A stretch of 64,000 bases of DNA from Haloarchaeobius sp. HME9146 (GTDB taxonomy: Archaea > Halobacteriota > Halobacteria > Halobacteriales > Natrialbaceae): positions 310,001 to 374,000 of the forward strand of contig NZ_JAODVR010000002.1 of NCBI RefSeq assembly GCF_025399835.1, in the 5' to 3' direction. The notes under the pieces were generated by a model. The model made no database searches. It saw only the letters and a program-made list of their open reading frames with translations, and was not told the DNA's origin. Both the position numbers and the translations under genes were made by a program. The first letter of the stretch is position 1. Each line of letters begins with the position of its first letter. Below, one piece after another: positions 1-64,000 of the stretch.

Positions 1-30
1 TACCAACACCGCCGTATCGATTGGATAGTC

Positions 31-1116
31 ATGTCTACCAGTTTTTTTGTTCTCGGTTACTTCGGATTTGGCAACGCTGGGGATGACTCTATCGGTAGAG
101 CAACCGTTCAGCAGTTGCGTAGGAGCACCGAAGGTGCCGATATTTCGACAGTATCCGCGAACGGCGAGTTCGACCCTGGAGGCAACGTTCGGTTGATCGA
201 CTTCTCGTTCGGTGCTATCGCGGCGGCGGTCTGGCGCGCAGACGAACTGATACTTACTGGCGGTAGTCACTTCCATGACGAAAGGTCTAGTCTCGCGAGC
301 CTGAAGGTCAACGTGTTCTACCTCCTCGTGGTTTCGGTCGCCATATTGTCGTCGACGAACGTTCACGCCCTCGGTCACGGAATTGGACCACTCTCGCGGA
401 CTTCGTCTCGTGTGCTCGCCTCACTAGTACTGCGACTCGCAGAGACGGTGACGGTCCGAGATCCGGAGTCTAGAAAGGTCGCGCGGAATCTGGGTGTCGA
501 CGCGAAGTTGACCTTCGATCACGCTGCACTACTGGAGACCAACGATCTGGACCACTCAACCGAACGACTGGGGGTCTCGGTGACGCCAGCGTTCCGCAAG
601 TACCACGACAGTCCCGACCGCGACGATCAATTGGTCGCGGATCTGGCCACAGTGCTTGACGACGCGCTCGACGGTGATCGATGGGATGGAGTGACGGTGT
701 TCGCGTTCCACAACGGGGACGCGAATGGGGACGTGTTGCTGTCGGAACGTCTCCGTCGGCATATGGAGACTACGGACGTCACCGTCGAGACGTACGACGA
801 CGACCCAGTCGCGTTCCTCAATTCTATCTCGTCGATGGATGTGTTCCTCGGCATGAAGTACCACTCACTGGTCTTCGCGTACCTTACAGACGTGCCGGTG
901 GTCTCAATTAGCTATCACCCCAAGTGCGATTGGTTCCAGAACTATACCAAGACGGATGATTCGTGCGCGACCCAGATGACCAACGCGTCTGAATCGACCC
1001 TCTCGGAGTTGGTTGCGCGGCTCTCCGACGAGAACGGCATGTGTCAAGCGACGCTCCCGAGGAAGCGTGCCGAAGAACTGGCTTCCAAAAGCATCAAGTC
1101 CGCAATCAATAAATGA
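31..1116 (+). CDS. Polysaccharide pyruvyl transferase family protein
   Basis: The 361-residue protein belongs to the CsaB-type pyruvyl transferase family, which adds ketal-linked pyruvate to sugars of surface polymers using phosphoenolpyruvate. The N-terminal motif GYFGFGNAGDDSI (about residues 9-21) is the usual family opening. The C-terminal half has GMKYHSLVFA (about 274-283) followed by PVVSISYHPK, which match the conserved arginine/lysine-His and 'PvvaisY..K' segments of the family. Length is normal. There is no signal peptide, so it should act in the cytoplasm or at its membrane face. Its stop overlaps the start of the next glycosyltransferase by 4 bases (ATGA), so the two are probably co-translated. 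The true sugar acceptor cannot be told from sequence. Confidence 0.85.
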   Translation: MSTSFFVLGYFGFGNAGDDSIGRATVQQLRRSTEGADISTVSANGEFDPGGNVRLIDFSFGAIAAAVWRADELILTGGSHFHDERSSLASLKVNVFYLLVVSVAILSSTNVHALGHGIGPLSRTSSRVLASLVLRLAETVTVRDPESRKVARNLGVDAKLTFDHAALLETNDLDHSTERLGVSVTPAFRKYHDSPDRDDQLVADLATVLDDALDGDRWDGVTVFAFHNGDANGDVLLSERLRRHMETTDVTVETYDDDPVAFLNSISSMDVFLGMKYHSLVFAYLTDVPVVSISYHPKCDWFQNYTKTDDSCATQMTNASESTLSELVARLSDENGMCQATLPRKRAEELASKSIKSAINK

Positions 1117-2273
1117 GTGAAGAAACCGAGTCCACGTTCATCATGCACGTGCTCCCCAAGAACAAACACGGTGGCATCAGCCTCCAGGTACTGGATGTCG
1201 CGCGCTCTTTGGGCGAACGTGGTTACGAGAACCTGTTGGTGTTCCCCGACGAAGACGACGACGATTTCCACTCCTACGCGGCCGACCAAGGAGTTCCGTC
1301 CGAACGCCTGCCGTATCGAATGCCCAAGGAGTTCGACTCTCTCAGCTCCGTGCTATCGAACGTGATGTGGGTGCTCGGATTCATGTTCTCCGTCTGGAGT
1401 ATCCGGAACGAAATCAAGGAAACGTCTCCGGACGTTGTTCACCTGAACGGTCTCCTCGTGCTTCAGCCTGCGGTCGCTGCAGCACTCGAAGACGTCGAGA
1501 TAGTGTGGTATCTCGTGAGCGATATCTACCCGGAATGGTTGGTACGGTTGCTTATCCCGTTTGTGAACTACGTTTCGAGTGAGGTCGTGTTGATTTCCGA
1601 ATCAAACCGGTCGTACTACAGACAGGACGGTCGGGACGTACCGGTCATTCCGGGAACGATCGACATGAGCCGTCTGACCGACGGTACAGTCTCCGGCGAA
1701 CGCAAACGAGATTTCCGCGACACGCATGGAATTGATCCAGATCTTCCGATCGTCTTGACACTCGCGAAGTTGAACGAGGTGAAGAGCCAGAAATCAGTGG
1801 TTGAAGCAATCGTCGACATGGACCTTGAAGTCCAGTACCTCGTTGCAGGGCCCAAACAAGACGAACAGTACGCAACAGAACTCGAAGTCCTCGCAGAGCG
1901 CGAGGGCGTCGGTGATCGCGTCCACGTCACCGGCTTCGTCGACGACAAAGCGGCGGCGCTGGCGATTGCCGACGTGTTCGTCCTTCCCTCCTCGGGCGAG
2001 GGGACGCCCCTGGCCATCATGGAAGCGATGAAGACCGGAACACCGGTAATCGCCAGTCGAGTCGGCGGTGTTCCGGAGATGCTAGCGGACGGCGACGCCG
2101 GACAACTGGTTGATTACGGCTCTCCCGGAGAACTTCGAGACGCACTCAACCGTTATTTAAGCGACCCTGAGCTCATAGAGAAGCATACCAAGGCCGCAGA
2201 ATCCAGAGTCTGCCAAAAGTACGGAATCCAAAGCGTGACAAACGACTACGTAAACGTCTATGAGTCACTGTAG
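1113..2273 (+). CDS. Glycosyltransferase family 4 protein
   Basis: The 386-residue protein has the two-Rossmann-fold GT-B layout. The N-terminal domain carries the acceptor-side glycine motif KHGGISLQVLDVARSL (about residues 14-29). The C-terminal domain begins near residue 205 (LPIVLTLAKLNEVKSQKS) and contains the nucleotide-sugar motif EGTPLAIMEAM (E-x7-E, near residues 296-306), followed by GTPVIASRVGGVPEML. These are hallmarks of retaining GT4 enzymes that build glycan chains. It overlaps the pyruvyl transferase by 4 bases. A single hydrophobic stretch around residues 85-100 could be a membrane-association helix. Donor and acceptor are unknown. Confidence 0.88.
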   Translation: MSEETESTFIMHVLPKNKHGGISLQVLDVARSLGERGYENLLVFPDEDDDDFHSYAADQGVPSERLPYRMPKEFDSLSSVLSNVMWVLGFMFSVWSIRNEIKETSPDVVHLNGLLVLQPAVAAALEDVEIVWYLVSDIYPEWLVRLLIPFVNYVSSEVVLISESNRSYYRQDGRDVPVIPGTIDMSRLTDGTVSGERKRDFRDTHGIDPDLPIVLTLAKLNEVKSQKSVVEAIVDMDLEVQYLVAGPKQDEQYATELEVLAEREGVGDRVHVTGFVDDKAAALAIADVFVLPSSGEGTPLAIMEAMKTGTPVIASRVGGVPEMLADGDAGQLVDYGSPGELRDALNRYLSDPELIEKHTKAAESRVCQKYGIQSVTNDYVNVYESL

Positions 2274-2372
2274 GATTCACACCGTGATTTCGGCGAGGTA
2301 CAAACTCAGCGGTAAGATACCCGACAAATGTTCCGCGGATTACGGACACCCAAACCATTTCGCACGTGAGAT

Positions 2373-4166
2373 ATGAACGGATCACAAGCAAATTCGACCA
2401 TCGGGCCGGTTAAATCCAGACGCACTGTCCGAGTCACGATTATCGTACTCTGTTTGATTATTACGGCCATTAATATCAGATATCTTTCATATCGGGGCGT
2501 CTCTTTCGGACCAGCACATTTCCGATTCGGTAGGTACAATACCATCGTTACAGCGGCTGAATCTGGATTCTATCCACCGCCAGAAAATGCAGCGAGCATC
2601 GCCAACCTACGGGTCTCGATCGAAGATCATTGGACACACATATTCTACCATTCAACGCTCCTGAACTTTTTTGGGTTCGAGAGTGAAGCGGAGCGCTTCT
2701 GGTATTTCCGATACGTCGTCGCCACTCCCCTAGCAGTAGGTGGAGCACTCGTTACGCTCGTGCGCCGCAGACACGCGTCCGTTCCATGGTGGGCACAAGT
2801 GCTTGTTTTCGTCTTACCGTGGTACGGTGGCTTGTTGTTCATAGGCCGAACTAATTCCTCTCTAAACGCTTTCAGCTTCGGCGCGGCGTTTTTTGTCCTA
2901 TGCGTTGTTGGTTTATTACAGTTAGAGTCTGGGCAGAATCCAAAAAGGTGGGGGGGGTTAAGTATACTATTCGCTTTGTTCACAATTGGATTCCGTCACA
3001 CCGCAGGACTCGTCCTCCTCATGTCTGTGTTTTGTCTATTAGTCGGTACTCTCGTCCTCCCACTTCAGAACACGAGACGAATAATTACTATCTGCTTGTC
3101 TATCATAGTCGTATTATTCATAAATAGCGCCGTCATATTCCAGTTCTATACCAATCAACTTGTCCGAGTGTTGTTGTACCTCCTAAATCCAATAAGCGAT
3201 CAAACCGGGATTTCGGCTACCCCGGGAGAGGTAGGAATAAATGTCGGCTTGGGGGAAATACTCTCAATTGTCGACCACGCAATCATATGGCTCCTCGTAG
3301 CCGTCACCGGAACCCTTGCCTTCTTAGTCTCCATTCATCACTGGAAAAATCAAATCGGGGGGCGTTCAACTACAGGAATAAACGGTCTTAAACAGGCACC
3401 CACCAATACAATTCAACGAGATCCCACCGTCAGAAACTTGCTCTTATACGGTGCGCTGCTGGCAGGTGTGGCACTCTCGATGGTAGCCTTCGTGTTTCAT
3501 TCTGGGGTAGGAGGCCTAATCCGCCGAACGACACAATATGGAACTATCTTTGCTTACATCGGGTTACCGTTGTTACTCCAAATCACCTACCGCCGCAATC
3601 TCATTCCAGATGTAACTGAAGAATCCGTTACTATGTGGCAGAGAAGGCTGAAAGTCTTCACAGTCACGGCCGTGCTGCTACTGTCGGTCGTGTCACCTGC
3701 CTCGTTCCTCGCAACACCAACCATACCGAACTCGAATCAATACCTCAGTCCCGCCGAGGTGCAGGGCACCACGACCTCCAGCGAGTTCATGCCTATAGAC
3801 GACCGGGTCTACGGTTCTTACCACATCGCATCACCGTACGTTGCTGTCCAAGAACACGTAGTTGGTTTCGGATTTCGGAGGTTCACCGATACTGAGATCG
3901 AATTCCTTCTAGATAGTTTATATTACGAGCCGAAGCTGTATTCGACGAAACGAGCTATCGGAATGCTCAATGAGGAGTATGGGAAGGTCAGTTTCTTGGT
4001 ATTCAGCACTCGCGAAAGTGAAGAGCTTGGCATACAGACTCGAGCTCGTAGGTGGCCACCTGCACCTCAGAACCACCCTCAGGGACACGACCAGCAACCG
4101 ATTTCCAGTCGAATCTATACGAATGGTGAGGTCATCGTTTATCGGGTGAAAAACAACACGTCCTGA
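2373..4166 (+). CDS. Multi-pass membrane protein of the glycan locus (possible polymerase or GT-C-like)
   Basis: The 597-residue protein has roughly ten or more predicted membrane helices between residue 17 and about 445, then a C-terminal tail of about 150 residues probably on the outer side. I recognise no family motif. Length, topology and its position beside glycosyltransferases and a flippase fit an oligosaccharide polymerase or a GT-C enzyme, but that is inference from context only. The gene is clearly more AT-rich than its neighbours and uses many A/T-ending codons (for example 3060-3130), which suggests acquisition by transfer, common for surface-glycan polymerases. The start ATG at 2373 gives a charged N-terminus before the first helix; 99 bp separate it from the upstream gene. 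Confidence 0.7.
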   Translation: MNGSQANSTIGPVKSRRTVRVTIIVLCLIITAINIRYLSYRGVSFGPAHFRFGRYNTIVTAAESGFYPPPENAASIANLRVSIEDHWTHIFYHSTLLNFFGFESEAERFWYFRYVVATPLAVGGALVTLVRRRHASVPWWAQVLVFVLPWYGGLLFIGRTNSSLNAFSFGAAFFVLCVVGLLQLESGQNPKRWGGLSILFALFTIGFRHTAGLVLLMSVFCLLVGTLVLPLQNTRRIITICLSIIVVLFINSAVIFQFYTNQLVRVLLYLLNPISDQTGISATPGEVGINVGLGEILSIVDHAIIWLLVAVTGTLAFLVSIHHWKNQIGGRSTTGINGLKQAPTNTIQRDPTVRNLLLYGALLAGVALSMVAFVFHSGVGGLIRRTTQYGTIFAYIGLPLLLQITYRRNLIPDVTEESVTMWQRRLKVFTVTAVLLLSVVSPASFLATPTIPNSNQYLSPAEVQGTTTSSEFMPIDDRVYGSYHIASPYVAVQEHVVGFGFRRFTDTEIEFLLDSLYYEPKLYSTKRAIGMLNEEYGKVSFLVFSTRESEELGIQTRARRWPPAPQNHPQGHDQQPISSRIYTNGEVIVYRVKNNTS

Positions 4167-4173
4167 ACGAAAG

Positions 4174-5280
4174 TCAGAGGTCAGTAACTGCTGTGTCTAT
4201 AACGGTCTCCAACTGGTCTACATACGATTCAACTGTGTAATCTTTAACGACCATCTGGTAGCCGGCTTCAGCAAGCCTATTCTTTTCACCCTCATCGTTT
4301 ATTAGCCGTTCGATATTGCTCACCCAATCTTCCGTAGTGTCAGCTAAGAGTCCCGTCTCGTCGTGCGTAAGGAGATCACCATACGCAAGAGCGTCAGATG
4401 CTACAACCGGTAATCCCATCGCTAGATGTTCCAATACCTTGATTATTGACTTCCCCTCCATCATTTCGTCGGACGGATTCAGTGGCAAGACTGCGATATC
4501 GAACGTAGCCATCTCTCTCCGCACCTGCTTAAGTGGGATTCGGTCATTGTACCCGTAATCAACATCCACATACTGTTCAACTTCAGTGAAGGTGTCTCTG
4601 ATTTCTCCATTGCCGAGACTGCTAACCATCCGGAACGTGATGTCGTACTTCTTTCCCAACGTCATCAACGGCTCCCGCAGTAGCCTAAGGTTGTGCTCGT
4701 GACCGGGGCCGATTCCCATCCATCCGAGAACAGTCGAATCGTATGTCGCTGCCGGGTCGGTTTCCTTCTGGAAGACGGAAGCGTCAACCGGGGTTGGTAT
4801 CGTCGTGATGTTTGAGTTGAGACTCGATAGCTCCGACTCAATATTGCTGTTTCCGGTTGTTACGTGTGCCGCCTGCTGAATAACTTTATCAAGGAATATC
4901 CGGCCGGGTATCGGGATGGGTGTCTCGTCTATTCGCTTCTGATGATAGAGTGCGTCGTCAATGTCGAATATCAGTGGAATCTCTTTGCGGTTACAGAGGA
5001 GAGCAGCCAAATACGCAGTTGGGCTCCCATCGCGATTCATCACGACCGCGTCGTACGATCCGCCATTGGATAGTAGCTCCACAATTCCTGCTCCCGCAAC
5101 GTATCTGAACGGACGACCGAAGATAGATCGTTGCTTCCCATGAATCACTGAAACGTTATATTCGCGTTCCCTCAATTCGTCTGCAATCGGGTCTATCCTA
5201 TGCTGCGTACTCTGGTCAGTAACTCCAGCTTTAGACAGAAAGAGAACTTCTCTCGAACCCGCTGCCGCGCCGTCAGTCAT
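4174..5280 (-). CDS. Glycosyltransferase (GT4/GT1-like)
   Basis: The 368-residue protein opens with VLFLSKAGVTDQSTQHR, the start of the first Rossmann domain of GT-B enzymes. The aspartate-rich IFDIDDALYH near residue 115-124 is frequent in GT4 relatives. The second domain contains EGKSIIKVLEHLAMGLPVVA (around residue 265-285), equivalent to the E-x7-E donor-binding segment, followed by ETGLLADTTEDW. The reading frame continues 10 codons upstream to a TTG at 5310, but the first ATG is at 5280 and is preferred. It ends 8 bp from the convergent membrane-protein gene and shares its strand with the AlkP-like and flippase genes, suggesting a minus-strand unit 7905-4174. Confidence 0.85.
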   Translation of the reverse strand: MTDGAAAGSREVLFLSKAGVTDQSTQHRIDPIADELREREYNVSVIHGKQRSIFGRPFRYVAGAGIVELLSNGGSYDAVVMNRDGSPTAYLAALLCNRKEIPLIFDIDDALYHQKRIDETPIPIPGRIFLDKVIQQAAHVTTGNSNIESELSSLNSNITTIPTPVDASVFQKETDPAATYDSTVLGWMGIGPGHEHNLRLLREPLMTLGKKYDITFRMVSSLGNGEIRDTFTEVEQYVDVDYGYNDRIPLKQVRREMATFDIAVLPLNPSDEMMEGKSIIKVLEHLAMGLPVVASDALAYGDLLTHDETGLLADTTEDWVSNIERLINDEGEKNRLAEAGYQMVVKDYTVESYVDQLETVIDTAVTDL

Positions 5281-5343
5281 CCCGTACCCCCATCGTAATA
5301 CGTGGCCCAAAAACCGATGCAGACAGTTTAGCGTGAGTACGCA

Positions 5344-6246
5344 TTACTTGTACCCGAGGTCCCTGAGTCTTTCTTCAACAGACGAACCCACGTCTTCTGA
5401 CTCTGAAACTTCACCGTCAACTATTTGTCTCCGTTCGGAGAATGGAAGCTCAAGCCACGGAACGTCGACGAGTTCTTCAACGAACTTGTGGCTAGGGTGA
5501 CCGTAGATCCCCCATCTTCCGAAACAGTTGCCGTGATCGGAAGTGACGACTGTTTTTCCTCTTAAATCGTTCTTGAGGCCCTTTATTACTGGAAGGACAA
5601 GATTAAGATTCTCTCGATACGCCTTTCGGATAGTTCCTTCATCTATATTCCTTGCTTCAAGATGGTCCCAAATCGAGTTGTCGTCTCGTTCGTCTGGTTC
5701 GATACCCGTCTTGGCTTTAATATTTTGTTCCAGTCCCCGACCAGTTTCACCGATGAAAGGATAGTGTGGTTGGACGAAGTGCGATATCAGGCGCTTATTC
5801 GGGAAGAGTTCTGCTACCTCTAGTGTTCGTTCCGCGACCGCCTCCGGGGGGATGGTCCGCAGTTCTTTGTCCCACGCGTCTCGCCAGACGTGTTCGACGT
5901 GCGCGAACCGATCAGCCATCCCCTCTTTTTCGAACTGTGGTGTCGCGGTGACGTACACGGTATCGGGGAACTCGTGTCCGTCGAAGTTCGAGTGGAGGAA
6001 CTCGACAGTGTGAGATCCCGCCGAGGTTACCTTGGAGAGCTCGCCGGGTAAGGTGTTACACTCCGCAAAGAGGTCGTACCGACAGGCGTCGAGGATGAGC
6101 AGGTTGTCCCAATCACGGGTCATCAGTTTGACGCCAGTCTCCCCCCGGAAGTGGCGGTGGTATCGCCAGTGGAGGTGGTGGAATACCGAAGCAGGGTTGC
6201 GCGCCGCGGAGAGAGCGCGGTTTATCGTACCCATTTGTGTATGCAT
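5344..6246 (-). CDS. Sulfatase/alkaline-phosphatase superfamily protein
   Basis: The 300-residue protein carries the pattern of the AlkP/sulfatase fold: LLILDACRYD (about residues 48-57) at the position of the metal-binding aspartate, VQPHYPF in mid protein, then TVVTSDHGN (near 230) with a downstream GHPSHKFVEELVDVPWL, the usual metal-binding Asp-His and His residues. There is no signal peptide or clear membrane helix, unlike lipoteichoic-acid synthases, so a cytoplasmic sugar-phosphate hydrolase or transferase is possible. Such proteins recur in archaeal glycan loci. The first ATG (6246) is used; Met5 is an alternative. Substrate unknown. Confidence 0.72.
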   Translation of the reverse strand: MHTQMGTINRALSAARNPASVFHHLHWRYHRHFRGETGVKLMTRDWDNLLILDACRYDLFAECNTLPGELSKVTSAGSHTVEFLHSNFDGHEFPDTVYVTATPQFEKEGMADRFAHVEHVWRDAWDKELRTIPPEAVAERTLEVAELFPNKRLISHFVQPHYPFIGETGRGLEQNIKAKTGIEPDERDDNSIWDHLEARNIDEGTIRKAYRENLNLVLPVIKGLKNDLRGKTVVTSDHGNCFGRWGIYGHPSHKFVEELVDVPWLELPFSERRQIVDGEVSESEDVGSSVEERLRDLGYK

Positions 6247-6351
6247 GTCAGATTTTCATTTGCATAGGTATACCGGTTCGCGGAACGACGCGACTCTGAC
6301 TGATATCGACGTGACACAGGGCGGCAGTCACAATCCAAGCCATCATTACGC

Positions 6352-7905
6352 TCACTCCCCCGGAGACAAGACCATCTCGACTAAGCGAATCGTGAGCCGA
6401 CGGTCAAGTTTGGCAATCAGTTTGACGTCTCCCTGCGTGAATCCTCCCAGGGTTCGCAACCCTATCAGGAATGAAACGGCACTGATTAGCGGGAGGAGAC
6501 ACGCGACCACAATCTGTCGGTTGACGACTGACACGAAGGTGATACCCAGTGCGAATGCCAAGGCGCCTGCCATCCAAACCCGAACGGTCCGCCAGGAATA
6601 TGGCTGAAACCCCTTCAACAGGTATATTTCTAAGACACCAACGGCTCCCGCTACTGTCAGTCCACAACCTGTGGCGATTCCTGCACCGAGGATACCGAAT
6701 CGTGGTACCAAGACGAAATCCAGAAACGCATTGATGCCCACCAATAGCACTGTATTGAACAGCGTCAGTCGGGTGTGTCCCAGTCCTTCCAAGATCATGC
6801 CCTCGGGACCGTAACCCGCGTTTATCATGTAGCCAACGGCGAGTGCAGCAACAGCGGGGCCTGCTACGGTGTACGCTTCAGTGAATACGATCCCGAGATA
6901 TACATCTGGCGCTACGATGAGCGGGACCGCTAGTGGAATCGTGAGAATCGTAATCCATCTGGTAGCGAGTCGGTATCGCTCTCTCAAAACGTTACTGTCG
7001 TGGCGGTTCTCAGACACCATCGGTTTGAACACCGGCGTGAGCGCGGTCAATACGATTAGAAGGTTCACAGCTAGCATGTACCCAACCCTGTAGTACCCAA
7101 CCTCGTCAGAATTCTGAAAGAAGCCGATTACGAAATAGTCAATTTGCGAGACGAGAGTGTACATCACGCCGGCGAAGACGAGTGGCAGTGAGTACGAGAG
7201 GAGGGAACGGTTTGAGATTGCATCGAAAGAGGAGTACCGTATCCAATCGGCCTCCCGGAAGAGCATGACGATACCGAAGGCGACTGCTACGCTGACTCCG
7301 AGCAGATATCCTCCAACGAGTCCGGCTAAGCCTGCACCGGCACTTAGGAATGCAACCACCGCGAAGACTCGACCCAGTGGGTTGAGGACGTCACGCATCA
7401 CTACCCGATACCTCATTCTTTTTATACTATTGAACGAAGTAACGACAGTCCTGTTGAGGGTCTGTAACGGGATCAGTACGAAAAACAGCGAAAGCACGAG
7501 AGTGAGCTCGGACTCGTCAAAAAGCATCGAAAGTTCGTCTCTGAGCACGAACAGCGCTATTGCTCCGACGGAGGATGAATACATCCCAATGAGAAGTGAA
7601 TTACGCAGGACCGTTCTTGCACGCCCGTATTCCCTGTCCTTTAGATATGCTGGAATGAAGTAGTCGATTGATCTGTAGATGTTGAGACTCGCGAAGCCTT
7701 GAACGAACATGACAATCGACAGCCCCAGCGTGAACACGCCGTACTCCGAGGGAGAAACCATCCGCGTGACGACAGCGATGAAACCGAACCCCAGGATCTT
7801 ACGGGAGATGTTCCCGACCAACGTAATTCCTCCCTGTCTGGCGAGCGTCACTATGCTATCCCTGTTTCCCTCACTCATTGGAAACACCCCAGAGTCCACG
7901 TCCAT
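6352..7905 (-). CDS. Wzx-type flippase / polysaccharide biosynthesis membrane protein
   Basis: The 517-residue protein has about 12-14 membrane helices spread evenly along its length. It begins with GGITLVGNISRKILGFGFIAVVTR (residues about 28-51, only partly quoted family pattern), the typical first helix of the Wzx/MATE-like exporters, and has the internal pseudo-repeat after residue 250 (YFVIGFFQNSDEVGYYRVGY), in which the 'D..iig...s...vG.Y' pattern is diagnostic. Role: flipping lipid-linked oligosaccharide across the membrane. Met10 is an alternative start. It is the first gene of the minus-strand set that includes the AlkP-like protein and a glycosyltransferase. Confidence 0.9.
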   Translation of the reverse strand: MDVDSGVFPMSEGNRDSIVTLARQGGITLVGNISRKILGFGFIAVVTRMVSPSEYGVFTLGLSIVMFVQGFASLNIYRSIDYFIPAYLKDREYGRARTVLRNSLLIGMYSSSVGAIALFVLRDELSMLFDESELTLVLSLFFVLIPLQTLNRTVVTSFNSIKRMRYRVVMRDVLNPLGRVFAVVAFLSAGAGLAGLVGGYLLGVSVAVAFGIVMLFREADWIRYSSFDAISNRSLLSYSLPLVFAGVMYTLVSQIDYFVIGFFQNSDEVGYYRVGYMLAVNLLIVLTALTPVFKPMVSENRHDSNVLRERYRLATRWITILTIPLAVPLIVAPDVYLGIVFTEAYTVAGPAVAALAVGYMINAGYGPEGMILEGLGHTRLTLFNTVLLVGINAFLDFVLVPRFGILGAGIATGCGLTVAGAVGVLEIYLLKGFQPYSWRTVRVWMAGALAFALGITFVSVVNRQIVVACLLPLISAVSFLIGLRTLGGFTQGDVKLIAKLDRRLTIRLVEMVLSPGE

Positions 7906-8173
7906 TAATACTTCTCAATCAGCTTTCAGTCCAATCAAACGATTGTCCTTCTTCGGCGTCCCTCCGTTGAGATGGAACTTCCTCGCCCAGTACAATTCGA
8001 GTTGGCGTGCATTCAACTAGAACCCGGTGCATCGTTGGGAGGTGTTGGAGTGCACGAACGGCGCAAGGCATTCGCAGACGCGCGCGACTGCCAAGTGAAG
8101 CAGTCCGGAGAGCGATGTGACGTTCTACCAACCCATTAGAGTTAACCCCCCTCCTATCGCACCAACATATGAA
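7906..8173. other. Divergent intergenic region between flippase and rfbC
   Basis: This 268-bp stretch lies between divergently transcribed genes and must hold both promoters. Open frames across it (for example one on the minus strand reaching back to 8230) have no recognisable motif and poor composition, so I treat the stretch as non-coding. No clear operator was seen. Confidence 0.4.
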
Positions 8174-8638
8174 ATGATAGATGGCGTGGAGATACGTGAC
8201 CTGCAAGTAAACACCGACGAGCGCGGTCATCTCGTCGAAGTCTTCCGCGAAGACTGGGAAGAGTACGACCCAAAACCCGCGATGTCCTACTTCTCAATGA
8301 CCTACCCAGGTATCATCCGTGCCTGGCATCGACACCTCGAAGGCCAGATTGACCACTTCGTCTGCCCGAAAGGGCGCGTCAAGGTCGGTATTTACGACGA
8401 CCGCGAAGACTCCCCCACACAGGGCGAGTTAAACACCTTCGTCATTGGCGAGCACAACCAGAAGGTCATCCGCATCCCGGAAGAATGCTGGCACGGCTTC
8501 AAAGCCATTGGCGACGAGCCATCATTCCTAATCAATTATCCGACCCAGCTCTACGACTATGACGACCCCGACGAGGAGCGAATTCCCTACGACACGGACA
8601 AAATACCTTTAGACTGGGAAGAAGAACCACACAAATAG
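8174..8638 (+). CDS. rfbC: dTDP-4-dehydrorhamnose 3,5-epimerase family protein (cupin)
   Basis: The 154-residue protein is a single cupin domain of the RmlC family. RAWHRHLEGQIDHFVCPKG (about residues 54-72) contains the conserved histidine pair and the region of the catalytic His-Asp dyad; IPEECWHGFKAIGDEP and NYPTQLYDYDDPDEERIPYD follow the RmlC C-terminal pattern. It converts dTDP-4-keto-6-deoxyglucose to the rhamno-epimer. The frame is open from 8117, but Met at 8174 fits the family N-terminus (MIDGVEIRDLQV), so I start there. rfbA follows after 4 bp; rfbD and rfbB lie just downstream, so the whole dTDP-L-rhamnose pathway is present. Confidence 0.88.
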   Translation: MIDGVEIRDLQVNTDERGHLVEVFREDWEEYDPKPAMSYFSMTYPGIIRAWHRHLEGQIDHFVCPKGRVKVGIYDDREDSPTQGELNTFVIGEHNQKVIRIPEECWHGFKAIGDEPSFLINYPTQLYDYDDPDEERIPYDTDKIPLDWEEEPHK

Positions 8639-8642
8639 TACG

Positions 8643-9716
8643 ATGAAAGGGGTACTCCTATCAGGGGGAACAGGCTCACGGCTCCGCCCAATTACCCACA
8701 CTGGCCCGAAACAGCTCGTCCCAGTTGCGAACAAACCTGTCCTCGAGTACGCAATTGAAGACCTGAAAGAAGCGGGGATTACCGAAATCGGTGTTATCCT
8801 CGGAAACAAGGGACGCAAAGCCATCCAAGAGCTCCTCGGCGACGGCTCGAAATATGGCGTCGAAATCACGTACATCATCCAGGGCAATCCACTAGGACTA
8901 GCACACGCAGCCGGGTGCGCAAAAGATTTTGTCGGCGACGACGACTTCGTGATGTACCTCGGTGACAACATCCTCAAGCAGGGTGTCACCGAATTAGTCG
9001 ACTCCTTCGAGGCAGGAGACCACGGAGCTGGCATCGCCCTCCAGGAGGTCGACAATCCCCAGCAGTTCGGTATCGCAGACGTCGACGAGCAGGGGAACGT
9101 CACCGAGCTCATCGAGAAGCCGGACGAGCCACCGACGAACCTCGCACTCATTGGGATGTACGTCTTCTCACCTGCGGTATTCGACGCCATCGAGAGACTC
9201 GAACCATCCTGGCGTGGCGAACTCGAAATCACCGACGCGATTCAGCTTCTCCTCGACGACGGCCACGACATCGACTCGCACGTCGTCACCGGGTGGTGGA
9301 AAGACACCGGGAAGCCGCAAGACATGCTCGAAGCGAACCACCTCGTCCTAGAGGGCAAGTCGCTCCATCTCGACGGGACCGTCGAGGACGGTGCAGAAAC
9401 AGACGGCCGCATCGAGCTCGCCGAGTCAGCCGTCATCGAATCGGGTGCGGTCGTCCGTGGACCAGTCTCGATTGCCGAAAATACGACGATCAAGAGCGGC
9501 ACCTACGTGGGACCGTACACCTCGATTGGTCCGAACTCGACTTTAGAGGGCATCCACATTGAGAACAGCGTCGTCATCGGGGACTCTAACATCGCGGCTG
9601 CTGGCCGAATCGTTGATAGCCTGCTCGGTCGAAGTGCGAATGTCAAAAGCGCTGATGAACTCCTCCCCGAGGGTCGGCGGCTCGTGGTCGGTGAAAACTC
9701 ACAACTCAAGCTCTAA
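8643..9716 (+). CDS. rfbA: Glucose-1-phosphate thymidylyltransferase (long form)
   Basis: The 357-residue protein begins MKGVLLSGGTGSRLRPIT, the nucleotidyltransferase signature (residues 1-18), with GPKQLVPVANKP just after and the metal-binding aspartate in MYLGDNIL (near residue 107). Residues about 250-345 form a left-handed beta-helix of hexapeptide repeats (AVIESGAVVRGPVSIAENTT and following). This long, two-domain form is the usual archaeal RmlA/AglF type. It makes dTDP-glucose (or UDP-glucose) from glucose-1-phosphate. The start lies 4 bp after rfbC, and a zinc-ribbon gene follows after 2 bp, so the three are likely one operon. Confidence 0.92.
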   Translation: MKGVLLSGGTGSRLRPITHTGPKQLVPVANKPVLEYAIEDLKEAGITEIGVILGNKGRKAIQELLGDGSKYGVEITYIIQGNPLGLAHAAGCAKDFVGDDDFVMYLGDNILKQGVTELVDSFEAGDHGAGIALQEVDNPQQFGIADVDEQGNVTELIEKPDEPPTNLALIGMYVFSPAVFDAIERLEPSWRGELEITDAIQLLLDDGHDIDSHVVTGWWKDTGKPQDMLEANHLVLEGKSLHLDGTVEDGAETDGRIELAESAVIESGAVVRGPVSIAENTTIKSGTYVGPYTSIGPNSTLEGIHIENSVVIGDSNIAAAGRIVDSLLGRSANVKSADELLPEGRRLVVGENSQLKL

Positions 9717-9718
9717 CA

Positions 9719-9898
9719 ATGCGCATCATCACTCACACCTGTCCGACGTGCGGAACCATCGTCGCGGCAAACGAGATCGAGTCGAACCGCGTGATGAAGT
9801 GCCCCGGCCTCGAGTGCCAAGAAGTACTTCGATTCGAGGACCTCAACGAAGACGCCAGGGAACACTTCCTCGAGAACCGGGAACGCTACCAGATGTAG
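9719..9898 (+). CDS. Small zinc-ribbon protein, 59 residues, in the rhamnose operon
   Basis: The reading frame ATG(9719)-TAG(9896-9898) encodes 59 residues: N-terminal MRIITHTCPTCGTIVAANE, then MKCPGLECQEVLRFEDLNED and a charged, arginine/glutamate-rich tail ending RERYQM. The C-x2-C and C-x4-C pairs suggest one zinc site. Codon usage is haloarchaeal, with G/C in third positions. It starts 2 bp after the rfbA stop and ends immediately before the convergent rfbD gene. Function unknown; a link to dTDP-sugar synthesis is only positional. It is below the size cut-off of many gene callers. Confidence 0.75.
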   Translation: MRIITHTCPTCGTIVAANEIESNRVMKCPGLECQEVLRFEDLNEDAREHFLENRERYQM

Positions 9899-10786
9899 CT
9901 ACAACGCGTCTCGAATCTCTTTTAGATCCTCTGACAGAGTTGGTTGAGAACGTCCCAGTGTCGTCTCTACTCGCCCAACATCGAGGCAAGAGTACGTAGG
10001 TCTAGTCGCTGTCCGGTCGATGTCCTCCGTGGAGCCCTCAGTAAGCAACGCGTCACCTCGTCCAAGAATATCAGTAATCGCCTCACCGAACTGATAGGGA
10101 GTAACACACGATGTGGATGCGATGTGATAGTCCCCAGAAACTCCTTCTTCTACGAGTTCCAGTATCGTATCGGCAGCCTGGCCAGCTCTCGTCGGCGTCA
10201 CCCACTGATCAGTGAACAGAGGAATATTCGAACCATCGTCAATCTGGCCAGTAACCCAGGCTGGGAACCCAGTCAATTGCTCACGGCTTCGATGAATCCC
10301 ATACACGAAGGAGAGACGCGCAATCAAAGCGTCCTCGGACACGTCTCTAACCGCATGCTCCCCTGCGAGCTTAGACTGCCCATACACCTGAACCGGATTC
10401 GTCTCCGCGCCCTCAGTGTAGGGCTCTCGGGCCTTACCATCGAAAACGTAGTCAGTCGAGACATGAACGAATCTGCTGCCGAGTTCTTCGCACTGTTCCG
10501 CGAGTCGCCCAGGTGCCTCTCCATTCAGCGTACGTGCCTGTTCAGGATTCTCTTCACACCCATCAACATCCGTCATGGCAGCACAGTTGACTACGATATC
10601 AGGATCGTGTTCTTTCAGGATTTCCTCGAACCAACTAGTCGCCTCTAAATCGAACTGTGTGAGCGGTGCGTCGAAGTCCGGCTTCGTAGAGTGATACGTC
10701 CCAGAGACTTCCCAGTCTCGTTGAAAACAAGCGTCGACCACATTACTCCCGAGAAGTCCATTGGCCCCAACAACGAGCACGTCCAT
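9899..10786 (-). CDS. rfbD: dTDP-4-dehydrorhamnose reductase
   Basis: The 295-residue protein is a short-chain dehydrogenase of the RmlD type. The NAD(P)-binding glycine motif is GANGLLGSNV (residues 7-16); NCAAMTDVDGCEENPEQA (about 67-84) is the RmlD-specific segment; HVSTDYVFDG and YGQSKLAGE carry the catalytic Tyr-x3-Lys. It reduces the 4-keto group to give dTDP-L-rhamnose, the last step of the pathway. It is convergent with the rfbA operon (adjacent stop codons) and divergent from rfbB, 52 bp away, so it is transcribed separately from the other three pathway genes. Confidence 0.92.
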   Translation of the reverse strand: MDVLVVGANGLLGSNVVDACFQRDWEVSGTYHSTKPDFDAPLTQFDLEATSWFEEILKEHDPDIVVNCAAMTDVDGCEENPEQARTLNGEAPGRLAEQCEELGSRFVHVSTDYVFDGKAREPYTEGAETNPVQVYGQSKLAGEHAVRDVSEDALIARLSFVYGIHRSREQLTGFPAWVTGQIDDGSNIPLFTDQWVTPTRAGQAADTILELVEEGVSGDYHIASTSCVTPYQFGEAITDILGRGDALLTEGSTEDIDRTATRPTYSCLDVGRVETTLGRSQPTLSEDLKEIRDAL

Positions 10787-10838
10787 GTGAGAATGTTCCG
10801 ACAGTAATGTAAATAGGTGCCGCTAATGAGGTACTATC

Positions 10839-11762
10839 ATGCGCATTCTGGTCACCGGTGGTGCTGGATTCATCGGTTCGAATTTCGTTCACTACGTTCT
10901 GGATAAGCACGACGAAGACGAAATCGTTACGCTGGACGCACTTACCTACGCAGGTTCACGAGACAATCTCGATGGCGTTCTCGATGACCCACGTCACGAG
11001 TTCGTGGAAGGAGACATTCGCGACCGTGACCTTGTCGCTGAACTAGTCGAGGACGTCGACGCTATCGTCAACTTCGCCGCTGAATCGCACGTCGATAGGT
11101 CTATTCAGGGTGCAGAACCCTTTGTGTCCACGAACGTACAGGGCACACAGACCCTCCTCGATGCTGCAGTAGAGGCGAATGTGGATCGATTTCTCCAGAT
11201 ATCCACCGACGAAGTATACGGACAGATTCTTGAAGGGAAGTTCAGCGAAGACGACCGCCTGAATCCACGGAACCCGTATTCTGCGACGAAGGCGAGCGCT
11301 GATTTACTGGCAAAGAGCTACCAGACGACCCACGGTCTCTCGGTGCTCATCACTCGAACTTGCAACAATTTCGGCCCCCGCCAGCACTCCGAGAAGCTCA
11401 TTCCGAAGTTCCTCCAGAAAGCCGCCGCAGGCGAGGAACTTCCGGTGTACGGTGACGGGTCGAACGTACGCGAGTGGATCTACGTCGAAGACAACTGTCG
11501 TGCTCTTGACCTCGTTCTACGCGAAGGTGAACCAGGAGAAGTCTACAACATCGGTAGCGACGAGGAGAGAACCAATCTGGAAGTCACTGAAGCCATTCTC
11601 AATGCGGTCGGTGGGTCCAAGGATCAGATTACCTTCGTGGAGGATCGGGCTGGCCACGACCAGCGATATGCACTCGAATCGAACAAGGTGAAGGAATTGG
11701 GGTGGAGGGCGACAACTTCGTTCGAGGAAGGTTTAGAACGAGCCGTCGATTACTACCTATAG
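10839..11762 (+). CDS. rfbB: dTDP-glucose 4,6-dehydratase
   Basis: The 307-residue extended SDR enzyme starts with VTGGAGFIGSNFVHY (NAD-binding, residues 5-19). It contains NFAAESHVDRSI (about 78-89), the RmlB substrate motif, and SATKASADLL with the catalytic Tyr-x3-Lys (from YSATK, near 148), plus NNFGPRQHSEKLIPKF. It converts dTDP-glucose to dTDP-4-keto-6-deoxyglucose, the committed step to rhamnose. Length is normal for the archaeal enzyme. The 52-bp divergent spacer with rfbD contains an AT-rich stretch near 10806-10815 that could serve as a TATA element. Confidence 0.93.
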   Translation: MRILVTGGAGFIGSNFVHYVLDKHDEDEIVTLDALTYAGSRDNLDGVLDDPRHEFVEGDIRDRDLVAELVEDVDAIVNFAAESHVDRSIQGAEPFVSTNVQGTQTLLDAAVEANVDRFLQISTDEVYGQILEGKFSEDDRLNPRNPYSATKASADLLAKSYQTTHGLSVLITRTCNNFGPRQHSEKLIPKFLQKAAAGEELPVYGDGSNVREWIYVEDNCRALDLVLREGEPGEVYNIGSDEERTNLEVTEAILNAVGGSKDQITFVEDRAGHDQRYALESNKVKELGWRATTSFEEGLERAVDYYL

Positions 11763-11850
11763 TTAGTTAGATTCTGAACTATTGGAGCACTTCGAACAGA
11801 GTACGGCAAGGGCTGTTTCGTTCTATCGACGAGAGAGAGAAGATCGAGTT

Positions 11851-13080
11851 TCAGCTCTGCTGTGCGAGCGTGCTCAGGAAGAACGAACCGAATACAGTTT
11901 GCAGTCCAAGCACGATTAGCGTGAAAGCAGCGACGTCCAGCGTTAGTGACGGTAGGGTACCGTATCCTGCGGAGATCCACTGGACCACAGTGTAGCCAGC
12001 CCACAGTCCACCGACTGCGAACATCACAGTCCCAACACTCGCACTACGCTCGAGGCTCACACCAGAGCGAATCCGCCGAGTGACCGGATCGTTCGGCTTC
12101 CGAATCGGATCCGAGGCAATCGAAGAGAAGATGCCGAGGCTCCCGACCTGGTATCCAACCATGGTGAACAGACTGCCGGCAATCATGGTCCGAATACCGA
12201 ATGTGGCTTCACCAATCGAAACCCCGAGTCCAGCCATCCCCATCAGCACTAATCCAACAAGCCCCATCACGAGACCAGGAACAGAGAACAGATACCCGGG
12301 AGCATTAACTAACATGAACCGGACGTGCCGCCACCCGTCCTTAAAGCTCTCAAGCTTCTCCTCGCCTTCGCGCTCGTGATAGATAATCGGCTTCTCCTGA
12401 ATCTCCAGGTCACGAGCCCCAGCCTCCATAATCATCTCGCTGGCGAACTCCATCCCATCCGAACTCAAATCCATCCGCTCGTATGCATCCCGAGTAAACA
12501 CCCGAAATCCAGAGTGAGCGTCACTCACACCAGCACCGTAGAACACGTTCAGGAACTTCGTCAGCAGCGGGTTCCCGATGTACTGGTGCAGCGTCGGCAT
12601 CGCGCCGTCTCGAATCTCCCCCTCCAGACGACTACCCATGACCATGTCAGCCTCACCAGCCTCCACGGGCTCCAGCAATCGCGGAATCTGCTCGAAGTCG
12701 TACGTAGTATCAGCGTCACCCATGACGATGTACTGGCCACGGGTGTGCTCGAACGCAAAACGGTAGGCGTAGCCGTACCCCTTGCCGTCGGGTTCGACGA
12801 CGATCGCACCGTTCTCTCGAGCGAGCTCGGGTGTCCGATCGGTCGAGTCGTCACTGACGATAATCTCGCCAGTGAGTCCCGACTCCGCAAGCGCAGTCTT
12901 CACACGGTCGATACACTCGACGATGCCCTCCTCTTCGTTCATCGTGGGCATCACGACGCTGATAACCGGGTCCTGTTCGCTGTCGGCATCGAGGAGCAAC
13001 TCTCCCCCTTCCTTCACTGACCCCTTCGATTCCACCGTCCCCATATCAGGAGATGTCTCTCCCTGTTGTCTCGTTGCCAT
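11851..13080 (-). CDS. Membrane-bound glycosyltransferase family 2 (dolichol-phosphate sugar synthase-like)
   Basis: The 409-residue protein has an acidic, low-complexity N-terminus (1-38), a GT2 catalytic domain (about 40-255) and about four C-terminal membrane helices from residue 265 on. SVVMPTMNEEEGI opens the domain, ADTTYDFEQ holds the DxD-type metal site, and GSRLEGEIRDGAMP is typical of dolichyl-phosphate hexose synthases in Halobacteria (AglJ-like). It likely charges the lipid carrier for N-glycosylation or glycan assembly. Met13 is an alternative start. Downstream toward rfbB there is only an 88-bp convergent gap; a zinc-ribbon gene lies 9 bp upstream on the same strand. Confidence 0.87.
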   Translation of the reverse strand: MATRQQGETSPDMGTVESKGSVKEGGELLLDADSEQDPVISVVMPTMNEEEGIVECIDRVKTALAESGLTGEIIVSDDSTDRTPELARENGAIVVEPDGKGYGYAYRFAFEHTRGQYIVMGDADTTYDFEQIPRLLEPVEAGEADMVMGSRLEGEIRDGAMPTLHQYIGNPLLTKFLNVFYGAGVSDAHSGFRVFTRDAYERMDLSSDGMEFASEMIMEAGARDLEIQEKPIIYHEREGEEKLESFKDGWRHVRFMLVNAPGYLFSVPGLVMGLVGLVLMGMAGLGVSIGEATFGIRTMIAGSLFTMVGYQVGSLGIFSSIASDPIRKPNDPVTRRIRSGVSLERSASVGTVMFAVGGLWAGYTVVQWISAGYGTLPSLTLDVAAFTLIVLGLQTVFGSFFLSTLAQQS

Positions 13081-13089
13081 CCGAATTCC

Positions 13090-13233
13090 TCAGAGTTCCA
13101 CGCTACGCTTCTTTATCGGTGAGTCACCGCACTGCACACAGACATATTCGTCCGCAGTGGTTTCGGTCACCGGTGCGTTGCAGCGTATGCATTTGATCTT
13201 GGCTCCTCTGGCCCGCCGTGGAAATCTACCCAT
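13090..13233 (-). CDS. Small basic zinc-ribbon protein, 47 residues
   Basis: The minus-strand frame ATG(13233)-TGA(13090) encodes 47 residues starting MGRFPRRARGAKIKC. Two CxxC pairs (CIRC and CVQC, separated by 15 residues) form a predicted zinc ribbon, with basic ends (KKRSVEL at the C-terminus). It lies 9 bp upstream of the GT2 gene on the same strand, so the two may be co-transcribed. Composition of the core is haloarchaeal. Function unknown; such mini zinc-finger proteins are abundant in Halobacteria. Confidence 0.65.
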   Translation of the reverse strand: MGRFPRRARGAKIKCIRCNAPVTETTADEYVCVQCGDSPIKKRSVEL

Positions 13234-13534
13234 CACGTGCACAGATTTACTGCAAGGATAAATATGTTATTGCCGAGACTTAACCCACAGCTAAAAAATA
13301 ATGCTGGAATCGATAGGTTTGGGCCGTAGTACCATGATTTCTAATGGTGATATGCAACAGATATCAAATGAATATCATGCAATGGGAGGGCAATAATAGC
13401 ACATTACTGTGACTACCAGTCATTTTTGTGGGGCTCTCCCGTCGGGATAGTCCCGAGGAAGTGCTAGAAGAGGTCCACGCCGGACCATCCGTGCACATAG
13501 TCGCCGTTCCTGAAGCCGGGAGTAGCAAGGCCAG
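13234..13534. other. AT-rich intergenic region
   Basis: About 300 bp upstream of the zinc-ribbon/GT2 pair and downstream of the DUF1616 gene. The part 13240-13440 is distinctly AT-rich, with TATA-like runs (near 13260 and 13295-13305) that could be the GT2 promoter. The part 13441-13534 is GC-rich with an open minus frame and no recognised motif. No RNA gene seen. Confidence 0.35.
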
Positions 13535-14674
13535 TCAGCCACGCATTGCTCGGCCGGTAACGACCGGCCACGGGTTGGTCTTCGGTGCTATCTCTGATGC
13601 GTCCAGTTCTGACGGCGTGCCCGACAGTTCGACAATCGACGAATTCCCTGCTGAAACGTTCACCCACAGGTGTAACTCACGATATGAGTTGTTCACCGTC
13701 GGTTCCGCGGGAACGTCTTCCTTGTACAGCAAGAACACGACACGCTGGCGCTCACCGGTCATCGTTGGCTCCAGAGACACATTCCGCATGGCGGTCCCGT
13801 TCGGTTCGACCTGGGTACTGTAGCGTTGCAACTCCGTCTCCTCCAGCACGGAGACGTTGGTCCCGTTGTCGACCAGTTCCACGCGCTGTTGCTCGATCAC
13901 CACCGAGTACCGAACCGTCTCGCCTTCGTGGTTCTGCATTCCCACGACGATGGGTTTCGACTCGCCACGAACGAAGTCGGTCGGATAGCCATCTGCAACC
14001 AGTTCACCATCTTCCCCTTCAGTCAGGACGTAGAACTCGGTGAACTGTTCGCCGGATTTCGGAACCGCAACCGCGTACGTCACACTACCCATCGCGACCA
14101 GAATCGAGACCACCAACACGACGTTCAACACGGCGTCCGCCCGAGAAGCTGGCTCCAGCATCTCCTGGCGAACTGCACCAAACCACTCCTGGTACGCGAC
14201 CTCGAAACGGTCGTCAGGCTCGAGTACGCGCCGGCGATTCGCAGCCACCACTACCGACCCCAAGACGAGCAGGTCGAGGCTCGCTACAATCGGCGCAAGT
14301 CGAATTCCGAAGGGCGTGAAGTTCAGCACGAGCCCGACTAGCGGGACCAGCGCGATACTCAACCCGAACGAGAGTGCGACGCGCTCGATTCCATCGATCC
14401 CAGACCCACGATCACCCATTCCGTCTTCCTCCGCATCATCGTCCGCCACGGGTGACTCACCTTCCTCGGGGAACAGCGCAGCCACGAACGCATACCCGGG
14501 AAGGAACAGCACGAACGGCAATCCGAGGACGACACGGAGTGGCGTATCTTTCACGACTGGCAGAAACACCGAGAGCGTCGTCGCGAGCGTCAATATGACA
14601 ACGACCGCCAGGTCGGCGGGCATCTCGCGGACGTCTTTCGGGAGGAGCAATCGCCAGTCCGGGTCCTCGGCCAT
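13535..14674 (-). CDS. DUF1616 domain membrane protein
   Basis: The 379-residue protein matches the DUF1616 architecture: four N-terminal membrane helices (about residues 24-44, 47-66, 97-116, 125-145), with LPFVLFLPGYAFVAALFP between the first two as the family signature, a fifth helix near 185-205, and a C-terminal extracytoplasmic beta-rich region with several N-x-S/T sequons. An acidic insertion (about 72-88) interrupts the helices. DUF1616 genes frequently accompany archaeal protein-glycosylation clusters, as here, but the molecular role is unknown. The single clear start is ATG 14674. Confidence 0.8.
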   Translation of the reverse strand: MAEDPDWRLLLPKDVREMPADLAVVVILTLATTLSVFLPVVKDTPLRVVLGLPFVLFLPGYAFVAALFPEEGESPVADDDAEEDGMGDRGSGIDGIERVALSFGLSIALVPLVGLVLNFTPFGIRLAPIVASLDLLVLGSVVVAANRRRVLEPDDRFEVAYQEWFGAVRQEMLEPASRADAVLNVVLVVSILVAMGSVTYAVAVPKSGEQFTEFYVLTEGEDGELVADGYPTDFVRGESKPIVVGMQNHEGETVRYSVVIEQQRVELVDNGTNVSVLEETELQRYSTQVEPNGTAMRNVSLEPTMTGERQRVVFLLYKEDVPAEPTVNNSYRELHLWVNVSAGNSSIVELSGTPSELDASEIAPKTNPWPVVTGRAMRG

Positions 14675-15159
14675 CGTGCGCCAGTATCGCCCCTGTATGG
14701 TTAAGCGGTGTGGTTGTCATCTCAACAGCTTACATTGGCGGGGGAGTACCGCAGGCAGTTCAGGGAACCCTCAATTCGACCAACTTCCCTTACAACGATA
14801 TTCCACCCGTTTGCACGAGTTCGGGGTGAATCCGATACCGGGGAGATAGATTACCCGTTATTGCTGGGGGGCGCTTCTGAGAGAGTGAGGGTGAGGAAAT
14901 CACCCCTGACCGATTCCCGAACGAGCCGGTCTGTCACACGCTTTGGTCAATCCGACCGAAACCCTGCATTTCAGTGCAATTGGGGCCGTCGCGCTGCCTC
15001 GCGACGGTCCAACGACTTCTACCAACGAACGAGCAGAGGCCATGGGGTCGAGCTTCAACTACTGGTTTCGATTCCATCACCGGTTTCTCTCGAATACAGG
15101 CTCAAACCGCGGTTTTAGGTAAGCGAGCCGAGATATACTCACAGGTCCTCTGTACCGAC
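14675..15159. other. 485-bp intergenic region with a strong hairpin
   Basis: The region separates the divergent DUF1616 and serpin genes. Several plus-strand frames run through it but show no motif and no haloarchaeal third-position bias. The clearest structure is the hairpin at 14984-15009, annotated separately. The frame of the serpin is open back to 14974, but that extension lacks a plausible signal sequence start. Confidence 0.4.
14984..15009. other. GC-rich inverted repeat (10-bp stem, 6-nt loop)
   Basis: GGCCGTCGCG (14984-14993) pairs with CGCGACGGTC (15000-15009) around the loop CTGCCT, allowing one G-U pair on the plus strand. It lies about 150 bp upstream of the serpin start and is not followed by a T-run, so it is not an obvious terminator. 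It may be an operator or part of a structured leader/small RNA; only the pairing is seen. Confidence 0.4.
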
Positions 15160-16470
15160 ATGAACCGCTGGCACCGCAGAGACGTGCTCGCACTCGCGGG
15201 TGCGCTCTCTATCCCCGCACTGGCCGGCTGTCTCGGCGACGGCGGCCCCGAGATGACACCAGGACTCCTCGCCTCCGACCTGCCCCGCGACACCGACCCG
15301 ACCGTCTCAGACGAGATGCTCCGAGAACAGGTCCGAGCGAACACCGCGTTCGCGCTCGACCTGCACCACAACCGAGTCGCAGCAAACCCCAGTGAGAACT
15401 TATTCACTTCGCCGCTCAGCATCTCGCTCGCGATGGCGATGATATGGGCCGGTGCGCGTGGTGAAACCGAGACGCAGATCGCCGAGACGCTACACTACCT
15501 CGAGGACCAGTCAGACCTCCACCCGACGTTCAATCGGCTGGACCTGGCCCTGGACACGCCAGACGACGCGGAAGACGAAGCGTTCCGGCTCGACATCGTG
15601 AACGCCCTCTGGGGACAGACGGACTACCCATTCGACGAGGACTACCTCGACACAATCGCACTGAACTACGGGGCTGGCCTGCGCACGCTCGACTTCGCCG
15701 GCGAATCGGAAGCAGCCCGCGAGACCATCAACGACTGGGTCGCCGACCAGACCGAAGACCGTATCGAGGAGCTGCTGCCCCAGGGCTCCATCGACCACCT
15801 GACTCGACTCGTCGGTACCAACGCGGTCTACTTCAAGGCGAAGTGGGCCAGCACCTTCGCGGAGGAGGCCACCGTCGACGGAACGTTCACCGCACTCGAT
15901 GAGAGCGACTCACCGGTCCGCCTGATGAGCCAGTCGCACTCGTTCCCCTACGCCGAGGTCGACGGTGTGCAGGCGGTCGAACTCCCCTACGAGGGTGGCG
16001 AGGCCAGCATGGTCGTCGTCCTGCCGCCCGAGGGCGAGTTCGAGGCGTTCGAGCAGTCGCTCGATCCAGTTGGCCTGCACAGCCTGTTCGACGCGCTCGA
16101 ATCCCGAGCTGGTCGTGTGGTCCTCCCGAAGTTCACTTTCGGCTCGAAGGTCGGCCTGAGCCAGGCCCTCAAAGACCTCGGAATGCCAGACGCGTTCGAT
16201 CCCATGCAAGCGGATTTCTCGGGCCTACTCGAATCCGGGGAGGGCGAACAGCTCGCGATCACGGACGTCCTCCACGAGAGCTTCGTCGCCGTCGACGAGA
16301 AAGGGACCGAGGCGACGGCCGCAACGGGTGTCGTCGTTGGGACGACGTCTGCGCCCCTCAATCCCTTCGAGTTCGTCGCCGACAGGCCGTTCCTGTTCGC
16401 CATCAGGCACCGCGACACCGATTCGGTGGTCTTCCTGGGCCGGCTGGTGGACGCTGCGTCTCTGCAATAA
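15160..16470 (+). CDS. Serpin family protease inhibitor, Tat lipoprotein
   Basis: From Met at 15160 the product is 436 residues. The N-terminus NRWHRRDVLALAG..LAGC is a twin-arginine signal ending in a lipobox (Cys about residue 23), so it should be exported folded and lipid-anchored. The rest is a full-length serpin: NLFTSPLSISLAMAMIWAGA near residue 80, GTNAVYFKAKW mid protein, then DEKGTEATAATGVVVG (hinge of the reactive-centre loop) and FVADRPFLFAIRH, the serpin signature near the C-terminus. The small-residue hinge indicates an inhibitory serpin rather than a non-inhibitory one. The frame is open upstream to 14974, but only the 15160 start gives the signal. Target protease unknown. Confidence 0.92.
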   Translation: MNRWHRRDVLALAGALSIPALAGCLGDGGPEMTPGLLASDLPRDTDPTVSDEMLREQVRANTAFALDLHHNRVAANPSENLFTSPLSISLAMAMIWAGARGETETQIAETLHYLEDQSDLHPTFNRLDLALDTPDDAEDEAFRLDIVNALWGQTDYPFDEDYLDTIALNYGAGLRTLDFAGESEAARETINDWVADQTEDRIEELLPQGSIDHLTRLVGTNAVYFKAKWASTFAEEATVDGTFTALDESDSPVRLMSQSHSFPYAEVDGVQAVELPYEGGEASMVVVLPPEGEFEAFEQSLDPVGLHSLFDALESRAGRVVLPKFTFGSKVGLSQALKDLGMPDAFDPMQADFSGLLESGEGEQLAITDVLHESFVAVDEKGTEATAATGVVVGTTSAPLNPFEFVADRPFLFAIRHRDTDSVVFLGRLVDAASLQ

Positions 16471-16582
16471 GACATATTTGTCCCCAATCCGTCATTATAC
16501 CGGCAGATGACAACCCGATTGAACGTCCTTCCACAGCATCAAAGCCACATACCTTCATAAGGTCCCGAGGGGATGATTTGGC

Positions 16583-17086
16583 ATGGCCTGGCCACATCCA
16601 ATTACGATTATCGGTCTACTGGGGGGTGGAATCGCGGCGTTTGGAATGGCCGCGCTGCTAGACGAGTTGAACTCGAAGGCACCACTCCCTTCCGACCAGT
16701 TCCTGGCTCGGACGATCGGTGACGGCAATCCGTACGACCACGATGTTTCGGGAGTCCTCCTCTACCTGTTCTACGGCGCGTTCGTCGGTGCGCTCTTCCC
16801 GACGTTCTTCCACGGTCTCGTCGGTTTGGAGGCTAAATACATCACGACCGTCCCGAACACACTCGCAACCGGACTGGCGTTCGGAATCCTGCTCCTGGTA
16901 CCCTGGGCCCTCCTCGGTGCTGCCGGTTTCGTCACGTTCCCAGAACTTAATTTGTCCAGAGACGGGCCGATCAAAGAGCACACGCTTGTTTCGATTGTGG
17001 CTGCCCACCTATTCTATGGCCTCATACTGGGAATCATCACTGGCCTTTCCGAGCCAGTCTGGTACGTCCTCCCCAACCTCCTCTGA
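16583..17086 (+). CDS. Hypothetical membrane protein, four helices
   Basis: The 167-residue protein has about four membrane helices (approximate residues 7-28, 55-76, 90-117, 137-158) and short polar loops; I recognise no family. The ATG at 16583 follows a short AT-rich stretch (TTCATAAGG near 16554) that may be a promoter close enough for a leaderless or short-leader mRNA. It is convergent with the 687-residue exported protein, 48 bp away. No functional inference from context is justified. Confidence 0.65.
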   Translation: MAWPHPITIIGLLGGGIAAFGMAALLDELNSKAPLPSDQFLARTIGDGNPYDHDVSGVLLYLFYGAFVGALFPTFFHGLVGLEAKYITTVPNTLATGLAFGILLLVPWALLGAAGFVTFPELNLSRDGPIKEHTLVSIVAAHLFYGLILGIITGLSEPVWYVLPNLL

Positions 17087-17134
17087 CACAGAAACCACCG
17101 TCTCCGCTCCTCGACGACTCGATTTTCTCGACCG

Positions 17135-19198
17135 TCAGTTCTCGTCGAACCGACCAAGAATCGTCTCCGCGCTCTCGATGATACGAGTCGCGTCCTCGTT
17201 CGAGAGCCCTTCGGAAGCGAACGCAGCAATCTCGAAGCCACCGACGACGATGATCAGTTCACGGTCGAGGTCAGGCATTGCTTCTGTGACGGTCTTCCGG
17301 AACTCGTCGTGCGTCGCCGTCGCAGACACGTCGACGACTCTGGGAAGGTACTCGCGAATACTCAGATAGGCGTCGATGGCCACACCATCAGGGTCGTCGT
17401 ACTGGTCTGCACGGTCTGGAAGCGCAGCGAGCAAGGCACTGGCATCTCTGGCCGGGTCGAAATCACCGGAGACCGCAGTACTCTCGGTATCGTCAGTGTG
17501 CACAGGCTCCGGTGAGACCTCCGTCTGGGTAACAAGCCCACGGCGCACGATGACGAATCCGACACCACCCAGTGCGAGCACAACCACGGTGACGCCGCCG
17601 ATCAGGAGCACCGGGAACCCCCCTTCTGTGCTCCCAAGAGAGATAGTCCGCTCCATGTCTGTAGACGCGAGGTTCGTCCCCTGGCCATCGAATGCTGCCG
17701 AAACGATGACGGACCCAGCGGAACCCGAGGGGAGTTCGAGAGTCTCCCGATACCGACCCTCGGTTCCAGTCTCGAGCGTCGCGACGGTCGTCTCGTTCAT
17801 CCGAACGACCACTGTTTGGTTCGCCAGGGGATCACCTTCGACCGTATCCAGTTTCCCGGCGACCTGTACCACGTCCTGATCCGGTGTCACCGAAAGCGAG
17901 AGTTGTGTATCCGTCTCGGCGACAGTGAGCATCGCTTCTCGCGTCGACAGACCGACCGCCAATCCGTCACTCCCAGCCTGCACAGTCATCGACTGCTCGC
18001 CAGACTCGATTCCAGCGTCGACTCGGCGACTGACCGTGAACGTCCCCGACGAATCAGTTCGTGTCTGGATGGTCCGACCGCCGAGGGAGAACACGACCTG
18101 CGTCCCGGGAACTGGCGTCCCATCCACAGTCACGGTCCCCGAGACGACGACGGTCTCGTTGTATCGGACCGACTCGGGCACGGACTCAAGCTGGACCGTC
18201 GGCGTCACGGCTTCGATTGTAACAGGAACAGTGTCGATAGACGCGAGGAACGCACTCGACTCACCGGGGACGTACCGAACTGAGACGCTCGACGCGTTCG
18301 CTTCAACATTGACCGGTCGATACCTCGTCTCGAACCGACCCGTCTCGTCCAGCGAAACCGTCCGGTTCCGCGTCCCGATTTGGAGTGTCACTGTCTCTGG
18401 GAGCGAACGGTTCTCCGCAGCGCGCAACTGCCCAGTCACAAGCATCGGGTCGTCGAAGGCGACCGTCGAGGCGTTCGCCTCGACCGAGAGCGTGGTCTGG
18501 GTGAACTCGGCCTGTCGAATCTGCTCGGTCTCCTCGGAGACGTTCGTCGTGACGTTCTCGATCTGCTGTTGTGCGTCGGTGAAGTCCTCTCCAGTCGCGT
18601 TCCCGAGACCCTCGTACTCTGCTGTGAGGTTCTGGCTCGTCGCGGAGAGCTGGTTCGAGAGTCGGTCGAGTTCGCGTGCGAGTTCGCGGGCCCGCTCCTC
18701 GTTCCCGTTCTGCTTCGCCTCCTGGTACGCCTCGTACGTCTCCTGGTACTCGGAACTCGTGTTCGCGTACTCGCGCTGCTCTTCCTGTGCGTCCTGCAGA
18801 CGCTGGGCGACACGGTCGTCGTCCTCAGAATTGGTCTGCCCAGCTACGTCGACGTACTGTGAGAGGTAGTCGTTGTACTGGTCGCCCACCAGCCCGCGAG
18901 CGCGTTCGTACTCGCCCTGGCTGATCTGGACCGTACTTTCGCGTAATGAGCCAGCGAGTTCGCGCGACAACCAGCCCTCGACCGCTCCCAAATCGCCGTT
19001 CTGACTCACCTCGTCCGGGTTCCTGTGTTGGGGCTGCTCCGTCGAGTTGTTCGGCTGGAGTCCCACGTCGAGGACAGGGCCAGACTCGCCACCCGCAACC
19101 CCGTCGGGCCCGCCAGCCCCCGAGACGACTGCGGGTGTCACCAAGGATAGCACCAGCAGTACGGAGAGGAGGGCGCGACCCGACGGAGCAGCTTCCAT
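17135..19198 (-). CDS. Exported, single-pass membrane protein with coiled coil, Ig-like repeats and cytoplasmic tail
   Basis: With the start at 19198 the product is 687 residues: a Sec signal (ALLSVLLVLSLVTPAVVSGA, about 8-27), a long glutamine/glutamate-rich helical region (about 90-230), at least three Ig-like beta modules (for example PETVTLQIGTRNRTVSLDET; GTVTVDGTPVPGTQVVFSLG; GDPLANQTVVVRMNETT), a membrane helix near 560-585 (VLLIGGVTVVVLALGGVGF) and a cytoplasmic tail of about 100 residues that resembles the DUF4129-type ends found beside DUF58 genes. The frame is open to 19411, but that extension is arginine-rich and lacks a signal. It is divergent from the DUF58 gene with 71 bp between starts, suggesting a shared regulatory region. 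Confidence 0.75.
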   Translation of the reverse strand: MEAAPSGRALLSVLLVLSLVTPAVVSGAGGPDGVAGGESGPVLDVGLQPNNSTEQPQHRNPDEVSQNGDLGAVEGWLSRELAGSLRESTVQISQGEYERARGLVGDQYNDYLSQYVDVAGQTNSEDDDRVAQRLQDAQEEQREYANTSSEYQETYEAYQEAKQNGNEERARELARELDRLSNQLSATSQNLTAEYEGLGNATGEDFTDAQQQIENVTTNVSEETEQIRQAEFTQTTLSVEANASTVAFDDPMLVTGQLRAAENRSLPETVTLQIGTRNRTVSLDETGRFETRYRPVNVEANASSVSVRYVPGESSAFLASIDTVPVTIEAVTPTVQLESVPESVRYNETVVVSGTVTVDGTPVPGTQVVFSLGGRTIQTRTDSSGTFTVSRRVDAGIESGEQSMTVQAGSDGLAVGLSTREAMLTVAETDTQLSLSVTPDQDVVQVAGKLDTVEGDPLANQTVVVRMNETTVATLETGTEGRYRETLELPSGSAGSVIVSAAFDGQGTNLASTDMERTISLGSTEGGFPVLLIGGVTVVVLALGGVGFVIVRRGLVTQTEVSPEPVHTDDTESTAVSGDFDPARDASALLAALPDRADQYDDPDGVAIDAYLSIREYLPRVVDVSATATHDEFRKTVTEAMPDLDRELIIVVGGFEIAAFASEGLSNEDATRIIESAETILGRFDEN

Positions 19199-19269
19199 TC
19201 GTCGCCACCTTCGGCACGGTCCGGTAAAACCTCTTTTGCCATCGGTCCCCGAAACGACCGTCAGTTTCA

Positions 19270-20709
19270 ATGCGGGCGGGCGATTCTGCTGGGGTGATGC
19301 GAGCGACGCGGCGGTTCTGGGCGACCGCAGGGGTGTCCATATCCCTGGTCGGCCTCGGGGCCGTGCTTTCCGAGCTTTCCCTCGTCCTCGGTGGGGTCGC
19401 AGTCGGGTCATGGCTGCTCGCCCACCAGATCGCCTTCGTCACGAAGACGAACGCGGTCCTCGACGAGACCACGGTCACCCAGTCACTCACGCCGCGTCGC
19501 GTCCTGGAATCACAGCCCGTCCGAATTCGCGCGTCCCTTTCCCTCCCCGACGACAGCGGCCCGCTCCGTCGCGTCGATCTCGACGTCCCCATCGCCGCGG
19601 AGACGAGCGGCGAGACGACGCTCGACATCGACGGCGACAGTACCTCCCTCGCAGTTGCCTGCTCGGTGTCGGTCGCCGGCCGCTACACCGTGGGCGAACC
19701 CACACTCACGTTCCGCGATTCCCATGGCCTCTTCGAGACGAGCGTCACCGACGGAAATACGGAGTCGTTCCGGGTCGAGCCGAACGCGCCACGGGACGCA
19801 CGGGTCGGCTCCGGAGGCGACCAGATATCCGTCGGGTACGGCGAACACGAGGCGAACCGCGGGAGCGGTGGGCTGGACCCTGGCGAGCTCAGAAAGTACC
19901 TCCCGGGGGACCCACGGAACCGAATCGACTGGAAGGCGACTGCACGCAGGGGCGAGCCGTACATCCGCGAGTTCGAGTCGAGCACGGACCGCGAGACCAT
20001 CATCTTCCTCGACCATCGGGCCTCGACCGCAGCGGGACAAGCGGGACGAACTCGGTTCGACTACCTGCGAGAGGTGGCCCTCTGGTTGCTCGACCGGGCC
20101 CGTGACATGGACGACCCGGTTGGACTGGTCGCGGTCGGTGACGAGGGCGTGACCAGCCGAATCCAGCCTGGTGCCGGCATCGAACAGTATCGGCGAATCG
20201 AGACCGCGCTGTACGACCTGGAGCCGACCGAGGCACCGACTGGGCGGACCCCAACCCGTCAGGCTGAGGCGACGCGACAGACTGCCGCACGACTCGCGAC
20301 CGACGAGTCCCCGTTCGGGCGGACGCTCGAGCCCTACGTCGGGAACGCCGAGACGTACGTCGAACGTGTCGAATCCGACCCGCTGTTCACTGCAGTCAAG
20401 ACGACTCTGTCGAGGGTGTCAGGTGACCCGTGGGTCCTCTTGCTCACGGACGACACCAACCGTGCGGAGGTGTACGAGACCGGGAAACTCGTCAGGCGAC
20501 TCGGTGGATACACCTCGGCGTTCATCGCGCCGGGCAGCCTCTACCAGGGGCGTGGCCTGCCGGATGCGGAGACGACGTACCGCGAGTACCGTGACTTCGA
20601 GGAGTTCCGGAGACAACTTGGCGGCCTCGAGCGGGTCGACGCCTACGAGGTGACGCCCGGCGAGGCAGTCCAGTCGGTGCTCCAGCAGCGACAGGAGGCG
20701 AGACGATGA
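19270..20709 (+). CDS. DUF58 domain protein
   Basis: The 479-residue protein has two N-terminal membrane helices (about residues 17-52), a beta-rich domain, then the DUF58 core: LDPGELRKYLPGDPRNRIDWKATARRGEPYIREFE pattern near residues 200-235 (quoted in part: RNRIDWKATARRGEPY) followed by IIFLDHRAS, the start of a vWA-like fold. DUF58 proteins pair with MoxR ATPases and transglutaminase/DUF4129 proteins; no MoxR gene is in view. Met10 (19297) is an alternative start. Its stop overlaps the next gene by 4 bases, and that gene overlaps a third, so 19270-22012 is one operon. Confidence 0.87.
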   Translation: MRAGDSAGVMRATRRFWATAGVSISLVGLGAVLSELSLVLGGVAVGSWLLAHQIAFVTKTNAVLDETTVTQSLTPRRVLESQPVRIRASLSLPDDSGPLRRVDLDVPIAAETSGETTLDIDGDSTSLAVACSVSVAGRYTVGEPTLTFRDSHGLFETSVTDGNTESFRVEPNAPRDARVGSGGDQISVGYGEHEANRGSGGLDPGELRKYLPGDPRNRIDWKATARRGEPYIREFESSTDRETIIFLDHRASTAAGQAGRTRFDYLREVALWLLDRARDMDDPVGLVAVGDEGVTSRIQPGAGIEQYRRIETALYDLEPTEAPTGRTPTRQAEATRQTAARLATDESPFGRTLEPYVGNAETYVERVESDPLFTAVKTTLSRVSGDPWVLLLTDDTNRAEVYETGKLVRRLGGYTSAFIAPGSLYQGRGLPDAETTYREYRDFEEFRRQLGGLERVDAYEVTPGEAVQSVLQQRQEARR

Positions 20710-21164
20710 ACCTGCGACACACCATCCAGAGTCGCTGGCTCGCCATCGTGGGCATCCTGCTGGCCAGCGCGGGATTCGTCCTCCAGTCTCCCGTGGGCAT
20801 CGTCGCGGCTGGCCTGTTGGTCATCGCCGCAGCGTTCACCCCTGCACCCCTGGCGGTCGCATTCGGGCACGTCTCCCTCGCGGCGCTGTTCGAGCCAGCC
20901 CTCGGCGTCAGACTGCTGCTCGCGGAGGCTGGCCTGCTCGTCCTCCTCCTCGACAGTCTCCCGTCACTCCGGACCGCAACTGGTCGGCAGGCAGTGACGG
21001 TCGCCTCCGTCGTCGGTGCTGCAGGGCTGGCTGGCTACACGTACGGCCTCCGAACAGACATCGCGAGCTGGTTGCTCGTGCTGGGACTGGTCGCCGGAGT
21101 AGCGCTAGTTCTTTACGCGGTCCACCGATACCAGAAGGTGACACTGGGGATGGTCGACGCATGA
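20706..21164 (+). CDS. Small membrane protein of the DUF58 operon
   Basis: The 152-residue protein is mostly hydrophobic, with about five helices (approximate residues 10-25, 28-45, 48-66, 70-90, 98-140). It has no recognised motif. ATGA overlaps on both sides (with DUF58 upstream and the coiled-coil membrane protein downstream) indicate coupled translation and stoichiometric membrane partners. In Halobacteria a short integral membrane protein commonly follows DUF58 in this position; its role is unknown. Confidence 0.72.
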   Translation: MNLRHTIQSRWLAIVGILLASAGFVLQSPVGIVAAGLLVIAAAFTPAPLAVAFGHVSLAALFEPALGVRLLLAEAGLLVLLLDSLPSLRTATGRQAVTVASVVGAAGLAGYTYGLRTDIASWLLVLGLVAGVALVLYAVHRYQKVTLGMVDA

Positions 21165-22012
21165 GCACGGAACTCACGCAGGCCGATGATGCGACGACAG
21201 CCGACACGGCCAGCGACGCCGTCGACTCCGACGAACTCACGGCCGAACTGGAGGTGCTCCGCGAGGAGAACCGCCGGCTCCGCGAGGAGTACCGGCGCGC
21301 CACCCAGGCGACCTATCGAAAGACGGCTGCTGCCCTCGCGGGCATCGGCCTGCTCGCGCTGGCCGTCGCCGCGATACTCCCCTCGGTCCGCGACGTCCTC
21401 GTCATCGTCGGCGCGATCGGCGTCTTCGGGGGCGTCCTGACCTACTACCTCACGCCCGAGCGCGTGCTCTCGGCCACGGTCGCAGAATCACTGACGGACG
21501 CACAGACCGCAGTCACAGAGAACCTCATCGACGAACTGGGTCTCCAGGACCGACACGTCTACGTCACTCGCGAGGGGACCGGTCGACTGTTCCTGCCCCT
21601 GCACGCCAACTACGTCATCCCCGACGACCTGCGCGACACCTTCGTCGTTCCCGAGGACGAGACCGGCCGCGGCGTCGCGCTCACCCCGAGCGGTGAGTCA
21701 CTCTACCGAGAGTTCGAGCGTGCCTCGACCGTCGGCGACCTCGAGGACCCGAGTTTCGCGCTGGCTGACGGCGTGGTCGAGCAACTGGAACTCGCGGATT
21801 CCGTCGAGCCCGAGGTCGACCGCGAGGAGGGACGGGCATCGTTTGCCATCGGCGGGCTCGCCATCCCCGGCCTCGACCGGCCGGACCACCCCGTCGTCTC
21901 GTTCCTCGGCATCGGACTGGCCGCGTCGTTCGACCAGGCTGTGACGGTCGCCTCGGTCGAGCCGACGGACACTGGTGGAACCGTCACGTTCACCTGGGAC
22001 CCGCAGGCCTGA
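21161..22012 (+). CDS. Coiled-coil membrane protein of the DUF58 operon
   Basis: The 283-residue protein begins with an acidic segment, then a short coiled coil (ELEVLREENRRLREEYRRA, about residues 28-46), two membrane helices (about 52-72 and 78-98), and a soluble alpha/beta domain to the end (ENLIDELGLQDRHVYVTREG onward; VEPTDTGGTVTFTWD at the C-terminus). This arrangement recurs in Halobacteria as an uncharacterised family next to DUF58 genes. It overlaps the preceding gene by 4 bases and is the last gene of the operon. Confidence 0.75.
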   Translation: MSTELTQADDATTADTASDAVDSDELTAELEVLREENRRLREEYRRATQATYRKTAAALAGIGLLALAVAAILPSVRDVLVIVGAIGVFGGVLTYYLTPERVLSATVAESLTDAQTAVTENLIDELGLQDRHVYVTREGTGRLFLPLHANYVIPDDLRDTFVVPEDETGRGVALTPSGESLYREFERASTVGDLEDPSFALADGVVEQLELADSVEPEVDREEGRASFAIGGLAIPGLDRPDHPVVSFLGIGLAASFDQAVTVASVEPTDTGGTVTFTWDPQA

Positions 22013-22109
22013 GGCACAATCCAGTACGTCACGTCTGTCAGTTTCTGCCGAGAGTTATGGTCGCGCCGGTAGCATCGAGACGTCGCCTTGGCGGGTGACT
22101 GTACTGCAG

Positions 22110-22478
22110 TTAGAGTAGACCGCTCATCGCGACCAGTCCGAGCGCGACGAACAGCCCTCCGATACCGAGGACACCCTTTCCCGCGGGTCTGGAGGGCCAG
22201 ATATCATCGTCGTTTCGTGGGTTTCGTTCGTGACGGAGCAATATCGCCGCGCCGATTGCCAGACCGACGAACGCCTGGACGAAGTAGAGATTCAGCCCCA
22301 GCGTCAGGGTGAGAAACAGTCCACCGAGGTATGCCGCTGGCGTGAACAAGAGTTGTGGCCACGGGTCGACAGCGAACCGATCGAAGAGAACGAGAAACAG
22401 TGTCGGGTGGTACCAGGACGCAGTCCCGACGAACAGGAGGAAGCCGCCGATTCCCAGACCGATGAGTAGGTCCATCAT
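22110..22478 (-). CDS. Hypothetical membrane protein
   Basis: With ATG at 22478 the product is 122 residues with four predicted membrane helices (starting MMDLLIGLGIGGFLLFVG, then two central helices and GVLGIGGLFVALGLVAMSGLL at the end). A polar loop (RHERNPRNDDDIWPSRPAGKG) separates helices three and four. A GTG at 22493 would add five residues. No family recognised. It lies alone on the minus strand, downstream of the three-gene unit 22526-26260 by about 50 bp, so it might be its fourth member. Confidence 0.6.
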   Translation of the reverse strand: MMDLLIGLGIGGFLLFVGTASWYHPTLFLVLFDRFAVDPWPQLLFTPAAYLGGLFLTLTLGLNLYFVQAFVGLAIGAAILLRHERNPRNDDDIWPSRPAGKGVLGIGGLFVALGLVAMSGLL

Positions 22479-22525
22479 AGACCACCCAAACACACACCGG
22501 ATAAAAATCTCTTACCCCAAGCCGT

Positions 22526-23599
22526 TCAGGGGTTAGCTTCGATACTATTCGCGATGATAGACTGGATTTCGCGGGCCTCAGCGGTCACAACTCCCGCCCG
22601 TTGTTCGGGGATCTGCTTGCCACCGAGCGCATCAGCCTGCGTGGCGACAGTTCCAACGAGGCTGGACACGCTTTCGAGTTTCTCGTTGGCCGACTTCGTC
22701 TGTCCCCGCTCGACTCGTGTTTTGACCTTCTCGAGTCGTTTTCGGACTGTTTCGAGTTTGTTCTCCAGCCCACTCTTGCCCCCATTCGACCCACCGTTCT
22801 GCTTGCCCTTGGTACCGTTCTTGGAGTCGTCTCCGGCACCACTCTCCAGATTACCGACGACCTCGAGGAGTCTATCGGTCTCCTCGATGGCCTCGATGAG
22901 GTAGTCACCTTTCGAGACCGCCGTCACGACTGACCCGGCAGTGTCTCCGATGTCGTCGTTAGAAGCGTTCACCTCGACTGGGACCGGCTGGTCCGCGGTC
23001 GCCCTCCCGGAGACGCTGATGGTGACCCTGTCGCCGCCAGAGAGACTCGGGAGTTGAGTGGGGTCGACGCCGACACTGTCAGGTGAAACCGTGACGTCAA
23101 GGGCGTCGGTGGGGGCAGTCCCCAGGTTGGTCGCTTCGACGGTGATCGAGAACGTCTGACCCTTCGGCACCGTCAGTTGTGACGGTGCTGAAACCGCCAG
23201 GATTGGACGGACAGCCACGTTGTCGGCACGCTCTCTGAGTTTCGATGCCACACTGTCGACGGTCTCGTGGGCCTCGATGACCGCGCCGATGCTTTCGGCG
23301 AGCGTCTGCGGTTCGACGTTGTCGGTCACGAACGACATGAACTTCACGTTGAACTCAAGCCGTGCCTGCTGTGCCGTCGTGACTGCTCGCATGTACTGCT
23401 GGGCCGTCTGGTTCGCCTGGGTGGCCGGGTCAGTCTGTTGTGCGACTGCCCGGGCGAGCACCTGCACGCCCTCCTCGGTCGTTTCCTGCTCGTTGAGTGC
23501 TGTCTCGACACCGTCGTACTTGTCCAGTGCCTCCCCAGTTGCGCCCCGCTGAAGAGCGTCCTGGAAGGCAAGGAGTCGGTCGTCAGTCAATGGAAACAC
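22526..23599 (-). CDS. Helical protein with CARDB-like beta domain, third gene of PA14 unit
   Basis: The 357-residue protein has an all-helical N-terminal part (about 1-150, glutamine/alanine-rich), a beta-sandwich of the CARDB/archaeal Ig type (about 155-235; PSQLTVPKGQTFSITVEATN), a Gly/Asn/Lys-rich linker (near 262-280) and a coiled coil (NKLETVRKRLEKVKTRVERG). There is no signal peptide and no membrane helix. No ATG fits: GTG at 23599 or TTG at 23590 are the candidate starts, and both overlap the end of the upstream gene (stop 23583), implying translational coupling. Function unknown; the upstream partners suggest a surface or membrane complex. Confidence 0.65.
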   Translation of the reverse strand: MFPLTDDRLLAFQDALQRGATGEALDKYDGVETALNEQETTEEGVQVLARAVAQQTDPATQANQTAQQYMRAVTTAQQARLEFNVKFMSFVTDNVEPQTLAESIGAVIEAHETVDSVASKLRERADNVAVRPILAVSAPSQLTVPKGQTFSITVEATNLGTAPTDALDVTVSPDSVGVDPTQLPSLSGGDRVTISVSGRATADQPVPVEVNASNDDIGDTAGSVVTAVSKGDYLIEAIEETDRLLEVVGNLESGAGDDSKNGTKGKQNGGSNGGKSGLENKLETVRKRLEKVKTRVERGQTKSANEKLESVSSLVGTVATQADALGGKQIPEQRAGVVTAEAREIQSIIANSIEANP

Positions 23600-24611
23600 C
23601 TCCGAGGTCGGTCGTCATGATGGAACCTGTCCCGGCGAAGTTGATGTAGTCGAGGACGTAGAGGCTCCCAAACCCGGCAGCGATCTGGACGAGGTCGATG
23701 ATGGCCTTGGTGACCGAGATAATCAGCGCGACCTGTGCCGCCACCATGCCCACGGTGATGAGCCCGAGCGACCCGATACCGGTCACGATGAGCGCGCCGG
23801 CGATTACGAAGGACAGCGTTGAGGCACGAGTCGCCAGGTCAGCCGCGTCATTGAGCACGTCCTCCTGAAACTCGTCGACGCCCTCGTAGATATCGAGGAT
23901 GAGCGACGAGAAGTCGTCTGCACCTTGGGTGAGTGCAGTCACGACCGAATCGCGGGTCTGTGCGTCCTGTTCGGTCAGGGACCCGAGTTCGGCTTCGAGT
24001 TCTTCGACGCTGGCGTCGAGCGACGTCCCGATTCCGGCTGCGCCATCGATTCCGAGCCCGGATTCGTCGATGACTTCGTTCAGGTCGTCGAACAACGGCA
24101 CTTCGGGGAGCGAGATCGCCGTATCGTCGATGTGGAGCGTGAGTTCGTCCGGGAGATTCAGTGTCCTGTCGATGTACCAGGGAACCATCTCGTCTGGGAA
24201 GTCCAGCGATGCGGTGAACTCGGGGATCTGGATCTGGTCGGGTGTCGGAAGCTGGATGTCCGGTACCGCGGAGTCCGGCGTGTCGAAGCTGGCTTGCTCG
24301 AAGACGAACTCTTCGACTTCGTTCGCGATCGGGTCGATAGCGTCGCTCACGGCACCGGCGAGTCCCAGTTCGGTTGCTGCCTGTTCAGCCGAACCGAGGG
24401 ACGACCCGCGTGCGCTATCGGCGATCTGCTCGAGGTCGTCGGGGTCGCTCGCACGGATGCGGTAGTAGCTCTGAACCTGGATACGACGGACCAGACGCTC
24501 GAGGCCGGACCCGATGCTAGAGACGAGGTAACCCCGACCCCGGAGAGAATCGACGAGGGGTCTGACGACTCCGTAGAGACGGTCAAGGATGCCACCGAGT
24601 GCGCGTTTCAA
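23583..24611 (-). CDS. Helical membrane-associated protein, second gene of PA14 unit
   Basis: The 342-residue protein is largely helical, with coiled-coil potential around residues 195-245 (SVEELEAELGSLTEQDAQTR) and two membrane helices near 270-310 (ALIVTGIGSLGLITVGMVAA), then a short C-terminus. Six 'P-x-hydrophobic' beta strands occupy 110-165. No family recognised. The only start near the 5' end is TTG at 24611, overlapping the previous stop as TTGA; no ATG occurs until about residue 142, so a GTG or TTG start is required. It overlaps the next gene by about 8-17 bases. Confidence 0.65.
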   Translation of the reverse strand: MKRALGGILDRLYGVVRPLVDSLRGRGYLVSSIGSGLERLVRRIQVQSYYRIRASDPDDLEQIADSARGSSLGSAEQAATELGLAGAVSDAIDPIANEVEEFVFEQASFDTPDSAVPDIQLPTPDQIQIPEFTASLDFPDEMVPWYIDRTLNLPDELTLHIDDTAISLPEVPLFDDLNEVIDESGLGIDGAAGIGTSLDASVEELEAELGSLTEQDAQTRDSVVTALTQGADDFSSLILDIYEGVDEFQEDVLNDAADLATRASTLSFVIAGALIVTGIGSLGLITVGMVAAQVALIISVTKAIIDLVQIAAGFGSLYVLDYINFAGTGSIMTTDLGGVSID

Positions 24612-26260
24612 TAGCCCCCTGTGTACCGGGTGATCAACTCCGTCGATATCAGCTTCAGCAGTGCTCCCAGGTCCTTGACGATACGTCGAACAATCGACCC
24701 ATCGCCAATCGTCGGCCCGATAGCTGCTTTCGTCACCTCCTCAGCGGCGACGAGCCGCTCCATCGCTTCCAACTGCTGCTGAGGAGCCGCCGACACACTC
24801 CCTGACGCGTCCGGGTCGATGGCGTCCACGAGTGACTCGGCGACCTCGTCGACTCTCGAGGCCTCGTCTCCCAGGATGGGACGCGTCACGTCCCGGATAT
24901 CCTCGATGAGTCCTCGCTTCTCACCGATGAGTGCCTGGAGGTCACCGTCTGGGTCGCCCGGCGATGTTCCTCCTTCGGGGCGACGGACCCTCGGTGTCAG
25001 CCGGTCGTCCACCGAGAGTACCATATCGGAGCCCGATGTCTGCCGTTCGGCGAAGAAGACGTCCAGGTCGTAGGTCCCCGGTGACAGTGACTTCTGGCCG
25101 GACCGTCTACGTGTCCCGTGTTTCCCACCGTTATCGACGACGAGGTCGCCGTCGACGAACACCCACGACTCGTCGTCCGAGGTCGTCGCGAACGAGAAGG
25201 TCCCCTCGGATTCGACCGTCACACTGGCCGTCCAGTGGACGGCGAAGTGGAAGGGGTCGCCCTCGAGTGAGTTCACGATGGGGAAGAACTCCGCTCCGAA
25301 GTCTATCTGCTCGTCAACTTCGGTTTTCGATAGTCGCGAGTCATCGAACCAGTCGAACTGCTGATACGCGGCCTCACCACGGTCCGTCAGACTGAGCGGG
25401 AGCGTGGATTCGACACGGCCGGTGTCGGGCAAGGACGACCCGGAAGACTCCATGTCCGGGTGGTTCTCTGAAAGGTTGTAGTACCTGCCGAAATACCCCT
25501 CGTCAGACCGTTGCCACCCGATATTGGCGTGCTGAATCCGGAAATCGCGACCCTTCGCACCGTTTATCATTATGCCCGCACCGCGTGCTTCAGTGCCGGG
25601 AGCAGAGCCGGTGCTTTCAGCGGTCGGCTCATTCGGTCGGGACTGCCCATCTTCCCACATCCGTGCAGAGTACCCACCTGTTCCGTCGTGTTCGATCTCG
25701 TATCGGTACCACGTGTTTTCACTCCAGTTCACCGACTGCGAGGACTCGACCGTATCGATGAGTTCCCCAGAGATGGAGACGTCCTTCGACCTGCCCTCAG
25801 AATCGCGAAACCCGAGACTCAGGCGGAGCGGGGTATCACTCACACCGGAGTCCGTGTACAGGTCCACTCCGTGCGTCTGGAACGTCGAGTTCAGTGGGAC
25901 AGCCGCCGTGTGGAACGCCCCTTCGAGCGACCATGGTCCATCCCATCCGTCGAACCGTTGACCCCAGCCGAGGATACCGGCAGTCCCGCCGCCTGTGGTC
26001 TCACGAACCTGCAGTGCCTTCGAGCCGCCATCTGGCGTGGTACGAGAGACGACCTGCGCGTTGAAGTCACCCTCGTACCGGTACACTTCCCACCCAGGGT
26101 CGGAGCTATACGACCCGTCTTCCCAGTCGTCGTAGAAGGTGAACTGTGAAGACGAACTACTGGCAGCGGAGACGCTCTTTGCCGAGAATCCCAAGCCGGC
26201 CAGGAGGCCAGTCGACTTGAGAAGGCGTCGCCGCCCCATAGATAATTGGTTATTTGACAT
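24608..26260 (-). CDS. Tat-exported protein with PA14/fibro-slime-like domain
   Basis: From Met at 26260 the product is 550 residues. MGRRRLLKSTGLLAGLGFSA is a twin-arginine signal, followed by a serine run. Residues about 35-235 form a beta-sandwich of lectin/glucanase type (FTFYDDWEDGSYSSDPGWEV; repeated W-rich strands). Residues about 255-420 resemble PA14/fibro-slime domains: FAVHWTASVTVESEGTFSFA, DDESWVFVDGDLVVDNGGKH and SLSPGTYDLDVFFAERQT. The last 120 residues are helical. Likely a carbohydrate-binding surface protein. It is first in a three-gene unit with overlapping neighbours. Alternative start Met at 26239. Confidence 0.75.
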   Translation of the reverse strand: MSNNQLSMGRRRLLKSTGLLAGLGFSAKSVSAASSSSSQFTFYDDWEDGSYSSDPGWEVYRYEGDFNAQVVSRTTPDGGSKALQVRETTGGGTAGILGWGQRFDGWDGPWSLEGAFHTAAVPLNSTFQTHGVDLYTDSGVSDTPLRLSLGFRDSEGRSKDVSISGELIDTVESSQSVNWSENTWYRYEIEHDGTGGYSARMWEDGQSRPNEPTAESTGSAPGTEARGAGIMINGAKGRDFRIQHANIGWQRSDEGYFGRYYNLSENHPDMESSGSSLPDTGRVESTLPLSLTDRGEAAYQQFDWFDDSRLSKTEVDEQIDFGAEFFPIVNSLEGDPFHFAVHWTASVTVESEGTFSFATTSDDESWVFVDGDLVVDNGGKHGTRRRSGQKSLSPGTYDLDVFFAERQTSGSDMVLSVDDRLTPRVRRPEGGTSPGDPDGDLQALIGEKRGLIEDIRDVTRPILGDEASRVDEVAESLVDAIDPDASGSVSAAPQQQLEAMERLVAAEEVTKAAIGPTIGDGSIVRRIVKDLGALLKLISTELITRYTGGY

Positions 26261-26675
26261 TACGTGCCAGAAATGATAACCAATCATGATAAATGTTACT
26301 CTGGTACTGACCTGTTCGACTACGGAAACTCAGACCACACACTAAATCGCCATCTTTCGGAGGGACAACTCCCTCTCAGCAACGAGCGAGATGTTTCAGC
26401 ATGCTGGGCAGACGGAGACGTGTGACAGGCGGAACCTCGGCCTAGGTCTGCTCTCTGGATAGCAACACGAAGAGTTCCAACGCGGTACACCGGACGAATC
26501 AGCCCCAGTGGAACCTTGTGAGAAGTGCGGTAGGCTTGTCCTCTGTTCCAAGTGGGCTCTCCCGAGTGACACACAAACGAGAGTCAACTACGTCGGGCCT
26601 ACGCTCGTATCGGGACATCCCCGAACCAACCTGTAAGTGCCGTGGTTATCCCTGAATATAGCATACTGATACCAA
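26261..26675. other. Intergenic region with a possible decayed zinc-finger ORF
   Basis: The region separates the divergent PA14 unit and a membrane-protein gene. On the plus strand, a frame from ATG 26391 is broken by one TAG (26460-26462) and then continues to TAA near 26637; the second part holds PCEKCGRLVLCSKW, a C-x2-C...C zinc-finger-like segment. It could be a small pseudogene, but evidence is weak. AT-rich DNA at 26240-26300 probably holds the promoter of the PA14 unit. Confidence 0.3.
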
Positions 26676-27221
26676 ATGACGGCCCTCGCACCCGGGGGGA
26701 GTGCTGCCGTCGAGCACCTGCTTTCGACCCACTTCAGCCTCGACTGGTACATCCATTCCTGGTTCAGCTCACCGCTGGAGGTACACTCCACAGAGCTTGG
26801 TGTCTTCGCAGGAATCGTCCTCGCGATGCTGATTCTCCGGGGGCACATCGCGGTCGCGCTCGGACTGATGGTCTACCTGTTGATATTCGCACTCGGGTTC
26901 CCGAACGGCGAGTGGCTGTGTTCGTCCGCCCCGGATAACTGCGTGAGCAACGCGGTTCAGGGCAAGCCCTGGTATTTCCTCATCGGGATGTTGACCACGA
27001 TGTGGATCATTCCGGGCGTGATATCCACCCTGTCGCGCAGACGCTCGTCCGACCTCGCGACCCAACTCGAACAGGTCCGCGACACGCTCGGCGACGACGC
27101 GACGCTCGCCGAGGCGATGGCGTTCCTCTCAGGGAACGAGCGCGACACCCGAGCTGGGAACGTGCAGTACACGGACGGCGGGCAGGACGACACCGAAGAG
27201 CGGAACCCCGGAGAACTGTGA
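26676..27221 (+). CDS. Hypothetical membrane protein with cytoplasmic charged tail
   Basis: The 181-residue protein has three membrane helices (about residues 42-58, 60-76, 97-117) and a polar tail (about 118-181) with a short helix (LATQLEQVRDTLGDDATLAEA) and acidic end. A loop between helices two and three has two cysteines (EWLCSSAPDNC) that may form a disulfide outside. The ATG at 26676 follows an AT-rich stretch (TGAATATAGCATACTGATACC). No family recognised. Confidence 0.65.
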   Translation: MTALAPGGSAAVEHLLSTHFSLDWYIHSWFSSPLEVHSTELGVFAGIVLAMLILRGHIAVALGLMVYLLIFALGFPNGEWLCSSAPDNCVSNAVQGKPWYFLIGMLTTMWIIPGVISTLSRRRSSDLATQLEQVRDTLGDDATLAEAMAFLSGNERDTRAGNVQYTDGGQDDTEERNPGEL

Positions 27222-27283
27222 TTTATTAAAGATATCGGCCGATGGTCCGTGTTTTCCGTCGATAATCACCGGGCGATAACCAG

Positions 27284-27294
27284 TAAAAATATAT
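27284..27294 (+). promoter_or_regulatory. Putative TATA element of the HalOD1 gene
   Basis: AAAAATATATG lies about 35 bp before the ATG at 27325, compatible with an archaeal TATA box giving a very short 5' leader. Seen as sequence only. Confidence 0.4.
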
Positions 27295-27324
27295 GATACC
27301 GATAGTTACCTGTGGAGTATTGTT

Positions 27325-27597
27325 ATGGACGAAATCCAGTCGGCTTCGGGCCAGGTCCGGGGTGGGGACTCCAGTGACCGTTTCGTCGATATCGTCTTAG
27401 CAGTTGCCGAGTTTCGCGACGTCGATCCGCTCGAATTGCCACCGATCGGTGAGGTGATCGATACAGACGCGTTAGACAAGGTCCTCGACACAGAGCCCGA
27501 CGACACGACCTTCGATGTCAGTGTCGCGTTCGGCTACGCGGACTGCTTCGTCACCGTCTACTCCGACGGAACCATCGACGTCGACTCGATGCCCTGA
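27325..27597 (+). CDS. HalOD1 output domain protein
   Basis: The 90-residue acidic protein is a stand-alone HalOD1 domain, a haloarchaea-specific output module otherwise found in signal-transduction proteins. The characteristic segments are RFVDIVLAVAEFRDVDPLEL (about 26-45), PPIGEVIDTDALDKVLD, and the C-terminal VAFGYADCFVTVYSDGTIDV pattern (about 68-87). The first 25 residues are disordered. Its exact role is unknown. It is a single gene with its own TATA-like element, convergent with the MBL hydrolase downstream. Confidence 0.85.
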   Translation: MDEIQSASGQVRGGDSSDRFVDIVLAVAEFRDVDPLELPPIGEVIDTDALDKVLDTEPDDTTFDVSVAFGYADCFVTVYSDGTIDVDSMP

Positions 27598-27702
27598 GCC
27601 GCTCCCTCCGAACCGATACCAACACCGTACTCGCTGTCGTTCTCTTGCTTCTCTCTTCGCAGGTCCAGATTTCCTGACTCAGTCCACCACTGGCTGCCTG
27701 GC

Positions 27703-28491
27703 CTACAGCTGGTCGACGGTCGCTATCGCATCCGGGTCGTGTCCCACGACCACGGTCGCGTCGAACCGCGTCGCCAGATCGTCCAACCGTGCACAGCTCT
27801 CCAGCCACAACTCCTTGTTCCAGAGCAGTGAACCGCCCATCGGCCGCCGTTCAGTCCAGTTCTCCTCGACGTAGCCGATATCGCCAGCCAGAATGACGGG
27901 TCCATCCGCACGGTCGATGACCGTCGCGACGAGGCCGGGTGAATGCCCGGGGAGGTGGAACAGGTCCACATCGGGGAACGGACTGGCGCGCGGCCCCGAG
28001 ACGAGCTGCCAGTTCAGCTCGTGGTCGAAGTCGCCTTCCAGATACGCCTCGTCCCCGTGGGCGGTCTTCGCGCTCACGTACGCGAACTCGAACTCGTCGC
28101 GGTGGACAAAGATTGGAACCTCGGTCCCTTCGAAATTGTGTAGGCCCCCCGCATGGTCGAGGTGGAGGTGGCTCATGACCACGGCGTCGATATCCTCCAG
28201 CGAGTACCCGACCGACGCCAGATCTTCCGACAATGGCCGTGCCCCCTCGTGGGTGAACGCGTCGTACATGTCGGCCGGCCAGTGCCCATCACCCGCGTCG
28301 GGATGCGAGCCGGTGTCCCAGAGGATGGTCGCGTTGGGGTGGTCGATGACCACGTTGTAGACGGGACAGCGGCGACGCTCGTGACTCGGATTCGGGTCCG
28401 AGGCGGTCGCGACGGCTGCCCCCTCGAAGATGAACGACTCGTCGGCGACGATGTGCCCGCGAGGGACGGGCGTGAGGTCGATACTCGACAT
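27703..28491 (-). CDS. Metallo-beta-lactamase fold hydrolase (AHL-lactonase-like)
   Basis: From Met at 28491 the product is 262 residues. SHLHLDHAGGL (about 105-115) is the H-x-H-x-D-H metal motif; a further metal histidine occurs in FHLPGHSPGLVATV (about 182-195), the conserved Asp in ILAGDIGYVEENW, and a final His in VVVGHDPD near the C-terminus. The N-terminal VIDHPNATILWDTG fits the N-acyl-homoserine-lactonase family of MBL proteins. In archaea the substrate is unproven; a lactone or ester is likely. The start at 28491 is preferred over upstream codons to 28545, which lack homologous character. Divergent from UspA. Confidence 0.88.
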   Translation of the reverse strand: MSSIDLTPVPRGHIVADESFIFEGAAVATASDPNPSHERRRCPVYNVVIDHPNATILWDTGSHPDAGDGHWPADMYDAFTHEGARPLSEDLASVGYSLEDIDAVVMSHLHLDHAGGLHNFEGTEVPIFVHRDEFEFAYVSAKTAHGDEAYLEGDFDHELNWQLVSGPRASPFPDVDLFHLPGHSPGLVATVIDRADGPVILAGDIGYVEENWTERRPMGGSLLWNKELWLESCARLDDLATRFDATVVVGHDPDAIATVDQL

Positions 28492-28631
28492 AACGATGAA
28501 TGAGTGGCCAGCCCGGAAACGGTTTCTGGAGACCAGCGAGCCCACGCGCTTGCTGGCACATTCTCACAACGATGGAACCATGTCCCACATATATCAGCAG
28601 GGAGACCGAAGAACCAGGTGGAGTATCGACC

Positions 28632-29255
28632 ATGTACGAGCACATCCTGGTTCCGACAGACGGTAGCCCCGGCTCCGAGAACGCCACCAAACACGCACTC
28701 GAACTGGCCGAGCGATTCGGCTCGACAGTCCATGCGCTCTACGTGGAGAGCCCGCAGCGTGACTTCCAAGAACTCGACGGGCGACCGAATCCACCATCGA
28801 GTGACGAGGCACTCGCGAAGGTGACCGACGTCGCCGAGAGACACGACGTCACAGTCGAGACCGCCGTCGAGGTCGGCGCACCCCACGAGCGCATCCGGGC
28901 GTACGCCGAGGAGAACGACATCGACCTCATCGTCCTCGGGACCCATGCACGGACGGGCGTCGACCGCTACCTGCTGGGGAGCGTCACGGAGCGGGTCATC
29001 CGGACCGTCGACACACCCACGCTCGTCGTCCGGCTCGACAAGTCGGACTTCGTGGTCAAGACGGCAGAGCAAGCGATCGACCTGTCCGTCGAAGCCCTGC
29101 GCGAGGAGGGATACACGGACATCTCGGTCGACGAAGACCCCTACCGCGAGGAGCCGCTGTGGGTCGTCCGCGCGGACGCTGACGGCGAAAGTCGAACCGT
29201 GTACGTCGACAACCGGAGCGGGAACACTCGGGTGCTCGGCCGTCGAAAGGAATGA
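28632..29255 (+). CDS. UspA-family universal stress protein with C-terminal extension
   Basis: The 207-residue protein has a typical Usp domain (residues 1-140): MYEHILVPTDGSPGS opening, and the ATP-binding GTHARTGVDRYLLGSVTERVIR near 105-126 (G-x2-G-x9-G(S) pattern). The remaining 65 residues (AEQAIDLSVEALREEGYTDI onward) form an added small alpha/beta domain, seen in some haloarchaeal Usp proteins. The frame is open to 28500, but the Usp opening fixes the start at 28632. A TATA-like CATATATCAG lies about 45 bp upstream. Confidence 0.9.
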   Translation: MYEHILVPTDGSPGSENATKHALELAERFGSTVHALYVESPQRDFQELDGRPNPPSSDEALAKVTDVAERHDVTVETAVEVGAPHERIRAYAEENDIDLIVLGTHARTGVDRYLLGSVTERVIRTVDTPTLVVRLDKSDFVVKTAEQAIDLSVEALREEGYTDISVDEDPYREEPLWVVRADADGESRTVYVDNRSGNTRVLGRRKE

Positions 29256-29389
29256 CCCAGAATCGGGGGGTCGCTGAACTGGCGGATTCCTTCTGATTTG
29301 CTACCGTTCTCGCTGCAACAGTCGGTCGTCAGAACCGCGTACTACCGACGTGACCAACTCTCCACTACCGAGAGGACTCCAGTCTAATC

Positions 29390-29590
29390 CTACCTGTTCG
29401 CCAGTGAGTTATCAACGGTTCGTAGCAACAACAGACCCGCGGCGAGAATCGAGAATATGATAAACACGACAAGTTTCTCGAAGGCGAACTGGTTGTGTTC
29501 CCAGACGCTCGGTTCGAATATGAAGAACGCCAGAAGGAGTTCCACTCCCAGCACTTGACCGGTCCATTTGAGCGCAGGTACGAGCTTCAC
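29390..29590 (-). CDS. Small two-helix membrane protein
   Basis: A 66-residue frame with GTG start at 29590 encodes two membrane helices (GQVLGVELLLAFFIFEPS and FEKLVVFIIFSILAAGLLLL), with a short polar turn and tail. No ATG start is available in this frame before an upstream stop. It lies between UspA and the alcohol dehydrogenase on the opposite strand. The hydrophobicity pattern supports a real protein, but codon bias is modest. Confidence 0.45.
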   Translation of the reverse strand: MKLVPALKWTGQVLGVELLLAFFIFEPSVWEHNQFAFEKLVVFIIFSILAAGLLLLRTVDNSLANR

Positions 29591-29688
29591 TTTGTCTAGT
29601 CCAAGAGTTCAGCCCGTAATCAGTTTGGTGTCTCAATTTTCAACAGGGTCGCTGAACTGTTAAGCCGCCCGCGTGGCATTGCACTGCC

Positions 29689-30750
29689 ATGCGCGCACTC
29701 GTACTCGAGGCCTACGGTGAGCCACTCGTTCTCGAATCAATCGACCCACCCGAACCGGCTCCGCATGGAGCGGTCATCGACGTGGACGCCTGCGGCATCT
29801 GTCGGAGCGACTGGCACGCCTGGCAGGGCCACGGCGAGTGGGCCGACGACCAGGTCCCCCTCGGGCAGGTACTGGGCCACGAACCCGCGGGAACCGTCGT
29901 GAAAGTCGGCGACCAGGTCTCCGAGATCCAGGTCGGTGACAGGGTCGCGGTCCCGTTCAACCTCGGCGACGGCACCTGTCCGCAGTGTCGCAACGGCCAC
30001 GGGAACGTCTGCGACGACGGCTACGCCCTCGGGTTCGAGGCCGATGCACCGGGCGCGTTCGCCGAACAGGTCCACGTCCCCCACGCCGACTTCAACGCGG
30101 TCAGCCTCCCGGACGGAGTATCCGCAGAGGACGTGGCCGCACTCGGCTGTCGATACGTCACAGCCTTCCACGCGCTCTCGCACCGTGCCGAGGTGCAAGG
30201 TGGCGACTGGGTCGCCGTCCACGGCTGTGGCGGCCTCGGCCTCGCAGGCGTGCAGATCGCGTCGGCGCTCGGGGCCAGCGTCGTCGCCGTGGACGTTCGC
30301 GAGGAACCCCTCGACATGGCGACCGACCTCGGGGCGGACGTGACGGTCGACGCCACCGAGGTCGACGACGTGCCAGCCGAAATTCGACACCGGACCAATG
30401 GAGGAGCCGACGTATCCGTGGATGCACTCGGCCGCGCCGAGACCTGCCGAAACAGCGTCGAGTGCCTCGCCACACGCGGCACACACGTCCAGCTCGGGCT
30501 GACCACCGAGGCGGAGAAGGGCGAGGTCTCGCTCCCCATCGACGCGATGACGCGCTGGGACGTTGACTTCCTCGGGTCGCGGGGGATGCCGCCCTCGCGG
30601 TACGACGAACTGCTCACGATGATGGCCTCGGGCCGCCTCGACCCGGCCGCACTCGTGACGAAGCGTGTCTCGCTGGATGCGGTCTCGGACCGACTCGGCG
30701 CGATGAGCGAGTACGAGACTGCAGGGTTTGAAGTTGTCACAGAGTTCTGA
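29689..30750 (+). CDS. Zinc-dependent alcohol dehydrogenase (MDR family)
   Basis: The 353-residue protein is a medium-chain dehydrogenase. CGICRSDWHAWQGHG (about 36-50) provides the catalytic zinc cysteine, GHEPAGTVVKVG the zinc His-Glu (about 65-76), and GCGGLGLAGVQIASALGA (about 180-197) the NAD(P)-binding loop. The structural-zinc motif is CPQCRNGHGNVC with Asp at the place of the first cysteine, a known variant. Its last codons and about 14 bp of 3' sequence are duplicated, in decayed form, at 31495-31571 beyond OsmC. Confidence 0.92.
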   Translation: MRALVLEAYGEPLVLESIDPPEPAPHGAVIDVDACGICRSDWHAWQGHGEWADDQVPLGQVLGHEPAGTVVKVGDQVSEIQVGDRVAVPFNLGDGTCPQCRNGHGNVCDDGYALGFEADAPGAFAEQVHVPHADFNAVSLPDGVSAEDVAALGCRYVTAFHALSHRAEVQGGDWVAVHGCGGLGLAGVQIASALGASVVAVDVREEPLDMATDLGADVTVDATEVDDVPAEIRHRTNGGADVSVDALGRAETCRNSVECLATRGTHVQLGLTTEAEKGEVSLPIDAMTRWDVDFLGSRGMPPSRYDELLTMMASGRLDPAALVTKRVSLDAVSDRLGAMSEYETAGFEVVTEF

Positions 30751-31037
30751 CGGCGAGCCTCTCTGTTCGGGTGGGAGTGGACATGACTACCGGATTCCTC
30801 CCACGGCTCAAGCCGTGGGGTTCCTCCTCGCATCCATCTGAAATGCGACCTGCGTACATCAGCGATATCGATTCCAATACTTGCCGAGATGGATGACTCC
30901 GCCGGACTCCCCATCTGCGGCAATCCAGGAGTTTGAGTTGTTGTAAACCCCAAATCGGTGAGAACGAGCGTCATGGACGGCAGCGTATCTGACCACAGTC
31001 GTTCGCTTGATGGGGTGACGTCTCGTCGACCTACTCC
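30751..31037. other. Intergenic region between ADH and OsmC, with palindrome
   Basis: About 290 bp without a convincing frame. It carries the perfect palindrome at 30800-30819 (annotated separately) flanked on both sides by TTCCTCC. The rest shows no recognisable gene. Its composition is less GC-biased than the flanking ADH gene. Confidence 0.4.
30800..30819. repeat. Perfect 9-bp-arm palindrome, insertion-element-like
   Basis: CCCACGGCT-CA-AGCCGTGGG forms a hairpin with a 2-nt spacer, framed by TTCCTCC at 30793-30800 (approximately) and after 30820. Hairpins of this composition are common at the ends of IS200/IS605-group (TnpA/TnpB) elements in Halobacteria. No transposase is present here, so it may be a solo end or a transcription terminator for the ADH gene. 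Confidence 0.4.
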
Positions 31038-31490
31038 ATGAGCGAGGCAGACCACATAGAACGGTTCGCAGTATCGGCCGAAAGTGAGAGCGAGACGAAG
31101 ACGGTCGTCGAGTCGCGTAACTTTGAATTCGTCGTTGATGAGCCATCGTCACTGGGGGGCACGAACGACGGACCAAACCCTGTCGAATACCTCATTGGAG
31201 CGTGGGCCGGCTGTCTCAACGTCGTGGTGCACACCGTCAGCGAAGAGCGCGGGATCGATCTTGAAAGCGTCAAGATAGAGATCGAAGGCGACCTCGACCC
31301 ACGGAAGTTTCTGGGCCTCAACGAAGACGTCCGAGCGGGCTATCAGGAGATCAACGTCCGGATCGAAATTGAATCTGACGCCGACGAGGAAGCTCTAGAA
31401 GCGTTAGGCGTGGAGGTCGAGGAACGCTGTCCCGTCGGCGACAACATCGACAATCCGACTCCAACAGATGTGGCCATCGAAGTGGCTTGA
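31038..31490 (+). CDS. OsmC family protein
   Basis: The 150-residue protein has the OsmC/Ohr fold: GGTNDGPNPVEYLIGAWAGCLNV (approx. 40-62; only part of the pattern quoted) holds the first redox cysteine within the central helix, and VEERCPVGDNIDNPTP (about 131-146) the second. These two cysteines form the peroxidatic centre in the family, which reduces organic hydroperoxides. The gene is flanked by a hairpin upstream and a fossil ADH tail downstream, suggesting the OsmC segment entered within a duplicated ADH locus. Confidence 0.9.
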   Translation: MSEADHIERFAVSAESESETKTVVESRNFEFVVDEPSSLGGTNDGPNPVEYLIGAWAGCLNVVVHTVSEERGIDLESVKIEIEGDLDPRKFLGLNEDVRAGYQEINVRIEIESDADEEALEALGVEVEERCPVGDNIDNPTPTDVAIEVA

Positions 31491-31494
31491 ACAA

Positions 31495-31571
31495 TCACTC
31501 GACGGGGTGGCTGACCGCGTCGCCGCGATGACTACGAGACCCAGGGCGTCGAGGTCGTCACCGAGTTCTGA
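31495..31571 (+). pseudogene. Fossil C-terminus of a second alcohol dehydrogenase
   Basis: Read in two frames, the segment gives SLDGVADRVAAM and then YETQGVEVVTEF-stop. The ADH at 29689-30750 ends SLDAVSDRLGAM-SEYETAGFEVVTEF-stop. The homology includes the stop and continues into GACGCCGAGCCTG after it (ADH: GACGGCGAGCCTC). A 4-base deletion after the ATG codon breaks the frame. This is clear evidence of a former duplicate of the ADH 3' end. It lies 4 bp after the OsmC stop. Confidence 0.75.
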
Positions 31572-31972
31572 CGCCGAGCCTGTATTTTCAGGAGCATTCT
31601 AGAGCCTAATCCTGAACTGACACCGTCAGTCCAGTAGTGGCGGGTGCTGATATTACCGCACAAGCACCCAGAGACCTGCACTACCACCCATAGAAGAACA
31701 ATCACAGGCGCCGAACAATCAATCCTGAATAGATATCAAGTAATACAATTATCGTTGACTGCATCATTGTCGAACTTGCAGTTACCCCTCAAATACCGAC
31801 TCGCATCTTCGAGACGGTGAGACCTGTTACAGGGAGCTGTATCTCTCATGTTCAGGGGCAACCCGCTCCACCACTGAGGTGGAGTCTACCCCCCAACATC
31901 CATTCGGTGTCAGTACATCTAACCGCTACTTGAGGTTTTACTAGCCTCGCCAGATAGAGCCCTCACCGGAGA
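31572..31972. other. 400-bp AT-richer intergenic region
   Basis: No gene-like frame is seen. A small inverted repeat, CTCCAC-cactgag-GTGGAG (about 31867-31885), precedes a C-run and could terminate or structure the 3' end of the MFS gene transcribed toward it. The composition is lower in G+C than flanking genes. Confidence 0.35.
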
Positions 31973-33262
31973 TCAATCGTCCGATACTGTCCGACCTCGT
32001 GACTCCGGCGCAGGCGCGGGTGGTTCGTGCGTTCCGAACTCGGGGTGGGTCTCCTCCATCCACAGGTACACGACCGCCCCGGAGACCAGCATCGACACCC
32101 CGGTCAGGTAGAACGCGGCCTCGGCGTTCACGAACTCCATCGAGAGCCCGATGACGACGGCACCCACGGCGTAGCCCGAGTCGCGCCACATTCGATACAC
32201 GCCCATTCCGGCCGAGCGCCACGTCGGGTGCGCGGCGTCGCTCGGGACCGTCATCAGGTTCGGATAGAGCAGTGCCATCCCGATGCCGGAGACGGCGGCC
32301 ATGGCGACCCACGGGAGGTACCCCTCGACGAACACCATCCCGAGCACGCCCGCTGCCGCGAGGAACATCCCCGCGATGACCGGGGGGCGACGACCGATAC
32401 GGTCTGCCAGTCCACCCGTGCCAATCTGCAGGAAGTACATCGCGCTGTGGACGCCGATGACCACGCCGACCGCACCGATGCCCAACCCCTGGCTCGTCAG
32501 GTAGAGGGGCACCGCGATCCAGAACAGCGTATCCACGAAGTTCTCGATATGGCCGGCCTGGGCCGCGGCGAACAGCGTCCGGTCGCCGTACGTCGCACGC
32601 TTCAGGACCGCCCCGAACGAGAGGTTCGCGTCGTGGTGGTCGTCGTCACCCTCCGCCTTCGCGTACTGGACGGTCTCGCGTATCAGGAACACCGATATCA
32701 GGAAGGCCAGCACGACCACGACGGCGAGGAAGTAGAACGGCTCCGGTCGAAGTCCTGTCCGGGCTGCAATCGCGCCGGTGACCCACGCACCCACCGCGAC
32801 ACCGGTGTAGCCGAACGCCTCATCGATACCGACCGCGAGGCCGCGCTGGTCCGGGCCCGCGAGGTCGATCTTCGCGTTGATGGCCATGCTCCACGTCAGC
32901 GCCTGGTTGATTCCCAGGAGGACGTTCCCGACCGTGATCCACGCCCAGTTGGGTGCGAAGACGAGGATGAGCGGGAGCGGCAGGGCAGTCACCCAGCCGA
33001 GGACGAGAACTGGTTTGCGGCCGTACTCCTCACCCCACTTGCCGGCGTAGAGGTTGAGCAGCGATTTGACGACGCCGAAGGAGACGACGAATGAGCCGAT
33101 GACGACCACGGATTCCACCCCGAGCACGTCCCGGCCAAGAACCGGGACCACGGCACGCTCGGAGCCGATGGTGAGTCCGGTCGCGAACACCAGCAGGACG
33201 TGCAACGAGAACTGGCCGATGTGCGCACGGATGCCCTGTTCCAGGTCTGTTGCTGCACTCAT
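31973..33262 (-). CDS. Major facilitator superfamily transporter
   Basis: The 429-residue protein has 12 predicted membrane helices. GKWGEEYGRKPVLVLGW (about residues 74-90) is the MFS loop 2-3 motif (G-x3-D/E-R-x-G-R-[K/R]), with the second-half copy GGLADRIGRRPPVIAG near 278-293. A central charged loop (AKAEGDDDHHDAN, near 202-214) separates the halves. Substrate unknown; drug or metabolite efflux is common for this type. Divergent from the HTH_10 regulator, with 86 bp between starts. Confidence 0.9.
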   Translation of the reverse strand: MSAATDLEQGIRAHIGQFSLHVLLVFATGLTIGSERAVVPVLGRDVLGVESVVVIGSFVVSFGVVKSLLNLYAGKWGEEYGRKPVLVLGWVTALPLPLILVFAPNWAWITVGNVLLGINQALTWSMAINAKIDLAGPDQRGLAVGIDEAFGYTGVAVGAWVTGAIAARTGLRPEPFYFLAVVVVLAFLISVFLIRETVQYAKAEGDDDHHDANLSFGAVLKRATYGDRTLFAAAQAGHIENFVDTLFWIAVPLYLTSQGLGIGAVGVVIGVHSAMYFLQIGTGGLADRIGRRPPVIAGMFLAAAGVLGMVFVEGYLPWVAMAAVSGIGMALLYPNLMTVPSDAAHPTWRSAGMGVYRMWRDSGYAVGAVVIGLSMEFVNAEAAFYLTGVSMLVSGAVVYLWMEETHPEFGTHEPPAPAPESRGRTVSDD

Positions 33263-33348
33263 TGCCCATCCGTTGTGCGAGTACCCGTGAATCAGTAGTG
33301 CCGGACATGACCGGCACCCCTATTCACGCGGCGGCCTACATTCCACCC

Positions 33349-34083
33349 ATGAGTCTGTACCAGGCCTCGTTCCGGGTGCGACACGAGTGCCCGTATCGCG
33401 ACCTCTCCGAGCGCTACCCGGACCTCACCATTCGCGAGTGGTACCTCAGCGAGTGCCAGGTGCTCGAGATAACGTCTGCCGACACGCCGACCGAGCAGTT
33501 GCTCGAGGACATCAGGGAACTCGGGACGGTCCTCCACGAGTCGGTCGACGAGTCTGGTGTCCACGTCGTCACGCAATCGTGTCTCTGTTCGCTGGAGGGT
33601 TCCATCATCGAACGGTTCGAAGACCACGCGTGCCTCTACCAGCCACCCACGGTCCATCAACAGGGCTGGGAACACTACACCGTCATCGCGTTCGACGAAG
33701 GTGACGTGCGTTCCCTCCTCTCCGAACTCGACGCCGACCGCGATATCGAGGTACTCTCGAAGACCGCCCTCGCCGAACAACAGGTCCCCCACAGCATGCT
33801 GACGCCGGTCGACCAGCTGTTCGAGGGGCTTACCGACCGACAGCTGGCCGCCCTCCAGCTCGCCCTCGAACGTGGCTACTACGAGCAGCCACGGAAGACG
33901 TCGCTCCGTGACCTCGCTGCCCAGACCTCGGTCGCGCGGTCGACGTTCGAGGAGCATCTGCGCAAGGCCGAGAACAAGTTGCTCACGAACGCCGGGCAGT
34001 TCCTCCGGTTGCTGACCGCGATGTCGTCGGGCAACCCGCTGCAGGTCGACCGGGACGCTCCCGCGGTAGATACTGCGGACTGA
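33349..34083 (+). CDS. HTH_10 (bacterio-opsin activator type) transcription regulator
   Basis: From Met at 33349 the product is 244 residues. The C-terminal 60 residues hold the HTH_10 domain: LTDRQLAALQLALERGYYEQ followed by TSLRDLAAQTSVARSTFEEH and LRKAENKLL, the usual helix-turn-helix. The N-terminal part (MSLYQASFRVRHECPYRDLS) is a ligand-sensing domain found in DmsR/Bat relatives, with Cys residues (EC, SCLC) that could bind metal. The frame opens at 33250, but this Met fits the family. It is divergent from the MFS transporter and might regulate it. A nonamer mini-array begins 2 bp after the stop. Confidence 0.9.
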   Translation: MSLYQASFRVRHECPYRDLSERYPDLTIREWYLSECQVLEITSADTPTEQLLEDIRELGTVLHESVDESGVHVVTQSCLCSLEGSIIERFEDHACLYQPPTVHQQGWEHYTVIAFDEGDVRSLLSELDADRDIEVLSKTALAEQQVPHSMLTPVDQLFEGLTDRQLAALQLALERGYYEQPRKTSLRDLAAQTSVARSTFEEHLRKAENKLLTNAGQFLRLLTAMSSGNPLQVDRDAPAVDTAD

Positions 34084-34084
34084 A

Positions 34085-34147
34085 CCGTGTAGACGGTTTA
34101 CACGGTCTACACCGTTTTTCCTTCGAGAACGGTGTGGACAGCCTCAC
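34085..34147. repeat. Seven-unit nonamer mini-array, like the parA-upstream array
   Basis: In strict 9-bp register the sequence reads CCGTGTAGA, CGGTTTACA, CGGTCTACA, CCGTTTTTC, CTTCGAGAA, CGGTGTGGA, CAGCCTCAC. The first three and the sixth match the unit pattern of the 56189-57556 array; CCGTGTAGA also occurs there at 57060-57068. It contains the dyad ACCGT-gtag-ACGGT (34084-34097). It sits between convergent genes and could also act as a bidirectional terminator (T-run at 34115-34119). Confidence 0.6.
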
Positions 34148-34785
34148 GAGAGGCTCGGGAGCGGGTCGACCAGCACGACTGCCGTGCCGTCGATGACGGT
34201 CTTACCCGCATCGTTCTCGATGCGCGTCGAGAGTTCGAAGCGGCGCTCGCCGAGGTCCTCGAGTATCTCGCAGGTGGCGTGCATCGTCTCCCCGATGTCG
34301 ACTGGTCGCTCGAATTCGAGGTTCTGGGAGAGGTAGATGGTCAATCCCGGGAAGCAGGCGAGTGCCGCACTGATGAGGCCGGAGACCAGCGTCCCGTGAG
34401 CGATCCGGTGCCCGAATCGTGTCTCCGTGGCGAACGCCTCGCTGAGATGGAGGGCGTTCGTGTCCCCGGTCGCCTCCGCGAACGTGCGCACGTCCCCCTC
34501 GGTGAGGGATCTGGTGAACGTCACGCTGTCTCCGACCGAGAGCTGCCCAGGATGCTGAATCGACAGGTCGAACGCTCCCCTGGCTCGCCCGTACGGAATC
34601 CGGGGGACCGTCACCGAACCCACATGGCTAAGATGTGGCTGTGGCTGGTTCACGTACTCCTCCGGAGCCGTCTGAAAGAGCTCGCGACAGTCCTGCGAGC
34701 AGAAGGTGTAGGTCTCGCCCTCGAACCGCACCGTCTCGGCGTCCGCTTCCTCGACGTCCATCCCGCAGACCGGGTCGATTGGCAT
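34144..34785 (-). CDS. YHS domain - MaoC-like dehydratase fusion
   Basis: The 213-residue protein joins an N-terminal YHS domain (residues 1-45: DPVCGMDVEEADAETVRFEG, then YTFCSQDCRELF with three cysteines for metal) to a MaoC/hot-dog domain (about 75-213). FAEATGDTNALHLSEAFA and FGHRIAHGTLVSGLISA give the conserved Asp-His pair of (R)-specific enoyl-CoA hydratases. The fold hydrates trans-2-enoyl-CoA. The fusion suggests metal-linked control of the hydratase. The end abuts the nonamer mini-array. Confidence 0.87.
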   Translation of the reverse strand: MPIDPVCGMDVEEADAETVRFEGETYTFCSQDCRELFQTAPEEYVNQPQPHLSHVGSVTVPRIPYGRARGAFDLSIQHPGQLSVGDSVTFTRSLTEGDVRTFAEATGDTNALHLSEAFATETRFGHRIAHGTLVSGLISAALACFPGLTIYLSQNLEFERPVDIGETMHATCEILEDLGERRFELSTRIENDAGKTVIDGTAVVLVDPLPSLS

Positions 34786-34942
34786 GGATATTGACTCCAG
34801 TGACTCCCCCTCGAGGCACTGCTGTCGAGTACGGGGTCCACCACTATCGCGGTTGCCCGGACGGCTCCGGGGCTAGACTGCCGGGAACTAGCCACATCGG
34901 CCCCACGTTTTTCGGCGGCGAGCGACACGTCCCAGACGGCAC

Positions 34943-35062
34943 ATGGCCAACTCCGAGCCCGTGCAGTGTCCGATGTGCGGCTGGACCGGCACCGATTCAG
35001 GCCTGGAGCACAGGAACGACCAGACCGTCTGTCCCGTCTGTCACGACCCGGCCGCGGGGTGA
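34943..35062 (+). CDS. Small zinc-ribbon protein, 39 residues
   Basis: The frame ATG(34943)-TGA(35060-35062) encodes 39 residues with CPMCGWTGTDSG and CPVCHDPAAG, giving two CxxC knuckles for one zinc (rubredoxin-like spacing, 23 residues between pairs). Third positions are mostly G/C. The gene stands alone between the YHS-MaoC and BtrH-like genes. Function unknown; such single-zinc mini proteins are frequent in Halobacteria. Confidence 0.6.
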   Translation: MANSEPVQCPMCGWTGTDSGLEHRNDQTVCPVCHDPAAG

Positions 35063-35143
35063 GATAGCCGCGGCCACGACGCCCCGTCGTCGGTGCGACG
35101 ACGAGTCGGTACGATTTTCGCATCGGCACCACTCACAGTGACC

Positions 35144-36145
35144 ATGCTCAAGGGATTCGCACACGAGACCGGCAATCACTGTGGGTCCACCTCCCTCCGC
35201 GACGTCTCTGACTTCCGCGAGTGGGGCCTCTCCGAACCGCTGTGTTTCGGCATCGGTGCCGGCCTCGGGTTCAGCTACATCGAGAGCGACGACTCCCCGA
35301 CCCGCCAATTCGTGGGACGCTCCCCCTGGCTGGAGTCCGGCTTCTACGACCACCTCGGTATCGCCTTCGAAGAGCGCCGCGGGCAGTCATTCGACGATGC
35401 GTGGGCGGGTATCAGAGACCACCTCGACGCGGGTCGACCGGTCCTCCTGTTCGTGGACATCTACTATCTCGACTACTTCGACTCGGACGTCCACTTCAGC
35501 CCCCACATCGTCGTCGCGGTCGGCTACGACGACGATGCCGTCCTGCTCGCCGACAGCGAGTTCGACGGCATCCAGCGCCTCCCCCTCGACCAGCTGGCCG
35601 ACTCGCTCGACTCTGACCACGGCTTCTTCGGCCCCATCGAGAACCACTGGCTTGCCCCCACTGGTGAGGAACCGACCCGCCCAATCGCGGACGCGATTCA
35701 CGACGGTCTCGCCCTCACGACCAAGACGATGCTCGAGCCCGAGTCACTCTCCTTCGCGGGCGCGGGTACGCACGGACTCGACGGTATCCGCGCCTTCGGG
35801 CGGGACCTTCCCGACTGGAACGACCTGCCGGATGCGACCTGGTGCACCCGCTTCGCCTACCAGAACGTCGAGAAGCGCGGAACCGGTGGCGGCGCGTTCC
35901 GCGGGCTGTTTGCTCCCTTCCTCGACGAGGCCGCGGCGTACACGGACGTCGTCGACGAGACCATCGTCGACGAGGCGTCCGAGATTGCCGAGGACTGGTC
36001 GACCATCGGCCAGAGCCTCAAGCGTGCCGGACTGGCCGACGACGAATCTGACGCACGCGAGGCGTACGAGGAGGCCGGGTCACAGATGCTCGCCGTTGCT
36101 GACCGGGAAGAAGCACTGTACGAAACGATTCGGAATCGGCTCTGA
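35144..36145 (+). CDS. BtrH N-terminal / DUF4872-type protein
   Basis: From Met at 35144 the product is 333 residues. Residues about 1-130 match the BtrH_N papain-like fold: ETGNHCGSTSLRD holds the conserved cysteine, SPHIVVAVGYDDDAVLLADS the histidine and aspartate. The C-terminal part (about 180-333) matches DUF4872-type helices (SFAGAGTHGLDGIRAFGRDL; AYTDVVDETIVDEASEIAED). In Bacillus, BtrH is an acyltransferase that transfers a gamma-Glu side chain to an antibiotic; here the substrate is unknown. No signal peptide. An upstream extension to 35093 is unlikely. Confidence 0.78.
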   Translation: MLKGFAHETGNHCGSTSLRDVSDFREWGLSEPLCFGIGAGLGFSYIESDDSPTRQFVGRSPWLESGFYDHLGIAFEERRGQSFDDAWAGIRDHLDAGRPVLLFVDIYYLDYFDSDVHFSPHIVVAVGYDDDAVLLADSEFDGIQRLPLDQLADSLDSDHGFFGPIENHWLAPTGEEPTRPIADAIHDGLALTTKTMLEPESLSFAGAGTHGLDGIRAFGRDLPDWNDLPDATWCTRFAYQNVEKRGTGGGAFRGLFAPFLDEAAAYTDVVDETIVDEASEIAEDWSTIGQSLKRAGLADDESDAREAYEEAGSQMLAVADREEALYETIRNRL

Positions 36146-36232
36146 GCCGTCCTCTCCACGAGCACCCGAGACGATTCCGGAGATCGAACCACCAAAACTG
36201 GTTTTATCGTTGTGGGTTTATCTCCGGATAGG

Positions 36233-36709
36233 ATGTCCGACCATCCCGATTCGACGCCCTCAGGGTCAAAGTCACGCAAGCAGCCGTCGGAGCGGGTAGT
36301 GGACATCGAGCCAGTCCGGAGCGTCCTTGAGCGTCATCCGGTTTCGCTTGCAGTTCTTTTCGGGTCGCAAGTCGAGGGGACGGCCGATGCACAGAGCGAT
36401 ATCGACATCGTAGTCGAATTCGATTCGGTCGAGGACACGGGCACAGCGGTTCTCAGACTCATGTCGGATTTGTCGATAGCACTCGACCGAAACGACATCG
36501 ACCTCTCGCTCGTCTCTGACCTGAAGCCCAGGGTAGGACGAGCAGCGTTTGAGACTGGAATCCTTCTGGTCGGGACACCCAGGCGAGCAGCACAACTCCA
36601 GGACAAATTCGAGCAGCAGGTACAGACTGATACCTCGACCGAGTCACTCCGTGCCCGCTTCGATGCTGCGCTGGCGAATATCGACGACCTCGTCGACGGT
36701 GAGGCCTGA
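36233..36709 (+). CDS. mntA: MNT-type nucleotidyltransferase antitoxin (MntA)
   Basis: The 158-residue protein has GSQVEGTADAQSDID (GS-x10-D-x-D, about residues 45-59), the active site of minimal nucleotidyltransferases. In MNT-HEPN systems MntA adds AMP to the HEPN toxin HepT and blocks its RNase. Residues 1-25 are disordered; the C-terminal helices (about 110-158) are helical. ATG at 36233 is chosen because upstream codons (to 36212) are not conserved in character. The stop overlaps the HEPN ATG as TGATG. The HEPN partner appears frameshifted. Confidence 0.85.
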   Translation: MSDHPDSTPSGSKSRKQPSERVVDIEPVRSVLERHPVSLAVLFGSQVEGTADAQSDIDIVVEFDSVEDTGTAVLRLMSDLSIALDRNDIDLSLVSDLKPRVGRAAFETGILLVGTPRRAAQLQDKFEQQVQTDTSTESLRARFDAALANIDDLVDGEA

Positions 36710-37153
36710 TGCCGGTCCACGACGCAGACCGTGTCGAAACACTCGTCGAAAAGGTCGAGTTCGTCGAAGAGTGTCTCGATTCTCGCATCGAAGCAGGTCA
36801 TCTCTCGTGAACAATACCGAGAGGACATTGAAACCCGAGATATCGTTGGGCGACGGTTCGAGAAGGCAACGCAGGCCTGTATCGACATCGCGAGAATGCT
36901 CCTGAAAGACATCGACGGCAGGGCACCGAATTCGAACCCCGGTTCGATGCAACGATTAAACGAAGTCGACGTCCTATCTGCGGCCGTTTCAGAAGAGATG
37001 CAACAAGCAGCGTTGTTCCGGAACGTCCTCGCTCATGAATACGGTGAGGTACTCAATCACGATATCGTCTATAGCGCATTGCAGGACTTGGAGCGCTACC
37101 GCCAGTATCTCCACGAGGTTCGAGCATACCTCGAGCGAGTTGATGCAATCTAA
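36709..37153 (+). pseudogene. hepT: HEPN toxin (HepT-like), apparently frameshifted
   Basis: The gene begins at ATG 36709 (overlapping mntA) and encodes MPVHDADRVETLVEKVEFVE, then hits TGA at 36808-36810 after 33 codons. In the +1 frame the protein continues without a break from about 36800 (ISREQYREDIETRDIVGRRF) to 37153, including the RNase motif RNVLAHEYG (R-x4-H) and helices typical of HEPN. So one extra base, somewhere about 36790-36806, splits the gene. Either the toxin is broken, or this is a sequencing error, or a rare frameshift occurs. A shorter frame from ATG 36731 exists, but its N-terminus is out of frame with the family. Confidence 0.7.
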
Positions 37154-37207
37154 CTTCTGATTCGCCGGGGAGTTTGTTCGCTTGGCATTTTTCGACGGTA
37201 CTCCAAC

Positions 37208-37813
37208 TTAACTCGCCTTGTCACCCTCTTTGGGCTCGGTCCTCTCGAGGTCGACCGATTCGTACAGGTCGCGCACCCGCTTCTGGACAAGCGCGATGAT
37301 GTCGTCCATCCCTGCGCCACCCTCGTCGTGTTCGTCGTCCGGGTGGCCGTAGTAGTACGGTTTCGCGGGCTGGAGTTCCTCGATGAGCTTGAAGTTCACC
37401 ACGGCACCCACGACCAGTGCCACGGCGAGTAGCCAGTGGGGGAGGACGATGACGAGCAGTATCGTGAGCGGCCCGTACGCGAAAAAGGAGAGGAGCTTGA
37501 ACTCCGGCCGTTCCACGGGGATGTTCTCCATGTACGCGTAGAGGCCGAACAGCCCGAGGATGATACCGAGGTCGAGATACAGCCCGACCCACAGGTCCGA
37601 CGAGCCGGAGACAATGACGTGGACGAACAGGGCCATCGCGCCGGTGATGGGAGTGACCCGGCTGACGTACGTCTTCTCGATGAGGATGCCGCTGACCAGA
37701 AGCATGAGCTGGAGGAGTGGCACCGCGAGCCACCAGGGCAGGTTCTCGGCGACGACGAGCGGGAGCATTTGAGAGATGGGCGTGACCGGTCGTTCCCATA
37801 CGTCTCCGGGCAT
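37208..37813 (-). CDS. Hypothetical membrane protein with cytoplasmic tail
   Basis: The 201-residue protein has about five membrane helices (approximate residues 25-43, 52-72, 75-93, 105-122, 124-141) and a charged tail (150-201) with DDEHDEGGAG and a helix (DDIIALVQKRVRDLYESVDL). No family recognised. It is alone on the minus strand; the upstream region to 38121 also contains the promoter of the divergent lipoprotein gene. Confidence 0.65.
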   Translation of the reverse strand: MPGDVWERPVTPISQMLPLVVAENLPWWLAVPLLQLMLLVSGILIEKTYVSRVTPITGAMALFVHVIVSGSSDLWVGLYLDLGIILGLFGLYAYMENIPVERPEFKLLSFFAYGPLTILLVIVLPHWLLAVALVVGAVVNFKLIEELQPAKPYYYGHPDDEHDEGGAGMDDIIALVQKRVRDLYESVDLERTEPKEGDKAS

Positions 37814-38121
37814 ACACTATCAAGATTGTTGCCGTTTCGCCCGTTTCGCACCCGTTTTCTGTCGAATTTGTACCGACCCACCGTTCGTTCAATGGGGTAT
37901 TCACGAGAATCCGAACCATGGGTCACAGTGTCACGGCAAGAACTGTCCATTGGTGAACTGGTATGTGCACATTGTTAAGCGGCAACTTGTGTCAACAAGC
38001 ACCACACCCTTTTTGCACACCACCTCACCGCTGTCTTGCGTTTACCGAATATCAATCGGCCAAGGTTTGACAATGGTCAACAGTATCATTTATACTCTTT
38101 CGGTCGTTAAAGGTCGGTAAC
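37814..38121. other. Divergent intergenic region
   Basis: About 308 bp, AT-richer than flanking genes, between two divergent genes. It includes the small dyad TTGAC-aatg-GTCAA (about 38067-38080) and a TATA-like ATTTATACT near 38086-38094, the latter about 30 bp before the ATG at 38122. No coding frame with support seen. Confidence 0.4.
38067..38094 (+). promoter_or_regulatory. Dyad plus TATA element before the transglutaminase-like lipoprotein gene
   Basis: TTGACAATGGTCAA is a 5-bp-arm inverted repeat directly before ATTTATACT, a TATA-like box placed for a leaderless start at 38122. A dyad just upstream of TATA is a typical activator/repressor site, but no regulator is known. Confidence 0.4.
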
Positions 38122-39501
38122 ATGAACAGACGGCACCTGCTGGGCGCGATCGCCACCAGCGTCCCGCTCGTCAGCGGGTGCCTCACCACCGTCGAAGCGC
38201 CGCCTGCCGAAGACGTGGGGAGCTACTCCCGACTCCTCGACCGCGACGACTTCGTCGACGACCCCGCGCAGGCAGACCGGACGGTCGAGCAGGTGCCGTT
38301 CGTCTCGCTCAAACCGGCCCCGTCACCACCACAGTCCCTGCCCGAGGCGGACCGCGTGTTGGCCGCGGAGGGGAACACCACGACCACTTCGAACACGACG
38401 AACTCCTCGAACACGACTGGACCGGCCAAGACCACGACACCGGAGCCGGTGCCCCCGCGGGAGAGCGACGACGGCTCCATCGACGTGACCGACGAATACT
38501 GGCAGGACAGAACGCACGTGAGCCGCTACAGCATCGACACCGTCACCGTCGATGTGTACCCGAACGAACCAGCCCTGAAGAGCGAGATGGCGAAGGTATG
38601 GGTCGGGGCGTTCGTCTATCCTCGCCAGAAGTTCGTGGCGGAGGGCACGAGCGAGCGGTTCGTCCGCTCGGAAGGCGAAACGACCGTCTCGGTCGACCTC
38701 AACCTCGACACTGCCCCCCGAGGTGAACGGCTGCACTACGTCGCCATCGTGCTCCCGGGCGATGCGGAGATCCGCTCTGCCCCCACGAAGCGAACCGAGT
38801 TCATCATGGAGACGGACCCGTTCATCATCTACCCCGATGACGACGAGGTCCGACGCGCCCCCAACAGCGGCGAACTCGAGAAGACGGTCGAAGACCGCGC
38901 CTCGCGCCACAGCATCGAGGGTGCATACCTCCAGACCCTCGCGGGCCGGACCGCGGGCACGGCCTGGACGGTGAGCTTCCTCGCGTTCAAATCCGCATAC
39001 GACTACGCAGCGAGTCGCTCCCGCGGGCGCTCACGCCACGAGTACGTCAAGTACGAGCTACTGCAGGGAGCAGCCGACGAGCTCGCGAACCTGCTGGTCT
39101 CTGCGGCCGATTCCCACGGCATCACCGACCCGTTCCAGCAGGTCGAGTTCGCCATCGACTTCGTCCAGTCCCTCCCGTACGTCGCGGACGACGTGAGCAA
39201 GGGCTACGACGACTACACCAAGTTCGCGATGGAGACACTCGTCGAACTCGAAGGCGACTGTGAGGACACAGCTATCCTCCTCGCCTGCATCCTCGAAGCC
39301 GACCCCTACGGCTACGACGTGGTGCTCATCCAGCCCCCGGGCCACATGGCTGTCGGGCTCTGGTACGAGCACGACGGCGCGTACAAGTACCGCCTCGATG
39401 GCCGCGACTACGCGTACATCGAGACCACCGGGACCGGCTGGGGCATCGGCGACATCCCCGACCAGTACGCGGGAAAGCCGGTGAACTGGTACCAGGTCTG
39501 A
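38122..39501 (+). CDS. Tat lipoprotein with transglutaminase-like domain
   Basis: The 459-residue protein begins MNRRHLLGAIATSVPLVSGC, a twin-arginine lipoprotein signal with Cys20 as lipid anchor. A Thr/Asn-rich linker (about 85-115) follows. The C-terminal domain has a cysteine-protease-like triad pattern: EGDCEDTAILLACILEA (Cys near 381), GHMAVGLWYE (His near 413) and YIETTGTGWGIGD (Glu/Thr near 434). This resembles bacterial transglutaminase-like (BTLCP) folds. It may process or bind surface glycoproteins. The next lipoprotein gene starts 63 bp downstream on the same strand. Confidence 0.82.
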   Translation: MNRRHLLGAIATSVPLVSGCLTTVEAPPAEDVGSYSRLLDRDDFVDDPAQADRTVEQVPFVSLKPAPSPPQSLPEADRVLAAEGNTTTTSNTTNSSNTTGPAKTTTPEPVPPRESDDGSIDVTDEYWQDRTHVSRYSIDTVTVDVYPNEPALKSEMAKVWVGAFVYPRQKFVAEGTSERFVRSEGETTVSVDLNLDTAPRGERLHYVAIVLPGDAEIRSAPTKRTEFIMETDPFIIYPDDDEVRRAPNSGELEKTVEDRASRHSIEGAYLQTLAGRTAGTAWTVSFLAFKSAYDYAASRSRGRSRHEYVKYELLQGAADELANLLVSAADSHGITDPFQQVEFAIDFVQSLPYVADDVSKGYDDYTKFAMETLVELEGDCEDTAILLACILEADPYGYDVVLIQPPGHMAVGLWYEHDGAYKYRLDGRDYAYIETTGTGWGIGDIPDQYAGKPVNWYQV

Positions 39502-39564
39502 GCGCGACAGGGCCACTTCCTCCACAAAGTATGTGCCAGCAGCTCGACCAATAACGCCCGAGCC

Positions 39565-40458
39565 ATGTCCCTCGCCAGCTCACGCCGTCGCTTCCTCCAG
39601 ACGGTCGGTTCCGCCCTCGTCATCGGTACTGCAGGGTGTCTCTCCGACCGCTCTCCCGGTACGGACACAGAGCCACAGACGAGTTCGGAACCCGTCGCGG
39701 AGACGACCAGCGGAACGACCACGACACAGCCCGAGGCGGTCACCCTCGCGGCTGGCGAGCCATACGACAGCCAAGCCGGCTGGTCCGTCGTCGTCGACCA
39801 CGTCAGCGTCCAGCGCTGTTACGTCGAATTCGGGACCACACATACGGACCCGCGGTGCGGGGAGACGACACAGTTCGTGGTCGCCACCGTCCGGGTTTCC
39901 GGCGCTGACGCTCCCGATCCGGCCACCCTCGACATCGGTGTCGAATCCAGCCTGCAGGACGACGAGACCTACAGACGCCGTAACTACGCCGTCGGTGAGA
40001 ACGACGAGGACGAGGTCGCACAGACCTACGCCTTTCCAGTCCCGTTCGACCCTGCGCCCACGGCGGCCTCAATCGTCTGGCGTGCCGAAGACGGACAGCA
40101 ACCGACTGTCCGCTGGGAACTTTCCGAGCCACACCTCCAGCGACTCGCGAATCCACCACAGTTCGAGGTTCGAGCGTTCGACATGCCCGCCCACACCAGC
40201 GAGGGTGAACAACTCTCGGTGTCTGTCACCGTCGCCAACGTGGGTGCCCGAGACGGGACGTTCATCGCAGAACTCGGAGATGCTGCCATGTCGGACCAGC
40301 CCGAGATAGCAATCGAGGTTCCCGAAGACGAGTCCGTCACCGAAACGTTCGCCGTCGACGCTCGTTTCTCCCAGCGTGACGAGATGACCGTGGTCCTGCG
40401 CTGGGGCGACGATACGCTGACGCGAACCGTGACGAGGGGGACCACGACAACCGAATGA
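39565..40458 (+). CDS. Tat lipoprotein with CARDB-like domain
   Basis: The 297-residue protein starts with SSRRRFLQTVGSALVIGTAG, a twin-arginine signal, and the lipobox cysteine lies at about residue 25 (AGCLSDRS). A Thr-rich linker (30-55) follows. The rest is beta-rich: a first sandwich (60-185) with two cysteines (RCYVEF, RCGETT) and a second (about 200-295; FDMPAHTSEGEQLSVSVTVA), which resembles CARDB domains. Role unknown; likely a surface-bound binding protein. Same strand as the transglutaminase-like lipoprotein, so possibly co-transcribed. Confidence 0.75.
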   Translation: MSLASSRRRFLQTVGSALVIGTAGCLSDRSPGTDTEPQTSSEPVAETTSGTTTTQPEAVTLAAGEPYDSQAGWSVVVDHVSVQRCYVEFGTTHTDPRCGETTQFVVATVRVSGADAPDPATLDIGVESSLQDDETYRRRNYAVGENDEDEVAQTYAFPVPFDPAPTAASIVWRAEDGQQPTVRWELSEPHLQRLANPPQFEVRAFDMPAHTSEGEQLSVSVTVANVGARDGTFIAELGDAAMSDQPEIAIEVPEDESVTETFAVDARFSQRDEMTVVLRWGDDTLTRTVTRGTTTTE

Positions 40459-40507
40459 ATGAAAAACCGGATGGCAGTACTGTCCTGTGCGCCGCCTGAA
40501 TCCACCG

Positions 40508-40903
40508 TCAGGCTTCGGCGACGGTCGCCAGCACGCGCTCGAAGCGCTCGTGGACCTCTGCGGCGATGTCGTCGAGCGCCTCGTTCTCGGCGATACCGAC
40601 GAGTTGCTTGGGGTCGACCGCACTCACCATCACGTCGCCCTCGTCGGTCTCGTAGACGATGACGTTGCACGGCAGAAGCGCACCGAGTTGGACGTCGGCG
40701 ATCAGGCCTTCGTGTGCCAGCGGTGGGTTGCACGCGCCCAGGATGCGGTACTTGCGGAACTCCTCACCAAGCTTCTTCTCGAACGTCGCCTGCACGTCGA
40801 TGTCACAGAGGACGCCGAATCCCTCGTCTTCGAGCGCTGTGAGTGTCGCGTCGATGGTCTCGTCGAAGGTACCGGGCGCTTCGGCTTGCATAGTATAGTC
40901 CAT
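40508..40903 (-). CDS. DUF302 domain protein
   Basis: With ATG at 40903 the product is 131 residues and covers one DUF302 domain: GTFDETIDATLTALEDEGFG (about 10-29), YRILGACNPPLAHEGLIADV (about 52-71) with the conserved cysteine, LLPCNVIVYETDEGDVMVSA with the second, and VDPKQLVGIAEN. DUF302 proteins are small cytoplasmic proteins of unknown function often near metal and redox genes. Here it is next to a DUF411 protein, and other copper-linked genes lie within 7 kb. Confidence 0.9.
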   Translation of the reverse strand: MDYTMQAEAPGTFDETIDATLTALEDEGFGVLCDIDVQATFEKKLGEEFRKYRILGACNPPLAHEGLIADVQLGALLPCNVIVYETDEGDVMVSAVDPKQLVGIAENEALDDIAAEVHERFERVLATVAEA

Positions 40904-41074
40904 ACACCACACTACTGGTTCACCGGCCTTAACGGTGTGGTTCGGCGGTAGGCTCGCTGATAGGTTCGTACGGCCCAGCGCTCACGGTCGGTATCGGCTC
41001 TCAGGCGGTCGATTCCTCAGGAAATCAGGGTAACCGACAATACCGATCCTGTCGTCTCTCTATGTAAGAGTACG

Positions 41075-41587
41075 ATGACCAGTTCTAGCGAAACATCGGG
41101 GCCGCTGCGACGAACGGTTCTCAGAACAGCTGGCGTCGCGGCCGTCGGCCTCCTGGCCGGGTGTCTCGGGTCGGGGCAGTCTGACGTGTCCCCAGAGCCT
41201 GCCGTGTCAGAGCAGGTGAACGCCGTCACCCTGTACCGGAGTCCGACGTGTGCCTGCTGCCACGAGTACGCCGGTTACCTGGAGGGCAAACTCGGCTCGA
41301 CGGTCGAGGTCGTCAACAAGGCGGACCTGAGCGGCATCAAGGCCGAGTACGGCATCCCCGAGAACGTGCAGAGTTGCCACACCGTCGACTGGGGTGACTA
41401 CTTCGTCGAGGGACACGTGCCCTACGAGGTCGTCCAGCAATTGCTCGCAGCCGAACCAGAGATTGCGGGTATCGCGCTCCCAGGGATGCCGAGCGGGTCA
41501 CCGGGCATGCCCGGTGAAAAGACGGAAGCGTGGCAGGTCTACGCGGTGCACGAGGACGGCTCGGTCGAGGAGTTCACCTCGTTCTGA
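41075..41587 (+). CDS. DUF411 metal-binding Tat lipoprotein
   Basis: The 170-residue protein has a twin-arginine signal (RRTVLRTAGVAAVGLLAGC; Cys near residue 30 as lipobox) and a DUF411 domain: SPTCACCHEYAGYLEGKLGS (about 55-74) with the C-x-C-C metal site, NVQSCHTVDWGDYFVEGHVP with Cys-His, and GIALPGMPSGSPGMPG, a Met/Pro-rich stretch. DUF411 proteins accompany copper or silver resistance genes in bacteria; here the same neighbourhood includes a CopB-type ATPase. It should act on the outer face of the membrane. The frame is divergent from DUF302, 171 bp apart. Confidence 0.9.
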   Translation: MTSSSETSGPLRRTVLRTAGVAAVGLLAGCLGSGQSDVSPEPAVSEQVNAVTLYRSPTCACCHEYAGYLEGKLGSTVEVVNKADLSGIKAEYGIPENVQSCHTVDWGDYFVEGHVPYEVVQQLLAAEPEIAGIALPGMPSGSPGMPGEKTEAWQVYAVHEDGSVEEFTSF

Positions 41588-41596
41588 GCGCCTGCC

Positions 41597-41923
41597 TCAT
41601 CGAGACGAGTCCATGCGCTGTTCCTCGTTACTGCGGCCCGCGCGGGGACCCGAGTACCGTCGTTCTGCGCGCCTGTTTGCCCGACCCGCGAGGATCGAGT
41701 AGGCCAATACGAGCGGGAGGCCGAACAGCAGTCCCATCCAGAGCAGGCCCCAGAGTCCCATCAGGCCACCGAAGAGCCCCCAGCTGCCTCCACCGCCCAT
41801 CATCGCGGCGTAGTCACCGCTCGGCTGGGCAGCGACCGGCCGGCCCATGACCACGAGCAGGGGGACGGCCAGTCCAGCGATTCGGCGAGCGATGCGGTTC
41901 GAGAGATCGGTGAGTTGAATCAT
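41597..41923 (-). CDS. Small exported/membrane protein, Gly/Met-rich
   Basis: The 108-residue protein has a signal-like helix (ARRIAGLAVPLLVVMGRPVAA, about 12-32), a Met/Gly-rich stretch (YAAMMGGGGSWGLFGG), one or two membrane helices (about 50-78) and a basic, arginine-rich tail. SHOCT-like or 'small copper-cluster' membrane proteins look similar, but no family is certain. It lies downstream of the Met/His-rich exported protein on the same strand (86 bp gap), probably in one unit. Confidence 0.65.
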   Translation of the reverse strand: MIQLTDLSNRIARRIAGLAVPLLVVMGRPVAAQPSGDYAAMMGGGGSWGLFGGLMGLWGLLWMGLLFGLPLVLAYSILAGRANRRAERRYSGPRAGRSNEEQRMDSSR

Positions 41924-42009
41924 GAGTTGTGAGCGGAGTGTGTCTGTTGGTGAGCGGAGTGTGTCTATGTTCGTCGTGCGAGTCAGCGAGGCCGAGTCAC
42001 GAGATGGGC

Positions 42010-42336
42010 TCAGCAGCCGCGTCCCATACCGGCCATCCCGGGACCACGGGTGCCATCAGCCATGCCGGGGCCGTGAGCGCCGCCAGCCATGCCACGGCCC
42101 ATCTCGTCCATGGAGCCACCCATGTGCGACTCCATCCACTCGACGGCACCCTCACCCATGTGCTCGGTCATGTGCGCTTCCATCCAGGTCGCCCACTCCG
42201 CGGCGGTCCCGTCGTACGGGGGCGCGTCTTCTGCGGCCGGGTCATCACCGTGGGCACCGACCACGGACACCCCAAACACGAGGGCGACGAGTGCGAACGA
42301 TACTACCAGCCAGCGGCCGACGTTGAGTTTGGTCAT
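42010..42336 (-). CDS. Exported Met/His-rich protein (probable copper binder)
   Basis: With ATG at 42336 the product is 108 residues. A Sec signal (WLVVSFALVALVFGVSVVGA, about 8-27) is followed by an acidic part and then a helix rich in Met, His and Glu (WMEAHMTEHMGEGAVEWMES) and a Gly/Met/His tail (MGGSMDEMGRGMAGGAHGPG). Met/His spacing like this binds copper or silver in periplasmic chaperones. The neighbourhood (DUF411, CopB ATPase, Met-rich sensor) supports that use, which remains inference. Confidence 0.72.
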   Translation of the reverse strand: MTKLNVGRWLVVSFALVALVFGVSVVGAHGDDPAAEDAPPYDGTAAEWATWMEAHMTEHMGEGAVEWMESHMGGSMDEMGRGMAGGAHGPGMADGTRGPGMAGMGRGC

Positions 42337-42716
42337 TGTCCTTCTCCTCAAGTGGTCCTACGATGCCTCTGGGGTTATCGGCGTGGGTGTGAACACACGC
42401 AGGAGAACGTTCGAGAACGTGTATAGAGCGTTCTAATCGTTTCTCTCCGACGAGACCGTTCGTGCGTGCAGGATTCGACGGGGGCACCACACACCCCCAG
42501 CGACTGAACCGACCGGGAAAGGACAACCCAGGGTTCGAAACCTGAGGCTCGGCCATCAAGCAAGAACCAGATTGTAGAGTCACCGGCCGACGACCGAAGT
42601 CGTGGAGTCCACTTTGGAACTCCGAGACAGGTTGTGGGTATCGTGCTGGATAGAGGGCGCGAATCGGTCACTCGAACACTTCGGTCACAGGGCAGCGGAA
42701 CGCTAGCTATCCCGAG
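42337..42716. other. 380-bp intergenic region
   Basis: It lies between the Met/His-rich gene and a SnoaL-like gene, both on the minus strand, and should hold the promoter of the former. GGGTTCGAAACC at 42530-42541 recalls a tRNA T-arm, but no acceptor stem or anticodon arm fits, so no tRNA is called. Open frames have no support. Confidence 0.4.
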
Positions 42717-43142
42717 TCAGACGACTGGGGATTCAATCGCGTCGAGTTGGGCGAGGAGGCTGAGCATATCCAACTGCACCCACTTGTCCGTGATCTTTCC
42801 ATCGACGACTCGGACCATTCCCATCGCGGTGAACTCGACCTCGGTGCCAGTGGGAGCGAGCCCCTCGAACGTGCCGTCGTGCGTCCCGTTGGCAGTATAT
42901 CGGAGTGAGACGAGGTCACCCTCCGCGATACACTCCTCCAGCGTGAGATGGGTGTCCGAAAACGCGTCGAAGAAGCCCCACTGGACCGTCAACAGGTTCT
43001 CGAGCCCGTTCACGTCGTCCGCCCCGTGGATGACGACATCCTCTGCGTGACAGTCCGCGAACCCAGCCTTGTCCTGCTCGTTCCATGTCCTGAACACCCG
43101 CTCGACAACGGCCTTGTTCGCTTCCTCAAGACTGGTTGACAT
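42717..43142 (-). CDS. SnoaL-like / ester cyclase family protein
   Basis: The 141-residue protein is a single SnoaL-like (NTF2-fold) domain: NKAVVERVFRTWNEQDKAGF (about 8-27), AEDVVIHGADDVNGLENL, DLVSLRYTANGTHDGTFEGL (about 76-95) and GKITDKWVQLDMLSLLAQLD. This is the ester-cyclase branch, which in bacteria cyclises polyketide esters; in archaea the substrate is unknown. A paralogue is at 46391-46831. Confidence 0.85.
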   Translation of the reverse strand: MSTSLEEANKAVVERVFRTWNEQDKAGFADCHAEDVVIHGADDVNGLENLLTVQWGFFDAFSDTHLTLEECIAEGDLVSLRYTANGTHDGTFEGLAPTGTEVEFTAMGMVRVVDGKITDKWVQLDMLSLLAQLDAIESPVV

Positions 43143-43397
43143 ACGTTCAGTACATCGAGCAGAACGATAACCGTTCCTTCGGCACGATAGAGAGCCGGGC
43201 GTCGATAGATTGCGGAGCGACGCCGCGTTGTAGGTGGGTAGCCTGGCGACGACGTGGCTGGAGATACCCTGTCCGGAACGCGAATCTGAGCGGTCGATCC
43301 TCCACCGAATCGAGGGTCGTCCGGCCCAAAATTATCAAGCTGGAAAAAATATTATTTTACTAACCTATATCCCCATGCAAGCCGTGTGGTCGTACTG

Positions 43398-45209
43398 ATG
43401 GATGAGAACCGTCGGCCAACTTTCGAAGCGGTGGATACTCCCGGCACTACCCCTCTGGCGACACGCCGAGCGGTCCTCGCAGCCGGTGGCGCTGTTGCAC
43501 TCGGGAGCCTCGCTGGCTGTACTGCGCTCGACGGGCTGGTAGACCGCGCCAGCGACGAGGCCCTCGGGGCCACGGAGGCATCGCCTGCCGCCTTCTACGC
43601 CGGTTCCACCACACTCACACCTGGTGACGACGCTGGTGGTGCGTTCACTAGTTTCCGAAGCGACCCGGCCGACGTCCGATACGTCCCACCGACCATACAG
43701 GCCGCCTCTCGAGCCATCGAGATCGACGGCTGGAGTACCAGCACGGCCACGAAGGCACAGGACTACAACTCCTCGCGCTCGAACAGACCGCGGACTATCT
43801 GGTGGCCCGGGCCCGACGACGATGACGGTGACGACGACACGGGGACGCTCGTCTCGGTACTCGATACCGAACGGGCGCTACTAATCTACGCCGACGCCGC
43901 AATCGAGGCCGTGGACAGTCAGTCGAACGACGACGCGAAGGCATCCCTCGACGCGTTCATCGACGGGACGACGGAAGTCAGGGAGAGACTCGAAGGCTGT
44001 CCCTCGGAGACCTGCCGCACCGTCTCCGAGAACGCCGACGTACGGAAGGGACTCGCCCAGGACGCGAGCACCGCCGTGGACGCGGGTGACTGGGATAGCG
44101 CGAGGAAGTCCCTCCAGCAGGCCCCTCGCATCGTCCAGGGCGATATCGACCGCATCCACGACGACCTCGACAGCGACGGCGATGGACTCGGAGACGGCAC
44201 GGAATCACTCTATGCCTACCTCGGAGGGGAGCCAACAATCGGCGAACGCTTCGTCGTCAGCCTCCCCGATACCCGCGTGCGCGGTGACGGGCCCGCATTG
44301 GGCGATGAACTCACCCCACAGCGGGTCCTGGAGTACTTCATCGGCGACCACAACGCCAAGGGGTGTGCCGAGAGCGACCGCACCGTCGCCGTCCATCGAG
44401 CGCTATCGTGTCGAGACCTCCTCTCGGCAACGCTCACAGAAGGCCGTGGCACCGACAAAAGCGACAGAATGCGATGTGTCGTCGCGTTCCAGACGTCGGG
44501 CGGCGTCGTCGTTACCGGCTCATCACCCGACGCCGACGGCGCGGCACCGGTACTGTTCGTCTCGGATGACGGAGCCGTCACAACACCTGCGCAGCTCGAT
44601 TCGTGGGGCGACGAACGGAGCGCCGGTGAGGCCACCGTCTCACAGACACTCGTCCGTCCCGTGGCTGCACAGCCGGCCGACTGCCCGTCTCCGATGCCCG
44701 CGCTGTTGTACATTCGGCGGATTCACCACAACGACCAGATACTGTACGCCGGCGGGTGGCTGATCGATGACGGCGCACTCTACGAGGATACTGCGACGCT
44801 CCTCGTCGGCGAAGGCCCCAACATCGTCGCGGGAGTCTCACGCTCGGATATCGAGGATGGTGGTATCGAGCTACAGTCGCGTGCCACGGTGCGCAAGAAG
44901 CCTGGGCGGACCAAGTACGGGAACATCACTCTCAGCGCCCCCTATGACCCGGACGCGGACTACCTTCCAGCCGGTGCCCAGCCAGTGTGCAGGGACGATG
45001 GGAACGTCTCCTACTGGGGGGTTCAATCGCGGGAAGCACTCGCCAAGGAGACTGGCACTGGCGATTGCGACGATGGCAATCCGAATGAGCCTCCGTCGTG
45101 TATCGTCACCGCACTGGATGCGCCGGTCCTCCATCTCGTCGGCGCGGCCGAGGTATCGAACGACGTGAAGTTCAAAGCAGGGGCAGAGCTGTCAAAAGCG
45201 GTGAACTGA
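43398..45209 (+). CDS. Large Tat lipoprotein of unknown function
   Basis: From ATG 43398 the product is 603 residues (a GTG at 43386 would add four). TRRAVLAAGGAVALGSLAGC is a twin-arginine lipoprotein signal with Cys near 42. A probable helical region (about 155-255) with two cysteines (CPSETCRTV) is followed by mixed alpha/beta with several cysteines (near 315, 335, 355, 425) likely disulfide-linked, since the protein is extracellular. DSDGDGLGDGTESLYAYLGG (about 252-271) resembles a thrombospondin type-3/EF-hand calcium loop. I recognise no overall family. AT-rich DNA at 43340-43375 likely holds its promoter. Confidence 0.72.
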   Translation: MDENRRPTFEAVDTPGTTPLATRRAVLAAGGAVALGSLAGCTALDGLVDRASDEALGATEASPAAFYAGSTTLTPGDDAGGAFTSFRSDPADVRYVPPTIQAASRAIEIDGWSTSTATKAQDYNSSRSNRPRTIWWPGPDDDDGDDDTGTLVSVLDTERALLIYADAAIEAVDSQSNDDAKASLDAFIDGTTEVRERLEGCPSETCRTVSENADVRKGLAQDASTAVDAGDWDSARKSLQQAPRIVQGDIDRIHDDLDSDGDGLGDGTESLYAYLGGEPTIGERFVVSLPDTRVRGDGPALGDELTPQRVLEYFIGDHNAKGCAESDRTVAVHRALSCRDLLSATLTEGRGTDKSDRMRCVVAFQTSGGVVVTGSSPDADGAAPVLFVSDDGAVTTPAQLDSWGDERSAGEATVSQTLVRPVAAQPADCPSPMPALLYIRRIHHNDQILYAGGWLIDDGALYEDTATLLVGEGPNIVAGVSRSDIEDGGIELQSRATVRKKPGRTKYGNITLSAPYDPDADYLPAGAQPVCRDDGNVSYWGVQSREALAKETGTGDCDDGNPNEPPSCIVTALDAPVLHLVGAAEVSNDVKFKAGAELSKAVN

Positions 45210-45267
45210 GAGGATAGGCGTTCTCCGAAGCTGGGGAGACACAACACTGCCCCCACATCGTACCAAT

Positions 45268-45438
45268 TCACCCAGTGAGTCGCGCCCTGACCCTCCCAAG
45301 CAACCCCCGCTTCTCCGAGTGGCTCGACGCACCGTCGGTCGACACCTGCTGCTCGCCGTTGTTCGCATCGTCCCCGGCCTCCTCCCGCTTTGCGGCCTCG
45401 TATTCCGCGATCATCTCGGGGATGTGCCGGTAGCACAT
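45268..45438 (-). CDS. Small hypothetical protein, 56 residues
   Basis: The frame ATG(45438)-TGA(45268) encodes 56 residues beginning MCYRHIPEMIAEYEAAKREE, then an acidic/polar linker and a basic end (KRGLLGRVRARLTG). The N-terminal helix and haloarchaeal codon use support a real gene, and its frame is free of rare codons. Role unknown; it lies between convergent lipoprotein and regulator genes. Confidence 0.5.
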   Translation of the reverse strand: MCYRHIPEMIAEYEAAKREEAGDDANNGEQQVSTDGASSHSEKRGLLGRVRARLTG

Positions 45439-45491
45439 ACGACAGGATTGGGCCGCACGCGAGAAAATGGTTTGTGAATCGTTCCCAGCAA

Positions 45492-46139
45492 TTACTGGCT
45501 GTGGCTCTGCTCGAGTTCGTCACTCGGGTAGATCCGGTACGTCCGCCCCTGCCGTTCGCGGTACAGCAGCCCGCGCTTTTCGAGCGCACTCACGGTCTGG
45601 CTGACCTTGCTCTTCGAGAAGTCGGCACGGTCGCGTAGCTCGATCTGCGTGATGCCGGGCGACGTGAGTACCGGCTCGAGGATGCGTCGCTCGTCCTCGG
45701 GGAGGAGGTCCAGCACGCGGCGGGATTGTGCTTCTGCGGACGTCGGTTCCGTGTCTTCCTCCTCATCTGCATCGGCTTCACCTTCGACGGTTGGTTCGCT
45801 CGGTTCGGCCTCGATTCCGCTCGTAGGTGCTGACGGACGCTCCGCGCCCGAATCATCGAGTGGGAGGTCACGGCGGACCACCAGGTAGACCCCACCGACG
45901 AGAGCCGAGACCAGGAGTGTCCCGAGCACGTACCAGAGCGGGTTCGTGCCGTGAACCGCCCCCATCGACGACCCCATCATCGACCCCATCCCGTCGAACG
46001 CCTGCTGTTGCTGGTACGCCTGCCAGGTGAGCGCGCCACCGACGACCCAGACGCCGGCGACGAGGGAGCCGACCACGAGGTCTGCCCGGTTCCTGTTCAT
46101 GTACGACACCACGTGGGGTCTCGTCTGTTCATACTCCAT
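45492..46139 (-). CDS. Membrane-anchored HTH regulator with Met-rich outer loop
   Basis: The 215-residue protein has two membrane helices (about residues 20-42 and 67-89) joined by a short loop, FDGMGSMMGSSMGAVHG (about 49-65), rich in Met with one His. After an acidic linker (about 95-140) comes a winged HTH: LDLLPEDERRILEPVLTSPG, then TQIELRDRADFSKSKVSQTV and a wing (GLLYRERQGRTYRIYP). The layout is a one-component, membrane-bound transcription factor whose outer loop could sense copper or silver. Met14 (46100) is an alternative start. The divergent neighbours include the CopB ATPase gene 1.1 kb away. Confidence 0.82.
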   Translation of the reverse strand: MEYEQTRPHVVSYMNRNRADLVVGSLVAGVWVVGGALTWQAYQQQQAFDGMGSMMGSSMGAVHGTNPLWYVLGTLLVSALVGGVYLVVRRDLPLDDSGAERPSAPTSGIEAEPSEPTVEGEADADEEEDTEPTSAEAQSRRVLDLLPEDERRILEPVLTSPGITQIELRDRADFSKSKVSQTVSALEKRGLLYRERQGRTYRIYPSDELEQSHSQ

Positions 46140-46249
46140 ACTTCGTGGTCTGTCCTTCTACCAGTTTTGGTCGACTTGCACAAGATTGCATCCTGGGCGG
46201 GCACAGGACAGCAATTCACGAACGTGGGCGAGACCAGGTGAGCTACCCG

Positions 46250-46354
46250 TTCATCCGCCTCGTGGATGCCATGGACTGGGAGCAACTGCGCGAGGTCGCC
46301 CTGCCAATCGTGGGTGTCGCCGAGAAGGTCACCGGTTTCACCCATTTTGGTTAA
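46250..46354 (+). pseudogene. Gene remnant: about 40 C-terminal codons of an unknown protein
   Basis: The frame ending at TAA 46352-46354 reads YPFIRLVDAMDWEQLREVAL and continues PIVGVAEKVTGFTHFG-stop, with the G/C-rich third positions of haloarchaeal coding DNA. Upstream of about 46235 the character is lost, and no proper start is present. It looks like the 3' end of a decayed or truncated gene. The family was not recognised. Confidence 0.4.
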
Positions 46355-46369
46355 TCCGCCACACGACAT

Positions 46370-46379
46370 ATGTTAACAT
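46370..46379. promoter_or_regulatory. 10-bp perfect palindrome before the second SnoaL-like gene
   Basis: ATGTTAACAT, 11 bp before ATG 46391, is a perfect dyad in an AT-rich stretch (CATATGTTAACATGG). It may be a regulator site overlapping the promoter. Only the symmetry is seen. Confidence 0.35.
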
Positions 46380-46390
46380 GGTAAAGCACT

Positions 46391-46831
46391 ATGTCTACCG
46401 GCTCCTCCACACCCAAGGAGATGAAGCGAACTACCGAAGAGATATACACGACCCTCCTCGAGAAAGGGGACCTCTCGGTTCTCGACACGGCCTTCCATCC
46501 AGAATACCAGGCGATCGGCGTCACTGGCCCTGAACCGATGAATCTCGACCAGTTCCGGACGTTCGTCAAGGAGTTGCGGACCGCGTTCCCCGACCTGACG
46601 ATCACCTTCGACGAGGAGATCGCCGAGGGGAACAAGGTCGTCACCCCGCATACGATGGCCGGGACCCACAAAGGGGAGTTCATGGGTATCGCGCCCACGA
46701 ACAAGAGATGCGAGGTCCGTGGGATGAGCCTCGACGAGTTCGAGAACGGCAAACTCGTTCGCTCCGAGAGTCAGTGGGATTCGCTCGGACTGCTACGCCA
46801 ACTCGGCGCACTCCCGGAGACAATCAAGTAA
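46391..46831 (+). CDS. SnoaL-like / ester cyclase family protein
   Basis: The 146-residue protein has the SnoaL-like fold: STPKEMKRTTEEIYTTLLEK (near the N-terminus), FHPEYQAIGVTGPEPMNLDQ, GNKVVTPHTMAGTHKGEFMG (about 77-96) and DEFENGKLVRSESQWDSLGL. It is a paralogue of the 42717-43142 gene and likewise of unknown substrate. A 10-bp palindrome precedes its start. Decayed gene pieces lie on both sides (46250-46354; 46864-47013). Confidence 0.85.
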   Translation: MSTGSSTPKEMKRTTEEIYTTLLEKGDLSVLDTAFHPEYQAIGVTGPEPMNLDQFRTFVKELRTAFPDLTITFDEEIAEGNKVVTPHTMAGTHKGEFMGIAPTNKRCEVRGMSLDEFENGKLVRSESQWDSLGLLRQLGALPETIK

Positions 46832-46863
46832 GAGCCCCAAAGGGAGAGACCGATCCCGTCGAA

Positions 46864-47013
46864 CACGTCGAAGTGGCGGTCGGCGGGACAGGACCCATTT
46901 GGTCAGCAGCTGCCTACGCGAGCGCGAGTCGCGGGGCAATGACATTCGTTCTTGAGAGAGGGGTTCGACGACTGGATGCGAACAAGGGCAGATCAGCGGC
47001 GAAGCGTTTCTAA
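46864..47013 (+). pseudogene. Remnant of an FAD/NAD(P)-binding oxidoreductase N-terminus
   Basis: In one frame the segment reads HVEVAVGGTGPIWSAAAYAS, then ASRGAMTFVLERGVRRL, ending in TAA at 47011-47013. Beta strand-GxGxxx-helix-strand-ER is the usual start of thioredoxin-reductase-like flavoproteins (compare '..vavvGgGPAGlsAAiyas...vlvlERg'). The glycine motif is altered (GGTGPIWS) and the rest of the gene is missing, so I call it a remnant. It lies 33 bp after the SnoaL-like gene. Confidence 0.45.
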
Positions 47014-47229
47014 CGGACCTTAGATTGCAATGAATACCACTCCCGTTACCCGATGAATCGGCGGGAGAATCCGGATAAGAATGGATGGCGTAGGTACCAG
47101 TGTACACAGACGACCACCACAAAAGGGGGGGATGCACTGTGGACGCCGTCGGAATGTCGATTTGGTGCGACACGCCGGTCGATGTCGAGGACCGATCCGA
47201 ACCATAGAGAAACGCCGCCTAGAGACCAC

Positions 47230-49485
47230 ATGAGCCATCATCCACACCACGAATCCCATGACGATCACCCGTCAGAACCTCGTCCGACATCCGGAGGGAC
47301 GGTCCAGTGCTGTCGAGTCTGCCAACAGCGGGTGAAATCGTCGAGGCGAGAGACGGACCGACGAGCAGCCGCCGACCGCAGCCAGCAGGTCGACGACGGT
47401 GAACACCACGCTGCGGAAGAGCCCGAACACGACGCCCATGAACACGGCGACGGCCACCGGGCACACACGGACCACCGCGGTCACGAGGACATGTTCAGAC
47501 GCCGCTTCTGGGTGTCGCTCGTCCTCTCGGTTCCGGTCATCTACTTCAGCGAGTTCGTCCAGAGCGTCTTCGGCTACACTGCTCCCACCTTCCCGGGCAG
47601 CGTCTGGATCGCCCCGGTCCTCTCGGTAGTCATCTTCGCCTACGGTGGAGTGCCGTTCCTCTCGATGGCCCGGACAGAGCTCCAGAACCGCGAGCCAGGG
47701 ATGATGATGCTCATCTCGCTCGCCATCACCGTCGCGTTCGTCTACTCCATCGCCAGCCTGTTCATCGAGGGGACGACGCCGTTCTTCTGGGAGCTCGTCA
47801 CGCTGATCGACATCATGCTGCTGGGCCACTGGATGGAGATGCGCTCGGTGCGCCAGGCCTCTGGGGCACTCGATGAACTGGCGAAACTCATGCCCGACAC
47901 GGCCGAGCGGGTCAGTGACGACGGCAGCACCGAGGAAGTGCCCGTCTCTGCACTCATCGAAGGCGACGTAGTCCTCGTCCGTCCGGGGGCATCCGTCCCA
48001 GCGGACGGACAGGTCGTCGAGGGCGAGTCCTCGGTCGACGAGTCGATGATAACTGGTGAGTCCCGCCCCGTGGACAAGGAACCCGACTCGGACGTCGTCG
48101 CCGGGACGGTCAACCAGGACGGCAGCCTCCGGGTGCGCGTCACCAAGACCGGTGACGAGACCGCCCTGGCGGGCATCATGCGCCTCGTCGACGAGGCCCA
48201 GAAGTCGAAATCCCGGACGCAGTTGCTCGCAGACCGCGCCGCAGGGTGGCTGTTCTACGTCGCCCTCGCCGTCGCGGCCCTCACCGGGTTCGCCTGGGTC
48301 ATCGCGACCGGCTTCAGCGTCGCCGTCCTCGAACGCGTCGTCACGGTCCTGGTCATCGCGTGCCCCCATGCGCTCGGGCTGGCCGTCCCGCTCGTGGTCG
48401 CCATCAACACGTCGACCGCAGCCAGGAACGGGATGCTCATCCGGGACCGCATCGCCATGGAGGAGGCCCGGAACCTGGATACGGTGATGTTCGACAAGAC
48501 GGGGACGCTCACGAAGGGCGAACAGGGGGTCGTCGACGTGTTGGTCGCATCGGACGCACACCGCGAAGACGGCGGCACCGTCCACGCCGTCGACTGGGAC
48601 GAGGACTGGGCGTTCGCGGTCGCAGCCGGGGTCGAAGGTGACTCCGAACACATGATTGCCCGGGCCATCCGGACGGCAACCGAAGAACGTGGTGTTCGAC
48701 CGGCCCAGGTCTCGGACTTCGAGAACCTCCGTGGCCTCGGCGTCAAAGCAACGGTCGACGGTGACACCGTCCACCTGGGCGGCCCGAACCTTCTCGACAG
48801 GCTCGGTGTCGAGCGCTCCGAGGATCTCGTGGCGTTCGCCGAGGCGGCTGGCTCGAATGCCCAGACAGTCATCTACCTCATCCGGGACGAAGCCGAGGTT
48901 GCAGCGGCCTTCGCCCTCGCAGACGTCATCCGGGAGGAGAGTCGCCAGGCCATCGACGCACTCCACGCGATGGGCATCGAGGTCGCGATGCTGACCGGTG
49001 ACTCCGAAGATGTCGCGAAGGCCGTCGCCGAAGAACTCGGTATCGACCAGTACTTCGCGGAGGTCCTGCCCGAGGAGAAGGACACGACGGTCGCCCAGCT
49101 CCAGTCCGAAGGAAAACTCGTCGCGATGGTCGGCGACGGCGTGAACGACGCGCCGGCCCTCACGAGAGCAGACGTGGGCATCGCCATCGGGTCGGGGACC
49201 GACGTGGCCATCGAATCGGGCGACATCATCCTCGTCGACAACAACCCGGTTGACGTAGTGCGGCTCATCAGGCTCTCGAGGGCCAGCTACCGCAAGATGC
49301 AGGAGAACCTCGTCTGGGCGACCGGCTACAACGTCATCGCGCTCCCGCTCGCTGCAGGTATCCTCGCCCCCATCGGCATCCTGCTCTCACCAGCTATCGG
49401 CGCGGTGTTCATGTCGCTCTCGACGGTCATCGTCGCCATCAACGCGCGTCGCCTCGGAACAGTGGACCTGTCGGTCTCGAGCTGA
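47230..49485 (+). CDS. copB: CopB-type heavy-metal P-type ATPase
   Basis: From ATG 47230 the product is 751 residues. The first 85 residues are His-rich ([34 protein letters not shown]) with one CCRVC cluster. Eight membrane helices follow the P1B pattern. Helix 6 has [14 protein letters not shown] (CPH, not CPC), the hallmark of the CopB/P1B-3 branch. [12 protein letters not shown] is the phosphorylation site, [10 protein letters not shown] and the His-Pro region (NRE) the nucleotide domain, [16 protein letters not shown] the hinge. TGES is in [10 protein letters not shown]. Likely exports copper or silver. An upstream frame to 47053 is unlikely. No HMA domain. Confidence 0.93.
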
Positions 49486-49562
49486 ACCAGCCCGAGAGGG
49501 AAGTCGAGACTACCGTGGGGAGAGAGCGCCTGTACGACGACAACTTCGCGGACTGACTGGAC

Positions 49563-50687
49563 TCACTTCGACTGGTCTCTCCGGGCCTCAGTTGGCTCAA
49601 CATCCCGGATGCGAACTGCGTCGCCCGCTCCTCTCCTGGTGATTTCCCGCTGCGGGAAGGGAATCTTGATGCCTTCTCGTTTGAACGCGGATTTGACGCT
49701 GTGGATAACCGCCTGGACCGACTGCCACTTTCGCTGTGGTGTGGGGTTTTCTATCCAGAACCGGAGGTCGAGTACGACGGCTGAATCATCGAATCGAAGC
49801 GGAAAGACCTGGGGAGCAGGTTGGGTCATGATTTCGTCAAGGTCTGCAATCGCCTCAAGCGCGATATCCCCCGCACGCTCGGGGTCCACGTCGTAATCGA
49901 TTCCGATTTCGACACGCTGTCGTAGCTTTCCCTCCACGCTTCGGTTGATGATCGTTCGGTTCCCGACGGCCTCGTTCGGGAGGATGACGTGCTCACCGTC
50001 GAGATTTCGTAGCCGGACGTGATTGACCGTGATTTCGGTGATGAAGCCTTCGTGGTCGCCGATTCTGACCCAGTGGCCGACATCGAACGGTCGTGAGAGC
50101 ATCAGGACGAACCCCGCGAGGATGGACGCGAGCGTACTCTGGAATGCCAGGCCGAGAATAATCCCGAGAACCCCGGCACTCAACAGGAGATTGCTCAGTT
50201 CGAACCCCCAGAGTGCGAACGTTCCAAACACCGCGAGCGTGTAGAGGACGATCTGGCTGATGTAGAAGCTGACACGACGCTGGTGCGCCGATGTTACCTG
50301 AGTTGTGGAACGAGTTACGCCCAGAAGCAATCCTTTGAGAACACGTGTAACAGTGTACGCGGCGACGAAGAGAACGACCGAGAGAAGTACCCGGACACCG
50401 GTGTCGACACCGATCTGGACGAACCCTGCGATTTCCAGCGCGTCGGTCGTCGCATTCCACCTGTTCAACAGGACGAAGGAGACGAACGTAGCCAGGACGA
50501 GGAGAAGGCCCGCTCGCACGATTTCGGCGATCTCGGTTCGAACGTAGGACTGAAGATACGTTCCGAGATACCAGATCACTCCTCCGAGGACGATTGCGCC
50601 GGCGATGATCGTCAGGGTCTCGTCGAACGAAGGGCTGAACTGGAGCGGGACTTGAAGCGGCAGCAGACACCACGAGATTCCTCGCAT
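49563..50687 (-). CDS. MscS-family mechanosensitive channel
   Basis: The 374-residue protein has an N-terminal part with about four membrane helices and then the MscS core: pore helix LLLSAGVLGIILGLAFQSTL (about 165-184), followed by LASILAGFVLMLSRPFDVGH, the TM3-beta junction, and VRIGDHEGFITEITVNHVRL (beta domain, about 208-227). The C-terminal cytoplasmic cage (about 240-345) is complete. Role: release of solutes on hypo-osmotic shock, relevant for a halophile. Convergent with the ATPase gene. Confidence 0.92.
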   Translation of the reverse strand: MRGISWCLLPLQVPLQFSPSFDETLTIIAGAIVLGGVIWYLGTYLQSYVRTEIAEIVRAGLLLVLATFVSFVLLNRWNATTDALEIAGFVQIGVDTGVRVLLSVVLFVAAYTVTRVLKGLLLGVTRSTTQVTSAHQRRVSFYISQIVLYTLAVFGTFALWGFELSNLLLSAGVLGIILGLAFQSTLASILAGFVLMLSRPFDVGHWVRIGDHEGFITEITVNHVRLRNLDGEHVILPNEAVGNRTIINRSVEGKLRQRVEIGIDYDVDPERAGDIALEAIADLDEIMTQPAPQVFPLRFDDSAVVLDLRFWIENPTPQRKWQSVQAVIHSVKSAFKREGIKIPFPQREITRRGAGDAVRIRDVEPTEARRDQSK

Positions 50688-50802
50688 GAGGCGTTCAAAG
50701 TCAAAGACGGGCTACGTTGATAAAGAACGGGTAATGTCGTGTTCCGCAGGTAGACCAGCGCGGTATCCGTCCCTACAAGTGTCCTCGCGTCCGTGATTGA
50801 CT

Positions 50803-52140
50803 ATGGTAGACCTGATCTCTCTCGGCGGACTGCTCCTCGCCTTCTTCCTCGTCATCATGAACGGGGTCTTCGTCGCTGCGGAGTTCGCGTTCGTCAAAGT
50901 CCGTCCCACGCAGGTGAACGCACTCGTCGAACGCGGCAAACCGGGGGCAGCACTCGTCCAGGAGGTCATCCAGAATCTAGATGACTATCTGGCTGTCAGT
51001 CAACTCGGCATCACGCTCTCCTCGCTTGGTCTCGGCTGGATCGGTGAACCGGCTGTCGCAGCACTCATCGACCCCGTCCTCGGCCAGGTGCTTCCTGCGG
51101 AAGCGGTCCACCTCGTCGCGTTCGTCCTGGGATTCGGGTTCATCACGTTCCTCCACGTGGTGTTCGGTGAACTCGCGCCGAAGACGTTCGCCATCCAGGA
51201 GGCCACGCGTGTCGCGCTCCTCGTCGCCCCGCTCATGAAGTTCTTCTACTACCTGTTCGTGCCCGGCATCATCGTCTTCAACGGGACGGCCAACTACTTC
51301 ACCCGCCTCGCTGGTGTCTCCCCGGCGTCCGAGAGCGAGGAAACTCACTCCGAATCGGAGATCAGGATGATCCTCAGCCGCTCCGAGGAGACGGGGCACA
51401 TCGACCTCGACGAAGTCGAGATGATAGAGAGCGTCTTCGAACTCGGGGATACGGTCGCCCGCGAGATTATGGTTCCGCGGCCAGACGTGGCGACCGTGAC
51501 TGCCTCGATGCCGCTCTCGGAACTCCGGTCGGTTGCCGCCACCGGGCCGTACACGCGCTATCTCGTGCTCGACGAGGACGGGAATCAACCGCTTGGGTTC
51601 GTCCACGCCAAGGACATCCTGCGAGCGAGCGAAGTCGAGACGGGGCAGGACACGGCCACAGCGCGTGAGCTCGCACGAGCAGTCCTCACGGTCCCGGAAA
51701 CGCGTCGGATTGACGCGATCCTCGCCGACTTTCAGTCGCGTGGGGAAGGCCAGATGGCAGTCGTCGTCGACGAGTGGGGCGTCTTCGAGGGCATCGTGAC
51801 CATCGAGGACATCCTCGAAGAGATCGTGGGCGATATCCAGGACGAATTCGATACGGGCGTGCAAGAGCCCTCGATAGAGAAGAGAAGCGATGGAGCGTAC
51901 GTCGTCGACGGAGGGGTTCCCATCCAGGACGTGAACGACCAGCTCGACGCTCGATTCGAGAGCGACGATGTCGAGACGATCGGTGGATTGGTCTTCAGTC
52001 GCCTCGGCAGGGTTCCCGAAGTGGGCGATCAGATCGAGGCGGACGACTACGTCCTTCAGGTCGATGCTGTCGAGGATACCCGAATCGAACGACTCGTGAT
52101 TCAAACGGCCCAGGCGATGCAGGAGACGGACGACGAGTAG
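50803..52140 (+). CDS. CorC/HlyC-type protein (DUF21 - CBS - CorC_HlyC)
   Basis: From ATG 50803 the product is 445 residues (a TTG at 50797 would add two). It has the DUF21/CNNM transmembrane domain (about 1-180: LGITLSSLGLGWIGEPAVAA; FGELAPKTFAIQEA), two CBS domains (about 215-335: REIMVPRPDVATVTASM; MAVVVDEWGVFEGIVTIEDI), and a C-terminal CorC_HlyC domain (about 355-440: SDGAYVVDGGVPIQDVNDQL). This family handles magnesium or other cation efflux. It is divergent from MscS (115 bp). Confidence 0.92.
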   Translation: MVDLISLGGLLLAFFLVIMNGVFVAAEFAFVKVRPTQVNALVERGKPGAALVQEVIQNLDDYLAVSQLGITLSSLGLGWIGEPAVAALIDPVLGQVLPAEAVHLVAFVLGFGFITFLHVVFGELAPKTFAIQEATRVALLVAPLMKFFYYLFVPGIIVFNGTANYFTRLAGVSPASESEETHSESEIRMILSRSEETGHIDLDEVEMIESVFELGDTVAREIMVPRPDVATVTASMPLSELRSVAATGPYTRYLVLDEDGNQPLGFVHAKDILRASEVETGQDTATARELARAVLTVPETRRIDAILADFQSRGEGQMAVVVDEWGVFEGIVTIEDILEEIVGDIQDEFDTGVQEPSIEKRSDGAYVVDGGVPIQDVNDQLDARFESDDVETIGGLVFSRLGRVPEVGDQIEADDYVLQVDAVEDTRIERLVIQTAQAMQETDDE

Positions 52141-52265
52141 CGGCTGCGTACGTTCTGAGTGTGTCAACCATTACTACTCGGTTCGAAGAGCGAGAGGAAG
52201 AAGGGTTCTATTCGGACGGGTTGGCAATTATCTTTCACGTTGTCTATCTGGGCCCATCTGGGGCG

Positions 52266-52445
52266 TCACTCCTCAGGGTGTATCGAGACGATTGACTCAC
52301 CCCCACACTCCGGGCACTGTTCGTGCATGGAATGAAAGCGTGCCTCACACGCTTCACACTGGTAGTCTGACTCCTTCGCAGCGGTCTCGGTAGCCGTCTG
52401 CTTGAACTGCTCGACTTGCCTTCCGACGCGTTTGAAAAATCCCAT
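52266..52445 (-). CDS. Small zinc-ribbon protein, 59 residues
   Basis: The frame ATG(52445)-TGA(52266) encodes 59 residues: MGFFKRVGRQVEQFKQTATE, a helix, then YQCEACEARFHSMHEQCPEC with two CxxC pairs for one zinc, and an acidic end (SIVSIHPEE). Codon usage is haloarchaeal. It lies between the CorC-type and SLC13-type genes on the opposite strand. Function unknown. Confidence 0.72.
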   Translation of the reverse strand: MGFFKRVGRQVEQFKQTATETAAKESDYQCEACEARFHSMHEQCPECGGESIVSIHPEE

Positions 52446-52705
52446 CCTCTATGGTAGCATGTGAGCGACAGGCGGAAAAGGGTTCGTAGGATGGCTGGTA
52501 TCTGAGCGAACAGCCCACTTCGACAGAGAAACGAGGCGAGTGACTCGGGACTTCACCACCGGGGGAGCTCATGTCGTGTCACGCTACTCGCCTCGCCGGT
52601 GGGGATACCAGTCCTTTTCCCTCGTCAGCGTCTCAATGTCATGTGTCCTTCTCTACCGTTTCGTTGGCAGTCCAGGGCCTCGGCTCCCCGTCTGTAACGG
52701 CCGAG

Positions 52706-54514
52706 ATGCTCGTCGTCTTCGCGCTCATTCTCCTCGCGCTCGTGTTGTTTGCCACCGAGTGGTTCCCTATCGACGTCACAGCGATTTTGATAATGGTTCT
52801 GTTGATGGTACTGGAGCCCTACACGCAGATTTCTCCACGGGAGGGAATCTCGGGATTCGCCAATCCTGCCACGATCACCGTCCTCGCGATGCTCATCCTG
52901 AGTACCGGGATCAACCGGACCGGCATCGTCCAACTGCTCGGTCGGAAGATGGCCGCATTCGCGGGGGGCAACCGCCGCAAGCAACTCGCGGCGACGATCG
53001 GCATCACCGGACCCATCTCGGGACTCATCAACAACACGCCGGTCGTCGCTATCTTGGTCCCGGTCATTAACGACCTCGCACACAACGGGAAGACCTCACC
53101 GTCGAAATTGCTGATGCCGTTATCGTTCGCCTCGATGCTCGGCGGCACGTTGACACTCATCGGGACGTCGACGAACATCCTTGCGAGCGATATCGCGGCC
53201 CAACTTGGGGCGGACTCTCCCGAGCTGGGTCTACACGCGTTCGGGATGTTCGAGTTCACCAAACTCGGTATCGTCGTGTTTGCGGTCGGCTCTCTCTATC
53301 TGATGACGGTCGGCGTCCGGCTGCTCCCCGAACGGATTCCCGCTGACGAGGACCTCGTCGAGGAGTACGCCCTCCAGGAGTACCTTGCGGACGTCGTCGT
53401 TCCAGCAAACTCGTCGTTGGTCGGGCAGACGGTCGAGGAAGCACTGGGGGACGATGAACTGGACATCGACGTGTTACAGCTGCTCCGATACGGCGAGCGC
53501 TTTTCGGAACCGCTCGCTCGCAAGGAGATCCACGAGAACGACACGCTCAGGCTCAGGACGAACCGGGAGACGCTCGAACACATCATGGAGACGGAAGGCC
53601 TCACACTGTCGGGCGGTCCCCGGACTGAAGACGACCTGCATCCCGACGACGAAGAACCGGTCCTCGTCGAGATCGTCGTCCCATCGGGGTCGTTCCTCGT
53701 CGGCGAGACCCTCGCGAGTTCGTCGTTTCGACAGCGCTACGACGCGAATGTCCTGGCCTTCAGAACCCGCGGTGACGTCGTCCGAGACCGGTTCGAGGAC
53801 ATCCGTATCCGGGTCGGTGACACGCTCCTCGTACAGGCACCGCCCGATAGCCTCACCCGCCTCGTCGAGAACGAGGACTTCATCGTCGCCCACGAGTTCG
53901 ACGAGGTGACCTACCGAAGCGACAAGATTCCGTTCGCGGTCGGAATCATCGCCGGCGTCGTCGCACTTCCGGCACTGAACATACTGCCAATCGTCGTCTC
54001 TGCGTTAGCAGGGGTCGTGGCGATGGTATTCACCGGCGTCCTGAAACCGACTGAACTCTATTCGTCGGTCGAGTGGAACGTGATCTTCCTGCTCGCCGGC
54101 GTCATCCCGCTTGGCATCGCGCTCCAGCAGACGGGGGCGGCAGCGCTGCTGGGGGATGTGGTCGCCTCGACTGGGACGTTCTTGCCAGCAATCGGTGTCC
54201 TCTGGGTGTTCTACGTCGCGACTGGCCTGTTGACAAGCGTCATCAGTAACAACGCGAGCGTCGTGTTGATGATTCCTGTCGCCGCCAGCGCGGCCCAGTC
54301 GATCGGTGCGAACGCGTTCGCGTTCGTCCTCGCCGTGACATTCGCCGCCTCGACGGCGTTCATGACGCCGGTCGGCTACCAGACGAACCTCTTCGTCTAC
54401 GGGCCCGGTGGCTACAAGTTCTCGGATTTCATCCGCGTTGGTGCGCCATTACAGTTGCTCCTGTCGTTCGTCACTGTCCTCGGCATCGCGTTCTTCTGGG
54501 GCGTCCGTGCATGA
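52706..54514 (+). CDS. SLC13-type anion permease with two RCK_C (TrkA-C) domains
   Basis: From ATG 52706 the product is 602 residues. The N- and C-terminal halves are membrane domains of the SLC13/ArsB-like (ion transporter) fold: FANPATITVLAMLILSTGIN and SGLINNTPVVAILVPVINDL (re-entrant NTP-type motif), with the second-half copy TSVISNNASVVLMIPVAAS. Between them lie two RCK_C domains (about 205-285 and 310-395: VVVPANSSLVGQTVEEAL; IVVPSGSFLVGETLASSS). Such proteins take up sulfate, dicarboxylates or other anions with sodium. The upstream frame to 52571 is unlikely. Confidence 0.9.
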   Translation: MLVVFALILLALVLFATEWFPIDVTAILIMVLLMVLEPYTQISPREGISGFANPATITVLAMLILSTGINRTGIVQLLGRKMAAFAGGNRRKQLAATIGITGPISGLINNTPVVAILVPVINDLAHNGKTSPSKLLMPLSFASMLGGTLTLIGTSTNILASDIAAQLGADSPELGLHAFGMFEFTKLGIVVFAVGSLYLMTVGVRLLPERIPADEDLVEEYALQEYLADVVVPANSSLVGQTVEEALGDDELDIDVLQLLRYGERFSEPLARKEIHENDTLRLRTNRETLEHIMETEGLTLSGGPRTEDDLHPDDEEPVLVEIVVPSGSFLVGETLASSSFRQRYDANVLAFRTRGDVVRDRFEDIRIRVGDTLLVQAPPDSLTRLVENEDFIVAHEFDEVTYRSDKIPFAVGIIAGVVALPALNILPIVVSALAGVVAMVFTGVLKPTELYSSVEWNVIFLLAGVIPLGIALQQTGAAALLGDVVASTGTFLPAIGVLWVFYVATGLLTSVISNNASVVLMIPVAASAAQSIGANAFAFVLAVTFAASTAFMTPVGYQTNLFVYGPGGYKFSDFIRVGAPLQLLLSFVTVLGIAFFWGVRA

Positions 54515-54896
54515 GATGTGTTCTCCCTCGCTCCCGGATGCCCAGCGAACGCTGAGAATCGTTGTTTTCCGTAGAGCTATCGGAGAGTTCACGACAGAGA
54601 TGAGCGAACCACTTCACTCTTCCACGAGGTGGGCATCAGTCACTTTTAGCGGATGAACGCGGTCTCTCGGGATGTCTGTGTACTGGTTGTCGCCGTGATT
54701 AATCTGGCTGTGGCCGTCTCGATAGTTCAGCTTCTCATCGGTAATGCCAGTCCCACCCTGATATTGTGGGGAGGACACGCGAAGCGGTGTTTGAGTACAC
54801 TATCAAACTGCGTCGGCCGTCTGCATCCAGACCATCCGTCTCAATCACGGGCCCAGGAGATTCCGTATCGCGATATACGGTGTATATCTGGTGTTT
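54515..54896. other. 382-bp intergenic region, possible decayed membrane-protein gene
   Basis: Plus-strand frames contain hydrophobic stretches in different frames: DVCVLVVAVINLAVAVSIVQ (from ATG 54653) and, in another frame, RFRIAIYGVYLVFLLLASVD (near 54856-54915, running into the next gene's 3' end). This pattern fits a decayed multi-helix gene, but no family is recognised. Otherwise nothing is seen. Confidence 0.3.
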
Positions 54897-55358
54897 CTAC
54901 TCCTCGCGAGCGTCGATTATCTCATCGATAAGCGCGTCAGTGTCCGAAGCAGCCACTCTGAACACCGCATCGTAGAACTCGCGTCCGGTCAGACTGCGAA
55001 CGTCGTGTTCGGTCCGGAGCTGTGCATCGACGAGCGCCTGTGCGTCTTCGAGCCCCTCGATAGTCTGCTCGCGCACGTACACGGTCTTCTTCTTGGTTGC
55101 GTCGAACGGGAACGCGGCCGGGTCGGTATCTTCAGCTTCTTCGTCGTCGCTCTCGTCCGTGTCGGCGTCCGCCTCCCGAGAATCCCCATCTTCCGCCTCT
55201 GACTCCGGGGGTTCAGGCTCCGATTCGGTGTCCTCGACGGACGCCGTCTCCTCCACACTCGGTTCCGGTTCTGGCTCTGGTTCCGTGGAATCCTCCGTCT
55301 CCGCTTCGTCACCCTCTACGACCTCGCTCAGCCCCGCGAATCGGTTGTCGTCAGGCAT
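54897..55358 (-). CDS. Acidic ParA partner with predicted ribbon-helix-helix domain
   Basis: From ATG 55358 the product is 153 residues. Residues about 12-85 are extremely acidic and disordered (Glu/Asp/Ser/Pro). The C-terminal 65 residues are ordered: KKKTVYVREQTIEGLEDAQA, then ALVDAQLRTEHDVRSLTGRE and FYDAVFRVAAS, a strand-helix-helix pattern that fits an RHH DNA-binding fold. Its start overlaps the ParA stop by 8 bases, so the two are co-expressed. By position and fold it should be the centromere-binding protein of the ParA system, and its target is probably the nonamer array. The frame extends to 55553 but that extension is unlikely. Confidence 0.7.
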   Translation of the reverse strand: MPDDNRFAGLSEVVEGDEAETEDSTEPEPEPEPSVEETASVEDTESEPEPPESEAEDGDSREADADTDESDDEEAEDTDPAAFPFDATKKKTVYVREQTIEGLEDAQALVDAQLRTEHDVRSLTGREFYDAVFRVAASDTDALIDEIIDAREE

Positions 55359-56178
55359 CCTCGACACCTCCCGCTTCCACGACGCCGGCAAGCTCGTCGA
55401 GCCTGCCGAGCATGTCGCTCTCGGGGTCGTACTGTGCGAGGGGCTGGCCCTCACGCCAGGACCGCCGGAACGCGATGCGCTCGCGGATACCCGGCCCCGG
55501 GGAGTCGGGGTCGTCGAAGTGTGCAGAGCGGCCGAACCCGGGGAGGTATTCACCGAACTGTGACTCCTCGAGGTCGGTGATGATGCGCTTCTCCTCGTTG
55601 GTCCCCGAGGTCGCGTTCGGGACGATGGCGAGGATGTCCAGATCGATCTCCTGGCGGATGGGGACGATCTGCTGTTTGAACATGCGCTCGAACCCGCTCA
55701 CGCTGGGTTCGCTCATCCGGAGCGGGACGATAACGTGCTGGCTCGCGATGAGTGAAGCGTCCGAGAGCGGCCCGAGGTTCGGGGGTGAGTCGATGACGAT
55801 GTAGTCGTACTCCTCACCGAGCAGTGGTTCGATGACCTTGTTCCGAATCCAGAGTTCGCCGAAGGTCGCGCTTCGAATCGTGTTCTCGACGCCATCGAGG
55901 TCCTCGTTCGCGGGGAGGACGTCGAGGGTCTCGGTCTCCCGGATGATGTCCCCGAGCGTGGCATCGCCATCGTCGACGAGCACGTCCCCGATGTGGGTGT
56001 CGGCCGTGTAGGCCTCTGCCAGGCCAAGGCCTTCGGTCGCGTTCCCTTGCTGGTCGAGGTCGACGAGCAACACGTCGTGGCCTCGGTTCGCGAGTCGTTC
56101 GGCGAGGTTGATGGCGATCGTCGTCTTCCCGACGCCGCCTTTCTGTAGGGCGACGCTTACCGCGCGTGGTGTGGTCAT
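55351..56178 (-). CDS. parA: ParA/Soj family partition ATPase
   Basis: The 275-residue protein has the deviant Walker A KGGVGKTTIAIN (about 13-24), LLVDLDQQGNATEGL (Walker A' region, about 39-53), and YIVIDSPPNLGPLSDASLIA (Walker B, about 111-130). It lacks an N-terminal DNA-binding domain, so it is a small-type (Ib) or chromosomal Soj-like form. In partition, ParA moves cargo over the nucleoid with a partner protein bound at a centromere. The partner gene overlaps downstream and the repeat array begins 11 bp upstream of the start codon. Confidence 0.92.
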   Translation of the reverse strand: MTTPRAVSVALQKGGVGKTTIAINLAERLANRGHDVLLVDLDQQGNATEGLGLAEAYTADTHIGDVLVDDGDATLGDIIRETETLDVLPANEDLDGVENTIRSATFGELWIRNKVIEPLLGEEYDYIVIDSPPNLGPLSDASLIASQHVIVPLRMSEPSVSGFERMFKQQIVPIRQEIDLDILAIVPNATSGTNEEKRIITDLEESQFGEYLPGFGRSAHFDDPDSPGPGIRERIAFRRSWREGQPLAQYDPESDMLGRLDELAGVVEAGGVEDA

Positions 56179-56188
56179 TGGTGGTGGA

Positions 56189-57556
56189 ATGTGTACACTG
56201 TGTAGACGGTTCGCACTGCCCGGCAGACCAATACGGCCTGCAACGCCGACACAGAGAGGACAGTCGACACCGTGTCGAATGTCTACACTGTGTGGGCCGT
56301 CCGGGCAGTGCGGGCGTTCCGCACGGTCAGTACCGTCTCCACCCGGTGACTTAACGGTATCGCTGACAGTTCAGACAGTCAAGACAGTCCACACTGTGTA
56401 GACGGTGTGAAACTCCGATAGAGCCTCGGCAGTCTCGAACGTGAACACATCGACCGCGGTTTGCACATCCCCGGCATCCTACACAGTTCGAACTGTGTAG
56501 ACAGTCCAAACTGTGTTTCTGGATATCGATCACCCAGCAGAGTCGCCAGTAGCAGGAGCCCACTGTGCGAGTAGTTTGGACTGTCCACACAGTGTAGACG
56601 GTTTCGACAGCCCGCACTGGGTGTACGGTTCGGCAGCCAGCTGGACTCGAGAGCGATCGCCAGAGATTGAAACCACACTTAGACAGTTCACACATCTCAC
56701 ACTGTGTTGTTCAACCTGTTTCCTAGAAGAAGCCGTAGACGCATTCTAGGCGCCACCTACACAAGCAATGTCCAGACTGTGTAGACATTGTGATTCTCAG
56801 TCTGTAGCCGAACCTCCGAGATCACCAACACAAACAGTCCAGGATGTGCAAACGATGTGGACTTCGAGCACGGCCCAGCTGCCGCCCACCGTCTGGACTG
56901 CTCGCCCCGTCTCGACGGTATACAACGCGACCACATTCCCCACAGTCCACAACGCGTACACCGTGTGAGATTTGTAGACCGTATGCACAGCACGCACATC
57001 TGGAGCAGTGTAGTTCACGAAGACCGTACAAACAGCCCAGACGCCGTAGACGGCACACACCGTGTAGACCATACACACAGTGTGAACATTGTACACATCC
57101 TCGACTGTGACCGCAGTCTGATGGCAACCGGGATGTCCGGGCATCGTGCACAGTCCTAACAGTCCAGACAGTCCACACAGTCCACACCATCCACACATTT
57201 CAGACTGGGGAGCACCTAGTACGCATCGTGGACAGCGCACGCAGCCCAGGAATTCTACGCCGTTTACACAGTTCACACATCGTACACTGTCCTTGGGGCA
57301 TCATCCACGGAATTCCGAGTGGCCAGTTCAGACAGTACAAACATCGCAAACTGTGTGAGCCGTTTACGAGGTTCGCACAGCTCACGAGGCGCGGCGAAAC
57401 CTGAACCCAATCACTGTCCCAAACCATCAGGCCATCGCCTGCGATTTCAAATCGTGATGGCCAGATCGAACCTTCGACAGAAAGCAGTGCAGACCTCATC
57501 AGATTTCCACACAGTTCACACCACCCACACCGTGTAAACTGTGCATACAGCCCAAC
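56189..57556. repeat. Array of about 110 degenerate nonamer units (putative partition site)
   Basis: The region reads as abutting 9-bp units with approximate consensus C-N-[G/T]-T-N-[T/C]-N-[C/G]-A, for example CTGTGTAGA, CAGTCCACA, CCGTGTAGA, CATTGTACA. In-register blocks by eye: 56189-56341 (17 units), 56367-56519 (17), 56554-56634 (9), 56675-56710 (4), 56768-56794 (3), 56835-57122 (32), 57133-57213 (9), 57224-57295 (8), 57324-57386 (7), 57485-57556 (8). Neighbouring blocks are out of phase by odd spacers. Some units form dyads such as ACTGT-gtag-ACAGT. It lies between parA and a bat-type gene. Protein-like frames across it (poly [T/A]-V-x) are artefacts of the 9-bp period. Confidence 0.8.
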
Positions 57557-57594
57557 GGTATGCACTCGTTCACGTCCGACTCTTGCAGGAATGT

Positions 57595-59286
57595 TCAGCG
57601 CTCGTCCAGGATAGCACGAAGAACGGAGCGCTCTGCCTTCCGGAGGTGGGCGTGCAGCGTCGACGGCGCGATTCCGATGGACGCCGCAACCTCCTCGGCA
57701 GTGCTCTGGCGGGGCCAGTCGAAGTAGCCCGCTCGGTACGCCGTCTCGATAGCCTCGCGTTGGCGGTCGGTCAACCCATCCAGCGGTGCACCGAGGTCGA
57801 GGTGGTCGGCGACAGCCCGGTCGCGTTCATGCTGGGAGATGAGTTCGCCCCCGGAGAGAACCGAAGTCACGCGACTGGCCAGCGCCCGGACATCGATGTC
57901 GGCGGATGCTTCCAGAACGAATCGGCAGACACCATCGATTGCCTCCGTTCGGCACAGCATCGCACCGGCCTCGGCCAGCAACTCGAACAGTTCGGAGCGT
58001 TCGAGTGCGTATTCGAGCAACCCATCGCCGGGGTCGTCACGGATGATGCGGACTGATTCGACGTTAGACTCTTCGAGGCCAGCTTCACGAAGACGGCCAG
58101 AGTCCACTCCCGAGGACGAGACGTAGACCAGCCACGAGCCCGACCGGGTGATGTGATAACCCTCTATAGACAGCGCACATTCGAACCGGGCCGAGTCACG
58201 GACGAGGAAGACGTCCGAATCGGTGATGCGGAACTCGAGTTCGACGACCGCATCGGCGTAGAGCAACCGCTTGCTCTCGGTAGCGTTGATGGCGAAGCCA
58301 ACCGTCTCACCAAGCAGTTCGAACCACGCTTGCTCCCGGGGGGTGAACGCGTCCGGCTCCCCAGAGTAGACCGTCAGCACGCCGTACACCGACCCGCCGT
58401 GACAGAGCGGGGTTGCAAGGGCGGAACGAATGTCGGCCCCACCAGCTGCTTCTGACCACAGACCACACGACGTGTCAGCTGCGATATCGTGTGCGACCTG
58501 ACTTGTGCCAGTGTCGTACACGCGCTCGCACATGACGTCTCCCAGTTCGACCGAGTCAGCTGTCGCGACCGACTCCAGTACGCCAGCGTCCTCGCCTGCA
58601 CACGCCCGAACGTGCATCGCCCCAGCGCGCCGGGTGCCAACCCAGGCGAACCGGTACCGTGACGATTCGACCAGCGACTCGCAAGCGATGGCTTCGATAT
58701 CGCGACGGGTGCCGGTCTGGCCCAGTTCACTGACGATCGTCGACAAGAGGGCCCCGATGTGGTCGAGGGTGGCCAGTTCCTCACGTCGGCGCGCCAGCTG
58801 GTCGTGGCCCACCGTATACGACCACTCGTTTCGGCCCCTCCCGTATCCACCACGGCCAGCTCCAGAGACCTCGTTCGCCGTGGCTGGTCCAGGGGCCTGC
58901 CAGGCCGATGCGGGGCGTGCGACGATTGCCGCGGTGTCCAAGCCGGTCCGGTAGAAGGTCAACTGAACGACTGCATCCTGTCCACCCGCGTCCCCAGTCT
59001 CCCCCAGTTTCGAGCCGCCATCCTTGCGCAGCCGGACCCGGACCGTCCTGGTTTCGGACCCTTCGCCAGCAAACGTCTCGCCGAGTGCCTGTTCGAGAGC
59101 ATCGTGGTCGGACTCCACATACGGTGCAGTCACGTGTCCACCCACGAGAGCTGCCGGGTCGTCGTACCCGTGGAGCGTGGCGAACGACCCGGCAACCGAC
59201 TCGAACGACCGGCCCACGACGGTCGCCGCCCCCGTCGAATCCGAGAGCGAGGGAACACCCTCCTGTTCTCCCCTCCGGAAATCCAT
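57595..59286 (-). CDS. GAF - bacterio-opsin activator - HTH_10 regulator
   Basis: From Met at 59286 the product is 563 residues. The N-terminus (about 10-130) resembles a PAS-like domain (SFESVAGSFATLHGYDDPAA). A GAF domain lies about 165-320 (ELATLDHIGALLSTIVSELG; SALATPLCHGGSVYGVLTVY), followed by a bacterio-opsin activator domain (about 330-480) and the C-terminal HTH_10 (LTDRQREAIETAYRAGYFDW; STAEEVAASIGIAPSTLHAH; LRKAERSVLRAIL). Bat relatives control bacterio-opsin and other genes in response to oxygen or light. It ends 38 bp from the nonamer array. Confidence 0.9.
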   Translation of the reverse strand: MDFRRGEQEGVPSLSDSTGAATVVGRSFESVAGSFATLHGYDDPAALVGGHVTAPYVESDHDALEQALGETFAGEGSETRTVRVRLRKDGGSKLGETGDAGGQDAVVQLTFYRTGLDTAAIVARPASAWQAPGPATANEVSGAGRGGYGRGRNEWSYTVGHDQLARRREELATLDHIGALLSTIVSELGQTGTRRDIEAIACESLVESSRYRFAWVGTRRAGAMHVRACAGEDAGVLESVATADSVELGDVMCERVYDTGTSQVAHDIAADTSCGLWSEAAGGADIRSALATPLCHGGSVYGVLTVYSGEPDAFTPREQAWFELLGETVGFAINATESKRLLYADAVVELEFRITDSDVFLVRDSARFECALSIEGYHITRSGSWLVYVSSSGVDSGRLREAGLEESNVESVRIIRDDPGDGLLEYALERSELFELLAEAGAMLCRTEAIDGVCRFVLEASADIDVRALASRVTSVLSGGELISQHERDRAVADHLDLGAPLDGLTDRQREAIETAYRAGYFDWPRQSTAEEVAASIGIAPSTLHAHLRKAERSVLRAILDER

Positions 59287-59600
59287 AATCGGTACACGAA
59301 AGCAGGACATTTCAAGATTGTGACCGTGACACGAAGCACGTAGCGTCTACATTATTACCGATAACTCCCGTCACGTTGGTGTATGTCTGGGGTGGAACGC
59401 GGGCAGCGGTTTCGTGGGGCTAAGAACAGCGATATCGCAGTTTTGAACGGTTACCCACCCCGTTCGGTTCAGCGCGCGAGCCGCGGAATCGATGTCGAGA
59501 CTCGCGACGAATCCGACGAACGCTCGCGAAACACGAGAAAACACATACGAACCGAAACATGTCGGTTACACCCTGCGGATTGCAGTGAGGACGGCCGCCG
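59287..59600. other. Intergenic region upstream of the PKD protein
   Basis: About 314 bp between divergent genes. A frame over 59383-59604 has no motif and is not called. The inverted repeat AACCGA-aacatg-TCGGTT at 59550-59567 lies 33 bp before the PKD start and may be an operator or part of the promoter. AT-rich DNA at 59345-59365 may serve the divergent regulator. Confidence 0.4.
59550..59567. promoter_or_regulatory. Inverted repeat before the PKD gene
   Basis: Six-bp perfect arms (AACCGA/TCGGTT) around a 6-nt spacer, 33 bp before ATG 59601. Possible operator; no regulator known. Confidence 0.35.
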
Positions 59601-62600
59601 ATGACCGATGACCCCGGCCGCGACACACGGCTCCTCGTTACCATCCTCTTCGCCTGCCTTGTACTCGCAGGCATCGCCATAGTCGGCCCGGCAGTTGCAG
59701 GGGAACCAGCGACTGCGGTCGATACCAATGGGTCACTGTTCGTACCGACCGCCTCCTGCTCACTGTCCGAGCAGTACCCCGAGCCCGGTGAATCCGTGAG
59801 CATCTACGCGTTCGACTCCCAGAACGCCGATTCGTACCGGTACGACCTCGACGGCGACGGCTCACCAGACACCCAGTTCACGCAGTACCAGTTCTACACG
59901 ACCAGCTACTCCGAAGGCACCTACCAACCGGTCGTGTACGCGTACAACGAGACGAGCGAGGAGAGCGCAACCGCGACCTGCCCGGAGATGCCTGTCGCGC
60001 CGAACGAGCCGCCGAATCCACAGCTCACGTACGACCCGTCGAACCCGACCACCGGCCAGACGGTCACCTTCGACGCGACCGGGTCCGCGGACGCGGACGG
60101 CGACATCACGGTGCTCCAGTGGGACTTCGGCGCTGACGGCAGCTACGAGGTGAACGAGAGCACCGAACTCGGCATCGACGGCACCGAGACCCGGACCTAC
60201 GAGACGCCCGGGACCAAGCGCGTCCGCATCACCGTCCACGACAACGACGGCGCGACCGACAGCACGACCATCGAGTTCACGGTCGATACGCCACAGGCGA
60301 GCCCGACGCCGTCGTTCGACTACTCGCCCCAGCCTGCGGTCGCCGGGGAGCCGACCACGCTTGACGCCAGCGACTCGTCGGACCCTGACGGGACCATCGA
60401 GAGCTACCGCTGGGACTTCGACGGCGACGGCGTCACCGACTTCGTGACGAACGACTCGGTCGCGACCTACGAGTACGCGTACGACGAGAGCGGCGCTGGC
60501 TACGCCGTCACCGAACTCACGGTCGTCGACGACCAGGGGAACACGGCGACGACGGCACGGGACATCGAGATCATCGAGCCCGACCCGGTGGCGCGGTGTT
60601 CGCTCTCCAGCACGGGCATCGAACCCGGGCAGTCGGTCACCATCGACGCCTCGGCCTCGACGAACGCCGACCAGTACCAGTACGACACCGGGAGCGGTTC
60701 CTTCGGTGACTTCACGACAGAGCCCAAGCGCACCGTCACCCTGAACGAGGTCGGTGAGTACGTGATTCGCGTCCGCGTGTGGGCCAACCCGTCGGAGCGG
60801 AGCAATACGACCGACTGCGGCACGGTCACGGTCGCCCGGTCCAACGTCGAACCGACCGCGGAGTTCGAGCACTCCCCCATCGGCCCGAGGACCGGGCAGA
60901 CGGTGACCTTCGACGCCTCGGCCTCGACCGACCCGGACGGGAGCATCCAGACCTACCGCTGGGACTTCAACGGCGACGGGACTGTCGACAACACCACGTC
61001 CAGCCCGACGACGACCCACACATACAACGGTCCGAACGCCTACCTCGTGCAACTAACCGTCGAGGACAACGCCGGGGCGACCGGGAACACGACCGGCGTG
61101 GTCGACGTGAACCCGGGTGAAGAACCAATCGCCCGCTGTCAGGTCACCCCGCAGTCCGCCCAGGTGGGCGAGACGGTCACCATCGACGCGAGCGCGTCCG
61201 AACGCGCCGACGACTACCAGTTCGACACGGGGAGCGGATCCTACGGCGACTTCACGCAGAACGCGACCACGACGGTCATCTACGACGAACCAGGCACGTA
61301 CTCGCCGCGTGTCCGGGTGTTCACCTACCCGAGCGAGCGCTCCTCTGAGGTGGAATGCCCGACCGTGACCGTCACCCAGAAGAACCAGCCACCAACTGCG
61401 ACGTTCACGGTCACCCCCTCGGTCCCCAGTGGGGGTGAGCAGGTGACCTTCGACGCCTCGAACGCGACTGACGCCGACGGACAGGTCGTCACCTACCACT
61501 GGGACTTCGACGGTGACGGAACCACGGACACCACGACCCAGCAGCCGGTCGTGACCCATACCTACCAGAACGAGACGAGCGTCTCGCCTGCCCTGATCGT
61601 GGTCGACGACGACGGCGCGACCGACCGAAGTCGCCAGCTGCTCGAACCCGACAACTCCCCACTGGAGGGCATCCCTGGTGGGTCCTTCGTCGAGTTCCCG
61701 TTCCCACCGTGGATACTCATCCCCGGCGTCGGCGGTGGCCTCGGAATGGGCTACCTCGCCTGCCGGCTCCGGTCCTCACCGACGCCGAGCCCCAAGCCAA
61801 CTCCCCGGACCACGCCCGACGATGACCTCGACATCCCCTCGCACCTCCCGAAAGGCGGTGCCGCAGGCGGGGCGGCTGGCGGTGGAATCTCTGACTTCGC
61901 GAGTGGGACCTTCGAGACGCCGGAATCCGGCGAGACGGTCGCCGTCACCGACCTCGGGTTCGAGCCCGACCTCGTCCTGTTCACGGCGACGAACAACGTC
62001 TCCCGGAATGACCACGAGGTCCAGCGGACCGACGGCTGGACCTACGGGAAACTCGCCCGGGCGGACGACGGCACCCTCACCCAGAACGTCGTCAGCGTGG
62101 CGACCGACGCCAGGACCACGGAAAGCGCGGTCGGCGCGAACCAGACCGGGATGGTCGTCGACCTCCTCGTCCACGACGACGAATCGGCAGGAGGGCTCGC
62201 TGGCTCCGTGACCAAGACGACCGCGGGCGGGTTCGAGATCGCCTTCGATGGTGACTCACTCCCCGACCGCCAGCAAGCCGAGGGCTTCACCGTCCTCTTC
62301 CAGGCGTTCAAGACCGACGACGACGCCGCGGTGGAGGTCGGCTACTTCCCGACCCCGACCGAGCCAAGCGTCCAGTCGGTCGACCTCGGCATCGACGCCA
62401 GCTTCGTCGCCCTGACCGCGACCAACGCGGTCACCGCGGCCGACACGGCATCGGTCACCGACGCGGCAATCGGCGTCTCCCACGGCGAGGCCGTCAAATC
62501 CCCCGCTGGCGCAGTCCAGCAACACGTCGCTAACAGCACGGTCGTACCCGGAACGGTGGTCCGGAACGGCTACGCCGGCTACCAGGACCGCGCCCTCCAC

Positions 62601-63290
62601 CTGCTCGACGGGGTCGGCGACGACCTCGACGCCCGGACCTCGGCACGGGTCACCGACCTCGGGGAGACGATGGAACTCACCTACGACGAGGTCGCCGCTG
62701 GCGAAACCGGCGGGCCACTCATCACCTACCTCGCCGTCGAGACCGCCGAGCACCGGACCCCCGCTGTCGGCCACTTCCGCGTCCCGGCACCCGACGCGGA
62801 CTACCCGACCAGAGTCGAGGTCGGGTTCGACCCCGCGATGGTCGAGCTGACCACCTGCAACCTCGACGTGCTCGGCGCGGACCAGGTCGTCGCGGACCAC
62901 TCCTTCGGCTTCGGCTGGTCCCACGGCGTCGCCATGCCCGATGCCGACGGCGGCGTCGCCCACCACCTGCTCCACGGGTCCCTGGAACCGGACGACGTGT
63001 TCGGACGGGTCCTGCCACCGGTGGTTGATGAGGGAGGTGCCCAGCACGCCGCGGCAGACGGCGGGATGTCCTCGGGTGTGCGGACCGAGGGCACCCCGGC
63101 TGCCGCCCGTGTGCTTGCTCTGGACGACGACGGGCACGTGACTGGGCGTGACGACGTGCTGGTGTCGGCAACGACTTCGACGGGATTCCAGGTCGAGACG
63201 ACTGGTGTGAGTACCGGACGACGGAACACCGCGAGCGAGGTCAGGCCGGTGGTTTTCTACCGGGCGTGGCCGCACGAGGGAGAACTATGA
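59601..63290 (+). CDS. Large PKD-domain surface protein with triplicated C-terminal domain
   Basis: The 1229-residue protein has a Sec signal (LLVTILFACLVLAGIAIVGP, about 11-30). Residues about 45-690 hold seven beta modules: four canonical PKD domains with YRWDFDGDG-type strands, and three related modules that each have a Cys in the first and last strands (CSLS...C; CSLSS...C; CQVTP...C). A Gly-rich membrane helix (WILIPGVGGGLGMGYLACRL, about 700-719) follows. After a Pro/Gly linker, three copies of a domain of about 145 residues fill 767-1229; each begins 'G-x-F...P' and has LGFEPDLVLFTATN-like strands. These resemble phage-tail/lectin-type beta domains. The stop overlaps a mini ORF (ATGA). 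Confidence 0.85.
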   Translation: MTDDPGRDTRLLVTILFACLVLAGIAIVGPAVAGEPATAVDTNGSLFVPTASCSLSEQYPEPGESVSIYAFDSQNADSYRYDLDGDGSPDTQFTQYQFYTTSYSEGTYQPVVYAYNETSEESATATCPEMPVAPNEPPNPQLTYDPSNPTTGQTVTFDATGSADADGDITVLQWDFGADGSYEVNESTELGIDGTETRTYETPGTKRVRITVHDNDGATDSTTIEFTVDTPQASPTPSFDYSPQPAVAGEPTTLDASDSSDPDGTIESYRWDFDGDGVTDFVTNDSVATYEYAYDESGAGYAVTELTVVDDQGNTATTARDIEIIEPDPVARCSLSSTGIEPGQSVTIDASASTNADQYQYDTGSGSFGDFTTEPKRTVTLNEVGEYVIRVRVWANPSERSNTTDCGTVTVARSNVEPTAEFEHSPIGPRTGQTVTFDASASTDPDGSIQTYRWDFNGDGTVDNTTSSPTTTHTYNGPNAYLVQLTVEDNAGATGNTTGVVDVNPGEEPIARCQVTPQSAQVGETVTIDASASERADDYQFDTGSGSYGDFTQNATTTVIYDEPGTYSPRVRVFTYPSERSSEVECPTVTVTQKNQPPTATFTVTPSVPSGGEQVTFDASNATDADGQVVTYHWDFDGDGTTDTTTQQPVVTHTYQNETSVSPALIVVDDDGATDRSRQLLEPDNSPLEGIPGGSFVEFPFPPWILIPGVGGGLGMGYLACRLRSSPTPSPKPTPRTTPDDDLDIPSHLPKGGAAGGAAGGGISDFASGTFETPESGETVAVTDLGFEPDLVLFTATNNVSRNDHEVQRTDGWTYGKLARADDGTLTQNVVSVATDARTTESAVGANQTGMVVDLLVHDDESAGGLAGSVTKTTAGGFEIAFDGDSLPDRQQAEGFTVLFQAFKTDDDAAVEVGYFPTPTEPSVQSVDLGIDASFVALTATNAVTAADTASVTDAAIGVSHGEAVKSPAGAVQQHVANSTVVPGTVVRNGYAGYQDRALHLLDGVGDDLDARTSARVTDLGETMELTYDEVAAGETGGPLITYLAVETAEHRTPAVGHFRVPAPDADYPTRVEVGFDPAMVELTTCNLDVLGADQVVADHSFGFGWSHGVAMPDADGGVAHHLLHGSLEPDDVFGRVLPPVVDEGGAQHAAADGGMSSGVRTEGTPAAARVLALDDDGHVTGRDDVLVSATTSTGFQVETTGVSTGRRNTASEVRPVVFYRAWPHEGEL

Positions 63291-63352
63291 ACACGACTCT
63301 ACGTCGATTCCAGGGAGACGACTGGCGAACCAATACTTGGTGGCAACGATGA
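63287..63352 (+). CDS. 21-residue mini ORF linking PKD gene and next gene
   Basis: ATG at 63287 overlaps the PKD stop and the TGA (63350-63352) overlaps the ATG (63349) of the next gene. It encodes MNTTLRRFQGDDWRTNTWWQ plus R. It may serve translational coupling rather than a peptide function. The sequence has no recognised family. Confidence 0.35.
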   Translation: MNTTLRRFQGDDWRTNTWWQR

Positions 63353-64000
63353 GTGAGAGCCCGCTGACGGAGGCGAAGCGGTATCATCGGCAGTATATCG
63401 ACGCTCTCGAGTCGTACAAGTCTCACGTCAACCAGAATCCAGGCGAGTACGCCCTCTTCAACGTCATACGGGACCTCATCGTCGGGACATCCTACAAGAA
63501 GGGTGGGTCGGACACCCGCGAGGCCGTGTACGAGCACCTCGGCGTCACCGAGACGATGGACGAATTGTCAAACGGATGGGTGGAACAACTCCAGAGTGAG
63601 GGAAAAGTCGATGACGACTTCGAGATAGTCTGGGGGCACGACTACGGGTTCAAGGACGCGTTCGCGCTGGACAAGCTTCCCTACGAATCTTCGAAGGACC
63701 CGTTCGACCGGGGGGCGCTCTCGAACACGTTCATCGAGTTCGGGAGGGAATTGTACGGAAAACAGCTAAAAGTGGAGGAAAAGGCACGCAGACTCGTTTC
63801 TTACATGAAGTTCGGGAAACCAGAGTACGGGGATGGTGCCTACCCGTACGGCCACTTCCTGGGAACACTCGACGAGACTGCCCTCAAAAACATGAACACG
63901 GTTCTCGGGGAATCCTTGACCGGTAAACAGCAGGATGGCTTGAAGACACTCGCAAAGCGGTTCGGAATCGACCCGACCCAGAGCATCTCGGCTATCAAAT
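63349..64000 (+). CDS. Hypothetical protein, cut by window end
   Basis: The frame from ATG 63349 is open to the last base (at least 217 codons). It starts MSESPLTEAKRYHRQYIDAL and contains GGSDTREAVYEHLGVTETMD, VWGHDYGFKDAFALDKLPYE and LGESLTGKQQDGLKTLAKRF. It is soluble, mixed alpha/beta, without a signal or clear motif. It probably belongs to the PKD operon through the overlapping mini ORF. Function unknown; the C-terminus lies outside the window. Confidence 0.7.
   Translation, partial: MSESPLTEAKRYHRQYIDALESYKSHVNQNPGEYALFNVIRDLIVGTSYKKGGSDTREAVYEHLGVTETMDELSNGWVEQLQSEGKVDDDFEIVWGHDYGFKDAFALDKLPYESSKDPFDRGALSNTFIEFGRELYGKQLKVEEKARRLVSYMKFGKPEYGDGAYPYGHFLGTLDETALKNMNTVLGESLTGKQQDGLKTLAKRFGIDPTQSISAIK

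Follow-up and report, generated by a model that had tools for sequence, protein, structure and literature searches.

Plasmid pSM19035 carries delta/omega, a ParABS partition system of type Ib. Its centromere parS occurs at six sites, each made of 7-10 contiguous repeats of 7 bp, and the activation of ParA requires a run of at least four of them (PMC9499535). In type Ib systems, the centromere lies upstream of the operon, in the order parS-parA-CBP, where CBP is the centromere-binding protein (PMC5016525). The parFGH system of TP228, also of type Ib, has its centromere parH upstream of the ParA gene and the gene of the CBP, ParG, downstream, and ParG has a flexible N-terminal tail (PMC5016525). 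In archaea, SegAB of Sulfolobales joins a ParA relative to a small site-specific DNA-binding protein, SegB, whose sites are isolated 13-bp palindromes (TCTAGASTCTAGA), chromosomal and mostly intragenic, some clustered near the genes and others scattered (PMC12284271). The AspA-ParB-ParA system of Sulfolobus pNOB8 consists of three proteins, including a winged-helix AspA and a 470-aa ParB, and its DNA-binding dimer spreads into a left-handed helix (PMC5120986). According to a review of the field, how the centromeres of archaeal plasmids and chromosomes look is an open question (PMC5120986). A passage in PMC2841640 relates that tandem repeats of Haloferax, now CRISPR, were suspected of a partitioning role in the 1990s (Mojica 1995).

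Here we describe a large array of 9-bp units beside a haloarchaeal parA. The window is the whole 64-kb stretch of DNA that was analysed, and its features are summarized in Table 1. The locus resembles pSM19035 in that ParA is small and lacks an HTH, the partner is small too, short contiguous repeats lie upstream of the par genes and each replicon has several sites; the minimum of four repeats in pSM19035 compares with 4-6 units in the satellite clusters found here. Unlike in pSM19035, the pitch is 9 bp, the unit is symmetric, each array holds 43-117 units and the host is an archaeon, and the partner differs from omega in being not recognisably RHH and in having a long acidic linker. The type Ib features found here are the small deviant Walker ParA without HTH, the order parS-parA-CBP and the overlapping genes. 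The tail of ParG is a further likeness to the partner; however, the repeats of parH are separated by AT-rich spacers and ParG is an RHH protein.

The locus resembles SegAB in having an archaeal ParA relative, a small and here putative DNA-binding partner, and sites both near the genes and scattered, but its sites are unspaced 9-mers on secondary replicons. The consensus ACNGTSYRS at a 9-bp pitch and a partner profile that matches no PDB chain set it apart from SegAB. With pNOB8 it would share archaeal plasmid partition; however, there are only two short proteins, parA and the 153-aa partner being followed by an unrelated CitMHS transporter gene, together with an explicit repeat array. Type Ia ParABS has an HTH/CTPase ParB and an inverted-repeat parS downstream, whereas here the partner gave no ParB-family match and the array is upstream of parA.

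Table 1. Coordinates of the proposed partition cassette and of the related repeat clusters (positions in the window unless contig C2 is named)
Feature	Position	Strand	Remarks
Partner gene, 153 aa, proposed centromere-binding protein	54897..55358	-	start overlaps parA stop by 8 bp
Partner C-terminal 72-residue domain	54897..55115	-	strand-like KKTVYVR and three helices; putative DNA-binding part
parA, 275-aa Walker ATPase (KGGVGKT)	55351..56178	-	adjoins array; without N-terminal HTH region
Main array, unspaced 9-bp units	56184..57566	.	11 in-register blocks with a total of about 106-117 units; candidate centromere (parS)
Longest block without a phase break (32 units)	56831..57120	.	
Satellite, about 4-5 units (ACCGTGTAGACGGTTTACACGGTCTACACCGT)	34075..34124	.	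intergenic, between a pair of convergent genes; 22 kb away from array; C2 344075-344124
Other C2 satellites	C2 437714-437754; 550569-550627; 577959-578017		symmetric-matrix scan

A 9-bp periodicity in interrupted blocks

The identity at lag 9 in 56179-57575 was 0.39, compared with 0.254±0.012 in 500 dinucleotide-preserving shuffles (shuffle maximum 0.294; z=11); the excess over shuffled controls on which the earlier note had let its claim depend is thus present. Lags 18, 27, 36, and 54 were raised as well, and lags 3, 6, 8, and 10 were not. A coding origin of the periodicity was rejected on the flat lags 3 and 6. A cyclic 9-state HMM gained 335 nats on the array over an iid model, compared with about 17 on shuffled sequence, and the gain was far smaller for periods of 7, 8, 10, and 11 than for 9. 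A CRISPR or a simple tandem duplication was also rejected, since spacers are absent and TRF detects only 5.4 copies in the array.

The 11 blocks obtained by Viterbi decoding add up to 1051 bp, which corresponds to 117 units; complete units number 106. The earlier note had read about 110 abutting units in about ten in-register blocks, and both counts agree with the decoding; to this must be added that seven non-repeat stretches of 22-87 bp each break up the array and occupy approximately a quarter of its span. The longest block had been placed at 56835-57122 and was decoded with the same 32 units, shifted by a few bases (Table 1). Elsewhere in the window, a second comparable array was not found, and the only other cluster was one satellite of four units.

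The consensus of the unit, ACNGTSYRS, is two-fold symmetric about N: A/T pair at positions 1 and 5, C/G at 2 and 4, S at 6 and 9, and Y/R at 7 and 8. Units such as CTGTGTAGA and CAGTCCACA are therefore two readings of one site, and within-unit correlations revealed no distinct orientation classes of units. In the register C-N-G-T-S-Y-R-S-A, positions 1, 4, 6, and 9 are constant as had been proposed, and position 3 (G, 70%), which had been overlooked, is equally so.

parA and its partner

The start of parA lies immediately beside the array and the partner gene follows parA, which bears out the reported adjacency and gives the cassette order array - parA - partner. ParA matched AAA_31 (1.4e-38), with the ATPase domain from residue 5, and its nearest structures were Soj/ParA (E about 1e-24). 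A scan for sigma-70 promoters and terminators, models inapplicable to archaea, returned no matches, and the parA promoter and the centromere candidate are inseparable by sequence.

In the partner, a variable linker rich in acidic residues connects the N-terminal motif MPDDNRFAGL to a conserved C-terminal domain. This layout was common to nearly all partners examined: the N-terminal motif is short and D-N-[RP]-F-x-x-[LI]-like, the linker is again acidic and variable, and the conserved C-terminal domain spans about 72 residues. AlphaFold modelled the full-length partner with a pLDDT of 61 and the C-terminal domain alone with a pLDDT of 95, as an extended KKTVYVR followed by helices 16-37, 44-57, and 59-71.

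The partner had been predicted to be an RHH protein. Sequence searches in Pfam, NCBIfam, PHROGs, and PDB gave no match for it, hhalign of its profile with omega (1irq) and CopG (2cpg/1b01) was negative, and a Foldseek search with the pLDDT 95 model of the C-terminal domain found neither a PDB match nor a significant one in BFVD. The elements can be seen to follow a beta-alpha-alpha order, and an RHH protein is possible, although these homology and fold searches lend it no support. The C-terminal domain is a conserved family without a Pfam or PDB match and a candidate for DNA binding.

Conservation of the cassette in Halobacteria

Close orthologs of the ParA/partner pair (76-94% ParA identity, same family) have an array directly upstream of parA in all 27 cases, and the earlier note's concern that relatives keeping the parA pair might lack the array was not borne out among them. 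These arrays measure 0.65-1.6 kb, with a median of 50 complete units and a range of 43 to 114, and have the common consensus ACNGTSYRS; the symmetry of the nonamer ranges from r 0.79 to 0.99, always about the same axis, and reached r=1.00 in a matrix pooled from 44 loci of the same ParA clade.

Period 9 was significant upstream of parA at 64 of 83 loci, pNRC100 among them, compared with 2 in the downstream controls; the 700 bp upstream of parA were tested, with random segments of 700 bp drawn from two replicons as the reference (p<0.01). The 83 loci are not all independent, and a few genomes occur twice under two names. About a dozen more distant ParA/partner loci had no significant array within 700 bp upstream, and one group of ParA relatives had period 9 at none of seven loci. 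The array is thus common among ParA loci, not universal. Members of this array-free group are about 50% identical, start with MRGITVTLQKGG or MNGLTVTLQKGG, and lack the partner gene at its usual place, with no obvious acidic partner downstream. A ParA search of the genome contigs matched mainly unrelated bacterial ParA. When genomes lacking parA were scanned for a 3-unit motif with one mismatch, GC-rich coding sequence was matched as well.

Most of the 27 orthologs are on contigs of 70-270 kb, several of which are complete named plasmids such as pHTUR04, and near-relatives are mostly on plasmid-annotated records. Halobacterium pNRC100 and pHTUR03 have short arrays (approximately 170 bp) of another nonamer. 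The nonamers follow the clades, with ACNGTSYRS in the main clade, YASCTR in a second, and a TATTC/GAATA-like unit in the pNRC100 clade, while the nine-base pitch is common to all. Across 64 loci, the more two ParA proteins differ, the more their nonamer matrices do (Mantel r 0.85, p 0.0005). In the sister genome, the array is 68% identical to the one described here over its whole length, compared with 61-64% for shuffled sequence, and 88% identical in the 200 bp nearest parA. Motif and pitch have therefore been kept and the sequence has not, since the sister arrays are barely above shuffled identity.

Satellite clusters on the secondary replicon

The window is part of contig C2 (674,682 bp); the other contigs are C1 (3.49 Mb) and C3 (23 kb). 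C2 has a sole Cdc6_C match at C2:558749, and its only tRNA genes by ARAGORN are five (Asp, Glu, Val, Ala, and Asn) at approximately 577-579 kb, which make it chromid-like. C2 is apparently a chromid or megaplasmid, judging from its size, its own orc1/cdc6, and the plasmids of the orthologs.

The scan for satellites covered C2 apart from its last 682 bases and a sample of the main contigs of two genomes, 180 kb of C1 and 40 kb of the sister. Four satellites of 4-6 units each were found on C2 with scores of 32-37.5 bits, whereas the main-contig maximum was 11.5 and no satellite was found in the 220 kb scanned there. Column-permuted matrices gave a mean of 1.3 and a maximum of 15 matches above threshold, the maximum arising because some column permutations resemble the original matrix. 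An exact pattern of three half-spaced cores, searched in the whole genome, gave overlapping matches on C2 only and scattered singles on C1.

On the 753-kb contig of the sister genome, the array occupies 72.5-74.0 kb, and the clusters again number exactly four (20.1, 90.0, 598.1, and 632.6 kb). When the flanks were aligned, the satellites S2, S3, and S4 were at orthologous intergenic spots and S1 was approximately 4.5 kb off. S4 (in C2:576000-580000) lies between tRNA-Glu and tRNA-Val.

Discussion

As judged from sequence comparison, the array very probably serves as the centromere (parS) in a partition cassette of the ParA type, by which the 675-kb secondary replicon would be maintained. We favour this reading because array, parA, and partner are kept together, each clade has one symmetric nonamer, the pitch is fixed, and the satellites are restricted to the replicon in the DNA scanned. 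The centromere proposed in the earlier note thus gains strong comparative support from the linkage to parA and partner, from a motif constrained despite turnover, and from the satellites.

An array acting only as an operator, with many autorepressor sites for the parA operon and no centromere role, is quite unlikely. It would fit an array that covers the promoter-proximal region and is best conserved in the nearest 200 bp, and the known CBPs omega and ParG are also repressors (PMC5016525). However, more than 100 units over 1.4 kb are far too many for an operator, and conserved satellites are found up to approximately 210 kb away, one of them between convergent genes and another between tRNA genes. 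We also consider it very improbable that the array is a replication origin element, that is, iterons or ORB-like sites for Orc1/Cdc6 or Rep. The cassettes of Haloferax mediterranei pHME505 and Haloferax larsenii pHl5678-2 are indeed a few kb from orc1/cdc6, which suggests a replication-partition module in these two megaplasmids, but such proximity is seen only in Haloferax; the only Cdc6_C match of C2 is approximately 192 kb from the array, the region of pHTUR04 examined is without an adjacent orc1/cdc6, and the motif follows the ParA clade. A neutral periodicity, left by a decayed tandem duplication or as a coding or structural by-product, hardly deserves credence. It would fit the degeneracy of the units, only about five of which TRF picks up, but 27 species share the motif and its symmetry though sister arrays hardly align, lags 3 and 6 are flat, and satellites exist.

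For the centromere reading, we propose that the partner would bind as dimers, one on each nonamer, by means of its C-terminal domain, and that dimers lined up side by side every 9 bp would form a long nucleoprotein filament. The conserved N-terminal D-N-R-F-x-G-L peptide, presented by the acidic linker, could contact ParA-ATP on the nucleoid and trigger its ATPase, and the copies of the replicon would be separated and positioned in the manner of ParABS systems. Probably the operon is also autoregulated through the array, which covers the parA promoter, and the satellites probably act as additional binding sites by which the replicon would be held or compacted.

A fixed pitch with changing letters is the trace expected of a protein packed side by side whose specificity evolves, and the clade-specific nonamers suggest an incompatibility code. 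Haloterrigena turkmenica has pHTUR03 and pHTUR04, with different nonamers, in one cell; a second close ParA ortholog is listed for none of the 27 genomes, and a ParA of another clade for many. Different nonamers would probably allow several such replicons to coexist. In its specificity logic alone, this is comparable to ParMRC of Clostridium perfringens, where families of centromere repeats are partner-specific and decide incompatibility (PMC9426499), unlike here with an actin-like ParM motor and 17-bp direct repeats.

The earlier note had spoken of a new centromere type. The kind, a ParA partition system with an iterated centromere, was already known; what appears to be new is the size, the symmetric 9-bp unit, the family to which the partner belongs, and the occurrence of satellites. 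In the literature searched, which covered few subscription journals, we found no account of haloarchaeal arrays like these. Only tentatively, and with more doubt than confidence, we suggest a distinct haloarchaeal partition class, in which a CBP of a new fold, made up of the motif peptide, the acidic linker and a three-helix domain, would pack over approximately 50-117 sites at a pitch that is always 9 bp. The clade-specific nonamers would serve as an incompatibility code, and the conserved satellites would organise the whole replicon.

The locus offers an example of period-9 packing in which the letters evolve, the pitch stays constant, and an incompatibility code is predicted, as well as a protein family with a confident model of its C-terminal domain. 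It may find use in stabilising haloarchaeal vectors. On the far side of the array, a GAF/BAT/HTH_10 regulator gene (bacterio-opsin activator-like; 57595-59310 in the window) has its end toward the array. Many haloarchaeal secondary replicons now have a testable centromere candidate, including pNRC100 and the megaplasmid of Haloferax mediterranei, a member of a cultivable and genetically tractable genus. The short array and parA of pNRC100 and of pHTUR03 have an AbiEi/AbiEii toxin-antitoxin pair immediately upstream.
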